From Paracyclopina nana (taxonomy: Eukaryota; Arthropoda; Copepoda; Cyclopoida; Cyclopettidae), in NCBI GenBank assembly GCA_019096065.1, contig JAGUCH010000002.1:4972501-5036500 (forward strand): 64,000 bases of DNA, written 5' to 3'. The notes under the pieces were generated by a model that made no database searches, was not told the DNA's origin, and worked only from the letters and a program-made list of their open reading frames with translations. Positions 1 through 64,000 of this stretch are shown here, piece by piece (position 1 is the stretch's first letter; each line of letters opens with the position of its first letter). A program made the translations under genes and the position numbers.

Positions 1-2934
<2,934 letters not shown>

Positions 2935-3620
2935 AAATCATTCCCTTCAAAGTTATACCTTGACGGATATTTTGATACTTGTGTCGTCCCTCTTTTGCCG
3001 CAAACTGCTCTTATCTAGCTGACTACGACTTCCTTAGCATACTCAACGTGTGTCCTTAACCAATGGTGCCAAGCTTGTATTCAACGATGCTTTCGAAAGG
3101 AAATTTGTGTCTCAAATTAATTTTTGCCCAGCAAAACTATTGTTGCACATATAGCAAGACAATCGTTTCGAGTATTTAAAGTAACCTCCTTCCAAACCGA
3201 CAACAAAGTACTCAGCCCTTGTTAATGTATAGACTTTCAAAAATAAATGCATATTAATTATTTAGACAATCATCTTAAATATGTGGCTATGCTAGCTTAG
3301 AGGTGAATGACAAAATTATTTTCAAAAGAAAAAGTTCTTGCCAACACTTGTCATTTTCATTTTCTACGCACTCGATACCGCACTTCAAGACTTGAAAAAA
3401 TACTTTTCAATTTTTGACAGCTTACAGTTGCGAGAGCCAACCAAGGGTCAATTATATCAGCCGAACGATCCTTCCAGGTAAAACCATTTTTACACCGTGC
3501 AGTGGCATGAGCAGGTAAGCAAAGGACAGGTATAGATTTTGAACTGCATTGCTTGAGCTGTTGCTGCTCTTCTACGAACGCAAACAAAACATTCGAGAAT
3601 ATGCTCTGAATCTCAAAATT
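2935..3620. other. Intergenic: PKN 3' UTR and lachesin 5' flank
   Basis: No coding sequence recognised. A poly(A) signal AATAAA occurs at about 3242 and fits the PKN 3' end about 310 nt after the stop. The remainder should hold the lachesin promoter and 5' UTR. Confidence 0.5.
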
Positions 3621-4805
3621 ATGAGCCTGTTTTACACATGTGTGGCCTTTCTGGCCTTCAATCTTTGTGAGTGTCAAGATCGCAGGCCGACTATATCTTT
3701 CATCACCCAGCCTGAAATCGTTACCGATATTGGTGGCACAGTGGAAATGAAATGCTCAGTCCAGTATGCTCAAGAATTCCCCGTAGTCTGGATGAAACTC
3801 GATCAAGTGGACAGGAACAACGACCTACCAATAACATCAGGTAAGGCAAGTTCTGCTGGATTCGCTATTTACTTATACTTACTGCTTTCAGGAACAACTC
3901 TCATCTTAACCGATCCTCGGTTCAACATTGACTTTGAGTCTTCCACTTCCACCTACACATTTCGAATTGAGGATATTCAAGAGACAGATGGGGCCATCTA
4001 TCAGTGCCAAGTGATCATTGGTCTCAGTGACAAAGAGGTGGCTGATGTTCCTCTGATTGTCCGTCGGCCTCCAATTATCTCGGACAACTCTTCAAGATCT
4101 GTGGTAGTTACCGAGGGAGAACGAGTGGAGCTCAAGTGCTATGCCAGTGGTTACCCTCCTCCAGAAATTTACTGGAGAAGGCAAGACAACGCAGTGTTAC
4201 CCACTAACACTTCCATTTTCAAGGTAGCTTGTTTATGATTTAGCTAGAACTGCAATCATAAGAGCATATTCTCTTAGGGAAATGTCATGACCTTTGAATC
4301 AGTGAAAAAGGAGCACAGAGGTACATACTACTGCGTCGCCACCAATGTGGTGGGCCAAGGAGCGAGAAGAAACGTTGACGTAGAAGTGGAGTTCTCACCA
4401 GTCATCAATGTGCCCAGGAAAAGGCTGGGGCAAGCCTTGCAGTTTGACATGGATCTTGAGTGCCATATTGAAGCCTACCCTCCGCCAGCCATCAAATGGT
4501 ACCGAGACAACATACTGCTGAACAACAACCAGCATTACATGATTTCCCACTTTGCTTTTGACGATGAATACGTCAATACGATCCTCAGAGTGATCACAAT
4601 CGAGAAGAAACAGTATGCCAACTATTCCTGCAAGGCCATCAACATATTGGGTGAGGCTGAGGGCAACGTAGTCCTTTTTGAGACGGTTGTGCCCATTTGC
4701 CCTCCTGCTTGTGATGGCTACAATTACAGCTCGGATTCTGGCAACCTTGTGCCCGCCTCTTTCATAGTAATTTGTGCATTAATATTAGCTTCAAAGCTCC
4801 AATAA
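3621..4805 (+). CDS. Lac: Lachesin, GPI-anchored three-Ig-domain cell-adhesion protein
   Basis: Cell-surface protein of the immunoglobulin superfamily, required in Drosophila at septate junctions and for tracheal morphogenesis. Three exons (3621-3840, 3892-4223, 4278-4805) give 359 residues. The start is the ATG that opens a hydrophobic signal peptide (MSLFYTCVAFLAFNLCECQ). Three Ig domains follow, each with the Cys pair and the D-x-G-x-Y-x-C hallmark: DGAIYQCQ, HRGTYYCVA, and YANYSCKA in the third. The linker RRPPIISDNS and the stretch RLGQALQ followed by DMDLECHIEAYPPP are near-identical to insect lachesin. The C-terminus has CPPAC, then a hydrophobic tail consistent with GPI attachment. 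The stop codon lies inside an AATAAA motif. It is unlikely to be another IgLON-type paralogue given the length and the shared motifs. Confidence 0.93.
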
Positions 4806-4806
4806 A
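4801..4806 (+). terminator. Poly(A) signal AATAAA overlapping the lachesin stop codon
   Basis: AATAAA at 4801-4806 contains the TAA stop (4803-4805). If used, the 3' UTR would be only a few tens of bases long. Confidence 0.45.
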
Positions 4807-4923
4807 AGTGGCATTGTAAACATGTAATTTCCTCGGGACTTTTAAAAGTTGTGACTAACAAGAATATCTTAAAATATCTAGATAGATTCAGGATAAACAA
4901 TTTAAACATGATAAACAAATTTG

Positions 4924-5517
4924 GGGTGTACTGGTAAAAGGCACTTTTTGGGAAAGGCACCTACATAAATTGGCACTAATATAAAAGGCACCATACAATA
5001 TAAGCACTTAAATAAAAGGCGCTATGTAATATTATTGGCACCCCTTGAATAAGGCACCCATCTGAAAATTATTTGATCGCTTTGGATAAAAAAAATCAGT
5101 GTTCGCAACTTTGGACAACTTTTGAAAGTGCAAGTATGAAACCTCATTTTTGCACATTCATTGCAGCTAAAAATAGCTTGCCATATACTTTTTTGCATCC
5201 GTTTTCATTTTGACATTTTGCCAAAATGAAACGATTAAAGCAAACTGATGCTCAAGAAACAGAAAATGCCCCTTTTTTGGGCTAAAAATCATGTGATATT
5301 GGTCACTTACCTTGACATCGAGTGAACACCTCAGCAAGCTATTTGCCCTCCTCCTAAAATACCATGTCACCACCTTGCGGAAATTTGAGTCTCTAATAAA
5401 GCTCATTTGTCTTGCTTGCTATTAGTTGTTGCAGTGCCTTTTATTAATGGTGCCTTTTATTGCAGTGCCAATTTATAAAGGTGCCTTTCCCAAAAAGTGC
5501 CTTTTACCAGCAGAGCC
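4924..5517. mobile_element. Non-autonomous TIR transposon, 594 bp, Mutator-like target size
   Basis: The two ends are inverted copies over roughly 75-80 bp. Each starts with a GGG..CT.CTGGTAAAAGG motif and then carries several spaced AAAGGCAC/TGGCAC motifs. The 8-bp sequence CAAATTTG flanks it directly on both sides (4916-4923 and 5518-5525). A second insertion with the same end design lies at 49793-50836. The interior has no recognisable transposase; the 79-codon minus-strand frame at 5167-5406 resembles nothing I know. The 8-10 bp target duplication is characteristic of Mutator-like elements, but the family assignment is inference. Confidence 0.75.
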
Positions 5518-5550
5518 CAAATTTGTCTTTTGATAAACCAACTCAGCTCT

Positions 5551-6020
5551 AGCGACCACTTTTGCGACCACAATTTTTCAGACCATTTCAAAACGACCAC
5601 TTCTACGACCACTTACCCTAAAACGGCCGAAAGTCGTATCAAATTTTTTTTTATCTCCTAAAAAGTTTTTTGTGCAATGTTTGGCGTACAAAATTAGTCA
5701 CTTCTGATATTATGATTTCTATTTTCACGTCCCACCTCTAAGCAAAAAGTAGCCTGATTCACCAGAAGCTATATTTGTTCATTTTTAAGTCAAGCTTTAG
5801 CTTTATATTTCTTTTAAGATTAAGCTTAAGTATTTCTGGCTAAGATTGTTTCCAAAAGGAAAAATGTGCATGTCAAATTGGAATTTTTGCTTTATTTCGG
5901 CTAAATGTGCCAATTTTTAGATAGTTTTAGTCATTTTTAAAAACGACCACTTTACCGACCACCATTTTTTTCCGACCAAACCAAGTCAAAAAGGACCACT
6001 TTGTTCGTTTCCGACCACCG
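5551..6020. repeat. Two clusters of a degenerate CGACCAC motif
   Basis: Clusters at about 5551-5640 and 5938-6020 each contain several copies of a CGACCAC(T) motif spaced by 5-20 nt, all in the same orientation. The sequence between them (about 300 bp) is AT-rich and unremarkable. It resembles the motif arrays at transposon ends nearby but is not inverted. Function unknown. Confidence 0.5.
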
Positions 6021-6300
6021 ATGATAACTCTGAGAGTGATTCTGATTCAATTATAAGCTTTTAAAGCGGTTGTCAGTTGGTTCGATTCCACACATGTAAA
6101 AACAAGGACAGTTTTCTGTATTGGCGGTAATCTAAACTTTTAGGCTACTTTTGTGGATGATCTGAACGAGACTGGCCCGACTGGGTCTCTGCTCAGATCG
6201 AGCTCAATCTCAGCAATCGCGACTTCCATATCCGCTTTGAAAATCGAGGAGAGAAGGTTAAACTGTATTCCAACTCGGCGCAAATCGAAACTTGATAAAA

Positions 6301-8492
<2,192 letters not shown>

Positions 8493-9535
8493 ATTAAACT
8501 CAATTGCAATTTAAGAAAGTTTATGTAAGAAACTTAATTAAGAATAATAAAAGAATTTGTGAACTTGAAAGCATCCTTGTCAGGTTTTGTCTATTCCTTG
8601 TTATCGCTACTTTTCGTCTCTTCTTATGCTAAGATCGCTACAAGTGTTCTTTGCTAGGGCTATTGAGTAACTTTAAACTAGCATTTTTTCATTGCTTTAG
8701 AGATCCTCAGTTCTAATGAGGATTTTTCATCCAGAATCAGCTCCATATGCTGCTAGGAGGTGACATAAGGCACAATTCTTAATGGTTTCAAGGTGTCATG
8801 GAAACTTTGATATTGCCTTTTCTGATTGAACGCAGGGTGGATTTTCACGAGACAGAGCTGCATCATAAGGCGTGTCAAGCGTGACGTCAAAATGCTGGAG
8901 CTGTTCTGCTGTTACGATCAATAGACTAGCTATGTATTGAAACTCGTGGTCATGAGTATAGTTACAGGAGAGCCTGGCAACCTATGACAGCAAGAAGAGC
9001 AAGCTGGTTTCTTTAAAGTCTTTATAGCCCTTGCTGCCAATTCTGGCGGAGCTGAGGCGAGAATTGGTTACTTTTTTGAGAATAATCTCAGCCTTCTGCT
9101 TGGCAAAAATCCTCTTCAGATTTGGAGTATGGCAGTATACTTGATATGTTAGACGGATCACTCTACGCACGGAGAAGTGTTAAGAGATTTGGAGCATATA
9201 TTTTGAGCCCTCATAGCTCAAATACATATGCAATAATGTCACTGAAAATGGCAATCATTTCCGCCAGATGGCCTAATGTCAATTTTTTTAACGCCAGCTG
9301 GCGCTTTTGTTTATAATCATTTCAAGCATCCGTCAGCAGCAGTCAAGCAAAGAAAAATCTCGCGAAATCACCTTGGTCACAACGTGCTCAAACAACAAGT
9401 CATTTCTGACGGGAATTTCGATTCGTCTCTAAGTCAACTATCCGGAGACGTCTCGACCAACGTGGACACTCTTGCACTTACTGCTGTCGGCTCTGCCTTG
9501 CCTTATTTTGTGGGTGTGGTCCGACGAATACAAAA
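8493..9535. other. Intergenic between vasa and the TLDc gene
   Basis: AATAAA-like signals about 50 nt after the vasa stop (around 8545) mark its probable 3' end. I see no gene, clear repeat or structured RNA in the rest. Confidence 0.5.
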
Positions 9536-11027
9536 ATGCCTTTCGGCTCGCTTTTGCAGTGTTTCAAGAAAACGGCTGGTGATGTGGCGGAGCAGTATGG
9601 TGGAGCAGCTGCCAGAGATTTTGTTGAAGATGGCATTGAGAAGCTCCATGTGGATGAAAATCAGGCCGGAGCTTCTGGAGGCTTGGATGTGGACCAATTG
9701 CTTCAAACGTTTACGGGACGCCAGCAGGGTGGTCTGACCAATCTGTTCACCACTCTGGCTGGATCATTGGGAGGTCTGGAGAACACTGCCAGTGAAAAGG
9801 GCATGGACCCCAACCTCATCCGGAGTGTCATGGGCATGCTTGGTAAGTGGCTCATCTTGTCGACACTTTCAAAGAAACTGCAATTCTTTGTTTGCAGAGG
9901 GAGGCTCTGGAGGCTCTGGCGGATTTGATCTTGGAGCGTTGATAAATGTGGCCCAAAGCTTGACCAAGGGTGGAGGATCATCTGGTGGTGGAATCCAAGG
10001 TTTTTTGAGTCTCATTGAGGGCGGATCTGGGGGAAGCAGCAAGATCTTTGATATCCTCATTGGCCTTGCGAAGTCCTTCTTTTCCATGCAAATGGGCAAG
10101 AACAAGTCACTCCAAGATTGGGGCAAAGCTGGAGCTGACAAGAACGATGACAACACTGGCAAATGGGCGGACAGCTTGGTGGGTGACCTCGTTTTTCCTG
10201 ACAAGAAGCCCAAAGACATAGTTAGAGATGATGAAGATCCCAAGGGAAAGGATACCGATCCGGAAGATGTGAAAGGCTGGTTCGACGGCCATCCTGAAAT
10301 TGGAAAGATGCAGAAAGATATCTTTGACGATATCTTTGACACCACTGATGACGATGATGACGATAGGAAGGCTGCCGATGAAGCACCTTTAATCCCTGCT
10401 CCAATAGGGTTCAAACCAGATTGCTCGATCTTGGACAATGCCTCCATTTTGTTCCTGAATAGCAAGATTTTGCTTGAGCTGCGCAAATCTTGGAGGTTCC
10501 TGTATTCAACCAAGACCAACGAGAGAGATTATGTGGAGCTTTCCAAATCGATTCAATATGAGGGTCCAACCCTCATAATCGTGAAAACGACCAACGAGAC
10601 AATCCTGGGTGCATTCGCATCAACTTCATGGGCAGACTCAGAGGATGGTTGGATTGGAAATGGAGACTCATTCGTTTTCACTCTCAATCCCAAAATGGCG
10701 GTGTTCTACTCCACAGGCAAAAATGAAAACTTCATGTACCTTGACCAAGGCAAGCATGGCATTGGCCTCGGTGGAAAGGTTGGCCATTTTGGACTTGGAA
10801 TTGCCTCTGATTTGGAGACCTTGTCTTACAATGAAGAAATTGACACATTTGATTTGCCCCCTTTGCCTGGTGGAACTACCTTTGAAATTGACCACATTGA
10901 GGTGTGGGGTCTTGGTCCACAGCCTCGAGCTGAGGATGAGAGGGCCAAAGTTCATGTTCGCAAACCTGATCTTGATATTGAGGGGGGCAACGTTGACATG
11001 GATGACCTCATGGGTCAGATTTGTTGA
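9536..11027 (+). CDS. TLDc-domain protein with a Gly-rich N-terminal half
   Basis: Two exons (9536-9842, 9898-11027) give 478 residues. The C-terminal 170 or so residues form a TLDc domain: GAFASTSWADSEDGWIGNGD, then FTLNPKMAVFYSTG, NENFMYLDQG, GIGLGG and the terminal FEIDHIEVWGLG. This is the consensus found in OXR1, NCOA7, TBC1D24 and related proteins, which act in oxidative-stress protection and as V-ATPase interactors. The N-terminal half is different from those proteins. It has QYGGAAARDFVEDGIEKL, several Gly/Ser runs (GGSGGSGG, GGGSSGGG) and an acidic Asp run before the TLDc domain. No signal peptide or membrane segment is visible. I do not recognise this architecture; the role is unknown beyond the domain. 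Confidence 0.85.
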
Positions 11028-11398
11028 GATCACACGACGGAAACTCAATCCATCCATTATTACTACGCACACAAAGCTGCTTAAGAAGAGGCCTCTATGT
11101 AAATGTTTTATTCAAAGATATTACTATTATTATCGGTTGTTGGTTATATGTATACTGCTTCACGTGCGCGTTTCCTAATTGAGCACACACAAAATTTGCG
11201 AGCTAATCCCTATTTTCAACTAAAAAATACCTTCAAAGCTTTAGAATAGAATTCAGAATCTCAGGTAGCTGTGTGGTGCTTCTTTGGTGATATCATTCTG
11301 TGCTTTTTCTGAAAACTATGTGTAGCTACTCCCCCAACTCCAGTTTAACCAAATAAACTAACGCACAAGATTACTCCAAAAGTCATCATTCGATTTGA
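11028..11398. other. Convergent 3' ends of the TLDc and galactosyltransferase genes
   Basis: Contains the 3' UTR of the TLDc gene, with AATAAA at about 11352, and the end of the minus-strand glycosyltransferase gene. No other feature seen. Confidence 0.5.
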
Positions 11399-12699
11399 TT
11401 AGTCAAACCGAAAAATTTGTTTTATCATCTCCACAAAAGATGTCATGGACATAATGAGATCAAAATAAAATGTATCACAGTTGAGCTCCTCCTTGCTTTT
11501 CACCCACATTTCTCTCATTTCAGAGATGTCCAATCCATGGACCAGGGCACTCTTCTTGTAATAGCAAACATAGTCAGGCGCAACTGAGGGCTTTTTGGGC
11601 CGAAAAAGGTCGTTATTTGTCATTTTCAGGCCCATTTGAGTAGTTGCGCATAGCCCAGTGAGCATAACATCCTCCAAGTTCATAAATGGCGTCCGAAGCA
11701 TGCACTCATAAAGCATTGGCACGATGCTCATGGACACAACATACCCACTTCCACTCACGTGTAATGGGAAGATATTGAGTGGGTAAAACTTGGTGGGCAA
11801 GTACAATTTGTGCCCCATATCTCTGATTGGCACGGTAGCCATTACTTTTCCCATCACCTGAAATGCTCCATATTCAAATCTTGTGCAAAATACATACTGT
11901 AAATGGAAAAGTTACCAAGTAATCTATGGATTCAGAAAGCGTGGAAAAGCTCAAGCTGGCTTCAATTCCATTCAATTTTTCACCCACAATGCTTTGTTTG
12001 AAAAATGGCAGCAAAGATTTCGTTGTGGCAGAATGTAGCAGCGAGTGTTCCAAGGAAGTCCAAAGGAGGGAGGGATTGACAAACGTATCATCATCAGTCT
12101 TGAACAGAAATTTGGCAGTCAGGCATTCATTGGAACTTATCCATTTGAGCAGAAACGTAGTCTTTAAAGTTAGATTGACAAATGAATCGACAAAGTCTTC
12201 TTGCACCAAGTCATCATACTTTGTGGCTTCACTGAATACATCTTTTTCGAGGGCTTTTGGGGACTGGCCAAGCATAAAAATCACACTGACTCCAGGATAC
12301 GATTTGATCTCACGAGCCCAGGTGTTTCTTATGATTCTTCTTCTCTCATAGTTTCCAGGATGCGAATGGACAGCCACTAAAAGTCTCTTTTTCTCAACTG
12401 ATTTGCATATTGGATGACTAGGTTCCAAAATCAGAGTATTTACATCTGGCTTCAAGTATTCTGACAACTGAGAAAAAGTAATAATTAGCAAAGGGATTTT
12501 AAGTAATTATGCACTCACTTACATTTCTAGATTTAAGCCACATGAAGTCGACTCCATGAAAATCCTTGCTGAAATTTGACGAATACAGGAGCAAGTAAAT
12601 GAAAAGACTGACCACTGTGAGCACCACCAAAAATTGGAACAATCTGCCTGACAAGGACCTTTTGCGCATTCGAAAGCCAAAACGGTTTCGCTTGAGCAT
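11399..12699 (-). CDS. Beta-1,3-galactosyltransferase family (GT31), type II Golgi enzyme
   Basis: Transfers galactose or N-acetylglucosamine in beta-1,3 linkage to glycoconjugates in the Golgi lumen. Three exons on the minus strand (12523-12699, 11916-12467, 11399-11857) give 395 residues. The short basic N-terminus (MLKRNRFGFRMRKRS) followed by one hydrophobic segment at about residues 20-38 is a type II anchor. GT31 motifs are in order: ERRRIIRNTW at 100-109, KTDDDTF with the metal-binding DDD at 184-186, SGSGYVVS at about 278-285, and EDVMLTG at 305. The start was chosen as the ATG giving the cytoplasmic tail plus anchor. Substrate specificity cannot be told from sequence. Confidence 0.88.
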
Positions 12700-13681
12700 T
12701 ATTGCGATTCACTTGGTATTGCTCGCAGCATACCCACCAACTATTAATTTGCAGCATACATCTAAGAGAGGACTGTCATATAGCAGCAGCGTCTGCGAGG
12801 GTGTCCTAAAGTGGGACAGCTGTGCCTTTGTTGCTAGAAAGTAAGTTGGAAAGCAATGTTCATGCACGTTTTCCCAACCGGTACGCGCATGCTCAAATGG
12901 ATGCGTTGGTGCTCATTCCCAATTTTGAGCTATGCTGCTTTCTATCTAGGGCCAAGAATTGTTAATAGAAATATATTATGTAAAACTGTAGTCTGAATCA
13001 GTGGACACTTCAGCTAAATCTGCTGCTAGAAAAGTTCTCTTTTACTTCCCCTGAATTAGGGTAAAAAGTCATTCTAGAGTGAACAAGTTATTTGCTTATT
13101 CACAAAGTAGAAAAATATCCCTTAACACAAAAGCAACGCAACGCACACTTACAAATACCGCACACAGCAACAAAATGCAAATGCATTTGAAAAAATTTAA
13201 CAGGCAATTATTCTTATACTCTCATACATATAATCAAAACAAATTGTTTACACGTAGCGCTTTACACCAGAGACTAATATAGATTTTTTTGTAAGTCTCC
13301 GCAGGCGCTCTGTATAAATATGCAGTCTGACCGTTCAAAATTGGACGGTGCGGGAATCAAAAGTTTGTGTTATGATATGAAAATGGGTATCGTTGGAAAG
13401 CTTGAACCTTTTGACAACTTTTTTGTTTTCTGACGAAATTAAGAATATTAATAAGAATTACGCGTGACAGCAAAAATAAAAGATGCATCAGTTTTTTTCG
13501 TGACAATTTTCTGGGTTGCCTTGAAAAAATTTAGTTTTCTCGGTTTTTTCCCGTTTAAATTGATTTTTTCTATTTTTCCAAAAAAGATGGGAAAAGACTA
13601 AAGCTTTCCAACGATATCATTTAAAAGTCCTGTATTTCTTGAATATGTGACACAAAGCTTAGATTTTGAATGGATAGACTG
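12700..13681. other. Gene-free AT-rich sequence
   Basis: 5' flank of the galactosyltransferase gene, then AT-rich sequence with a CTCTGTATAAATAT motif at about 13307 that recurs at about 15958. No gene recognised. Confidence 0.4.
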
Positions 13682-15894
13682 TAGATGCGTTAGATTATTT
13701 AGATGGCTTAGATGATCATCTCTGTCACCTATATTTGTTCCGTTTTCAGATGACTTTAGGCAATCTTCATCTATACTTGGACTGTTTCTTGCCTGTGCTC
13801 AAGTGCGGTATAAATATAGATGATTCTTAGAAAAGCCATCTATAATTGGACCAAATATAGATGATTTTAGACTTCAACAATGCTCAAGCTTATGAAATAT
13901 TGCTCCTTGTAATACGTACATGTATGGCTCTTTTTAAATCTGTGCTTAGGGAAAATTGTAGTAGGAGAGATACACTACTGTGACTTATTAGGTCACTACT
14001 CGGATCTAGGCTACGTCTGACGGAGACGGGCCTGCAAGGCTCAGCAGAGGTCTTTGGGTCGCGACCAACACGTGGTACCGCGGTCTTTATTTCCTTTACT
14101 GACGAGTGACGATAGTCACGATACTACACTACTAAAACTATCAATAATTAGGGCGCGGGCGAGGCGTGCGCGCGTGGCGCAGGAGGTCGACCCGTAGGCC
14201 GACACGCTCCCTGCTACAAAATAATCAAAACAGGTGTAAAAACTTTTCATTTCATCGTAAGGAAATCCAAGAACTACTTATCAAAAAACTAAAATAATAG
14301 CTATAATTTTGTAGGGCCAAAATATCTTGAAAATTTTTGAGACAGAACACAGTGGGGACATCCCGTTGCAAAAAGTGGCGTTCGGAAATCTCGCGAAATG
14401 GCAGCATCTTTCAAACTCACTGAAAACACGGTAGTTAAAAATTGGAAATTTCGAGGCCGAAAGTAATAGGATCATGATTGTGGCATTAAAATTAAATTTT
14501 GGTTACATTACATACTACGATAACTGTTTATGGAAATTTGCGATTCGCTCAATTTTTTCCGCGAAAGGGGGACCCTGAAGTTAAGCTTTTTTAAATCATT
14601 TTCAAATATTAATTTGCTCGTTAGTCCTCAAAATTCCTCAACAATTTTTGCATAAAACATTCAGTTGAATACCTGAAATCATTATGACAAAGTTTTATTT
14701 GCGCATTTTGGCGCCATTTTGAGATATCACAGTTTTCACTGAGCCCATTTTGCCGACTTCAGCAGCCCTTTTTGAATATTCAAAACAATAACAAACTCAT
14801 TAATAGCAGACAAAACCGTTTTTAAAGCACTTTTCAATGGAAAATCATCAATTAGAGTCAATTTTTTTTAAAAACTAGGCCTTTAATGTACGTATGAAAG
14901 GCCTAGGGCATTAAGTACTAGAATATATCACTATCCCGCCAAACGCCACTTTTCGCAATGAGATGACCCCACTGTGCAGAAGTTCAATATTTCACTTGAT
15001 TTTTCCCAAGAAAGCATATTAAAAGTTTTTTTTTGGCTCACTTCTCATGCTTCATTTATCAAGATCAGTAATCATTTGGAAAAGTACAATTTATTTGGGA
15101 GATTTTTATGAAACTCTTAATGTTAGTTTCTTTTATTTAGGCATTTACATATGTAGTCTGGTCAATTGGCAGGTGGAATATAATTAAAAAATATTTTGGG
15201 TCCAGCTTAACATAAGCTTTAAAGTGGCTCAGCATAGGTAATTGCAATCATCTAAATTAGTCTAAATATAGATGACAGCAAAAATCATCTATATTAATAC
15301 ATCTTGTAAGTGCAGGAGATTGGTGGTACAAATATCGATGATGATCGGCTAAAATCATCTATAAGGAACGATGGCGTCTGTTACGTAGTACAGTCAGCGC
15401 ACCCTAGCGTGAAAAGCCGTGTAGTATGTTCACTACAGAGGCAGCTAAATAGCAATACGAAATTTGCCAAAAAATTGGCCTTGCCATATGATTTCTCAAA
15501 AATTCGATAAATAATATTTGATCCCTATTACATTTCATGCTACTTAGTTAAAAAAAGTCAGGCCAATCAGCAGAAAAAAAGCGGGAAAGTGCTAAAATTC
15601 TTCAATTGCAATGTAATTTGAAATTTTCCGCCTTTTTTTAGACCAATCAGAGCAGAGTTAAATAATGTTGGCTTTTATGGCGCTACCAGATAAAAACTTT
15701 TTTCATCAGGTAATTAGTGATTTGGGCTGTTTTATCAAAATACTGGCAACTTATAGCGGCTTTGGAGTGCGTAACCTTAAAATATATTTTTCACACTTTT
15801 CCGTCAAAGCGTCATGCGTAAACAGCTGTACTACCTTACAAATATAGATGACAAAGATGATCATCTAAGTCATCTAGATCATCTAACGAATCTA
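13682..15894. mobile_element. Candidate TIR element with TAGATGA-rich ends, about 2.2 kb
   Basis: The segment at 13682-13735 is the near-exact reverse complement of 15840-15894 (about 55 bp; runs such as GCTTAGATGATCATCT match). The ends contain repeated TAGATGA/TCATCTA motifs, which also recur inside near 13850, 15250 and 15350. A further end-like copy lies at about 15956-16030. No transposase is visible, and a solo LTR sits inside. I could not define a target duplication. Confidence 0.5.
13957..14218. mobile_element. Solo LTR, 262 bp, with 4-bp target duplication
   Basis: A GC-rich block that stands out from AT-rich surroundings begins TGTAGTAGG and ends CTGCTACA, giving the TGTAG/CTACA short inverted ends typical of LTRs. 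AAAT precedes it (13953-13956) and follows it (14219-14222). A single LTR without internal sequence is the usual product of recombination between two LTRs. The 4-bp duplication is compatible with Ty3/gypsy, but the family is inferred only. Confidence 0.65.
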
Positions 15895-15918
15895 TTTTTA
15901 TACAGACCCCTTTGCAAT

Positions 15919-16541
15919 AAACCATGTTTGCCTCAAAATTTCGTTCCGATCGGAGCCGCTCTGTATAAATATAGATGCGTTACATGATTTAGATGGCTTA
16001 GATACCGTTTTCAGATGATTTTATACAATCCTAATCATGTCTTCAAGCTACATTAAAAATCAAGCAACTTTGTGTTTGATAGCCAACTGTAGAGCCCTAC
16101 ATTTTGATGAGGGTATCTCATTCTCAACAACAGTTGAACTTTTTTGGAAAAAAACTGGCTGGAGGATAACACAAATTTTATTTTAGTATCAAGAAACGTG
16201 AGTAAGCATGAATATATTAATGTGTGAATCCTGATAGCTCAATGGTAGAATGTGTGACAGAATCTGTGTTTGTCTTTTGTGTCTTTTTAAGTATACGACA
16301 TTTAGTTTGTAAATACTAAATACCAAGCAAACACAAAGTGAATACTTGTAAAAAAAAGGCAGTGAAATAATTCTCAAAACATTAATGAAAAAGGAAAGAA
16401 TAGCTATAGCCTGGTTCCAACAATGAAAATTAGCTTATAGTTAAAAATCAGAGCAGGAGATTTTGATGAGAGTGTCTCGCTCTCAACAACAGGTGAAGCT
16501 ACAGCTCCGATCGGAACGAAATTTTGAGGCGTTCATGGTTT
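15919..16541. repeat. Inverted repeat with about 37-nt arms (possible MITE)
   Basis: Arms at 15919-15956 and 16504-16541 are inverted copies with a 27-nt perfect core containing TTCGTTCCGATCGGAGC. Between the arms, two diverged direct copies of an ATTTTGATGAG..TCTC..TCTCAACAACAG sequence lie near 16100 and 16465. Confidence 0.5.
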
Positions 16542-17229
16542 CTCGGTACAATGACCAAATACCAAATAAAAAATAGCATAATATAATAAACGGTGGAATA
16601 AAAATGGGCAGATGTCGTGCTACCGTGGGCCGGCCGGCTACCTTTAGGCTGTTTTTTTAATTGAGTCTTGGGAACAATCTACTCATCAAAATCTAGATAT
16701 TAACAAGCAGGCTACTCTTTTTGATAAGAAATCATTCTGATTCAAATCGGATAGCTCAGTGCTGAGCTTTCATATCATTGTTTCAATTTCAGCCTGGTCC
16801 AAGTTTGCGCACTTTTTTAATGAGTCATTTGTATGCAAATATCTTAGCTTTTTATGTTTAGGACTGCAAGGCAGGCCTCCGAAATCAAAAGCTAACGGTG
16901 TCATTGGACTCCTGTTTCTAATATCTTTGGCAGTGCCCGTTGAGAGCGCTACATTTGTTAGTCCCGTAGCTTTCTAGTTTCGATCCCATTTTCTGAGCTT
17001 TCGTTCAAATAAAGGTCGGTACAAGGAAGGAAAAATAATGTCTCTAAAAAGCGAATTAAGACTTTATTTTTTTTAATTGATGCTTTCTTGTAAAGTTTAA
17101 AAATTAACCCAGTTCTTTTTTTCCTGACCAGACCTAACAAGACAAATGATTAGATATTCGCTTCGTTCATTAGTTATTAATCTCGTTATTTATAATACTT
17201 AAAAATGCATTCCTTCAGCCGACATGCAG
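16542..17229. other. Gene-free AT-rich sequence
   Basis: No gene or clear repeat. A weak tRNA A-box-like string (GATAGCTCAGTGCTGAGC) at about 16750 has no matching cloverleaf. Confidence 0.35.
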
Positions 17230-17631
17230 CTACTCTGCTTTGAGATGCTCTTCAGAATCTTCAAGAGCCTTTTTGGCGTCAGTGACCTCAGCGCTTTCAG
17301 CAAATTCCGTTTGCAACTCTTCAACCAGCGCCTTGAGTTCACCAACTGCCTTCTCCAAGCGACGATGGCAGTCAGGTATCATCATAAGACTCTCACCAAG
17401 GCACTAAAAATCAATATGCTTGATCAATATCGCAAGGATGGCGCCATGAAATAAAAATAGTACACCTACCTCGTTCATCTTCTTGATATCATGCTCGTCT
17501 TTCCCGTCAGCCTTCATCTTCCCAATTTTTTCACGCTGCATATCAGCCTCTTTTCTATAGCTAAGCTTTTCTTTGCCGCACCTTTTGACAACACCTGTCG
17601 CAATTTTAAGCTTTTTCAATCTGGGATCCAT
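17230..17631 (-). CDS. TBCA: Tubulin-specific chaperone A (TBCA)
   Basis: Small helical-bundle chaperone that holds beta-tubulin during tubulin folding. Two minus-strand exons (17470-17631, 17230-17403) give 111 residues, close to the usual 108. The N-terminus MDPRLKKLKIATGVVKRCGK and the central YRKEADMQREKIGKMKADGK and DIKKMNE match the family. The second exon supplies MMIPDCHRRLEKAV and a C-terminal helix, as in known TBCA. It is head to head with the MYCBP gene (550 bp between starts). Confidence 0.92.
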
Positions 17632-18181
17632 TGCAGTGTTCTGTCAAAAAATACAGTATCATTAGATAATCAAAGCAGGGAAGTTTGAATAAGGCTTACT
17701 TAAGCAAAAAATCTTGGGTGAAAATTCGCTCTCAGGTTGACGGAAAAATTGAGTAGAATGTTATGATTAGCGAGTTGCGACAGCCGACAGGCAGATGAAT
17801 ATCGCCGGCTGAAAATATAAGGCTTGAGCGTATAGATTTAAGGTTTGTTCTTTTCTCCATCAGTCAATTTAAGTTTACGTTGAGTCCCTTCTTCTTAATT
17901 CAAAGCAATCACTCATTAAACAAAATTTGTGTAACTTATTCAACCTATTTTTAGCTTAAACGCAAAGAATTTGGTTAACAGAAAAGTTTATGAGATAACT
18001 TGACTTAGAAATGGGTACGATTCAATTCTGGCTAAAAATCAACAGCAGCGCAGCAGCGCACAATTTTCTCAGCTCAATATTGAAAATCATTCACTGAGAA
18101 GACTATTCCAACTTTCCTTCGAGAGGCACTCGTCGATATCTTCAATTCAATTTTCTCATTTCGCTATCAAAGGCAATTACT
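17632..18181. promoter_or_regulatory. Shared 5' region of TBCA and MYCBP
   Basis: These 550 bp separate two divergent starts and must hold both promoters. No specific element is recognised. Confidence 0.4.
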
Positions 18182-18884
18182 ATGTCGGCTAAAAGCACCG
18201 CCCAAATCGACGCCAAGCGCGAGGAATTTCGCAAATATCTGGAAAAGGAAGGCGTCCTCGAAAAACTTACTAAAGCTTTAGTAATGACTGAATTTCCACG
18301 CTTTTTTATGTTGTTAAAACAAGCTTTTTATCTTTTAGGTGGCTTTGTATGAGGAGCCCGAGAAGCCATCTGATGCCCTGTCCTTTGTTCGCAACAATTT
18401 CGCTGCTTCAGAACTGCACACTTTGAGGGCTCAACTTGACAATATGACAAAGGAAAATGGACAACTCAAGTCGGAAAACGGACAACTTCAAACCAAAGTT
18501 GCCTCTCTTGAAACTGAAAACACCGAATTGCGTAAACGCGTCGAGGAGCTCGAATCTAAACCCAAACTAGAGGAGCCTGTGAAGATAGCTTCGCCTGCTC
18601 TAGAGAAGAAGGAGGTTGAAATGGCTCAATCTCCAGTTCCAATGGCCGCTGATATTTCTGCGACTTCTGAAGCTCTCCCTGAAAGTGACATGGACAAAGT
18701 TAGCCCTGTTGATCAACAAGACCCCGCTCCCGAAGCCCAGCAAGCAAAAGAGGAGCCTGAGGCCAAAGATGCCCCAGTTGAGACCGAATTGACTGATGAG
18801 CCACCAAAGGAGCCTACTGATTCTATGGAAACGGATGCTCCGGAAGGGGACGAAGCTTCAGCCTCAGCCGCTGATGAGGCGTAA
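18182..18884 (+). CDS. MYCBP: c-Myc-binding protein (MYCBP/AMY-1) with an acidic C-terminal extension
   Basis: Two exons (18182-18280, 18339-18884) give 214 residues. The N-terminal 100 residues match MYCBP, which binds c-Myc and AKAP scaffolds: AKREEFRKYLEKEGVLEKLT, then VALYEEPEKPSDALSFVR and a leucine-heptad coiled coil (LRAQLDN to LRKRVEEL) in which NGQLKSENGQL is a short internal repeat. The usual protein stops near residue 103. Here a further 100 residues, rich in Glu, Pro, Ala, Asp and Ser, form a disordered acidic tail. AATAAA at 18977-18982 is the likely poly(A) signal. Confidence 0.9.
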
Positions 18885-19386
18885 TATTGTTCTCTGAAGC
18901 CTCCTTTTATCATTTTGATCCTGGTATATCGACATTTTTGCTAAGTTCCCGTGCTTTTCCTACAAAATTAGAATCCAATAAAGACTCATGATCTAGAATC
19001 TAGCTCATAAAGAATCCGTAACTCCAAATTTTACCGCATTTAGGGATAGAGTACTTCAACAGCAATCATCATACATTAGTTGAGTCACATTTTGGACTTA
19101 ATTTATCGGTGACGAGATGGGCGTTGGTGGAACCAGCAGGCCATGCTTAAGCCTGCTTTCCTTAAGTTTATGTTGTAATTCGCAAAGTTTTATCACACTT
19201 GAGGCGTGCTTACTTGCTGTTTTTGAAATTCCCGCCAAACTTGCTGACAAATCCAAACAAAAAGAATTTTTTTCGCCAATCAGAGTGGGCATAAAGGTTG
19301 ACTATTAGTCAAAACATTTCTCAACAAGAATCTTAGTTGTATTTTGTCTCCTTTGGTTTTCCGTAACCGTCCTCCAAGTCCAGACA
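18885..19386. other. Intergenic between MYCBP and the MYND gene
   Basis: MYCBP 3' UTR with its poly(A) signal near 18977 and the promoter side of the MYND gene. Nothing else seen. Confidence 0.4.
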
Positions 19387-20232
19387 ATGGCCACAATTGA
19401 TGAAGACTTTACATCGTTGGAAGGCTCCGATGGCTCGAATTCTGCCTGCCTGAATGATATTTTTGTTGGCGAAAAGCCTCTGAAGGAGGGCTTCGAAAAC
19501 CTATGGAGTGATGCTCGCCGAATAGAGACTGAATTAGAGGTGCTAAAATGGATGGCAAGGAGGAAAGAAATGGAATGGGACTGTGCGAAATTAATGATCA
19601 CAAGAAAGAAAAATGATATTAAGAGTGTTAAGAAGAAAATTAACATGATTCGAACGCTACACGATCTGGGGCCTCAACTTTGCGTTGACAGTGACGATGA
19701 AGACACTCCTTACGAGGATGATGACTCCAGTGATGAGAGCAGCCAGGCTTCCTTTATTCCTCCGCAAAGAGCTTTCACTTCCATTCGTCAAAAGGACAAA
19801 AGTGCAAACTTTGTGAAAGCTGGAAAGCCCCACAAGCACTCCTTCTCCAAGGGACACTTGTGCCTGCAATGCAAAAGCAAAGAGCCGTTATTTGTGTGCT
19901 CTGAATGCAATGATCATTGGTATTGCTCGAATTCTTGTCAAGAAAAGCATTGGCATATTCACGAGCAGAATTGCGTCAAGAAAACAGTATCCACGTCAAA
20001 GAGGCCTCAAAAAAGATTAAAAATGTCTGTTGAAGAACTTTCCAAGCTGACTAAGCTCATATCAGACACTGATTCAATGTCAAAAAATTACGAGCTGAAA
20101 TCAATCAAGTGCCTTATGTGTAAATCGGAAGAGCCCAAATTTTTGTGCTCGCAGTGCAAAAATCATTGGTATTGTTCTGCCGAGTGCCAAGTAAAGCATT
20201 GGCCTGAACACCAAAAGGAATGTTCAATGTGA
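19387..20232 (+). CDS. Protein with two MYND zinc fingers
   Basis: Intronless, 281 residues. MYND fingers are at about 158-196 (CLQCKSKEPLFVCSEC, then HWYCSNSCQEKHWHIHEQNC) and 242-279 (CLMCKSEEPKFLCSQC, then HWYCSAECQVKHWPEHQKEC), each with the full C4-C2HC ligand set. The two fingers resemble each other closely and probably arose by duplication. The N-terminal part holds a basic helical stretch (RRKEMEWDCAKLMITRKKND) and an acidic linker (DSDDEDTPYEDDDSSDE). MYND domains bind proline-rich peptides in transcriptional co-regulators. I do not recognise the specific orthologue. The nucleoside transporter gene starts only 110 nt downstream on the same strand. Confidence 0.8.
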   Translation: MATIDEDFTSLEGSDGSNSACLNDIFVGEKPLKEGFENLWSDARRIETELEVLKWMARRKEMEWDCAKLMITRKKNDIKSVKKKINMIRTLHDLGPQLCVDSDDEDTPYEDDDSSDESSQASFIPPQRAFTSIRQKDKSANFVKAGKPHKHSFSKGHLCLQCKSKEPLFVCSECNDHWYCSNSCQEKHWHIHEQNCVKKTVSTSKRPQKRLKMSVEELSKLTKLISDTDSMSKNYELKSIKCLMCKSEEPKFLCSQCKNHWYCSAECQVKHWPEHQKECSM

Positions 20233-20342
20233 TGTCATTAAATTAACCTCAAACGACTGATAGCACATCCTACTTGCTGCTACATTGATAACGCAAGTTC
20301 TTTCTTACTTTCATTTTTAGTCCAAACGCTTGATTGACAAGA

Positions 20343-21701
20343 ATGGCTGATGGTGCAACACCTTCGATTTTTGTTGAAGACTTTGAAGATGACAATTTCG
20401 AGAGACGGCCGCTGTTCAGGAATGCTATCAACGAAGATGAATCAGAGGGTGAGTTTAGCTCCAGGGAACCACCCAAGGACAAGTATGGGCTCGTGTGGAC
20501 TATTTTTTTCCTCATTGGCATGACAACGCTACTGCCGTGGAACTTCTTCATTTCACTCAATAACTTTTGGGACTATAAATTTCGGAATGTCAGCAATGCA
20601 GCCAATCAGACAGAGCCCACTGAACTGCAAAAAGAATTCACATCTTACCTAGCGATAGCAAGCACAGTGCCAAATGCTTCGTTTGTCCTCCTCAATGCGT
20701 TATATGGACAACGTTTCGACCTGTGGAAAAGGATTGTATCGTCTCTGTCAACGATGATTGCCATGTTTGTGTGTGTTAGTGTGTTGGCCTTCGCCAACTC
20801 AGATTCGTGGCAAAAACCTTTTCTCGTGGCAATTCTGCTTTTTGTGGTCATCATCAACATGTGCTCAGCCATTTTTCAAGGTGGAACGTTCGGCTTCGCT
20901 GGCAAATTCCCACCTGAATATATGGGTGCCCAAATGGCTGGTCAGGCTATGGGAGGCATATTTCCTGCCTTAGTTGATATCACAATTGTGGCACTTGATG
21001 TGAAAGAAAAAGACGTAGGATCTGCTTGCTTTGTGGTTGCCACCTTAGTCCTTACAATTTGCCTCCTCTCATTCCTGTGGGTGTACAGGTGTCCTTTTTT
21101 CAAATTCTACAACGATGCCAGCACCGAAGAAGCAGATCAAATGAGGACATTCACCTCCAGAGAAGTTCTTAGGAAATGTTGGCTTTATTTGGCCACAGTT
21201 TTTATCACATTTTCGTGCACCCTGTGTATTTTCCCTCCAGTGGCTGTTTTGGTACAAGCCGAGACTTTTGCATCAGGGAGTTCTTGGGCTGTTAAGTACT
21301 TCACACCAGTTAGCGTTTTTCTTCTTTTCAATGTTGGGGATTTTGTTGGAAGAAGCCTTGCTTCGTGGATAAGGCTCCCCACTAATTCTACCCTTGGAAA
21401 GACAACTGCACTTTTAGCCTCGATAGCTAGACTAGCATTCATCCCTCTTTTCATGTATTGCAATATCCCAGGAAATCCCAATCGTAAAGTTGTATTTGGT
21501 AGTGATGCTGATTTTATTGCTTTCATGGCAATGTTCTCGGTGTCAAATGGATACATAGGCAACATATGTATGCTCAATGGGCCGGAACTATCTCAAGACC
21601 GTCAGATGAAGGAAGCAATAGCCATGTACCTAATTGCAGGTCTTGTCTTGGGAGCTGGTGCAGGGTCTTTCCTGAGCTACCCAATTGTGCGATCTCTGTG
21701 A
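20343..21701 (+). CDS. Equilibrative nucleoside transporter (SLC29/ENT family)
   Basis: Carries nucleosides down their gradient across plasma or organelle membranes. Intronless coding region of 452 residues from the first ATG in frame. About 11 hydrophobic segments are visible. The first contains the family signature TTLLPWNFFISLNNFW, and a long N-glycosylatable loop follows (NVSNAANQT). GTFGFAGKFPPEYMGAQMAG matches the TM4-TM5 region. The end SNGYIGNICMLNGPEL and GLVLGAGAGSFLSY match the last two helices. A good splice acceptor just upstream (AG at about 20319-20320) suggests a 5' UTR intron. AATAAA at 21731 is the likely poly(A) signal. Confidence 0.93.
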   Translation: MADGATPSIFVEDFEDDNFERRPLFRNAINEDESEGEFSSREPPKDKYGLVWTIFFLIGMTTLLPWNFFISLNNFWDYKFRNVSNAANQTEPTELQKEFTSYLAIASTVPNASFVLLNALYGQRFDLWKRIVSSLSTMIAMFVCVSVLAFANSDSWQKPFLVAILLFVVIINMCSAIFQGGTFGFAGKFPPEYMGAQMAGQAMGGIFPALVDITIVALDVKEKDVGSACFVVATLVLTICLLSFLWVYRCPFFKFYNDASTEEADQMRTFTSREVLRKCWLYLATVFITFSCTLCIFPPVAVLVQAETFASGSSWAVKYFTPVSVFLLFNVGDFVGRSLASWIRLPTNSTLGKTTALLASIARLAFIPLFMYCNIPGNPNRKVVFGSDADFIAFMAMFSVSNGYIGNICMLNGPELSQDRQMKEAIAMYLIAGLVLGAGAGSFLSYPIVRSL

Positions 21702-22814
21702 TTTATGCTAAATTCTACTTTTAAGAACCGAATAAAAAATAGAGTAAACGGATGTACTGAAAACCTACGAATGCTTATGGCTGGTTGCTTCATCTCGTAA
21801 TTATCAAAACTAATAGAATTTGTTCGAAATAAATTCTGAATCCCCTGCTAAATGATTCCGAATTGGCTATGATTTGTTGGGTAAACAGGGGGATTCGCAA
21901 CACAAAGAAACAAAATTCTCTGAAAGTCACAGTTCGAGTCAGCAGAAAAAAACGTGTGAACTTTTTAAGTTAGAAAGTCAAGTCTTTTTAACTTAGTCAC
22001 CCCAAGTTACTTTAGGTTAGACAATGTCTATGCTTTAGCTTAAATGCCTTTTGGCATTATTGGATTAACTTATTAAGCCAAGATGTTTTGATTAAGACAC
22101 CGTTTGGCAAATCACTTATGGCTTAGACGCATTTTTAACTGGTATACTTTTTGAAGTTAGGCACTTAGCTTTGGCTTGAGTATTCTTAGGGTAGACATAA
22201 ATTTGTAACTGCTACGTTTAAGGTTAGACACCAATTGGCATAGCACTTTTTAGCTTAGGCACATCAAGACGTTTTAGGTTTGGCATCATTTGGTACAACG
22301 CTTTTAGCTTACAGTATGAGAGCAAGTACAACATGTTCTGGTAGGTTCAGGTAAAGTTTCCCTTACGGACTATGGCAAAAGCATCGTAAAAAAATTATTC
22401 CTGTAAGTTTACTATAAATATTGGCTATTTAGCCATGCATTTACGTTGTGCTTTACAGAACGCCGAAATTTTTTTCGCATACTTTGATATTGTACAGGCA
22501 ATATAGCGTACTACAAATAAATGATTTCTGATAAAAGGTCGGGGAAAGCTGCGCGAGTAAAAGTTGGCCGGAACGTCGAGATGGGACGACTTCTTACTAC
22601 AGAGTCTTTCCAAGGTCACTTTTCCCAGCAGATGCGTTCAAGTCTTGCCAGCATGAACAAGTATAGTATTAGCTTACGTTTTGAAACATCAAAAGCTTAT
22701 CAGCGACAGAGGTGACTAAGCCATGACAGAAGCAGCAGAAGTTGAAGATAAGCGACACATCAGACCATGCCTGCTTTGGCTGCCACCAGAAGCCTATTAA
22801 AATCATGGCCGGTA
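21702..22814. other. Intergenic, contains a degenerate repeat
   Basis: ENT 3' UTR, then a degenerate tandem repeat (annotated separately) and the lipase 5' flank. No gene recognised. Confidence 0.4.
22012..22312. repeat. Diverged tandem repeat with a TTAGGTTAGACAC..TTGGCA motif
   Basis: At least four units of about 37-45 nt follow the pattern TTAGGTTAGACA, TTGGCA, then CTTTTAGCTTA: near 22012, 22091, 22218 and 22273. They are irregularly spaced. Origin unknown. Confidence 0.5.
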
Positions 22815-23935
22815 ATGTTCAAGAGAAACCAGAGGATAAGTGCGGTTATCGCAATCATTGCAATATCTGCCCTACTGATGGCAGCCGAGCAATCATTTGC
22901 AGTGGTGCAAAAGGTGCGCAGATTTATCCTTGTGCTTCATGATGTCCTCTCTGAGTTCAAGCCAACTGTGAGCAGATCAGTGCAAGATGTCAGACTCATT
23001 CTGTGGACCAGGAAATCTCCCCTCAAATATTACGAGCTCATTCCAGGTGATTTGGCTGGCTTGTCAATCTCAAACTACAATCGCAGCATGCCCACCAAAA
23101 TCCTGATTCACGGCTTTGCTGACATGGGCACAACGTCTTGGGTGAAGTCATTCAAGAAACACTACTTAGATAGAGATGACTACAATGTGATATCCGTCGA
23201 TTGGGAGCAGCTTGCCAAATCTCCATGGTACACCACAGCGGCCAAAAACTCCAAGTAAGCCCATATACATCATGAAAGTTTCTCAGGAAGTTACTAAATT
23301 GGATTGATTACTAAAGGCAAGTTGGGAAACTTGTGGCAGAGCTGATCGACTTCCTGGTGTCTGAAGGTGCTTCCTACGAATCGTTTCATATTCTTGGTGC
23401 TAGTTTGGGTGCACATGCGGCAGGGTATGTTGGCTACTACACACAAGGCAAGGTGGCCCGCATCACAGGCCTGGACCCAAGTGGGCCATTATTCCACTCC
23501 GTGCCACATGAAGACAGATTGGATCCATCAGACGCTCAGTTCGTCGATGTCATTCACACGGCTGGAAAGTGGGTGGGCAACAGTGATCTCAGTGGTCATG
23601 TGGACTTTTTCCCCAACTTGGGCCTGGCCACTCAACCAGGCTGCGAAGGGAGGGAGTCGCTGGACTTGTCGTGCTCTCACAGGAAGGCATGGCAGATGTA
23701 TGCCGAAAGTATTCAGAAGGACAAGCCAACGTTCTTTGCTGTGAGGTGCGACAGCGCGAAGCACTTTGCCCAAGGATATTGTTGCCACTCAAGGGCCCTT
23801 CTGAGTTTGGCCATCATGGGAGAGCCTGCCCACAACCAAACAAGAGGGACATTTTTCCTCTTCACGAACACTGAAAGCCCATTAGCTAAGAGTAAGGATG
23901 ATAGCATCAATTGCCACTTGACTCCGTCGCCATAG
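22815..23935 (+). CDS. Pancreatic-lipase-family secreted lipase/phospholipase A1
   Basis: Secreted serine hydrolase of neutral lipids or phospholipids. Two exons (22815-23254, 23317-23935) give 352 residues. The ATG at 22815 was chosen because it directly precedes a signal-like segment (SAVIAIIAISALLMAAEQSFA); an in-frame ATG at 22767 would add 16 residues. Family motifs are present: KILIHGFADMG with the oxyanion strand, YNVISVDWEQLAKSPWY, and the catalytic triad Ser176 (GASLGAHAAG), Asp200 (GLDPSGPLF) and His268 (CSHRKAW). The nucleophile elbow is GASLG rather than the usual GHSLG. The lid is short, which favours a phospholipase A1-like enzyme, though the substrate cannot be fixed from sequence. 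Confidence 0.9.
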
Positions 23936-24005
23936 AACTCCCATAGCTGTGATATAGTAGCGGGCCTCTCATTCTTGTTTATTTTTTAAGCCTCACAGTT
24001 TTTGA

Positions 24006-25154
24006 TCACCATGCGGAAAGCGTCACACTTCGGCGGGAGAAAGCTCCCAGAAACATAGCGACTACCAGCAATAAAGTCAAGAGAATGGATAAATAAACAA
24101 CTAAGCCAAAAGTGGTCTTTTGTGAGTTCACCAACATTCCTGTCCGCCTCTCGAGGAGAGCAACTCTAGATTCTAATTCCGCTGTCATTTGCTCCCGTGG
24201 GGAGCTATCATCCAAAGCCAATACGTGCTCTTTGATGCTTTCGTCTAATTTGATTTTGTCCTCGGAGACGAGCTGCCTTTGGTCTAAGCAGGTCTCCAAG
24301 TAATCAATGCGAGAAAGGAGTGAATCCTCGTCAATCAGGGCTTTCCATCCCTTCTGAACCTGGAAACGAAGTTGTTGCAAAAGCAATTTCGTACGTTCCA
24401 GTTTCTCCCCTAGAGACTTTTCTTTTTCCTCGAATTGGCCTAGAGTGGCAGCTAGTTCAATTTCGGTGGCAACGTCAGGTTGCTTGATTTCTTTGATATG
24501 AGACACCAACTCCACATTCGCTATTATGCATTTATGCTTAGAGTTGGAAGCACAGTCAGACACATCCTAAAAGGATCGTGTGATTATCTAAGAAAGCAAC
24601 CCAAAACCAAAATCTTAGTTGATTATAGGAAGCCCTTGTACCTGACCAAATTGGATTGTGTCGTTGTTGAAAATTTGAAAGGAAGTATTCGGAGGAATTT
24701 TCGCCGAGTTCACATAGGTTCCATTAGAGCTATTCAAGTCAGTGATGAAGAAGCATCCATCATCTTGAAATTTGAGTTCTGCATGTTGTCTTGAGAGAAC
24801 TCTGCAGTCAAATATTCCAGAAGTGACCTCATCCTCAGGTCCGTTGTTTGTATGCCGGCCAATCAGTACAGATCTTCCTACCTCCAATGCAATTCGACGA
24901 GTGGCAAAGCACTTGCCCTCTCCAGACTTCGGATGTAGGACAACCTCAGCATCTTTCTTAATATTCTGTGAGCTTTTTAGCACTTTTCTCTTCAGCATGC
25001 AATCAAAACTGCGCGTGCCATCATTTTTTCTTCTCATCGTCAGTGAGCTTGGCTTAGAAATTGACTCTAGAACATTCGAAAGAGTCTTGTTCTCGTCAAG
25101 AAACTCATCTTGCGAGAGAGCTTCAAGATCCCTAGTGTCAAGAACAAGAGACAT
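24006..25154 (-). CDS. Tail-anchored FHA-domain protein (SLMAP-like)
   Basis: Two minus-strand exons (24642-25154, 24006-24566) give 357 residues. An FHA domain at about 77-171 has the phosphothreonine-binding residues: GR at 99-100, SRQH at 121-124 and NSSNGTYVN at 141-149. IFDCRVLSRQHA resembles the SLMAP/TCF19 class. The second exon encodes coiled coil (EIELAATLGQFEEKEKSLGE and onward) and a single C-terminal hydrophobic segment at about 325-347 with a short basic tail, i.e. a tail anchor. SLMAP recruits the STRIPAK phosphatase to Hippo kinases and has the same FHA, coiled coil and tail-anchor order, but it is usually longer and its FHA is closer to the N-terminus. The start lies 35 nt after the stop of the Myb/SANT-like gene. 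Confidence 0.7.
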
Positions 25155-25189
25155 GACTGAATAATTGAGCTTTGATAAGCGTCATCACT

Positions 25190-25657
25190 CTATTTCCGTA
25201 GAAGCTTCTGTTGCAACATTTGTATCTCTAGCTCTAGCTTCACACATTCCAAGGGTACTTTTTCAATCTCGTTTTCTAGCTTCTTGCATTCCAATAGGAG
25301 CTTCCGCTTCGTAAGCGATAAGGTATCCCGTTCAGTCTTTGGTGCAGTTTTCGGCTTGTACGCGAGAGCCGGCGCTTTGGTGTCTGGCTCTAAATCCGCA
25401 TCAGAATGGCTCAGAATGCTAACAATGAGTTGCTCATTTTCATCAAGGGATTGCTGACTCTTCACCTTACCAATTGTGGAATCTCGAAGTTGCTCCCAGA
25501 GTCTTTGAATATCCTCTTTCGTCACTCCAATCACACCACTATTTGCTAAGCTGTTCAGCAACTCATTCCATTTGTCATTATCGTCACTGGTGACAAAGTC
25601 TTTGTTTTCAAACAAGAATTGGACAATCTGAGCCTTGGTTTCTGATGAGAACTCCAT
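25190..25657 (-). CDS. Small Myb/SANT-like DNA-binding protein
   Basis: Intronless, 155 residues. The first 60 or so residues look like a Myb/SANT-like trihelix of the type found in NAIF1 and Zeste: three predicted helices with spaced Trp residues (DKWNELLNSLANSGVIGVTK, then RLWEQLRD). The C-terminus is a Leu/Glu/Lys coiled coil (LTKRKLLLECKKLENEIEKV and LELEIQMLQQKLL), which suits a self-associating regulator. The domain call rests on pattern only. It directly precedes the FHA gene on the same strand. Confidence 0.6.
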   Translation of the reverse strand: MEFSSETKAQIVQFLFENKDFVTSDDNDKWNELLNSLANSGVIGVTKEDIQRLWEQLRDSTIGKVKSQQSLDENEQLIVSILSHSDADLEPDTKAPALAYKPKTAPKTERDTLSLTKRKLLLECKKLENEIEKVPLECVKLELEIQMLQQKLLRK

Positions 25658-26069
25658 TTTAGAATTGGAGCAAGGTTCCTTTTTTGATTTTTTCAGGTTT
25701 CAAAACAATCGCCGAGTTGCGACTTGCGAGTGAACCGCAGCAATTTGGCGGAATTCTTCGAACAGCCAACAGCAACCTCGTTCAATTTGACGGCTTGTAC
25801 GCTATACTTATGTATTAGAATAAAATGTAGAATTCTTTAAGTACACAAGTTTTGTGATATTTCTTTGATAATGTGAAATTGTAGAGAAGCATTTATTCAT
25901 CGATTCTTTCATCATAATTACAGAGGACATCTCACAAAAAAGAATGGTTCATTGTAGGCTCTCTAATCGTAGAAAATAGCTACTTTCTTTCGAGGTTAAT
26001 TTCTTCTTGCAAGATGAATTTAGCTAGGGCCGCCGCTAGACTGGGGTCGCACGCTCTTACCCCGCCGAG
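25658..26069. other. RanBP2-RanGAP 3' UTR and Myb-like 5' flank
   Basis: A minus-strand AATAAA (TTTATT at about 25892) fits the RanBP2-RanGAP 3' end about 175 nt after its stop. No other feature. Confidence 0.4.
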
Positions 26070-29000
26070 TCAGGCCTCATCGTCATACTCTCCGCCTTGG
26101 CCATAATAAATTTCATCGGCATTGAGGCTGCCTCCAGAGATAGGCTGTTCAAGGATCTCACTTTGCTCGGCTAACTCTTTGCCCTCTTGGAAAACAGAGA
26201 CGAAGTCAATCTGGGCATCTTCCTGCACTTTGGCAAAGTCGGCAACAAACTTGCGGTATTTGGGTGGATCGACAGAAAAGTCCAGACCAGACCAGCTGCA
26301 ACGCTTGTTCTCTTCGTCTACATCCAAAGTGGTTTGCATGGCAATGATGTGGTTGCATAGATAGACTTCGTCTTCGTTCACCTCTCCGTTGACACCGCTG
26401 CTGTTGTTGGCCTTGAGGGCAATGATTCGCGCACCATAGACATCCTCATCATAGAGGATTTTCAAAATAGCTGGGCCTAAATGGACTTCTTTTTGTCCAC
26501 CATAGTTGGAGAGATCTTCGTACAGCTCGCACTCTCGCTCGTACATTGTGTTGTCGGAGTCTTCACTCTGCTCATCCTCAGCCGTCTCCTCGTCTTCATA
26601 ATCCTCGTCATTTTCGTCCTCGTCGTCCTCGTCATCATCGTTCTGAAGACACAATTTGAAATATAGTTACAAATCGTTTAAAAGGCGCGAGCATTTCTTA
26701 CCCTAGCTGGCTTGGCTCGGTCTACGATGATGGAGGCGGCTGCGGATGAGTCAACAGCTTCCGTATTGGCAGGGCCGGACTTGAGCTGGACCTGAGCTGC
26801 TTCAAAGGCCTTCTTGAACTCGTCCTTAGTTTCCGCAAGCTTGAACTTAACGGCAAGCTTCTCCACTTGTCCTGCGGGGTCGTCAGTGAAGTCCATGGCG
26901 AACCAGGTCAGAGCTGTCTCGGAGCTGAAATGAGCAAAATGCTACTGATGACAAAGCAGAAGGTGAGTAAGCAAAAATCTTACCTCGACATCGGCTCTAG
27001 CTTTTGATCGACATTAATATAATGGTTGCAAGCTATTTTGTGCACTTGATCGCGACGCAAAAGTACGCGGAAGGTATTTTTCGCAGAGTGGTGAAGGATT
27101 TTGATGTCGCCAACGCCTCTCTCCTTCCACTGTTTCGTATCCTTGTCGAATCTAAAGTAATAATAATATTTAAATAGGGAGAAGTAGATGAAGGCACAAG
27201 CAGAAAATTATTGGCTATATTAAAACAAAGCAAAATTGAAAAAAGTAAGGGTGCAAACTAGTTCATTACCTGTAGACTTTGGCGCGGTGCTTAAAAGTTA
27301 CTTCTTCCTCCTCCTCGCCGGTAGTAACGTTGATGAGCTCGGGAAGGGGAACAATGGGCTCAAAGTGAGGATCGTGCTCAGGATCTTCAGCGACAGCATC
27401 ATTGTCATCACCATTGGGCTTTGCTGGGCTTTTGTTGGCAGCTCCTCCAAAAACAGAAGCGCCTGCTCCAGCAAATGAAAATCCCTCAGACTTTTGCCCA
27501 AAAGCAAATCCGCTCGTGTTGCTGCTCAAAGCCTCGAAGGTTGGGAGATTCTTGGATGCTGATAAATCAATTCCAGCATTGGGAGACGATTCAGTCTTTG
27601 TACCACCAAAAATGGGAGTTGTGTTGGTTGATGAGCCAAAGAGTCCCCCGGTGCTTGAGCCAGATCCAAAGCCTCCGAAAAGACTAGTAGCAGCTGGAGT
27701 GGATGAGCCGAATTTGGGAGTAGCAGTTGAAGATGAACCTCCAAAAATGGAAGGTGAAGCAGAAGTGGCGGATGAGTTTCCGCCAAACAAATTTGTGGTG
27801 GGCGTCGTTTTCAAGCCTCCAAAAATGGACTCGGCTGGCTTGCTGGCTCCAAAAATTGAGGTCGCTGGCTTTGCAGCAGCATTTGCAGCTCCGGTAAATG
27901 AAAAAGAAGACAAATTTTGAACAGCGGGAGCCTCTTCTTTGGACTCGTCTCCTTCCTCAGAGGCTTGTCCTTCATCTTCGCTATCCTCGGGCTCCTCGTC
28001 ATCTTCAATTTCTTCCAAGACATGCCTTTTGTTGGCAAGCTCAAGTTTTTTCATGATCTTTCCGCAGCCATCCGCTCCGAACTGGTTAGTGTCAAGCACC
28101 AATTTTTGAATGTTGGCCTTATTGGCAATGGCATCAACGATAGCAAAGCCGCCAGCAAGCCGTATCTCGTTGGAGTCCATGTGCCATTCTTTCAACTGAT
28201 CGTGTCCTTGTTTAAGTGCGTACGAAATCAGCCTAGCACCTTCAGTCTTCAGCAAGCAGTCTCCAAGGTTCAAGACTTCCAGCTTCTGTAACTTGGGCAG
28301 AGCATCGGCAAGAGCCTTAGCTCCTTTCTCGGTAAAAGTGTTGTCATTCATGTTCAAAATGCGAAGATTTGGGTTGTTGGCAAACGCGTCAGACAAAGCA
28401 GTGATGCCTTCGTGAAAGATGCCATTTTGAGGCATGACAACTTCCTCAAGAGAGCCCATGAGCTTAAAAACTTCCGCAAGAGCCTTGGCGCCCTCATTTT
28501 CCTGCCTGGATCGGCCCAGAACGAAGGTTTTTAAAGCTAGTTGGCCATTGGAGCCTTTGTGGCATTCCAAAAGTGTTTTGGCCAACAATTTGCCGCCCGT
28601 GACTCCACACCCAGTGTTGTTCAGCTTCAGCTCCTTCAAAGTGTAACAAGCAGAAGATCTCAAGAGATCAACAATGCCTTCCATACCAATGGGACCAAGA
28701 GCGTTGTCACTTAAATCCAGCTCCACTAGCTTGACATTGGCAGTCATCATGCCCTTGCTAAGATGCTTGAGAGCTGGGGGGATCTCCGTTTTCATCCGAC
28801 CAGTGAACATATCTTTCCAATGCACATACGTCAGTTCTGGATGTGTTTCAAGAGCTTTGCCAATGACCTCTGCAGCATCAATTCCAACCGTGTTTCCAGA
28901 AAAGGTCAAAGTGTGGAATTTAGGAGTGGCGTTCATTTTAGCCACCACACCTTTGGCATCATCAGCATTGTTTAACTTCAAGCCTTGTCCTTCAAAGCTG

Positions 29001-31663
29001 AGCTCAACCGAGTTACCTGAGGATGCAGCAGTAGTTTCAGGCACAGTCTTCTTGGGGGTGGGTGGCTTGGACTTGAGTGCCTCTTGAGCGGCTTCAAATA
29101 CTTTTTTGAACTCGTCCTTCGTTTCGGCAAGCTTGAAACGCGCGGCCAGCTTTTCCATCCTAGCCTCGCCATCATCACTGTAATCCATAGCAAACCAGGT
29201 TAGCGCAGTTTCGCTTTTGGCCATTGGCTCCAGCTTCATGTCAGTGGTGATGTAGTGGTTGCAGGCAATTTTATGCACTTGCTCACGACGCAGGAGGATG
29301 CGGTAGGTATGCTTCTCAGGGTGGTGCAAAATCTTGAGATCGCCAATGCCTCGCTCCTTCCACTCCTTGGTATCTTTGTCAAAACGGAAGACCTTTGACC
29401 GGAACTTGAATTTCACCTCTTCCTCTTCCTCTCCGGTAGTCACCTTGACCAGTTCAGGCAAGGGAATAATTGGCTCAAAATGGGGATCGTGATTAGTGCT
29501 GTCATCGTGACCTTCATCCGCCACTTCTTCAGGCTCTTCTTGCTTCGGTGCAGTTGGAGCGATGGTCTGAATGCCGGAAAAAGAAAAGCCTCCAGTGCTA
29601 GGAGCAGTTGTTGTCTCAGCAGGCTTGGTTCCAAAGGAAAATCCAGAGAAAGGAGAAGGTTTAGTGGTGGCTGTAGTAGTAGCAGGTGCTACAGCTGCTG
29701 GCTTCCCAAAAGTACAAGCTGCAGGCGCAGAAGGATTACCAGCCTCGGTTCCGAAACTAAACTTGAATCCTCCACCTGATCCAAATGAAACTGCCGGTTT
29801 GGCAGCTTCTTCTTTGGCCTTGGCTTCAGCCTCGTGGCCTGGCTTGGGAGTTTGACAGGCGGGGCAAATGATGACATCTGCATTCTGACGCAAAAAGCAT
29901 CCACCGCACTCCCACGAGCCTGGTTTCGGCTTGAACTTGTCAAATCCGCTTGAAGCCTGAGATGCAGTGGTTGTTGTTGCAGCAACTACGGTGGTCTTTT
30001 TTTGGGTGGTTGAAATCGTGTTGACAGCGGAGAAAACTGGCGCGGGAATGCTGGACAAAATAGCTGAGGTGGTGATGGGAACAGCAGGGCCTTCCTTCTC
30101 TGCAAAAGGCGAGGTTGCTGGATTGGCTACATTCGGCAAGTTGATTTGATAGTTATGAGTTCTGGGTGGAGTGGACTCGGTCTTCACGGCTCCTCCCAAC
30201 CTGTGCTGAGGCGGAATGCTCACAGGCGCCAAAGCAGGACTACCAGTGTTGGAGGAAGGAGTGGGAATCTTCTCGGAGGAAGTGATAACCACATTGACAG
30301 GAGTGTTGCTCATATTCATGGCCACGGGATGCTGAGGCACAGCAGCTCCAGCCGGCCATGCAGCCATTCCTGGACCTAGCTGGGGCCTAGGGAGCAGGGC
30401 TGCTGGTGCAGCTGGTGGCGGGACAACGCCCACTGGCATGGCAGGCAAAGGAGGCCTAGTTGCTTGAGCAAACATTCCAGCCATGCTCAAGTTAGACATT
30501 TGAATAAGAGCTGCCTGCTGAGTTAGGGCCTCCTGCAAATCCTGCATGTTGAGGCTCTTAGCTGGCGTTGAATTCGACTTATCTTCGCTCTTGCTGACAA
30601 CGACCACCTCTTGCTTTTGGGAAGCATTGCGACGCATCTCCTCTTTCACATCCCTCCAAATCGAGTTCATTTCACTTCTCAGGTCCTTGACAGCATCAAG
30701 GTTTTCCCTCAAATTTCGGTTCATATCTTCCCGAGTCTTCCTCAGTTCACCAAGAATGGCCTCTTGAGTTTCCAAGAGCGAGCGGCTGTTTTCCACCATA
30801 GCCGAGGCCATTTTGTCATGTGCAGCCTCTACGCTACGAATCTGATTGGCCAGTCTCTCGGGGCTCGGGCGTGGTGGAAAACGACGGGCTGCACTGCCTG
30901 GTGCCTTGCCGGGGGTGCTGTTCAGGGCGTCCTCGAGGCGGTAACTACCATTCAACGCAAAACTTCCTCCCAGGCGGGAAGTGGACCACAAAATAGAGTT
31001 GTCAGCCTCAATCTCTTCGTCACGATCTCTCTGACTGGAAGGGCTGTCATCAGTGCTGTGTTGTCCATTTCCATTGACATTGTCGTCGTCGCTCTCACCT
31101 ATCATCTTGTCACGCAACTTGGCGAAAACTTTGTTTCGCGGAAAAAGTTTTTCGCCTTGATCAACCCAATACCTGAAATAGAACGTCATGAATTAAATAA
31201 ATCGGCTATTAAAAAAGGATGCTAAATTAAAACGTGCGTTACGTAACAGCTGTAAGTGATAAACGGAATATCTAGAAAAAAAGTACCTTGTTCTTTCGAC
31301 ATCTCTCACTGGCAGTTGAGACATGAGCTCGCATATCTTGATCAAAAGCTCCTTTTGGCTCAAATCAAGCTCATACGATGTTTTGTAGGCCTCGACGGCA
31401 GCAAGTTTGTGGACATAGGCCTGTTCTTGAGGGCCTTTCTCTGCCAAGTTTTCCAGAACTTGTCCTCGAAATTTGAAGGATGGAGCAGACGAGGTTCTGA
31501 CTTCTGAGTACTTGTCCAAATGCTTGAGCGCAAGCTCCGACTCACCGATGTGGAAGTAGAGCCTTGCAACGGTGAAAGACTTCAGAGCTCTCTCAGTGGA
31601 TGAAGGAATCTTCTCCTCGAGATCAGCGACGTACTTGTCCACGTCACGCTTGCTCCGAAACAT
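26070..31663 (-). CDS. RANBP2: RanBP2/Nup358 nucleoporin with an embedded RanGAP1 catalytic domain
   Basis: Five minus-strand exons (31287-31663, 27270-31172, 26984-27151, 26702-26924, 26070-26642) give 1747 residues. Order: RanBP2-type TPR start (about 1-155; YWVDQGEKLFPRNKVF matches the human region), coiled coil (about 235-310), one RanBP2-type zinc finger (about 545-570, WECGGCF..CPACQTPKPG), Ran-binding domain 1 (about 690-825), RanGAP leucine-rich repeats (about 845-1175), acidic stretch, FG/IFGG repeats (about 1210-1375), Ran-binding domain 2 (from about 1390), acidic linker and a degenerate third Ran-binding-like domain at the end. The GAP domain keeps the catalytic arginine motif MFTGRMKTEIPPAL and GRSRQENEG. 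RanBP2 captures RanGTP at the cytoplasmic pore face and RanGAP1 hydrolyses it; here both are one protein. The large alpha-solenoid, cyclophilin domain, SUMO E3 repeats and RanGAP1 SUMOylated tail are not visible. Confidence 0.93.
28020..29011 (-). other. RanGAP1 catalytic LRR domain inside the RanBP2 exon
   Basis: Within exon 2 of the RanBP2 gene this stretch encodes about 330 residues matching the RanGAP1 catalytic crescent, from VELSFEGQGLKLNNADDAK to GADGCGKIMKKLELANK, followed by an acidic run as in RanGAP1. The reading frame is open and intron-free from before Ran-binding domain 1 (about 29480) through the FG repeats to the middle of Ran-binding domain 2 (27270). Confidence 0.95.
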
Positions 31664-32296
31664 GGCTGCCCAAATACGCTACAGTTTCTTACCAGTCTTT
31701 CGTAAAATCGGAATAAACGGTCACTTCTAGTACACAAATGGCGAAGAAGAGAACTTCAGCAACTCGCGTGGTGCAAGAGGACACTTGGGCAAAGCGGGTG
31801 TGTAAACAAATTTTTTCGAGGGATAGCTCTCCGAAAAAGCCAAAAAGTGCACTTAATTGTTCGCATCCAACCGAAAAGTAACGCTTTTGTCGGCATGGGA
31901 GTTTTTAGAGGTATCAAAGTTCCGCCAAAATGTAGACAAACGTTTCTTCTGCTAATTTAAATTTGCTTGTCCTTTTCGGAATATCCCTACGAAGCAAATA
32001 TAAAGTTCTATAATGGAAAACGATCAGACTGAGGCCATTTCGACGAACGGATGGTGACATGAGAGATGAAAGACCCAGCAAATTTCCCATTTGGCTGTTT
32101 TTGCCTCTTTTTGACTTCTAACTGTATAGAGTATAGAGTTTTTGATAAAAGCCACATTGTCCGTGAAAAAGTCAAAACTGAATTATAACTATGCTGATAT
32201 AAGCTGGCAACTTAGCTTGAGGCAACATTCGACAACATAAAAACAAAGATGGGATTGATTTTGACTTGCAGTACTTTTTACTGACATCTTTTCAAT
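31664..32296. promoter_or_regulatory. Bidirectional 5' region of RanBP2-RanGAP and the zinc-finger nuclear gene
   Basis: These 633 bp separate two divergent start codons. No specific motif is identified. Confidence 0.35.
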
Positions 32297-35200
32297 ATGA
32301 GCCATTTAAAGGAGCTCATTCGTGATTATCGCGAATCATGCTCGGTGCCGAAGCATCCCAAAAAGTGCCCCGATTGTGGCTCTAAAGTTGGAGTGTTCCA
32401 TCTCAATTTCGAAGAAGCAGTATGGATGTGTTCGAATGCAGAAGTAATTATTATTGTAAACCTTGCCTTAGGTAAATGTGTATGCTAACATTTACATTCA
32501 TTTTTAGTGCATATGGCCACTTGTCACGCACAGTCCTTCACAAATTCTGGGGAAGAGCGATGTCACCAAATTTGTTAGGATCAAGTTGGAAAAACGAAAA
32601 CTCAAACTTGATGAGAGCACGTCGGACGAGTTGTCAAAAAGCGAGTCGGAGGAGAGCCCCGTCAAAAAATCTCGAAAGGATTTCCTAGCTTCAAGAGTCA
32701 ATATAATTGAGGAAACTGCTTGGCCCGAAAGCGATGAACTCTCACAAAGTGAAAATGTTACAAACCTTGTCAAGAAGCCTCGAAATTTTGTTCAAGCAAA
32801 TACCAAAAGTTATCATGTGAATGACAGCGCCGGGCCTAGTTGCCATGGCCAGACTCGATGTGACAATGTGCAAATGCTACAAAACAGTTCTTTCAGTACC
32901 AAGGAAACAAGCCAGATGGGTAAAGCTTTTAATGTTGCCTCTCCTCCAAAGCAACAGCCGAGTTCAGCAAATCAGCCTCCTGAGGTTGAGGCACCGAACA
33001 GCAATATAGATAAATCCGCCGAAATCGATGATGGCGATGAATGTACGACGCCTTTCCACTTTCCAAGCTTTGACGTTCCGAGAATGCTGTCACCTCTAGC
33101 TCCCTCGCCAGCTCATTCTCTGTTCAAATCTCCCTCGAGAATGTCTACTCCATTGAGGGATGATGACGAAGATGGATTTGCCAGACCCAGCTCCGTTATG
33201 AGCTCCTCCAAAATTACAACTCCTTTTCATGTACCCCAAATGATTTCTCCCTTGCGTATGACTCCTCGTCGTGGTAGCGAGCGGTCCGTTGGGAACATTG
33301 ACGAGGATTTTAACCTGACTGATTCTGAGGTCTCAGATGTTGAACGGACTCCGAGGAGATCAAAACCTGACATGCCTTTCCTAGGCTCCCCAAGTGGGCC
33401 CAGGCATAATTACAGCAAAGACTTGTCAGCCTTACCACCACCTTTGAATGGGCTTTTGAGCACGTCGGACGAGGGCAGCTCCCCTGTCAAAATGCTGCTG
33501 AAACGCAACAGCGGAAATGAGTGGAACGTAGAAGAGAACGAGGATGTGGTCCTCCCTGACCGACCAGCCCTGTCAGGAAAACAGCCCATTAAGTTGGACA
33601 AAGTTGTACTTAACCTTAAGAAGTCAGTCACTGGCAACACTTGGAATGTTACCGAAAAGAAGCAGGTTGAGGTTGAGGCTACTTCTGAAGTGATTTTGCC
33701 TCCAAAAGAAGAGAGGCGCGGAAGAAAGTCAAAAGTGGCTCCCATGAAGATACAAAATGTCGAAGAAATCCCTAATATTTCGCTCATGCCTTCTGACCCA
33801 ACTTCAGAGTCACAAGACTTACAGCTTCCGAGCAAATCCTTGCCCGACCTAGAAGAACCATGCCGAAAGAGTGCTCAACCATTGCCTGCTCCCACCGAGG
33901 AAGTTCTAGATTTGCAGCTTCCAAATAAACCTTTGCCCTCCAGAGATGAACCGTGCCAAAAGAGTGCCCAACCGTTGCCAGCTCCCACCGTGGAATGTTT
34001 TGATTTGCAGCTTCCGAGTAAACCTTTGCCCAAGCTAAGTGACCCTATCCCTAAGCCCGCCCGACTTTCGCCTCCTAGGGAAGCAGCCATAGATGGTTGC
34101 ATATCTTCTACTGGTGTTAGAGTCACTAAAACCTTTGCCAGAAAGAAGAAAACCGCAAATTCCCAACTGCAACAGACGCCTGGTAATCACCAATTGCCCC
34201 ATCTTCGCCTGATGGACCACCACGAAGAAGCTTTGAACAACAATCTAAACCTTGATACGGATTGGAAAGAAGTGGCCGAGTTGTCTTCTAAGGCTGCTAA
34301 TGCATTCAGAAGAACCGAGAGCTTTCACGAATTCAGTCAGCTAATGAAAGCCGCCACTGGCGAGAATGACATCGATCTGGGCTTCGTACAAAAAATTCAA
34401 AAGAAATTGAGCTTGAAAAATGTCTCGCGTGGTAGTCAAGTGACCTTTTTTGTGGGCCAAAGCAAAACCAGCATTGATTTGCCCACAGATGATACCTCAA
34501 TGCCCGTCAGTGATTGCAATTCAGCTATTCAAATCATGCTGTCTTCGCAGTCAGACGGAATAATTGGCGATGTTTTGAAGGTGAAAGATCCCGTGCCTCA
34601 ATTGATGGTGGAGCAGAAAAAGCGAGGTCGACCGGTCAAGCCAAGATTGCCCTCTCCACCGCCCACCATGGTACCGCCTCAGCCTGTGCTAACGAGGCAC
34701 GACCCTAACTTTACTGGTTTTGATGATTTGCTCAACAACCCCGCTGCCATCCAAAGGTTCAAGCACCACCTAAGTGTTCTGATGCAAGGCTACGAGCTCC
34801 CACCCGAATGGGCCGCCTACAACATCGACCCCTTTGTCGCAATGATGGCCACTCGTGCCCAAGATCCAGCGTATGCCAGCATCAACTTCGAAGCCATGCT
34901 TCAGCTGTACGCCAAAATTGTCAACTATGAGTGGATGATGCAAAGCCAGCAGCACTTCGGCGGGGCCAATGCGTACGCGGAGACCGATGCGAGCGTCGAA
35001 TCGCAGCAACTCAATCAAGGAGGCAATGAGCAACAAAATGATGACCGTACGTATGCCGAACTGCAAACGGTGAGAAGTAGCGATGGAGTCAAAGATGCGA
35101 CGCAAGTTTTGCGTCAACACCACCAGCAGCAACAGCAGCAAACGGCTGAGCCTCCAATAGATGCCAATACTTCGAAGAGGCTAGTGATCAAACAAGAGGC

Positions 35201-36821
35201 TATGACACCGATGCAGCCTCAACCTCTCGACGGATCCGTTTCCGTATTGAGTGTGAGGCCAGCTCCGCCATCCGTGTCTGTGGTCCCTAAGCATATGGCT
35301 AGTCAAATGGAGGGCGCTAAAGGCAAAATAGGCAGCGGAAACATGGTGGTGTCATTCACATACAGCAAGTGCAATTTTGGCCCCATATATGCCAGCTCCG
35401 ATGAGGAAGTGAAGGCGATTGTCGCGCTTGTACAGGCAAAGGTAGAAGAAAGGGAATACAGGGATTTGCACGGAGGCCGAAAATCAAACGGGGTCTATGA
35501 GTCCACTGCTGCAATTCGAGCAAGGTCATGTCTTTCAAAAGATGTTGTGCAATATCTGGAAAAGGCTTTCACAAAGCGGGGAATGAAGGAGAACGTAGTG
35601 GGACGTAAGCGTCGCAATTACCCTAAAAGGTCAGCCATAATCAAGCAAGATCCAGTGACTGGACAATTGTACTACCCAAATGGACAGCTTGTGGAGCGAG
35701 AGCCAGTGGTGAAAACTGAGGCTCCACCTATCATCGAAAATACTCCCGCGCCATCATTGGACCTTGCTAGTCTATCTGGAGCGACGCCTCGCTATTGTCC
35801 TCCTTCGCCCGTGACTGTCAACATCATCGATGACATCATTTGCAATACTGAAAGCTCTCAAGCTGAGGCCATGGGCTCGAGCAGTGACCCTGATCAGGTC
35901 AAAATTTCTCAATCACTATTTGGAAAAAAGAAGATTTTAACGCCTGTCGCTGATCCATCGACGTTGCGCTCTGTGGCTGTTCGAGGACAAGCAACTTACT
36001 CCAAGACTGATCCAATGAGTGAGCCACTCTCCAAGGAGGAAACAGCAGCTGATGAAAAACTGCAAAAATCATTGAGGCGAATGTCAGCCGTGAAAAAGCC
36101 TAAAAAGGTTGTCAATCATGTGGACATGATCGACACTATCTTGACCAACACATTTAGCAACAATTTGGCTGGCAGCAAAGTCAGTGCAGCTGAGGAGGCC
36201 CCAGGTCAAAAAATGACTGTGAACACAAGGAGAACAGCCAGCATGAATTTGGCCAAGGTATTCGAACCATCGCCAACTCCTGCCACCATCGGGGCTCAAA
36301 ATGAGCTTTTTGTGCGCAGGAATAAAGAGGAGAAGGTGAAGAAGCTGCTCGAAATGAAGCGCAAGAAGGAAGAAAGGCAGAAGGAGAAAAAGATGAAGAG
36401 AATGCTGAAAAAGTCGCAGTACGTTGGAATCGGTCAGGAAGAGGCGCCCGGCAAGGAATCTTCGTCTCGTAAGTTTACCACTGCTCAAACTATTGGAGGC
36501 AGAAAACTGGTGCTAAAAAAGACTGGAGAAGTGGTCGAAGTTGCGTCGAAGAAACATACACAAATAATGCAGCCCGAGCCTCCATCATTGGCCACAGAGG
36601 CTGTCAAACCTTCGCAAGTTTCTCAAGCTGAACGTAATCTCATTGATGAGTTGATTCGCATTGGTGAGTCAGCGATGGGGGATAACTTTGATCTATGCAA
36701 TGCCAGCAACATTGATACGAGTGTCCAGGCTCAAACCTCCTATACCATGCCCGAGTTTGATTACATGCAGGATGGAGGGACTGCAGCCAAAGACTTTCCC
36801 TGTCTGGAGGATATTTTCTAG
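32297..36821 (+). CDS. Large disordered nuclear protein with USPL1-like N-terminal zinc finger
   Basis: Two exons (32297-32443, 32508-36821) give 1486 residues. Splicing completes a finger: CPDCGSKVGVFHL, VWMC, then AECIWPL. This resembles the N-terminal CxxC finger of USPL1, a SUMO isopeptidase of Cajal bodies, but no peptidase domain is seen. The rest is mostly disordered: Ser/Pro-rich with SP/TP sites, three diverged copies of a roughly 34-residue repeat (DLQLPSKPLP..EPC.KSAQPLPAPT; about 33820-34070), an AT-hook-like KKRGRPVKP (about 34617), an ordered patch around YELPPEWAAYNIDPFVAMMA, a Gln-rich stretch, a Lys/Glu-rich helix (KKLLEMKRKKEERQKEKKMK) and an acidic-aromatic end (PEFDYMQDGG, CLEDIF). 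DNA or chromatin association is inferred. The USPL1 link is tentative. Confidence 0.8.
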
Positions 36822-36895
36822 TTTGTCTTGTTGTGCTGAAATCTACAAATACAACGAGTGCTGAATGTAACAACGCGGAAATTGATCGTAACCAA

Positions 36896-39800
36896 TCGGT
36901 GGCAAAGAAACACAGAAATACGGCTGACGGAAAGTACGGAAAAAGCATCATTTCTTCTCACTTCACACCTATAACAAAAATCACACCTCGGCGTGGTTCC
37001 GTGAAATCTAAATTCAAATAACACGGACATGGAGTAAACTTCAGATGAAAAACACGTACAGAAAAAATACTTAAAATAGTTAAAACAATGAAAACTAAGT
37101 TAATTGTATAAACTATGTCAGTTGAGTAAATATTAAATTAATTTCTAAGTTTTGCGATCAGTTCTCGGTACATAAGCTCGTTCTCATGAAACTCATTATA
37201 TAAGGCAGGCAGGTAAAATTGTTTTAAGACAAACATCACATGACCAAAAGAGGTCGGAAAAGTGGTCTAATTGAAGCTATGAAAAGTCAGTAAAAATGGT
37301 CAGTTCTGAAATAGGAGGCTTAAGTAAAACGCAATTTAACGGAAGGAAAAAATTTCCTTGGTAGGTGAACACAGCATAAGACATAAATAAGTAAAATTTC
37401 TCCAAGAATGAATTTTGAGACAATATGCATACAGCATCCATAGTCTGCACAGTTCTGGAAACTCCTAAGTTTTTATAAGTACGTTTAGCGGTGGCAAAGA
37501 AACACAGAAATACGGCCTGACGGAAAGTACATCATTTCTTTCCACTTCACACCTATAATAAAAATCACACCTCGGCGTGATTCCGTGAAATCTAAATTCA
37601 AATAACACGGACATTGAGTAAACTTCAGATGAAAAACACGGACAGAAAAAATATTTAAAATAGTTAAAATAATGAAGGCTAAGTTTATTGTATAAACTAT
37701 AGGAACCCGAAGTCAAGCTGACTGCACTAGATGGCACTGAGTTCAGACGGCTTGACGTCATCAGTGCGCGCGCGTAGTTGACACGTTTAACAAATGAACT
37801 GCCAGATGTGAACTATATTAAAAAGTCAAAAAGAGCCAGCTCCCTCGTACAAAAACGCCACTTTAATAAAATGGGTCAATCTGGATACACTTTTAATTAG
37901 TGTTCTAGCTTGCCCGTAAGCCAGCCCAAAGGCCAGCCTGTAATTTGAGGAAAAGATGGAATTTCAGGAAAGATAGCTCTCTAAATATAGTGAGATGTAA
38001 ATTTAATTGGTCAATTTGAATCTTAGACACTACTTAAGCTTGTAAAAATTATACCTTACGAAAAATAATCAAGAAAATAAGGCATTTTGCTCATTCAGAC
38101 GGCGCTACGAAGTCAGCAATCAGCCGTCTGAAATCTTATGAGCTTGCCGGTAGGATAAATTAGGGTTCTAGATATTCCTCCGCGACTTCGTTTTACTACG
38201 TAGTAAAACGAAGTCGCGGAGGAATATCAAGAACACTAGGATAAATATGGTACGATTTACGGTTCCCTATGTCAGTTGAGTAAATATTAAATTGAGTTTC
38301 TAAGTTTTGCTATCAGCTCTCGGTACATCAGCTTGTACTCATGATACTCAGTAAGGCAGGCGGTAAGCAAAGCAAGTAGAGAAAGTGCCTTGCTTATAAG
38401 GTATACCTTATAGAAATGTTTATGAGAACAAGCAATATAACCAGTTCATGTGCCTTACGGAAAGGAGTAAAATTGTTTTAAGACAAACACAAAAGTAAAC
38501 TTCTGCTGATGCAAATTATTTGGAAAAAAAGACTATTGAAAAATAAACACTCAAAGTTTATTTCAATTTCAGTGCCAAACTGGTTGCTTCTGAATCAATA
38601 TGCATCACACAAATTCTATTGAACCAACTCAAAAATTGCAGTTATTACATGTAAGATACAGCTGAAAGGATCAAAGCCACTAACAAATAAATAAGTAAAA
38701 TTTCCCCAAAAATGAATTTTGAGACAATTACAGCATCCATAGTCTGCACCGTTCTGGAAACTCCAAAGTTCTTATAAGTACATTTAGCAGCCTAAAAAAG
38801 TATATTCAATCCCTAACATTGTTTTGGACAGTTCATAATTGAACAAATAGTTCATCAAGGCTAGTTGACCCAAGTTTTCAAAATAAATCCTACTTTGATT
38901 ATTATTGTTCAGCCATTTCCATGTAATTCCAATCAAGCTTATCTCTATCGGTGGCAAAGAAACACAGAAATACGGCCTGACGGAAAATACGGAAAAAGCA
39001 TCATTTCTTCTCACTTCACACCTATAATAAAAATTACACCTCGGCGTGATTCCGTGAAATCTAAATTCAAATAACACGGACATGGAGTAAACTTCAGATG
39101 AAAAACACGGACCGAAAAAATACTTAAAATAGTTAAAACAATGAAAACTAAGTTAATTGTATAAACTATGTTAGTTGAGTAAATATTAAATTAAGTTTTG
39201 CGATCAGTTCTCGGTACATAAGCTTGTTCTCATGAAACTCAGTATATAAGGCAGGCGGTAAAATTGTTTTAAGACAAACAAAAAGAAAAAAAGGGGTCAA
39301 TTTTAAGACTATTGAAAAATGTTCAATTTCAGTGCCAAACTGGTTGCTTCTGAATCAATATGCATCACACAAATTCCTTTAAACCAACTCAAAAATTGCA
39401 GAGTTATTACAAGTAAGATACAGCTGAAATGATCAAAGCCACTAAAACATAAATAAGTAAAATTTCTCCAAGAATGAATTTTTTGAGACAATATGCATAC
39501 AGCATCCATAGTCTGCACAGTTCTGGAAACTCCAAAGTTTTTATAAGTACATTTAGCAGCCTAAAAGAGTATTTTCAATCCCTAACATTGCTTTGGACAG
39601 TTCATAATTGAACAAATAGTTCATCAAGGCTAGTTGAGCCAAGTTGGCAAAATAAATCCTACTTTGATTATTCATGTTCAGCCATTTCCGTGTAATTCCA
39701 ATCAAGCTTATATCTATTTAATCAGCGTCCGTGTTATTTAAATTCTAATTTCACAGAATCGCGAAAAGGTATGATTATAATTGGAGGGGTCAAATGAGGT

Positions 39801-40276
39801 CATTTCCGCATTTCCGTGTTTCTGTGCGTCCGTAATATTAGGGGACCCTATCTCTATATATAAATTCTAATTTCACGGAATCACGAGAAGGTGTGATTTT
39901 AATTGGAGGGGTCAAATGAGGTCATTTCCGTATTTCCGTGTTTCTGTGTTTCCGTGCGTTCGTAATATGAGGGGACCCTACATTTAGCAGCCTAAAAAAG
40001 TATTTTCAATCCCTAACATTGCTTTGGACAGTTCATAATTGAACAAATAGTTCATCAAGGCTAGTTGACCCGAGTTTGCAAAATAAATCCTACTTTGATT
40101 ATTCTTGTTCAGCCATTTTCGTGTAATTCCAATCAAGCTTATCTCTATTTCATCAGCGTCCTTGTTATTTAAATTCTAATTTCACGGAATCGCGAAAAGG
40201 TGTGAATTGGAGAGGTCAAATGAGGTCATTTCCGTATTTCTGTGTTTCCGTGCGTCCGTAATATGAGGGGACCCGT
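36896..40276. repeat. Mosaic of three recurring blocks
   Basis: Block A (starts GGTGGCAAAGAAACACAGAA; includes CTCGGCGTG and AACACGGACAT) occurs near 36898, 37489 and 38950. Block B (GAATGAATTTTGAGAC, ATAGTCTGCAC) occurs near 37407, 38710 and 39473. Block C (CCTAACATTG, AGTTCATCAAGGCTAG, TTCAGCCATTT) occurs near 38790, 39560 and 39990. A tail with TTTCCGTGTTTCTGTG and ATNAGGGGACCC occurs near 39810, 39925 and 40230. Copies differ by small substitutions and indels, so the region grew by repeated local duplication or by insertion of one repeat family. No terminal structure or transposase was found. Confidence 0.7.
38151..38246. mobile_element. Palindromic insertion flanked by 10-bp direct repeats
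   Basis: Arms at 38171-38199 and 38200-38228 are perfect reverse complements with no spacer (58 bp), and imperfect pairing continues about 10 nt outward. The whole is bounded by TAGGATAAAT at 38151-38160 and again at 38237-38246. The direct repeats look like a target-site duplication around a 76-bp foldback insert. Confidence 0.65.
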
Positions 40277-40521
40277 AACCAATTGATGCATGAACCCTAT
40301 CTTGCTTAGGTCTGATCGAAAAAAAAGTAATTCAGTTTTCGGCCAATTTATCAATTGTCCGCCTATATATTTACGCGAATGAACTTCGTCTCGGGAGAAA
40401 TCTCTGAAGTTTCAGTTTTTGAAAATAGTACATTCTTGGTTTCTTACTTCAGTATTTCTGACACAAAATTGCTTTTGATAGGTGGCGTAATTTTATTCCG
40501 TGAGTATACATAAATATCTAT

Positions 40522-40710
40522 TTATATATGTAAACAATTTATAAAACAAGCTAATAAAATAGCTGAGCAAATTTTGTAAAGTAGAAATCGAGTGGCATTT
40601 TTGCGGGCTCGAGCTTGCGAGAGCCAAGTAATGCCACGAGATTTTTACTTTGCAAAATGAGCTCAGATGTTTTGTAAGCCTGTTTTATAATTTGTTTACA
40701 TATATATACG
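40522..40710. repeat. Foldback repeat, about 190 bp
   Basis: The two halves are inverted copies: outer parts TATATGTAAACAA and its complement, TATAAAACA near both ends, and inner GAGTGGCAT against ATGCCAC. Together they form a long imperfect hairpin. Confidence 0.6.
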
Positions 40711-41304
40711 ATTTTATATGATGGAAAGTAATTTTCAAATGTTAATGAAGGTACCAGACCAGGCGATCTTGACTTAGGACCTGATCCATTACTTGAAGGC
40801 TAGGGTTGAGAGGCCCTCAGTAGTGCAAGAGTAACAGAAAGCGTTAATCAATCAATTAAAAAATTGTGCATTTAGAATTTGGCATTTTTGGGGGCTAAAA
40901 GATGTGTTAGATTAAGTTTTGTCTGGTACCTCTGAAAAGGCTCTACTGTTCTACTAAGCTTAGCTCAGCTGAGAATAAGAATAAGAAGGAATTCTGACAT
41001 TAATTATTCTGTCTGTATTGGTAGCTCAGTCAGTAGAGCGTTGGACTCCTAATCTAGATGATCAGGGTTCGATCCCCATACTCGGCATTTTTTCTCCTTT
41101 TTTCTAACATGGGATTTACTTCTTGGACAATATCATGGTCTCTGGTCAAACAGAGGAGCAACACACCTTATAAAATACTTTATAATGCGTGTCACTTGAT
41201 AAAGTTAAACGTCAGAGCTTTTATATATGTATAGTAATATGAACTGAGACGAATTGGTAAACTGAATTATACATGCGAAAATTGCTTTCCATCATATAAA
41301 AGAC
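40711..41304. mobile_element. Candidate MITE with about 28-bp inverted ends
   Basis: Ends at 40711-40743 and 41273-41304 share an inverted TTATATGATGGAAAG..AATTTT sequence. The interior carries a degenerate tRNA and no open reading frame of note. No target duplication could be assigned, so the boundaries are provisional. Confidence 0.45.
41015..41087 (+). pseudogene. Degenerate tRNA-Arg(CCT)-like sequence
   Basis: The 73-nt layout fits a tRNA: perfect D stem (GCTC/GAGC), anticodon loop CTCCTAA with anticodon CCT at 41048-41050 on a five-pair stem that includes GU pairs, and T loop TTCGATC. The T stem has only three pairs and the acceptor stem (GTATTGG against ACTCGGC) is largely unpaired, so it is probably not a working tRNA. 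It could be a relic or a tRNA-derived SINE head. Confidence 0.5.
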
Positions 41305-41390
41305 TTTGATGCACAAAGGAACATTTCAGACTGACCAAGCTAGACTTACATAGCTGACGAAGGAACTTAACGCTAATTTATTTCAATAAC

Positions 41391-41704
41391 ATTATTTGAT
41401 TGTGAATAAAATTATTTGATTTTGAATAAAATTATTTGATTTCGAATAAAATCATTTGATTTTGAATAAAATTATTTGATTTTGAATAAAATTATTTGAT
41501 TTTGAATAAAATAATTTGATTTTGAATAAAATTATTTCACTATGAATTAAATTATTTGATTTTGAATAAAATAATTTGATTTCGAATACTATTATTTGAT
41601 TTCGAATATAATTATTTGATTTCGAATATAATTATTTGATTTTGAATAAAATTATTTGATTTCGAATATAATTATTTGATTTTGAATAAAATTATTTGAT
41701 TTTC
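41391..41704. repeat. Minisatellite: 20-bp unit, 15 full copies plus a partial
   Basis: The unit ATTATTTGATTTTGAATAAA repeats in exact 20-bp register with no indels for 300 bp; copies differ only by substitutions (for example TTCGAATATA and TTTCACTATG variants). It ends with a 14-nt partial unit. Confidence 0.9.
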
Positions 41705-42619
41705 AAAGGAATTCTGCACAACTAGCATTATCACTAAAACAACTTTAAATTTTTTTATTTCAAGCTGAAATTTTTATAGGAGGCTGCTAATTTGAGAGAA
41801 CCTTTTTCAAGGCAATGCGCGCAGCAAAATATTAGCGGCTAATAATGAGCTGCTCACTACAAAACTTCTTGAGTTTGTTATGTTTCACCAATTAGCCTTT
41901 GCCAATTAGCCTCCCATCAAATAGCCTTTTACCGATTAGCCGTTAACCAGTAGAGTTTGTAATACATATTTCTGAAAATATAGGCTAATATATGAGAACA
42001 GCTATTTTTCATTTTTGCGAAAAGGTGAAAAAAATCCGGCTCAAAGTTTAGGTATATTGTAATAGAATATGATACTTTTGCGGTCAATCACGTAAGCGCA
42101 TCTCCAGGTAGCAACAAAAAACTCAGCATTCCATCTACTATCTTGCTGAGAGCTACATAATTCTTCTAAAAATCCCCTCATATTTCGCTAATGGTAGCCA
42201 ATTTTTAGCTTAAAAAAGTTCTTCGGCTTAAAATTGATAACCAAGTTTTTCAAAGTATTAAAGGAACATTTTAAGCTAAGTAATTTAAAATAGTTTTTTA
42301 GTGTTCAAATCTCAGCAAAATACAAGGATTTTTGCTTCACTGCCGTAAGTAGTGAACGCACAGCCAAGCTGGTAAATTGTATTCTACTGATCAACCTTTT
42401 TTAAAGTCAGAAAATCCAAAAAGGATTGCTTAGGTGCACTAAAAGTTGGCCTACCTCAACAATTAGTAAAAATACCGTAGCAAAACCATTATTTCTTAGT
42501 CACATGTTGATTCAAAGATTTGCCTGGAGCCCTTTTCAATCTGAATTCAGCATCAAAAAATTAATTAGTGAAATATATAATTTCTCGGCTAGCTAGAATA
42601 GCAAATGCAGTAACATATT

Positions 42620-44030
42620 TCAAGCAACAATCCCAACACGCATCAAAGAGTCAATCTGATCATGCGAATATCCAAGAATATCAGACAAAATATGATGGGA
42701 ATGTTGCCCCAAAACAGGCGGAGGACTTTGCGGCTGATTCCTGGCACTTGAGAACTTGACTGCGGGCCCCACAACTTTGACTGGTCCCACGGTAGCATGA
42801 TCCATTTCTACGACCATTTCATTATGTTTTACTTGAGCATCTTGAAAAACTTGGGCTACCCCGTTCACGGGACCATACGGGAATTTGGCTCCAACCAATG
42901 CTTCATTCCACTCTTGGTTAGTTTTCTTTTGCATTATTTCATTGATTATGGCCACTAATTTGTCCCTATTTTTCACCCTTAGTTCATTGGTCTTAAACTT
43001 GGCATTTGAAGGCAAATTATTCAAATGTACACGGTCGCAGAAATCGCTAAACTGGCCGTCATTTCCACAACCTAGTATTGAAACGCTGCTGTGAATCTGA
43101 GGTTGACAAAAAGGGTATTACCGATTGTAAAGTAGCCATCTTTAGTTTTGAATGATTGATATGGCACGATGCTGGCGTGTGCAGTCCCCCACCGCGTTGA
43201 CTCCAAGCCACCATTGAGATAATTGGAGCCCAGATTGGCAAGCGATGCTACTTGAGTCGAGAGTAAGTCACAGCTGATTTTCTGACCCTGGCCAGTTTTA
43301 AGCCTTTGCAGGAGAGCAGCCATGATTGCCCCATGGGCATACAGTCCTGTGGCTAAATCAGTCATGGCTACGCCAACTTTGCAAGGCTCTCCATCCTAAT
43401 GCAGCAAAGAAGTGTACCAGGCTTCAATACTTCAGATTAGTACCTTCGGTCCAGTTATATGTAGCAATCCACCAATTGAGGCAGCAATTACATCATAGCC
43501 AGCCCTCCTAGCATACGGGCCAGTGTCACCAAATCCAGTAATGGAGCAGTAAATCAAGTGAGGTGCAATTTTACTCAAAACACTGTAATCAAGTCCAATT
43601 TTGGCTAGTTTTCCGGGCACGAAATTCTCCAAGAGAACATCACTCTTTCTAGCCAAATCCTGCACAACTGCCTGGCCTTGCTGGGTTTGAAAGTTGACGC
43701 AGATGCTCTTTTTGTTTCGATTCACTGACATGAAGTAAGCACTCTCTTTATGCCCGTTTTGGTATAAGAAAGGTGGACCCCAGTGCCTGGTGTCATCGCC
43801 TATTTCTTCAAGAGAAAAAGATCAATCTGAAAATAAATTACTTGCCATGACAACTTACTTGGCTGCTCAATTTTGATGATTTCAGCGCCCAAATCTCCCA
43901 AGATCATTGAGCAGTAAGGCCCAGCTAAAATTCTGCTCATGTCCAAAACTCTGATTCCTTCTAGGGGCCCAGCTTGACTGGCCTTTCGGATTTGCGGCAG
44001 AAACTGCCCCTTTTTCACACTTAAAAGCAT
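42620..44030 (-). CDS. SUGCT: Succinate-hydroxymethylglutarate CoA-transferase (SUGCT), class III
   Basis: Mitochondrial enzyme that moves CoA from succinyl- or HMG-CoA to glutarate in lysine breakdown. Four minus-strand exons (43859-44030, 43444-43805, 43122-43395, 42620-43071) give 419 residues. The ATG at 44030 opens a basic, hydroxylated presequence ([18 protein letters not shown]) suited to mitochondrial import. Family III CoA-transferase motifs are clear: [72 protein letters not shown], and [19 protein letters not shown] with the catalytic Asp region, then [15 protein letters not shown] and GPAVKFS. Exon joins were placed by phase and family alignment. It is head to head with BOLA1. Confidence 0.92.
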
Positions 44031-44258
44031 TTCAAACAAACATGATCAGGACACGAAAAAATAACAACATACAGCACTCCCAGAACTGGCAAGTGCATGA
44101 AGAGAAAAAAATCTCGATTCAAACTTTGGCGCGTTTTACGAATGTAAACAAATGTTATATGACGTAACACATGACGTACGTTGGTAGGCATAAACGAAAT
44201 TGTGATTGTCATTTCAGTGAGGATTGCATCTCTTGGTTAAGAGGGTTTAAAAGCTCAC
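44031..44258. promoter_or_regulatory. Shared 228-bp 5' region of SUGCT and BOLA1
   Basis: The two start codons diverge from this interval, which must drive both genes. TGACGT-type repeats (ATGACGTAACACATGACGTACG) lie at about 44159-44180, a plausible CREB/ATF-like site. Confidence 0.45.
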
Positions 44259-44670
44259 ATGGACAAATCTAGAGTAAGTGGCACTGAATCAGATCAAGGG
44301 ATTATTATTGATATTTGCTCTATTCTAGGTGGGTGGACTTGTCAAAATGGCAGGCCCTATAAGCTCAAAAATCGGAGATAAATTAAGGCAGAAATTCCAG
44401 CCAATTCATTTAGATGTGATTAACGAGTCTCACATGCATAATGTGCCCAAAGGGTCAGAAACGCATTTCAAAGTTGTTATTGTGAGCGACAGCTTCAAAG
44501 CGATGAATAATTTGCTGCAAAGGCACAGAGCCATCAATGAGACATTAAGCGAAGAATTGACGAGTGGAGTTCACGCTTTGTCCATCGTGGCCAAAACCCC
44601 TGAACAATGGGAGCAAATGACTAAAGACATCGAACCGAGTCCTAATTGTAGAGGAGGTTTTGGGAAATAA
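44259..44670 (+). CDS. BOLA1: BolA-like protein 1
   Basis: Mitochondrial BolA protein that works with GLRX5 in iron-sulfur cluster delivery. A 15-nt first exon (44259-44273, five codons) splices to 44329-44670, giving about 118 residues in total; an internal ATG at 44347 is an alternative start. The BolA fold is marked by VINESHMHNVPKGSETHFKV, with the conserved His ligands and HFKV strand, and QRHRAINETL. The tail GVHALSIVAKTPEQW and the Gly-rich end match BOLA1 rather than BOLA2/3. Confidence 0.9.
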
Positions 44671-44909
44671 AATCTTGAAACTGTTGGTTAGGTGAGAGCC
44701 ACAATTGGTCCTTAGATTAAAGACCCCCAAAGAGACATCTGAGTTAATTTTTAGAGTTTGATAGTACATCTCTGAGATCTTCCGAGGCCACGTAGATACG
44801 CTTACTTTCTCTTGGCAAACTCAAAGGGGAGAGAAGCTCTAGAAGCGCGCGTGAAATAGAATGAGCCAAATAGAGAGCATCCATCAACCAGACCACAAGC
44901 AAAGAAAAA

Positions 44910-46198
44910 ATGATCCACCTGCTGAGTATGAACTATGAAGGACTTTTGTTCTTCCAAGTTGACGAGAAAGTCCTATGGCTGACTCTGACGCCGATTTTCC
45001 TTCTAAATGTGGCCTTTAGAGGCCATTTGTTAGTATTTCTCTGGAAGTATGCTCCAGACAGGCCGATTAATAAAATCTTCATATTTGACCAGGCAAGTAT
45101 TAAACGCGTTAATTAAAAAGCTGATGTGTAATTTAATAATGCATTTCCCAAATATTTTCATGCTTCATAGATTTTAGTTAGTAACTAAAAAGGCTTTTTT
45201 AGGTACTGTCTTTCCTGAGCTCACTTCTGATTGACATGGGGGCTTTTCTTGCGCTAACCTTCGGCAAGCCTCTCTACGACATTTTCGGTCAATCTGATTG
45301 GGCGTGCATGGCTAACTACATGACAGTGTTGGTCTACTATGTGGCCAAGATAATGAACGGCTGCCTAGTTGCCATTTACCGGTTGATGTGTATGAAACTC
45401 GGATGGGAGTCCGTACAAACGCCCTACTTCGTGAAAAAAATCATCCTGCTCAGTGGCACGATCACCGCGTCAATCACCATATTTGTAGGATCCGTGATCT
45501 ACAAGAGAGCAAACGGACCAGTAGGACAATTTTGCTACGGAAGAACTGAGGAAAAGATGAGGATCATGTCCGAGTACGAGTCTGCTCCAACCAGTGACAC
45601 TGTCAGCTTGCTTCTCGTTCTCCTCATCTTGCTCATAAGCCAAGGTAAGTCTTTATCTTATTCATTTCAGAAATAGCTATTTAGAGTCATCGCCCACAGA
45701 CTGCTTAGCCTAATTACACGCTTAAGGAAGTAATATCCTTAAGCATTAAGCCGAAACCCCAAAGAAGCTCATTTTGCGCCGCTCAATTTACTAATTCAAA
45801 TTAGGCAGCGTTTTCATGACCTCTTATGAATTCAGTTTTTCTCCTTAATCGGGAAAATTCGTCTCCACCTTTCAGTTTTGGTCGTGGCACAAATTGTAGC
45901 TTACGTCATCATCGCTTATGACAGATACAAGCACGATCACGGATCAGAAGTCATTTCTGCCCAGACTCATTACAAACGAAGAAGGGGTAATGTCATCACT
46001 TTTGGAGGACAACTTGTGACTTTTGGAATCGAATCTCTCACATTCGGACTCGCCGTCGTTTTTGTTAGCATTGGTATTAAATGGAACCCTTCAACGTTTG
46101 GATACCTATTTTTTTGCCTCCAATCCTGCATCATAGGAATTGTCAATTGGATCAATTGTCTTGACATCCAAAGAAATGTCTTGAAACTTGAAATATAA
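44910..46198 (+). CDS. Divergent seven-pass membrane protein
   Basis: Three exons (44910-45092, 45203-45644, 45876-46198) give 315 residues. About seven hydrophobic segments are visible, starting at residue 20 or so, with no signal peptide, which suggests a seven-pass topology like a chemosensory or orphan GPCR. I do not recognise any diagnostic motif. The last third contains RRRGNVITF before the sixth segment. The minus-strand gene near 61 kb has IRANVIT in the same position, so both may belong to one lineage-specific family. Intron 1 appears to use a GC donor (CAG|GCAAGT). Confidence 0.65.
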
Positions 46199-46411
46199 AT
46201 AATTTATCGCCATAGGCTTACATAGCAAATGACTCTCTGCAAAAACATGATGCACTTTCATTTGGCTAAAGAATCACATTTCTCCGTTACATGCGTTATC
46301 AGCGACTGAAAATTTAAGCACTGTATCTATATGCACAAAAAACTCCCGTGCTTCGGAAACAAGTTTTGTAAACCAGCATCATCAGCTGTAGCAGGTTCTT
46401 TTCTTTTGAAA

Positions 46412-46983
46412 ATGCTAACGTTAGAGCAACTAAATCAGCTCGATTTCGAGCCGTTCATACATAACTTGGGGAATGTAATTGAACATTGCCCAATAATGGC
46501 CGCAGCCTTGTGGAGGCATAGACCATTCTCTTCAATTAGGGATGTCATGAGTAAATTGGCTGAAATTGTCCACAAAATGCCATATGAAGGTATGATTTGT
46601 TAATACTATAAAAAGCATAAAAATATGACAATATTCACACAGCTAGGGAAGGCATACTGAGAGTACATCCAGATTTGGCTGGGAAATTGGCTCAAGCTGG
46701 CCAATTGACGATGGAAAGCTCAAAAGAGCAAAGGGAGGCAAATTTGACATCACTGACACAAGAGGAAAAGGACACCATGGGAAGACTGAATGAGAGGTAC
46801 AAGAAAAAATTTGGATTTCCATTTGTCATTTGTGCCAGGCTGAACAAGAAAGAAGCCATCTTAACCGGTTTACAGTGCCGGTATGACAACTCACCAGACA
46901 GAGAGCTCGACATCGCAATAGCTCAAGTATTGCAAATATGTGAGCTTAGAGTCAAAGACATTGTTATAGAAAGTAAGCTGTAA
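46412..46983 (+). CDS. URAD: OHCU decarboxylase (URAD), uric acid pathway
   Basis: Converts 2-oxo-4-hydroxy-4-carboxy-5-ureidoimidazoline to S-allantoin, after urate oxidase. Two exons (46412-46589, 46643-46983) give 172 residues. An in-frame ATG at 46331 would add 27 residues, but the family begins near MLTLEQLNQLDFEPF. The motifs LWRHRPF, LRVHPDLAGKL with the catalytic His, and KKFGFPFVICAR with the active-site Arg are all present. The protein ends in SKL, a type 1 peroxisomal signal, as expected since the pathway is peroxisomal. Confidence 0.93.
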
Positions 46984-47016
46984 ATTTGGACAATTGCCAA
47001 TGTTGCTTACATCATA

Positions 47017-47022
47017 AATAAA
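47017..47022 (+). terminator. Poly(A) signal of URAD, 1 nt before the next gene's ATG
   Basis: AATAAA is at 47017-47022 and the LRR-gene ATG is at 47024. Cleavage for URAD would fall inside the next coding region. Confidence 0.5.
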
Positions 47023-47023
47023 C

Positions 47024-48666
47024 ATGCCCAAAAAACCAAACCCGCAAACATTAAAGCATTGCGCTTTGGTGGAATTGTCATTGAACTGCGAGTGGATTTG
47101 CTATGGATTCAAAAAGGGGTCAAAAGAGCTGGCAAAGTACATTCACGAAGAAGGTTTCATTCAAATTAAGGGGCCCTTTGTCGATTGGCCGAATAGTTTG
47201 CTTGAAGAATTGGCGAATGTCATATACTCCACCAGGTAAAGCAGTGATATAATCTTGATTGACTTCCTCATTTGTCCTCATTGCGCAGATCGGGACAGAA
47301 ACACTTGCTTCATCTCGTCATTCAGCCTCATATGAGCAACTTCAGCCTAAAGCTTCATGGTAGCACTCACTCAGCCATGACAATGCTGGAGACTAGATGT
47401 ACAGAGTCCCTGAAATGCCTTGAATTTACTCACAACAACAACCTGCCCCCTCAATACTTTAGCAACTTCCTTGGCTGCTTCAAAAATCTGACCAAGCTCA
47501 ATGTTTACGCTAGCATGGTTGATGACTGCAGTTTCATCGCAATTGGAGAAAACTGCTCGAAATTAGTCGAGCTCAATGCTGGCTCTACATGGATGACCAA
47601 CAACGGCCTCAAAGGGATGTCCATGGATGAGGTAATGGTGCCGTTTGGCAGCCTTTACAGACTGCCCAATTTGAGGCTCATTGATGTTTCTGAGACGAGA
47701 GTAACTCCAGAAGGACTCTCACTGTTCTTGGTATGCCATCCAGACCTCGTCAAGTTGGATCACAAAGAAAATTTTCACTCCTTCCGACTGGCCAAGACTC
47801 AATACTCTTGCAACAGTCAACAATTTTCTTTGAAGAGCTTGTCCTCCATTGACATGTACCTGTCTCCTGATGACTTTGAATTTGCATTGGATCATTGCCC
47901 TCTCGTGGAATCAGTTACAATAACCAGTGCAGGCCTGGCTAACGAAGATCTCTACAAATTGATGACTGTGAAAAATCTCACTCAGCTTCATTTGGGCAAC
48001 AAAAACAGCCTTAACTTTAATTTCTATGAGGGAGTGGCCCCAATTTTAAATGAGGTAGGCGGAAATCTAAAGAAACTAGTTCTAGAGGATTTCCATGAAG
48101 TGGATGTGGATTACATCGGAGAAAAATGCCCAATTGTCGAGCATTTGGCTCTGTCTGGAATAACAGCGTATGCTCCTGTGGGGAACAATTTCAAGCCTCA
48201 TTTTTTCACCAAATTAGCCAGTCTTGAGCTATGGAACAAGATCGGGCTTGATCATGAATTAGCAGTGAGCGGAAACGTTTTGATTCAGCTTCTCTACAGA
48301 GCTCCTTTGTCGTACTTGTTGCTACAGAGAATTGCTACCCTAACAGATGACTTATTTGCCTTGGTCCTTAGCTTGAACCCTCTGCTGACTCTCCGCAATG
48401 TGGTTATTGATTATTGTCACAATATCAGCGGAAAGGTGTTTTGGCAGCTTCTTGAGCAGCCCAACAACCTATCAGTGATGAGATGTTGGCACAACAAAAA
48501 TACCTCTGAAGCAGACAAAAATGCCATCAAAGCGGTCATCAAAGAAGAAAACTTACAGCTATACTGGGAGTGGTATCCTTATAACGAATACGAGGAACTG
48601 CTAGATGCTGGACAAATCCAATTAAGCGATGAAGAGGCTGACTCAGACGACGACGACGTTGGATAG
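47024..48666 (+). CDS. Leucine-rich-repeat protein (FBXL/ZYG11-like repeats)
   Basis: Two exons (47024-47235, 47289-48666) give 529 residues. Irregular cysteine-type LRRs run through the chain (LKCLEFTHNN, LTKLNVYASMVDDCSFIAIG, LVELNAGSTW, LRLIDVSETRVTPEGLSLFL, VESVTITSAGLANEDLYKL and more). The N-terminus has a short helical region (LVELSLNCEWICYGFKKGSK) that could be a degenerate adaptor-binding box, but no clear F-box or VHL box is seen. The end is acidic (DSDDDDVG). Proteins with this kind of repeat often bind substrates for cullin ligases; that role is inference. Its start lies 40 nt after the URAD stop. Confidence 0.75.
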
Positions 48667-48987
48667 ATAAAAATTGAACGAGTTAATTTGCGAATAAAGC
48701 TGATATTTTGAGTATGCATTTATCGAATCAATTGTAGAAGTACCTATTAAATCCACAAATTGTGTACCGAGGACAAGAAGCTAGATCTAACGAGTACTAA
48801 TTGGCGCTAACATCCTAAAAATAATGTGGCTATTTAGACCAATTTAAAGTTAACAGGCACAGAGTTTCCGTCCAAGCTATGCGCTCTGGATGCAGGTTAA
48901 AAACAGTTAAATTGCTCGCAAGAGAAATAAGTAACAGTTAGTAGCTGCTGCTGCGAGCTTATATTTTCGTGAATTGAACGACCAACA
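48667..48987. other. Intergenic between LRR and Asn-rich genes
   Basis: Short flank with a CGAATAAAGC poly(A)-type signal about 30 nt after the LRR stop. Nothing else. Confidence 0.4.
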
Positions 48988-51366
48988 ATGAGCTCAGAAG
49001 GGCTATCAACATTAACCTTTGGTCATAATTCCAAAACACCTTACGTGGATGGTAAGTTTTTAGAGAGCGCAATCTCACAGTAGTGACAATGACCTTCTCG
49101 TTTCAGCCAGATCTAACGACTACGGATGCACATTTTCATCAGTATCTTATGTCAGCTTTGTTCTTATTTTTATCAACACAATGATAAACGTTGCCAACGT
49201 CGTCAAGTAAGAATTTTTTTCTGCTCAATTAACTCATCATGAAAAGTGAATGCTAAGAATTTTGCTCTAAAGTAACTTAACGCAAAAACGCAATAGTAAA
49301 TCTGGAAAATGATAGAATGTCGACTCGACTTCAAATAAGAATACGCGGGCCAACCAATTTCCACGTGCAAATGAAAAAAAAGAACCACAAAAACAAGGGG
49401 CACCTAGGATGTTTTTTGAAAGGAATAATAAGGGTGCCATTTTTTCTCACATAGTCACAGGCATAGAAAGAAAAGACTGAAGAGCTATCTAGATGTCCGA
49501 AGCAGAGTTGCCCTGCAACACCGCGTCTTTGAGAATTTGAGCGTGGTGCGGGTGTAACACTAAAATTAAAAGATTATCTCACTTAGAGTTTTCATCCTGT
49601 ATGCAAGATGCATGGTTACGATGCCTTTTCTTGATTTAGAAGATCGCATTTTCGTATTTAGTCATGTTTCAACCTCTAGAATTGTTGCACGAAAATTAAC
49701 CTGTAACTAGAAACCAAACATGCTTAAACATGCTTAACTAAGTTACTCTTTTTCCTGAATCTGGTTGCTTATGACTGAGCTACGTTGTGACGGCTCTACT
49801 GGGTAAAGGCACCAGGGGCAAAGGCATTATGATTAAAGGCTCCCTGATAAAAAGCACGCTGCTTAAAGGCATAGTGGGCAAAAGCAACACTGGTAAAAGG
49901 CAACTTAACTAAAATGGCACTAAAAGAAAAAAGGGTTTCACAAATTTATTTGTCTGTTTGTAAAAAATCTGACAGCAGAATTAGCATTTGCGTCGACGTT
50001 TTTGGGAAATGATATTTGATTGGTCAATGTATGAAAGATCACAATTTTTGTGCTTAAGCTCACTATTTGAAGTGCTCTCAGTTGCGGGTAAGAAAACTTC
50101 TGAAGACTGGCAAACTTTGAATAGAACCAATTGAATTTCTTGACAGGGAATTTTATGCAATTTGACGTATTGGACATATTTGGCCATGAGGATTAAGGAA
50201 TCTTGGTTCATTACAAAAGAGCAAACTTAGGCAACCATAACTATCAAATGATCCAGTTTTGTGGCGTTAGAGTCATTTTTCCATCTACATGGCCATCTTC
50301 CTCAAAGATCACAATCACAAATAATAGTGGCCATCAGACAAGTTTTCCTGTCAAAATTAGCAAGTCAAGGCTGTCACAGATCATTTTCCTGAAGGTTTGT
50401 AGGTTGAACTTTTGAGCTAATGGCTTAAGCATGACATCATAGGCCACCAAATGCTTCACTTTGCCAATATGCTTTCCAGTTTTTGTCACTTTCTTCTCAA
50501 TCAAAAATTCATGATCAGGAATAACTTCCGAGGAAGACATTCTCTTCCACAGCAGTAAGTCCAACTGACAAAAACATACACAAATGCGGAAAATAGCACT
50601 GTTTTGCCGCCTAAAGTTTCCCTGATTTTCCGCAATTGTTATAACACGCGCGCGCATCTTCCCCACCTATTCATTATGAGTCACTCACCTTTATTGCTTA
50701 AATATTAAGGTGCCTTTGACAATTTGTGCCTTTAGCCAATGTTGCCTTTGCCCATTATGCCTTTTGTCAGAGCGCTTTTTATCAGGGAGCCTTTAATCAT
50801 AATGCCTTTGCCCTTGGTGCCTTTAGGCAGTATACCCGTTGTGACGTGACGAATTTTAGCATGAAATTAGTTTTGCAGTAATTTTGATTTCATATGTGTT
50901 GACCTTAATGAAAAATAACGAGTTCTTCACCTTAAAACCCTATTTTGACTGTTTTAGCAATAACAACAACAACAATAACAACAACAACAATAACCAAAAC
51001 AACAACAACAATAACAACAACAACAATCAGGGAATGATCATGAACATGGGGAGAGGCATAAATTTTGGAAAAGAAAATCAAGATCCCTGGTCTGTTGAGT
51101 ACTTGGGGCAGCTACACAAGAATAGTGACTTTCACTTAACTGATACGCCGAATTTAATGAAATCTTGGGTAGTGAACGTTATTTCAGAGTGGCCTGCTTG
51201 CAAAACTAGGATAGTCTGCAATTTATCCAAAAGGTATCAATTGTGAGCTAACTCATAATAAGAGCTAAAACATAAAAAAACTCCTTTCAGATTTCTCCAC
51301 AGATTCTCAACGCATTGCCAAGAATACTTAAAAAACGATCAAAGCGAGTGTCCATTGCTGTCATAA
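48988..51366 (+). CDS. One-pass membrane protein with a poly-Asn stretch
   Basis: Four exons (48988-49051, 49107-49206, 50958-51233, 51291-51366) give 171 residues. After a short hydrophilic N-terminus comes one hydrophobic segment (SVSYVSFVLIFINTMINVAN) and then a run of about 23 Asn and Gln residues. A C-terminal domain with conserved-looking Trp and Cys follows (WSVEYLGQL, WPACKTRIVC, CQEYL, ECPLLS). Hexapods have a little-studied family with the same hydrophobic segment followed by poly-Asn; membership is from recollection of that pattern. Intron 2 (49207-50957) is 1.75 kb because it hosts a transposon. Exon 3 starts inside the Asn run, so the splice is well supported by the codon join. 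Confidence 0.65.
49793..50836. mobile_element. Non-autonomous TIR transposon, 1044 bp, in an intron
   Basis: The ends are inverted copies over about 120 bp (CTGG/CTAAAGGCACCA, GGGCAAAGGCATTATGATTA, AAAGGCTCCCTGATAAAAAG). They are flanked by the 10-bp direct repeat CGTTGTGACG (49783-49792 and 50837-50846). The same AAAGGCA-motif design marks the element at 4924-5517. The interior has short minus-strand frames (about 50334-50540, MSSSEVIPDHEF) without recognised homology. The TSD length fits Mutator-like elements. Confidence 0.8.
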
Positions 51367-51814
51367 CGAACAACAAGCTAGTGAGGGCGCCATCACTAGC
51401 AAAAACAATAATTCGAATCCTGTTATTCCAAGCAATAAAGTGCCCAGTTGCGAAAAGCAACAAAGGAGGAGGAAAAATAGGGATGAGTCCTATGTGGACA
51501 AATCTAATATTATTTTATCAAAAAGACTACGATAAAAAAATATTTGAATTATAATTTTTCATTATCGGTCTTAGCTATAGTAGTTACACTGATCGAATTT
51601 TTGCGGATTGGAACTTCACCTTTCGAACTTTAACTGTCGAAATTTTGCAGATTCGAAGTTGAACAGATATACCTCAAGCACAGTTGTTGAAAGATAAATA
51701 GGATGATCCCATAAGCCCTTAGAGACGCTTTGCCGTAGACAGTAGTTAGAGGGGTAAAATGTCAAATGACGGAAATACAGCTTACCTCTAGATCCTTTAA
51801 TTTGCCAACATTTA
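51367..51814. other. Convergent intergenic region
   Basis: 3' flanks of the Asn-rich gene and the two-pass protein gene. Nothing recognised. Confidence 0.4.
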
Positions 51815-52763
51815 CTAACCCACAGTAAGATTGAGTTTTTCTTGGTATGACAAATATTTTCCAGTGTTATCATCATCCTGATGCGTGATGGTTTCTGTTT
51901 CAGAATCCGTATCGTCCTGGCTTGTAATAGCTTCAATCTCGCCACCATTTGTATCGAGAACAGTTTCAGACTCAGACTCAGAGTTGCTAGATTGGGCTTC
52001 GCTATCAGGTTCGTGGTTGGACTCGACAGCCACAACTTCTTGAACATGTTGAGAAACAGTTGATTCTGGTCGAGAATCTATTTCTGAATCTGATTCATCA
52101 ACCAATTCAGGCAAAATAGTTGCTTCCGAATCATAGTTGGGCTCTTCTGAGGAATTACCAATCGCACCTTCCATAGAGGTCATTGTGGTTTTTTCAGATT
52201 TTTCAACGACGAAAGGCTTTTCATCATCTTTGGGCGAACTTACGGTCACACTTTCGGAATGTTCGGAATTCATTTTGGTATTTTCGGGCAGCTCTTTGGC
52301 ATTTCTAGCAATGTCCTATTGAAATATTTAATCTTTTAATGCCATATTAATCATGATTAAGTAAAATACGAACGTTTTGATTTTCATGATGAGGGGGCAA
52401 AAATATCGTCTCAGTGGGGTGAATATGACTGATGTAGCACACGTTTCCAGCCTGTCCCGGTTGTTCGACATCTTGAGGGACACCGTTTGATTGTCGCCTA
52501 GGAACTGGAGAACTAAAACGAGCATTCTGAATGTAAGAGTTGTGGGGATCTGGAAATAGGATCCAAGCTGTTACAGCAGTGAAATATCCGAAAAGAGTAA
52601 TGGTCAAGCCGACAACCAAAAAAGTTTGCCAAATGGGCAAGCTTAACTTGTCAGATGGCTGCAAATTTTTAATCCAAACCCCTTCAAGAATCACCAAACT
52701 TCCGCCCAACAAAAAAAATATTGTCGCAGTTACATTAAGCGATCTCAAGATTAGCCCCTTCAT
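51815..52763 (-). CDS. Unrecognised two-pass membrane protein with acidic tail
   Basis: Two minus-strand exons (52374-52763, 51815-52315) give 296 residues. Hydrophobic segments lie at about 8-28 (LNVTATIFFLLGGSLVILEG) and 45-72 (WQTFLVVGLTITLFGYFTAV). The rest is polar, then strongly acidic and Ser/Thr-rich (SDSEIDSRPESTV, SESESETVLD, DSETETITHQDDD) and probably cytoplasmic and disordered. No family recognised. The intron join (HHENQN then DIARNAKELPEN) is inferred from GT-AG sites and phase. Confidence 0.6.
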
Positions 52764-53369
52764 TTTGGCATAAAAATAAACTTTACAGTTGCAACAGAAA
52801 ATGAAGGGTTTGCCGTAAAATTCAGGAAAATTGTGAGTCTGTCACTTTTTCATAGATAGAAAGTCCTCTAAAGCAGCCAACTGACGAGAATCACGAGATC
52901 ATATGGCTAGTGATTAACTGTCGCTTGCCGCAGACGCAACACTTGACCATGTTCAACTCAGAGATTCTGGCACACGTGTACAACTAATTCTTTAGGTACA
53001 ACTAGCATCTTTTCTACTTTCTAGCAACAAATTTGTTTATGCGTTTACTTTTATGGGCGTTATCGATTGTCACGTCTATAATATAGCCAGATTGCCAGAA
53101 AAAGCCAGAATGAAAAGTTGTAAACTTAAATAAACAGAAAGAAATATTCATTGAAAGCACGAGTGGGGTGTTCTATTTTATGAACTGAATGTACTCTGGT
53201 AAGTTTGACGCCGATTATCTGAATATCTTCTAAATAAAGTGTACTCTACTAAGTTGCTTTGAGTTACTTTATTAGATTGGTAGCTCTGTTCAAAGACAGA
53301 AGCAGTTCAAACTTGATCTCAATGCTCAACATGTCTGAGTACGCTGATGGCCGTTATGAATTCATCTTT

Positions 53370-55766
53370 TCACGATTGGCGCCTCATTTCGTGGACAACG
53401 ACATCCATTCTGCGTTGGCTCAGAGGCATCGGTACTGCATATTTCAAAAAGTCAGGTATGTTTTGCTGCTTCTGTTTCACATCTTTATCCTTCCAACCAT
53501 CTTTGTAATATCTGTCGAAAAACTCTCCTAATACTCGCGGATTTTGGACATTTTTCGTGAGAGGCTTCTCTGGTGTGATGTCAACTACTTTAGCTGCCTC
53601 GATTATGACGAGGTCTGGTTCACTTTTAGCTGTTGTTTGCTCGTGGGAAAAGGTGGGCTTATTGATCGCAGGATATGGCTTGAACACTTTAGCAGGAATT
53701 CGATGAGTTGTAGATTCATCCCCGGAGGATCCAAACTTGACTATAGCTAGCTCTTCTAGTGGCTTTGGTGCTGTAGTAGTAGTAGTTGTTGTGCCTGTTG
53801 TAGTTGAAGGTTGAGACGTTGTAGTCGTTGTGGTAGGCGTAGTTGTTGTAGTAGAAGCTGTGGTTGTTGGTTGCGTAGTGCTAGGTACAGAAATTGTGGT
53901 TGAAGTGCTAGAGCTTGTCTCACTTGATGTCGTACTTGGCTCAATTGTACTTGTTGGAGTGCTCATTGGGGTCGTAGTAGTAGTTTGAGTTGTAGTTGTT
54001 GTAGTAGTCGAAGTCGTGGTTGTGGGTGAGCTAGTTGTGGTAGATGGAATTGACGTAATTACTGTAGGAGCAAAGGTTGTAGTGGACTTGATGAAAAATG
54101 TTGGCCTTATGTTTGAGGCGAAAGATGCAGGATTCTTTTGAATGTACACTGGCTTGATCTTGGGTAGTCTTCCCACAGAATGATAAGTTGTCTCGGGATT
54201 AGCGTTGTAAGTTTCCCTTGTACCATTGGAAGGCTGAGAAAAGGGCCTTGAGGTTTTCCTCCGTTCTTTGAGTAACTTTAAGGTCCACGATTCGGTTGTT
54301 GTGGTCATTTCTTCCGTTTCGGATTCCGGAGTTGTTGTGGTAGCTTCGGTGGTTGTAGTTGATGGAGTCTTTTCCGTGGTGCTTGGCTTCAAATGAAGCC
54401 GATTGTAGAAAGGGTTCCTGTTGTAGTACACACTTTTGTATCTATATACTGGAGTTCTGGTCGTGGTGGCCTCGGCCAGGGAAGAATCCGGAGTTGTCAG
54501 CGCAAATCTTACTCTTTGATTGATTGGCTGAAGGTGAGATAGTGCCAATAATGGCTGACCTCGAATTCTTTGTGACAAATTGCGGATTCCTTTGAAAATC
54601 GGCTTAGTCGTTGTAGCAGCCTCAGTAGTTGATGTTGTGGTGGTTGTGGATGTTTCAGATGGAGTTTCTGGAGGCTCGAAACCTTGAGCTTCTATTTGGA
54701 CATCGGCTAAAGACAATCCTGGCTCTTCAGGATTTTTCCTTTCGACTTTGACTCTTTCGTCGCGAATGAGCGTGATTTGAGGCTTATTTCTCACTTCGAG
54801 CTGCTCAGGCTTGTCCAAAGCGTTATTGTTCTTAACCCAAAGTCGGAATTGTTCCAATTCTGAAAGCTGCAGCTCCTCGTTCTCCTTTCCCAAGGCAAGC
54901 GGAACTGGATTTTTTGGCACAGATATGACATTTCGGCCATCGTCCACGTTCACCTCAATATTGAGAGCATTGAAGAAATTTTCAGTCGTGGTCCTCCGAG
55001 TAGTTGTGGTAGCAGTGGTTGTCGAAGTTCTTCTTGTTGTCGCTATCGCAGTAGTTGTTGATATTGTTGTAGTTGGCCTTGTAGTTGTGGTTGTAGCGGG
55101 TCTCAAAGTGGACGTAGTTATATTTGTTTCTACTGGTGAGTAGCTCACATCTTCAACTAATTGCGGCATATTTGAGTTCAGTTTCGTGACAGGTCTGGTG
55201 GCAAAGACGCTCTTAGTATTTTGGACTGTTAACCTTGGCACTTGAGTTCGGGCATCGTCAGGATTGGCCACAGGCTGAGGGAAAGGCCGAGTCTGTCCAA
55301 AGGTATTTTGGGCACTGGAAAATCCGGAAGGAACAGTGTAGCTGTTTGAGCTGCCAGTCGGATATCTCGTTGAAAAGCCTGCATTGCTAGACGGGCGATA
55401 GCCTAAATTGGAAGGCTGTGAATATCCCCCCAGGTTGGAGGGTTGAATGTTTGTTGAGTATCCTTGATTCGTATTATATCTAGTGGGCCTCAGGGAGCTG
55501 GGATATCGATTGTTGTTGCTAGAAGAGCTTCCGCCTCCAAAAATCGACCATGGACTTGACGAAGATGGTGGCTGCTGGTAAGTGTTTTGGCTGGTAAATC
55601 CGTATTGTCCATTGCTGAAGCTCGGAATGTTGTACTGCCTACCATAGTTACTTTGTCCAGCAGCCAAGCCGATTGCAAAGACGGTGCACACGACACTTGG
55701 GCGCTTAAACAAAATGGTAAGAGGTAAAAATATGCTAAAATGGGTAGCGTCCTTTAAAGTTACCAT
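53370..55766 (-). CDS. Secreted Thr-rich mucin-like protein, ATG-only first coding exon
   Basis: The ATG (55764-55766) is the last codon of its exon. A 60-nt GT-AG intron (55704-55763) follows, and exon 2 (53370-55703) continues with RPSVVCTVFAIGLAAGQ. Together they make an ideal signal peptide of a 778-residue protein. Reading through without splicing gives a longer frame lacking this start. The mature protein begins with Tyr/Asn/Gln/Ser-rich sequence (SNYGRQYNIPSF), then has many Thr runs (TTTTTSTTE, TTTTPTTTTT) typical of O-glycosylated mucins or matrix proteins, broken by conserved-looking segments such as LEQFRLWVKNNNALDKPEQL. The C-terminus (VLGEFFDRYYKDGWKDKDVK, YAVPMPLSQRRMDV) is not repetitive and looks like a folded motif. 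Function unknown; cuticle or peritrophic matrix is a guess. Confidence 0.7.
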   Translation of the reverse strand: MVTLKDATHFSIFLPLTILFKRPSVVCTVFAIGLAAGQSNYGRQYNIPSFSNGQYGFTSQNTYQQPPSSSSPWSIFGGGSSSSNNNRYPSSLRPTRYNTNQGYSTNIQPSNLGGYSQPSNLGYRPSSNAGFSTRYPTGSSNSYTVPSGFSSAQNTFGQTRPFPQPVANPDDARTQVPRLTVQNTKSVFATRPVTKLNSNMPQLVEDVSYSPVETNITTSTLRPATTTTTRPTTTISTTTAIATTRRTSTTTATTTTRRTTTENFFNALNIEVNVDDGRNVISVPKNPVPLALGKENEELQLSELEQFRLWVKNNNALDKPEQLEVRNKPQITLIRDERVKVERKNPEEPGLSLADVQIEAQGFEPPETPSETSTTTTTSTTEAATTTKPIFKGIRNLSQRIRGQPLLALSHLQPINQRVRFALTTPDSSLAEATTTRTPVYRYKSVYYNRNPFYNRLHLKPSTTEKTPSTTTTEATTTTPESETEEMTTTTESWTLKLLKERRKTSRPFSQPSNGTRETYNANPETTYHSVGRLPKIKPVYIQKNPASFASNIRPTFFIKSTTTFAPTVITSIPSTTTSSPTTTTSTTTTTTTQTTTTTPMSTPTSTIEPSTTSSETSSSTSTTISVPSTTQPTTTASTTTTTPTTTTTTSQPSTTTGTTTTTTTAPKPLEELAIVKFGSSGDESTTHRIPAKVFKPYPAINKPTFSHEQTTAKSEPDLVIIEAAKVVDITPEKPLTKNVQNPRVLGEFFDRYYKDGWKDKDVKQKQQNIPDFLKYAVPMPLSQRRMDVVVHEMRRQS

Positions 55767-58700
55767 GCTTGGCTGTTGTTTACAGGCTGTTGCCGAATTC
55801 CAGACTGATATGCAACCATTATGCTGGAGACTTGTTTGTGTCGAAAAATCAAGATTATAATTGCCGTGTTGTTTTCGCAGAGGTCGGAGAGTTGTTTTTA
55901 TTGTCCTGACCATAAACCAACAACATCAACAACAACCCTGCTGCGCGTTAGTGAACTTGTACCTTAGCAGTATTTTATAGGGAGGTTGCGTGTTGCTACT
56001 CTTAGGTTTGCACGCTTTGCTCGCAACTTGCGAGCTCCGCATGCTAAGGATGGCGGAGTTTTCGCTTTGGATTTTAATTGAAAGCCTGCACTTTGTCCTT
56101 TGTCACAAGAAATTAGCACATGCCCTGCTAGATTCTTCAAATGTCACTTTCCCCATCACCACCACCACCTGCTTTGTTTCAGCCATCTTTTTCTGATCCA
56201 ATCTTAGATAATGGGGGATACCAAAAAATGCTTGATGACCTTATTTTAGATGTTGATGGGTGATAAGGCTCTTTTGTCTTTTCTTACGTCCTGGATAGTT
56301 CAACGTGTAACAAATTGTAGAGTTGTGATTTCTATCTCAATTGGATAACATGGTTTAAATAGCGAAGGCCAGACAAGAAAAAATGCATTCCTTTTGGCTT
56401 GATGTGCAGTAGCTAGCCAACAAACAATGGTGGATTTTTTGTTCTTAATTGACATGGAGCTGTCTGGTTTTCTTTTACGGTCAAAGAATTTGAAGGAAAA
56501 TGGTTAATAGACGTGTCAACCCTTTCTTAAGTCACACGCTAGACAACCTATTGTGAAATTCTTCAGGCTGGGATTTTGGTCAAATCAACTTGCGCAAATT
56601 GTTTCCCATTGCTGATAAGGAGATTTGCCAAATGGCCTGAGAAATGATGAAAAATTTACCGAATCATCTCAATAGCGCAATATCGTGGTGCAATGGTGAT
56701 TGACTTGAGAAATTCTTTTTACGCCAAATCATGTTTTTTAAATTGCGGTTCGGCAGATTGGCGACTTTTTCCTTCAATATTTTGAACATTCATTCTATGT
56801 TAGTGTCTTGCTCATGCCTTGTTTGGGTTGTTTGGGCACGTGCGCTTTACATTTAGTTTAATCTCCACATGAAATCTTGAGCGATTTGCTTTAAAGGGGA
56901 TTATTATTTGTACTCTGTTGGAAAGGCCTTCATTATCCTAATTTCTCGAATCGCCTTTCTGGCATCTCTGTATGGTTTTAATTTCGTTTCTGAGCCCCTG
57001 AGCAGCGCATTAATTGGTGTGCTATAACGCATTGTCATTTTTCTTTCGTAACCCAGTTATTGTAGATGACATGGCCCGTTTTTTGCAAGCATCATTCGTC
57101 AAAAGGATAAAAAAGCAACGATGCTTGCGACCTAGATAAGAAAAACTTCGTGGAATTGCTTTGAAGCATTGACTTGGTGAAAGTCGCGAGGAGGTCAAAA
57201 TTGCTGTCAAATTTCACGCACTCAGTCAACCATCGCTACACCATGATGAAAGCATTCCTCTGCGAGTCCTTGTCTCTAAATCAGGCCGTATGTAGGCTGG
57301 GCATATGCCATTGCTCAGTTGTACAATTCAAGCTCCACCACCCAGAATTGGGGTCGAATGATCAATCATGGACGACGCTGCAGTTTGAAAAATGCTGCAA
57401 ACTCTTCTACTTCCCTCATTACTCTGACAATTAGGTTGTAGAGGTGGGTAATTTGGACGCCCGCTCGCACCGTCTAATTTTCGGGTTTATGATGAAAACA
57501 AAACTTTATTGAGGAAACCACATCAAATTTTCGATTTCGAAATTGCTCTTGATAATGATGCAGATTTTGCCGTCTGCCTTTCTTAAAATTGCACGTGCTT
57601 CGCTTAGATGATCGTGTGGTTCCATTCCTGGAGATTAATGGAATCGCTTTTTTCGTCAGATAAATGTGGAGCATTTTTTGCTGCTCTGCGAATGACAAAT
57701 GGCAGCAAAAATCGGCCATTTTGCGGAATCTCTCTTGGTAACTCGACACGAGATTTAATTGAATTGCATTTAACCATCGTCCGGGTGGGACCGTAGCAAT
57801 GGCAAATTAAGCGTCTTTTCTCCGTCTCTGTCTGATCAAATATGAGATAGACATCTTGATTTCTTTTGAGCATGTCGGAATGACCAGACTTTCACAAGTT
57901 GGTAATTTCAGCTATTTCCGTCCGCCTGTCAATTGATTGGATTTGTCATCATAACCTGTGAATTCGCATTTGACGTATTTCCCACATGCATGGCTTCCAC
58001 GTGATTTTTCAGGGGGCAAATTCTGCTTTATTGACATGCCAGACAGACGAAGAGGAATCCTTGAGAGATCTAATTTTGGTCTTGAGCTTGCAAAATAAGC
58101 TAAGCTGAAAGTATTTCTAGGCCAATTGCTAATTCTTCTTGTTGGGACATATGTGGTGTCGAGCTGTCAGTTATTTTTGCTGCTTCGGTTTTTTTCTCTA
58201 AAGCAATCGTTTTTTTGGCTCATCCTCAACCGCAACATAATATTAGACAATGAAAACGTGTAATTTCAATACCACGTCTGGTCTAAAAAAACCTGATATT
58301 GCTTTGTTGTTTTCAGCACATTTTGAAGCTTGCACTTGAAGAAGGCAATTAAATCAATTTCTCCGCGCGCGTTGTGGAAACATAGTAATTCTTGTATATA
58401 GGCCATTTTTCGCCCGAGGGTTGCGTTTTTCCCAGTAGACATTGAGTAATGTGGGGGTCATCATGCGCATAGTACCTAGTGAAATTTACCCCCTATGCTT
58501 TTTTGTGAGCCACAGCATAGGAATGAAAAACAGGGCCCAACCCTTCCTATAGCTTTATTGTGCACAGTGGGAAAAGGTCTTCGCATACTTGAGCAAGTTA
58601 TGAGGTTGAGCTCCATGCTTCCTTAGTGTGCTTACATCCTTTCATCTTCTTAGCATAAACGATGAGATTGAGATTTTCAGCGCACAACTTTACCTCTTTT

Positions 58701-59228
58701 ACCGTGTGACGCGAAAATCTGCTAAAATGACATAAGCATCATTTTTCAACTAATCACATTTCTCTTGAACTTGGCATTTCCCGGTTGTAGATACTATTTT
58801 TGTACAGTTACAGTCCCCTTTTTCATTCTTTATGGTAATTTAATGTCTTTTGCCCTGATGATGAGCGCAATGTTGGAAAAAATGCTCTAAAACAAAGACG
58901 TTTTCCCCCCTCTTTGGAATGAAATGCTTGGCTTGTCTCGCGTTACTGTACCAATTTAAAACCTATTAAGAGCACATAACTGTCGATTATAAGACAAAGG
59001 CTTATACCAAAGTTTTTTGATAACATCTTCACCAAAAAACGAATGTTAGCGTATTTAGAAAAGACCTAAAAAGGATTTTTAATTTTAATTTTTTTTCGGG
59101 CAGTTTTAAATAAATATAAATTATTTATTTTTGCTTACTAAGTGTCAAAAAATGAATAAAGAAACTTAAGTTCGGTTTCATGTTAGCTGCAGTGGTTAAT
59201 ATTGCGGCGTCGAGTTGTACGTCAATAA
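55767..59228. other. Long gene-poor stretch
   Basis: 5' flank of the Thr-rich gene and AT-rich sequence with no recognised gene, RNA or strong repeat. Open frames here are short and lack coding character. Confidence 0.4.
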
Positions 59229-59390
59229 ATGGTGTCGCCGCGAACGCGACTTGAGGTTCAGTTCACCGTCAAGCGTTCAAGTCTCCAGGTCACTCAGATT
59301 GTAAAACTCTCGGCTCAAGTGGACTGTAGTAAACCAAATTGCACCTTTTTGCACCCTTTTGCCATTGGAGAAGAAAACTCCATTGTTAAG
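59229..59390 (+). other. Likely upstream exon of the secreted ZP-like gene
   Basis: An ATG-led open frame of 54 codons ends at a strong donor (GTTAAG|GTAAGA at 59390/59391). Joined to the acceptor at 60474, the frame stays open into the signal-peptide exon. It is either 5' UTR or an N-terminal extension. No homology recognised. Confidence 0.4.
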
Positions 59391-60127
59391 GTAAGATCAC
59401 TTTTACCAAAATGACCCCACATATTTGACAAGAAAATGGGATAATTGTATATTAAAATTGTTTTGTGCACCCAAAATAGATGGTGCGCCATTTTCTTAGT
59501 GCACTACTTGCGTGATGTATGATTATAATTAATCCCCATGTTGGCAATAAAAGAAACTCCCTTCCCATATGAGAAGATGATGATGATGCCCCCTTACTTT
59601 TATTTACCAAAGCAAAGGAACACGTCATAAATAACTTGTTCTCCACCATTATCATTTCTCCCGTTGAAAAGTACAATTTAGTTTTCCTCGAGGTAAATTA
59701 ATGTGTCATATTTTAGCACGCTTTGTGAGCATCAAGTTATTTGAACGGCAACTCCTCTGCTGGGTAACATGTCAATGTGTCATTTCCACAGTCACGACTT
59801 TTGCCAACAGATAATCTAACTTTCGTTCCTTTAATCGGTGCTGATATGCATCCAACTTTTTCCTCCTCATGATTTTCGGCTATTTGTAAGTATTACTAAG
59901 CACCTTTGCAGTGTGTCTCCGTTCCAAGCTATTGATGCCAATTTAACCGTTGCATGTGTCAAATTCTGTTATTGGAATTTCTAAAACAAAACGAAAGAAA
60001 ATTTATGATGTCAGCTAGGTAGGATAACCAGTCATTTAAGTTTGCTTCACAATTGAGGTTTCACTATTTTTTGCTGGTAAAATTAGATGGATTATTGGCC
60101 AACAAAAAACTGTTTCACTTTGTGAAG

Positions 60128-60180
60128 GGTAGCATTAAAGGGCTGAATGTACAGGTACATTCAGCCCTTTAGGTAGCATT
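60128..60180. mobile_element. Tiny palindromic insertion with 9-bp direct repeats
   Basis: Arms 60136-60152 and 60155-60171 are perfect reverse complements (17 nt each) around a 2-nt centre. GGTAGCATT occurs immediately on both sides (60128-60136 and 60172-60180). This is the same layout as the larger palindrome at 38151-38246. Confidence 0.6.
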
Positions 60181-60484
60181 ATTAACTGATAGCAAAAGCT
60201 TCCAATCTGATGCACTGACTCAGACTTTACTCGGATTGACTTGAGTCATTTAATGGGATGATAGACTCTTGTATCTGGATTAGTTTTTTGCTAGCACTTT
60301 AATATGCAAATGCCAGGAGGGAGATACTATTTTGCAGTCACCGTGATGAATTGATCGTGGGGTCCCTTTGCATTTTTGAATGGAGTGAATCAAATTGTTA
60401 TCATCATCATATAAATTGAAAAATCCATCCAGCCAAGCTAACTCTCATCACTTCCAATCATCTTCCCCTTGCAGGTCACACACA

Positions 60485-60511
60485 ATGATGAAGAAGGTGA
60501 TTCCAAAATGA
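60485..60511 (+). promoter_or_regulatory. Short upstream ORF overlapping the main start (ATGA)
   Basis: An 8-codon frame, ATG ATG AAG AAG GTG and so on, ends in TGA at 60509-60511, overlapping the presumed main ATG at 60508 as ATGA. It lies in the 5' UTR exon after the acceptor at 60474. Confidence 0.4.
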
Positions 60512-63500
60512 AGAAGAATTTTTCCCTCATCTTTTTGCTCTTCCACCTCCTCCTGCCTTTTTTGCTGGCTGAATCTGATCTTGAGCCAGTCATCATAGAA
60601 GGAATCATTGAAGAAATTCAAGATGATTCAGCATTATTGAGATCGGGGCGCCAACTACAGCAGCTCCAGGCTAGATCTAGTGCAAAACAGCAAAACCCCG
60701 AAGAGCTCATTTCAGGTAAGTGAAAGAGCGATTCTGAATAATTATGAATTCTAGTCTCACTAGTGGGTTTATTTCGCCTAAAAATTCAGTACATGTTCTC
60801 AATTGGACTTGAAAAGCTGCTTTGCCATGACACCTTACACCAGGATGGCCTTTCACAAATGAGAGTGGGATTATGACAAAATATGCCAGCATGGCCACTG
60901 CTATGATCAAATGCTCCATATTCTTCATGTTCCTCACAATTGGGATTAAGATGATCATAAAGGCTAAGACAGCCAAAAGAGTGATGACATTAGCTCTGAT
61001 GCAAGCCAATTTCACTTGGACCTTATCTTGATCAAATATGACTTTGGCTCTGCTTTCTTGCTTGCTATCAATTTCCAATCTGATGTGAACAAACATAGCA
61101 AAGCTTCCCACAATCAATGACATTATCACGCTCACAAGGCCATATATTTCAAAAGGATTTGAACCTAATTCATACTTGCCATTTTGGACAACGCTGTACT
61201 GCATAAAGGCAGAGGCAAGTCTTGCCTAGATCCAATGTCCACCAAGGCAGAGGTGCATGAAAATGCCTCTATACCACATGTCAACAAGAGCTGAATCAGA
61301 TCTTCATTCACTTCTTGGAAGTGGTAGTTAAAGTGGTGGTGTATGGAGAGGTATTTCACGAAAAAGTAGGCAAATGCATATCAGGTCCAGCCTTCAATAG
61401 TCCGATTACAGTGTTGATCATCGTGAAAAATAGAAACCTAGACTGCGTTGTGATAAGACATTCGTCCAGGAATGTCTGCATCCTGCATTACCAGGCTTGA
61501 GCAGAGTACGCTTACTAAACAAGATATTAACAGTGCGAAGATCAACAAAAAGTCAGCAAAATCAGCCATTTTCAGTGAGCTGTTGCGTTCGACCGAGGCC
61601 GTTTCTGCTCTTTAAGTCAATCTCTCTTGCTTCTAAGCAGTTTCTCTCGGAATCTTATAATGACCCTAATTTGGCTCTAGTTATGCTTGTTCTCTGAGTT
61701 GTTTGAGCATTTAAAAAAGTCTCTGCGAGTAGGTTTTGCTTGGTTTTCATGTCAAGCTTGAACAATGTATCCATCATTACATTATTGTTGAGAAATTGAT
61801 GAGCTCGGCAATGCATTGGAAATTCTATGGGTTTCCTGTCATCTCTCATGATAGTAATACTATCTTACTAAGAGCAGCTTTGAAAATTCCTCCGAAACCT
61901 ATGATGTAGTTCTTCAGAAATGTGGCTCACATGGAAAATCCAAATTTGGGCAACTTTTCCATAAGCTCTCTGAACTTATTCCCGACCAGAAACGCTGTAC
62001 AAATGTTTTTCGTATAAGTAAGAATCAATATTTTAAGCCAAATTTTTTTTATGTCACATAAGTTTCTTTAGAGTTTTGTTACATATTTTAAAAGCACTCT
62101 TCTTGCATCGTTTTCTTTTCGGTGCCCCTTGAACATGTCATTAGGCTTTTTTTAAATAATTTCCTCAGCTCACATTTCGCAGAGCTGACATTTTCTTTTG
62201 TTCCATTTTGATTTATGCATTTTTCTTCTCGTTGGGTTTCTTTTTTAAATGCCAACTCAATAATTTACTCTATTTTGAGGAGACCCAGTCAGTCGTCGGC
62301 AATTATGAAAGGAAAACCACAAGATCCAAAAAGCAAAGAGTTCAAGCTTGGGTCTAACCTTGCTTAATTTTCTGGTCGGAATGCATGGAGTTGTTGTTCG
62401 CTCATATGGCAACTTGGAAAATGCAAATCCTGTGAGTTTCAGAGTTGCTGCAGCAAAAATCATGGGGAAAGTGAAAACGCTTTTTCACGTGACGAAAAGA
62501 TCAGCACGAAAGATGTCAAAGACCATTTTAGCTTTTTCGAACCAGTGCCTCAATAAGGCGATCTCCTCTTGTGTTTTCCCCGCATGTTTTTTCTTATCCA
62601 TTAGGTTTGGCTGTAAGTTTTTTCCTTGCTCCGTGGAAATGCCATTCGGCTCTGTATTGGCCTTGTTTTAGCTACCAACAAGAATTAGTTTCGCAGTAGT
62701 TGTATATTGTAGAAATTGAACAATGCGCTCTTTAGCAATGTTTTGTTTCGTGCACATTCTGCACCCAAGACAAGCCATAAATCACTATCTTGGATAATTT
62801 GGCTTTGTCAACATGGCGCGTGATTTAGCTCCATGAGTTTCACTTTAAATGCGTGATGTTTGAACAATTGCAGATTCCGTGTGTATTATAATCTGCGATG
62901 TATCACTCATAATAGACAGATGGCATTTTCGAGTGTTGTTGACAGCTTTGGCTAAATGAAAAAGGCCCTTATACGGCTTTGATCAAATTTGCATTTTAAT
63001 AGGAAACTGCCTTCAGCAGCGCAGTTTGCGTGAGCATGCGCGGCTAATAATTATGCAGAAACTGTTTAAACATTAGGTGCTAATTCATATCCAGAACCGG
63101 CTATACAGATCATTAAGTGTCATGTTTTCGTGCGTGAAACCTGTCAATTTTGCCTTAAATTCGTGGGCCCCAGGCTTGACTAGATTATAGGGGCAGAGAG
63201 AGCAGCATTATTACATGGAATTTGAGAACCCAGCGAATCCATAAGGTGAAGATGGAGAAGAAGTATTTTCCCAAAATGTGATTAATTACGAAAGGTTACC
63301 ATTTGGCTTCTCGACCAGAGACCGCAATCCATTTAGCATTGTCACGACATTGCCACATTTGAAACAACAGAACTTTATGGTTAGTGACAGCAGCTAAAAG
63401 CATCAGCTCCAAGACACAAAAAAACAACTGCCAAGCACGCCCTTTGTGAAATGGCATGTTCATATATTTCAAAGAATGCTCTCCACCCTTCTAGCAAATC

Positions 63501-64000
63501 GATCTCTTTTTACACGAGTGCGCTTTGATTGCAGATATTCATTGTATGCGAACGGCCAAGACTGAAACATTCACAGCCTTTCTGAGGCTGCCCCAGAACT
63601 TCCTCAGTGCCCCCGTTTTGGAGAACGCCGGCACAGAAGAAATAGACGAGACGCAGTGTCTGATCACGAGGACAAATGTGGAAGGCATCTTTGCCCTGGA
63701 TTTATCTCGGATGGAGCCGTGTGGAGTGACTCGGTGTGAAAACGGCGATGAGTTTTGGATGTGTGTCACCATCAGATTTCCAATGCTACCTGGACTCAAA
63801 TTGCCAGAAGATGAGGTGATTGATATCAAATGCAAGCCACAAGACCCAGCAATTTCTGGCAGCAACGTCATCAACTTCCAAGAGAATGTGTAGGTTTCCA
63901 TCATTAACATACGATCAGCTAAACATATACAGCCTCCAGGATCTCTTTAACTGGAAGCTTTTTATGCGATTCATTCTCAATAAATATTTTCAGGGTTGAG
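60508..64000 (+). CDS. Secreted protein, possibly ZP-domain type, 3' end outside the window
   Basis: Coding exons seen: 60508-60715 and 63535-63889, with a further acceptor at about 63993 opening a third exon that runs off the window. The protein starts with a strong signal peptide (MKKNFSLIFLLFHLLLPFLL). A polar region follows (VIIEGIIEEIQDD, QLQQLQARSSAKQQ). The second exon encodes a Cys-containing domain (ETQCLITRTNVEGIFALDLS, PCGVTRC, EFWMCVTIRFPMLPGLKLPE, IKCKPQDP). The spacing of Cys and the CGV and KCKP patterns recall the N-terminal half of arthropod ZP-domain cuticle proteins, but this is a weak recollection. The intron of about 2.8 kb (60716-63534) contains a minus-strand gene. Confidence 0.55.
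60707..61204 (-). CDS. 3' part of a second divergent seven-pass protein, nested antisense
   Basis: The minus-strand frame encodes at least three hydrophobic segments (IYGLVSVIMSLIVGSFAMFV, NVITLLAVLAFMIILIPIV, HLIIAVAMLAYFVIIPLSF). The stretch IRANVIT then AMLAYFVIIPLSF parallels RRRGNVITF and following in the seven-pass gene at 44.9-46.2 kb. Coding sequence probably extends upstream to about 61.7 kb (KYLSIHHHFNYHFQEVNEDL; RFLFFTMINTVIGLLKAG; MADFADFLLIFALLISCLVS), but I could not fix the exon joins, so only this exon is given. Its 3' end overlaps the sense exon end by about 9 nt. It may be a degraded copy. Confidence 0.5.
   Translation of the reverse strand: MQYSVVQNGKYELGSNPFEIYGLVSVIMSLIVGSFAMFVHIRLEIDSKQESRAKVIFDQDKVQVKLACIRANVITLLAVLAFMIILIPIVRNMKNMEHLIIAVAMLAYFVIIPLSFVKGHPGVRCHGKAAFQVQLRTCTEFLGEINPLVRLEFIIIQNRSFTYLK
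61700..63534. other. Intron sequence of the ZP-like gene
   Basis: No further gene, RNA or repeat recognised in this part of the intron. Confidence 0.35.

Follow-up and report, generated by a model that had tools for sequence, protein, structure and literature searches.

In the copepod Paracyclopina nana the Nup358/RanBP2 gene contains, flanked by two Ran-binding domains (RBDs), the catalytic portion of RanGAP, and we put the probability that this represents a gene fusion replacing the SUMO tether at about 0.83. The window, a 64,000 nt stretch of contig JAGUCH010000002.1 (assembly GCA_019096065.1), had been the subject of a sequence-only reading which claimed a fusion of RanBP2/Nup358 with RanGAP1, and this was borne out at the genome level, where an open gene carries all of the domains and no free RanGAP was found. 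The sequences are best read as indicating that Paracyclopina nana has no RanGAP apart from the domain within Nup358.

Gene structure and domains

The fusion gene lies on the minus strand of the window (31663-26070) and consists of five exons separated by four introns of 114, 118, 59 and 59 nt, all with GT-AG borders. Once spliced, the exons listed below contain no internal stop and encode 1747 aa (computed mass ~189 kDa), ending with a stop codon at 26072-26070. The bulk of the coding sequence lies in exon 2, within a minus-strand open reading frame of 1308 open codons (27266-31192), and this exon runs in order through the end of the TPR domain, a coiled coil, a zinc finger, FG repeats, RBD1, RanGAP, an acidic tail, further FG repeats and the start of RBD2. 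A single open exon of 3903 nt thus holds both RBD1 and RanGAP as well as the beginning of RBD2. Both of the limits originally drawn for it, 27270 and 31172, are exact splice borders, and the frame is open throughout, as had been stated.

31287-31663, minus strand: exon 1, carrying the start codon and the greater part of the Nup358/RanBP2 TPR domain (residues 1-125), with a GT donor after 31287
27270-31172, minus strand: exon 2, 3903 nt, a single open frame (open reading frame and splice borders)
30617-30868, minus strand: predicted coiled coil, residues 228-311 (heptad a/d score 0.68, reached by 0 of 2000 shuffles)
29837-29917, minus strand: RanBP2-type zinc finger, residues 545-571 (Nup153 finger 2k0c, E 2.9e-8)
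29570-29770, minus strand: FG patch A, about residues 594-660 (three FG in 594-660, four in 545-700)
29069-29488, minus strand: RBD1, residues 688-827, intronless (Pfam Ran_BP1, 144 bits)
27980-29011, minus strand: RanGAP catalytic LRR domain and start of the acidic tail, residues 847-1190 (human RanGAP1 9b62_G, E 4.7e-113)
27440-27907, minus strand: FG patch B, about residues 1215-1370 (11 FG in 1190-1390)
26777-27373, minus strand: RBD2, residues 1393-1532 (Ran_BP1, 68 bits in exon 3 and 29.5 bits in exon 4)
26984-27151, minus strand: exon 3, part of RBD2 (gene model)
26702-26924, minus strand: exon 4, end of RBD2 (gene model)
26070-26642, minus strand: exon 5, with an acidic stretch, the RBD-like domain at the C-terminus and the stop codon (gene model)
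26109-26549, minus strand: C-terminal RBD-like domain, residues 1589-1735 (profile comparison with an RBD by hhalign at 44-59% probability, E 4e-5 to 1e-4)
25892-25897, minus strand: AATAAA past the stop codon; the sense strand carries no other AATAAA/ATTAAA between the start codon and 800 nt downstream of the stop

The identification as RanBP2/Nup358 gains from a part left unnamed in the original reasoning: residues 1-151 correspond to the N-terminal TPR of human RanBP2 (4ga2, E 1.6e-20). The match to this 753-residue human chain stops at human residue 147, and in human Nup358 the TPR is followed by a long solenoid. As the match ends there and intron 1 spans only 114 nt, there is no room for such a solenoid, which seems to be missing from the fusion, and pore anchoring is therefore less certain, being left to the TPR and the coiled coil. 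The latter occupies what we take to be the position of the Nup358 oligomerisation element. The earlier assignment of a single zinc finger has in its favour the W-x-C-x2-C-x10-C-x2-C spacing and the match to the Nup153 finger, and against it the Pfam model (Zn_ribbon_RanBP, PF00641), which gave 14.8 bits with a cut-off of 27. Pfam Nucleoporin_FG was likewise under its cut-off (19.2 bits), and the FG repeats that had been described are present as counted above.

The Ran-binding domain recognised from the letters alone passes the Pfam cut-off, as do both large pieces of RBD2. RBD1 scores 144, 139, 140 and 154 bits against human RanBP2 RBD1 to RBD4, respectively. The start of a second RBD had also been noticed; it is present in exon 2, and exons 3 and 4 complete RBD2, which is cut by introns at 27269-27152 and 26983-26925. 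The paper on 9b62 (PMC12246119) describes two residues of human RBD4, R2975 and K2980, as contacting Ran; in our alignments RBD1 and RBD2 both have R and K at these positions. The C-terminal RBD-like domain lacks the Ran-contact residues seen in both RBD1 and RBD2, and is only weakly RBD-like; it had no Pfam match and no PDB match better than E 0.6. Among the exon translations we found no match at E ≤0.1 to IR1-M, which belongs to the IR1-M-IR2 region that acts as SUMO E3 and dock in vertebrate RanBP2, and no Pfam match to the cyclophilin domain with which the vertebrate protein ends. NCBIfam yielded nothing further.

The claim of a full RanGAP1 LRR domain held up well, with 381 bits to human RanGAP1 (9b62_G) and 184 of 340 aligned residues identical (54%), against 151 bits (E 3.7e-43) and 118 of 344 for the S. 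pombe RanGAP Rna1 (1k5d_C). R918, K920, N978, D1069 and D1097 align with human R91, R93, N151, D245 and D273 and with Rna1 R74, K76, N131, D225 and D253, and at these five Ran-contact positions the residue is kept or conservatively changed. In Rna1, R74, K76, N131 and D225 are functionally important. One position counts against an intact GAP, where S1126 stands in place of human F302 and Rna1 Y283. Past the LRRs the acidic stretch that had been noted is a D/E-rich tail (residues 1181-1208), and the fused RanGAP ends without the RanGAP1 C-terminal domain, which carries the SUMO site. The interval between RBD1 and the LRRs is 19 residues with the appearance of a low-complexity linker, in which the NES helix of human RanGAP1 was unrecognisable by eye, our only means of comparison. 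On sequence grounds, with 54% identity to human and the key residues kept, the GAP part is not decaying, and the domain scores (Ran_BP1, RanGAP, TPR and zinc finger) rule out chance. The 'catalytic MFTGR arginine' of the sequence-only reading is, by contrast, a misnomer, since hydrolysis as described in the paper on 9b62 (PMC12246119) proceeds without an arginine finger, through ordering of Ran switch II.

Searches for a separate RanGAP and for the SUMO tether

As had been proposed, we searched the genome (91.95 Mb in 10 contigs) for a free RanGAP, and two queries found the fusion alone. With the fusion's own GAP as query there were four matches at E ≤1, of which the fusion scored 764 bits and the second-best 25 bits, whilst with S. 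pombe Rna1 the fusion was the sole match in the genome (149 bits). Neither the contigs of other genomes nor viral contigs supplied relatives: 97 pattern matches to the GAP part in the former and five to RBD1-GAP in the latter included none.

The SUMO-site domain RanGAP1_C (PF07834) had no match in the genome at E ≤10, with one of 14 control genomes giving a match below the cut-off and no eukaryotic genome among the controls. For IR1-M the best genomic match, on a different contig from the fusion, was 17.7 bits and under the cut-off, and none of the control genomes, which again included no eukaryote, gave a match. As a eukaryotic positive control is lacking, these two absences are weaker than that of a free RanGAP.

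The remainder of the Ran system and the SUMO pathway was readily found. Ran is present in two exons with 92% and 77% identity, the switch II glutamine (DTAGQEKF) and an acidic C-terminus; SUMO scored 86.9 bits with a reading frame that closes with the typical QQTGG; Ubc9 shares 79% identity, and RanBP1 is also encoded. Seven Ran_BP1 matches occur in the genome, three in the fusion, two in RanBP1, one in a Nup50-like gene and one at C2:17464448 (32.9 bits). Since Ran, RanBP1, SUMO and Ubc9 were all found, the searches were sensitive enough for genes split by introns. We considered whether the tether had disappeared because SUMO or Ubc9 was lost, and rejected this, as both genes are present. To judge from the searches, the Ran system and SUMO pathway exist, whilst the parts with which vertebrates tether RanGAP1 to RanBP2 were not found.

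It could be argued that the fusion is real, yet the working RanGAP is a normal, separate gene that is missing from the assembly or too diverged to be seen. The assembly is indeed not gap-free, containing runs of N with which contigs C8 and C9 open, but both queries, including the fission yeast Rna1, return the fusion alone, RanGAP1_C is likewise without a match, and Ran, RanBP1, SUMO and Ubc9 were all detectable. Moreover, the fused GAP is 54% identical to human, has its key residues kept and shows no decay. We reject a separate RanGAP gene as very unlikely.

Transcripts, assembly and origin

An error of assembly joining two genes is the least credible of the explanations that we considered and was rejected, in agreement with the original view that misassembly is unlikely. 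Nothing was seen in its favour, and both joins are in frame inside the one open 3903-nt exon. The GAP part has a GC content of 0.472 and a GC3 of 0.520; across the remaining seven parts of the gene GC runs from 0.473 to 0.535 and GC3 from 0.355 to 0.621. The RBDs that flank the GAP on both sides are paralogues.

A different objection is that the locus is genuine but makes two proteins, one a Nup358 lacking the GAP and the other a RanGAP that is separate or has a different tail, through alternative splicing or an internal promoter, with the full fusion minor or absent. A near-consensus donor (CAG|GTAACT at 29016) does sit in the linker that joins RBD1 to the GAP, and downstream of it, in the FG region, are six in-frame YAG acceptors, one with 13 of 20 pyrimidines, matching the four real introns. 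From its sequence context, a GAP-less splice form that uses this donor is possible. A free RanGAP is harder to derive from the locus, as the linker contains no Met and the first Met past RBD1 is residue 872, within the LRR domain, such that the protein would need a non-AUG start or would carry part of RBD1; because of this lack of a Met from RBD1 to residue 872, a clean free RanGAP appears less likely. The frame is, in addition, unbroken throughout, and a scan of the sense strand found no AATAAA or ATTAAA inside the gene. Production of two proteins is thus improbable, and we continue with the reading of a single fused protein.

The two RBDs share 75% protein and 72% DNA identity, and 56 of the 107 residues that they have in common are encoded by different codons, which on sequence grounds means that their duplication, or last exchange, is not recent. 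Among the human domains RBD4 is the best match to both RBD1 and RBD2, with 56% identity to each. There are no introns in RBD1 and the GAP and two in RBD2; a spliced cDNA inserted into the gene could account for the intronless RBD1 and GAP. Constantly bound protein partners may fuse, a general idea with which the gene is in keeping. The statement that no such case had been described is in line with the single open-access library of papers that we searched, where none was found; a covalent RanGAP-Nup358 fusion, though new to the literature searched, may be annotated or known elsewhere.

Proposed mechanism and known RanGAP systems

We consider it likely that this lineage is without any free RanGAP, such that interphase hydrolysis of GTP by Ran would be confined to the pore filament, with a covalent bond replacing the SUMO1-Ubc9 tether at the corresponding place between two RBDs. 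In the mechanism that we propose, the TPR and coiled coil would hold the fusion at the cytoplasmic face of the pore, where the FG patches would capture exportin-RanGTP-cargo complexes. An RBD would then grip Ran together with its acidic tail, loosening the cargo, and the linked LRR domain would order switch II of Ran, whose own glutamine would hydrolyse the GTP. The covalent link would do the job of the SUMO1-Ubc9-IR tether, and one chain could thereby do what four chains do in the human complex. We infer here that the fusion is expressed at full length, localises to the pore, is catalytically active and works in cis. The linker between RBD1 and the GAP is ~20 residues with no FG patch, whereas that between the GAP and RBD2 is ~200 residues and contains FG repeats; of the two, RBD2 is the safer candidate and could plausibly bind the same Ran as the GAP.

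The anchoring of RanGAP is known to vary, with SUMO/RanBP2 used in animals, a WPP domain in plants and no anchor in two yeasts, as set out in PMC11825100. In vertebrates, the RanBP2 site to which SUMO1-modified RanGAP1 and Ubc9 bind has FG repeats and RBDs on its flanks (PMC4866044), and the human IR1-M-IR2 dock sits between RBD3 and RBD4 (PMC12246119). A reconstituted RanBP2 fragment with RanGAP1 was reported to disassemble Crm1 export complexes and to promote Ran-GTP hydrolysis, with the RBDs acting in cis in the release of cargo (PMC4866044), and the GAP, Ran and RBD4 are described as one subcomplex in human (PMC12246119). The Paracyclopina nana protein has in common with the human RanBP2-RanGAP1*SUMO1-Ubc9 complex the TPR N-terminus, a probable zinc finger, FG patches, RBDs and a RanGAP placed between two RBDs. 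It differs in being one polypeptide, whereas assembly of the human complex depends on SUMO and Ubc9; in having no IR above the cut-off, no RanGAP1 C-terminal domain and no cyclophilin match; in possessing two clear RBDs (human four), one zinc finger and a short N-terminal domain; and in the lack of an FG patch between RBD1 and the GAP.

In plants, RanGAP is directed to the pore by an extra part of its own chain, the WPP domain (PMC11825100), as is proposed here for the fusion; the WPP domain however binds a separate plant nucleoporin, whereas the GAP of the fusion is part of the nucleoporin itself. Yeast Rna1, used with soluble RanBP1, belongs to the same catalytic LRR family (35% identity over the search match) but is described as being away from the pore (PMC11825100) and is separate from the RBD protein. 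The crystal of S. pombe RanGAP with Ran and RanBP1 (1k5d) contains the same trio of Ran, RBD and GAP as three separate chains, and its RBD and GAP are the parts that are covalently joined in the fusion.

In animals with both RanGAP pools it is hard to test whether the pore-bound pool suffices or the soluble one is needed. Paracyclopina nana, apparently with no soluble RanGAP, would be a natural experiment on the purpose of the RanBP2-SUMO-RanGAP1 complex, on the action of RanGAP in mitosis when it is inseparable from Nup358, and on the geometry of one Ran common to an RBD and the GAP. The fusion would also offer structural work a single chain for studying the disassembly of export complexes.

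Elsewhere in the genome, a Nup50-like gene on contig C3 (4999000-5008900, within it 6147-9388) has an N-terminus that matches Nup50 3tj3 (E 1.4e-12) and an RBD that matches Nup50 2ec1 (E 1.1e-27), and the interval between them contains FG stretches and apparently three RanBP2-type zinc fingers in separate open frames. The first finger passes the Pfam cut-off (31.7 against 27) and is closest to the human RanBP2 zinc-finger region (E 1.3e-30), whilst the second and third were recognised by eye only and are split by apparent introns. Nup50 is not known to carry RanBP2-type zinc fingers, and from the arrangement of the sequence this locus may encode another hybrid nucleoporin. Should all these parts belong to one gene, this lineage would have swapped Ran-binding modules between nucleoporins more than once. 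The Nup153 model (PF08604) matched neither this genome nor any control genome and is uninformative on Nup153. A search for COX1 gave no match. Genes with RCC1-type repeats, a family that includes the Ran exchange factor, look much expanded, with at least 150 scored repeats among 216 candidates, many of them clustered (C4:9.40-9.64 Mb, C3:1.48-1.50 Mb and C7:0.066-0.17 Mb); they are probably other RCC1-repeat proteins, not the Ran exchange factor.

At the contig ends, C8 breaks off within an 18S rRNA gene (L030:939-2000), so that at this point the array of rDNA has probably been collapsed or truncated. Telomere arrays of TTAGG/CCTAA, typical of arthropods, are present at 10 of the 19 contig ends examined. 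Three others of the 19, namely the start of C1 and the ends of C2 and C4, carry long arrays in which the repeated unit is the pentamer CCTGG or its complement.
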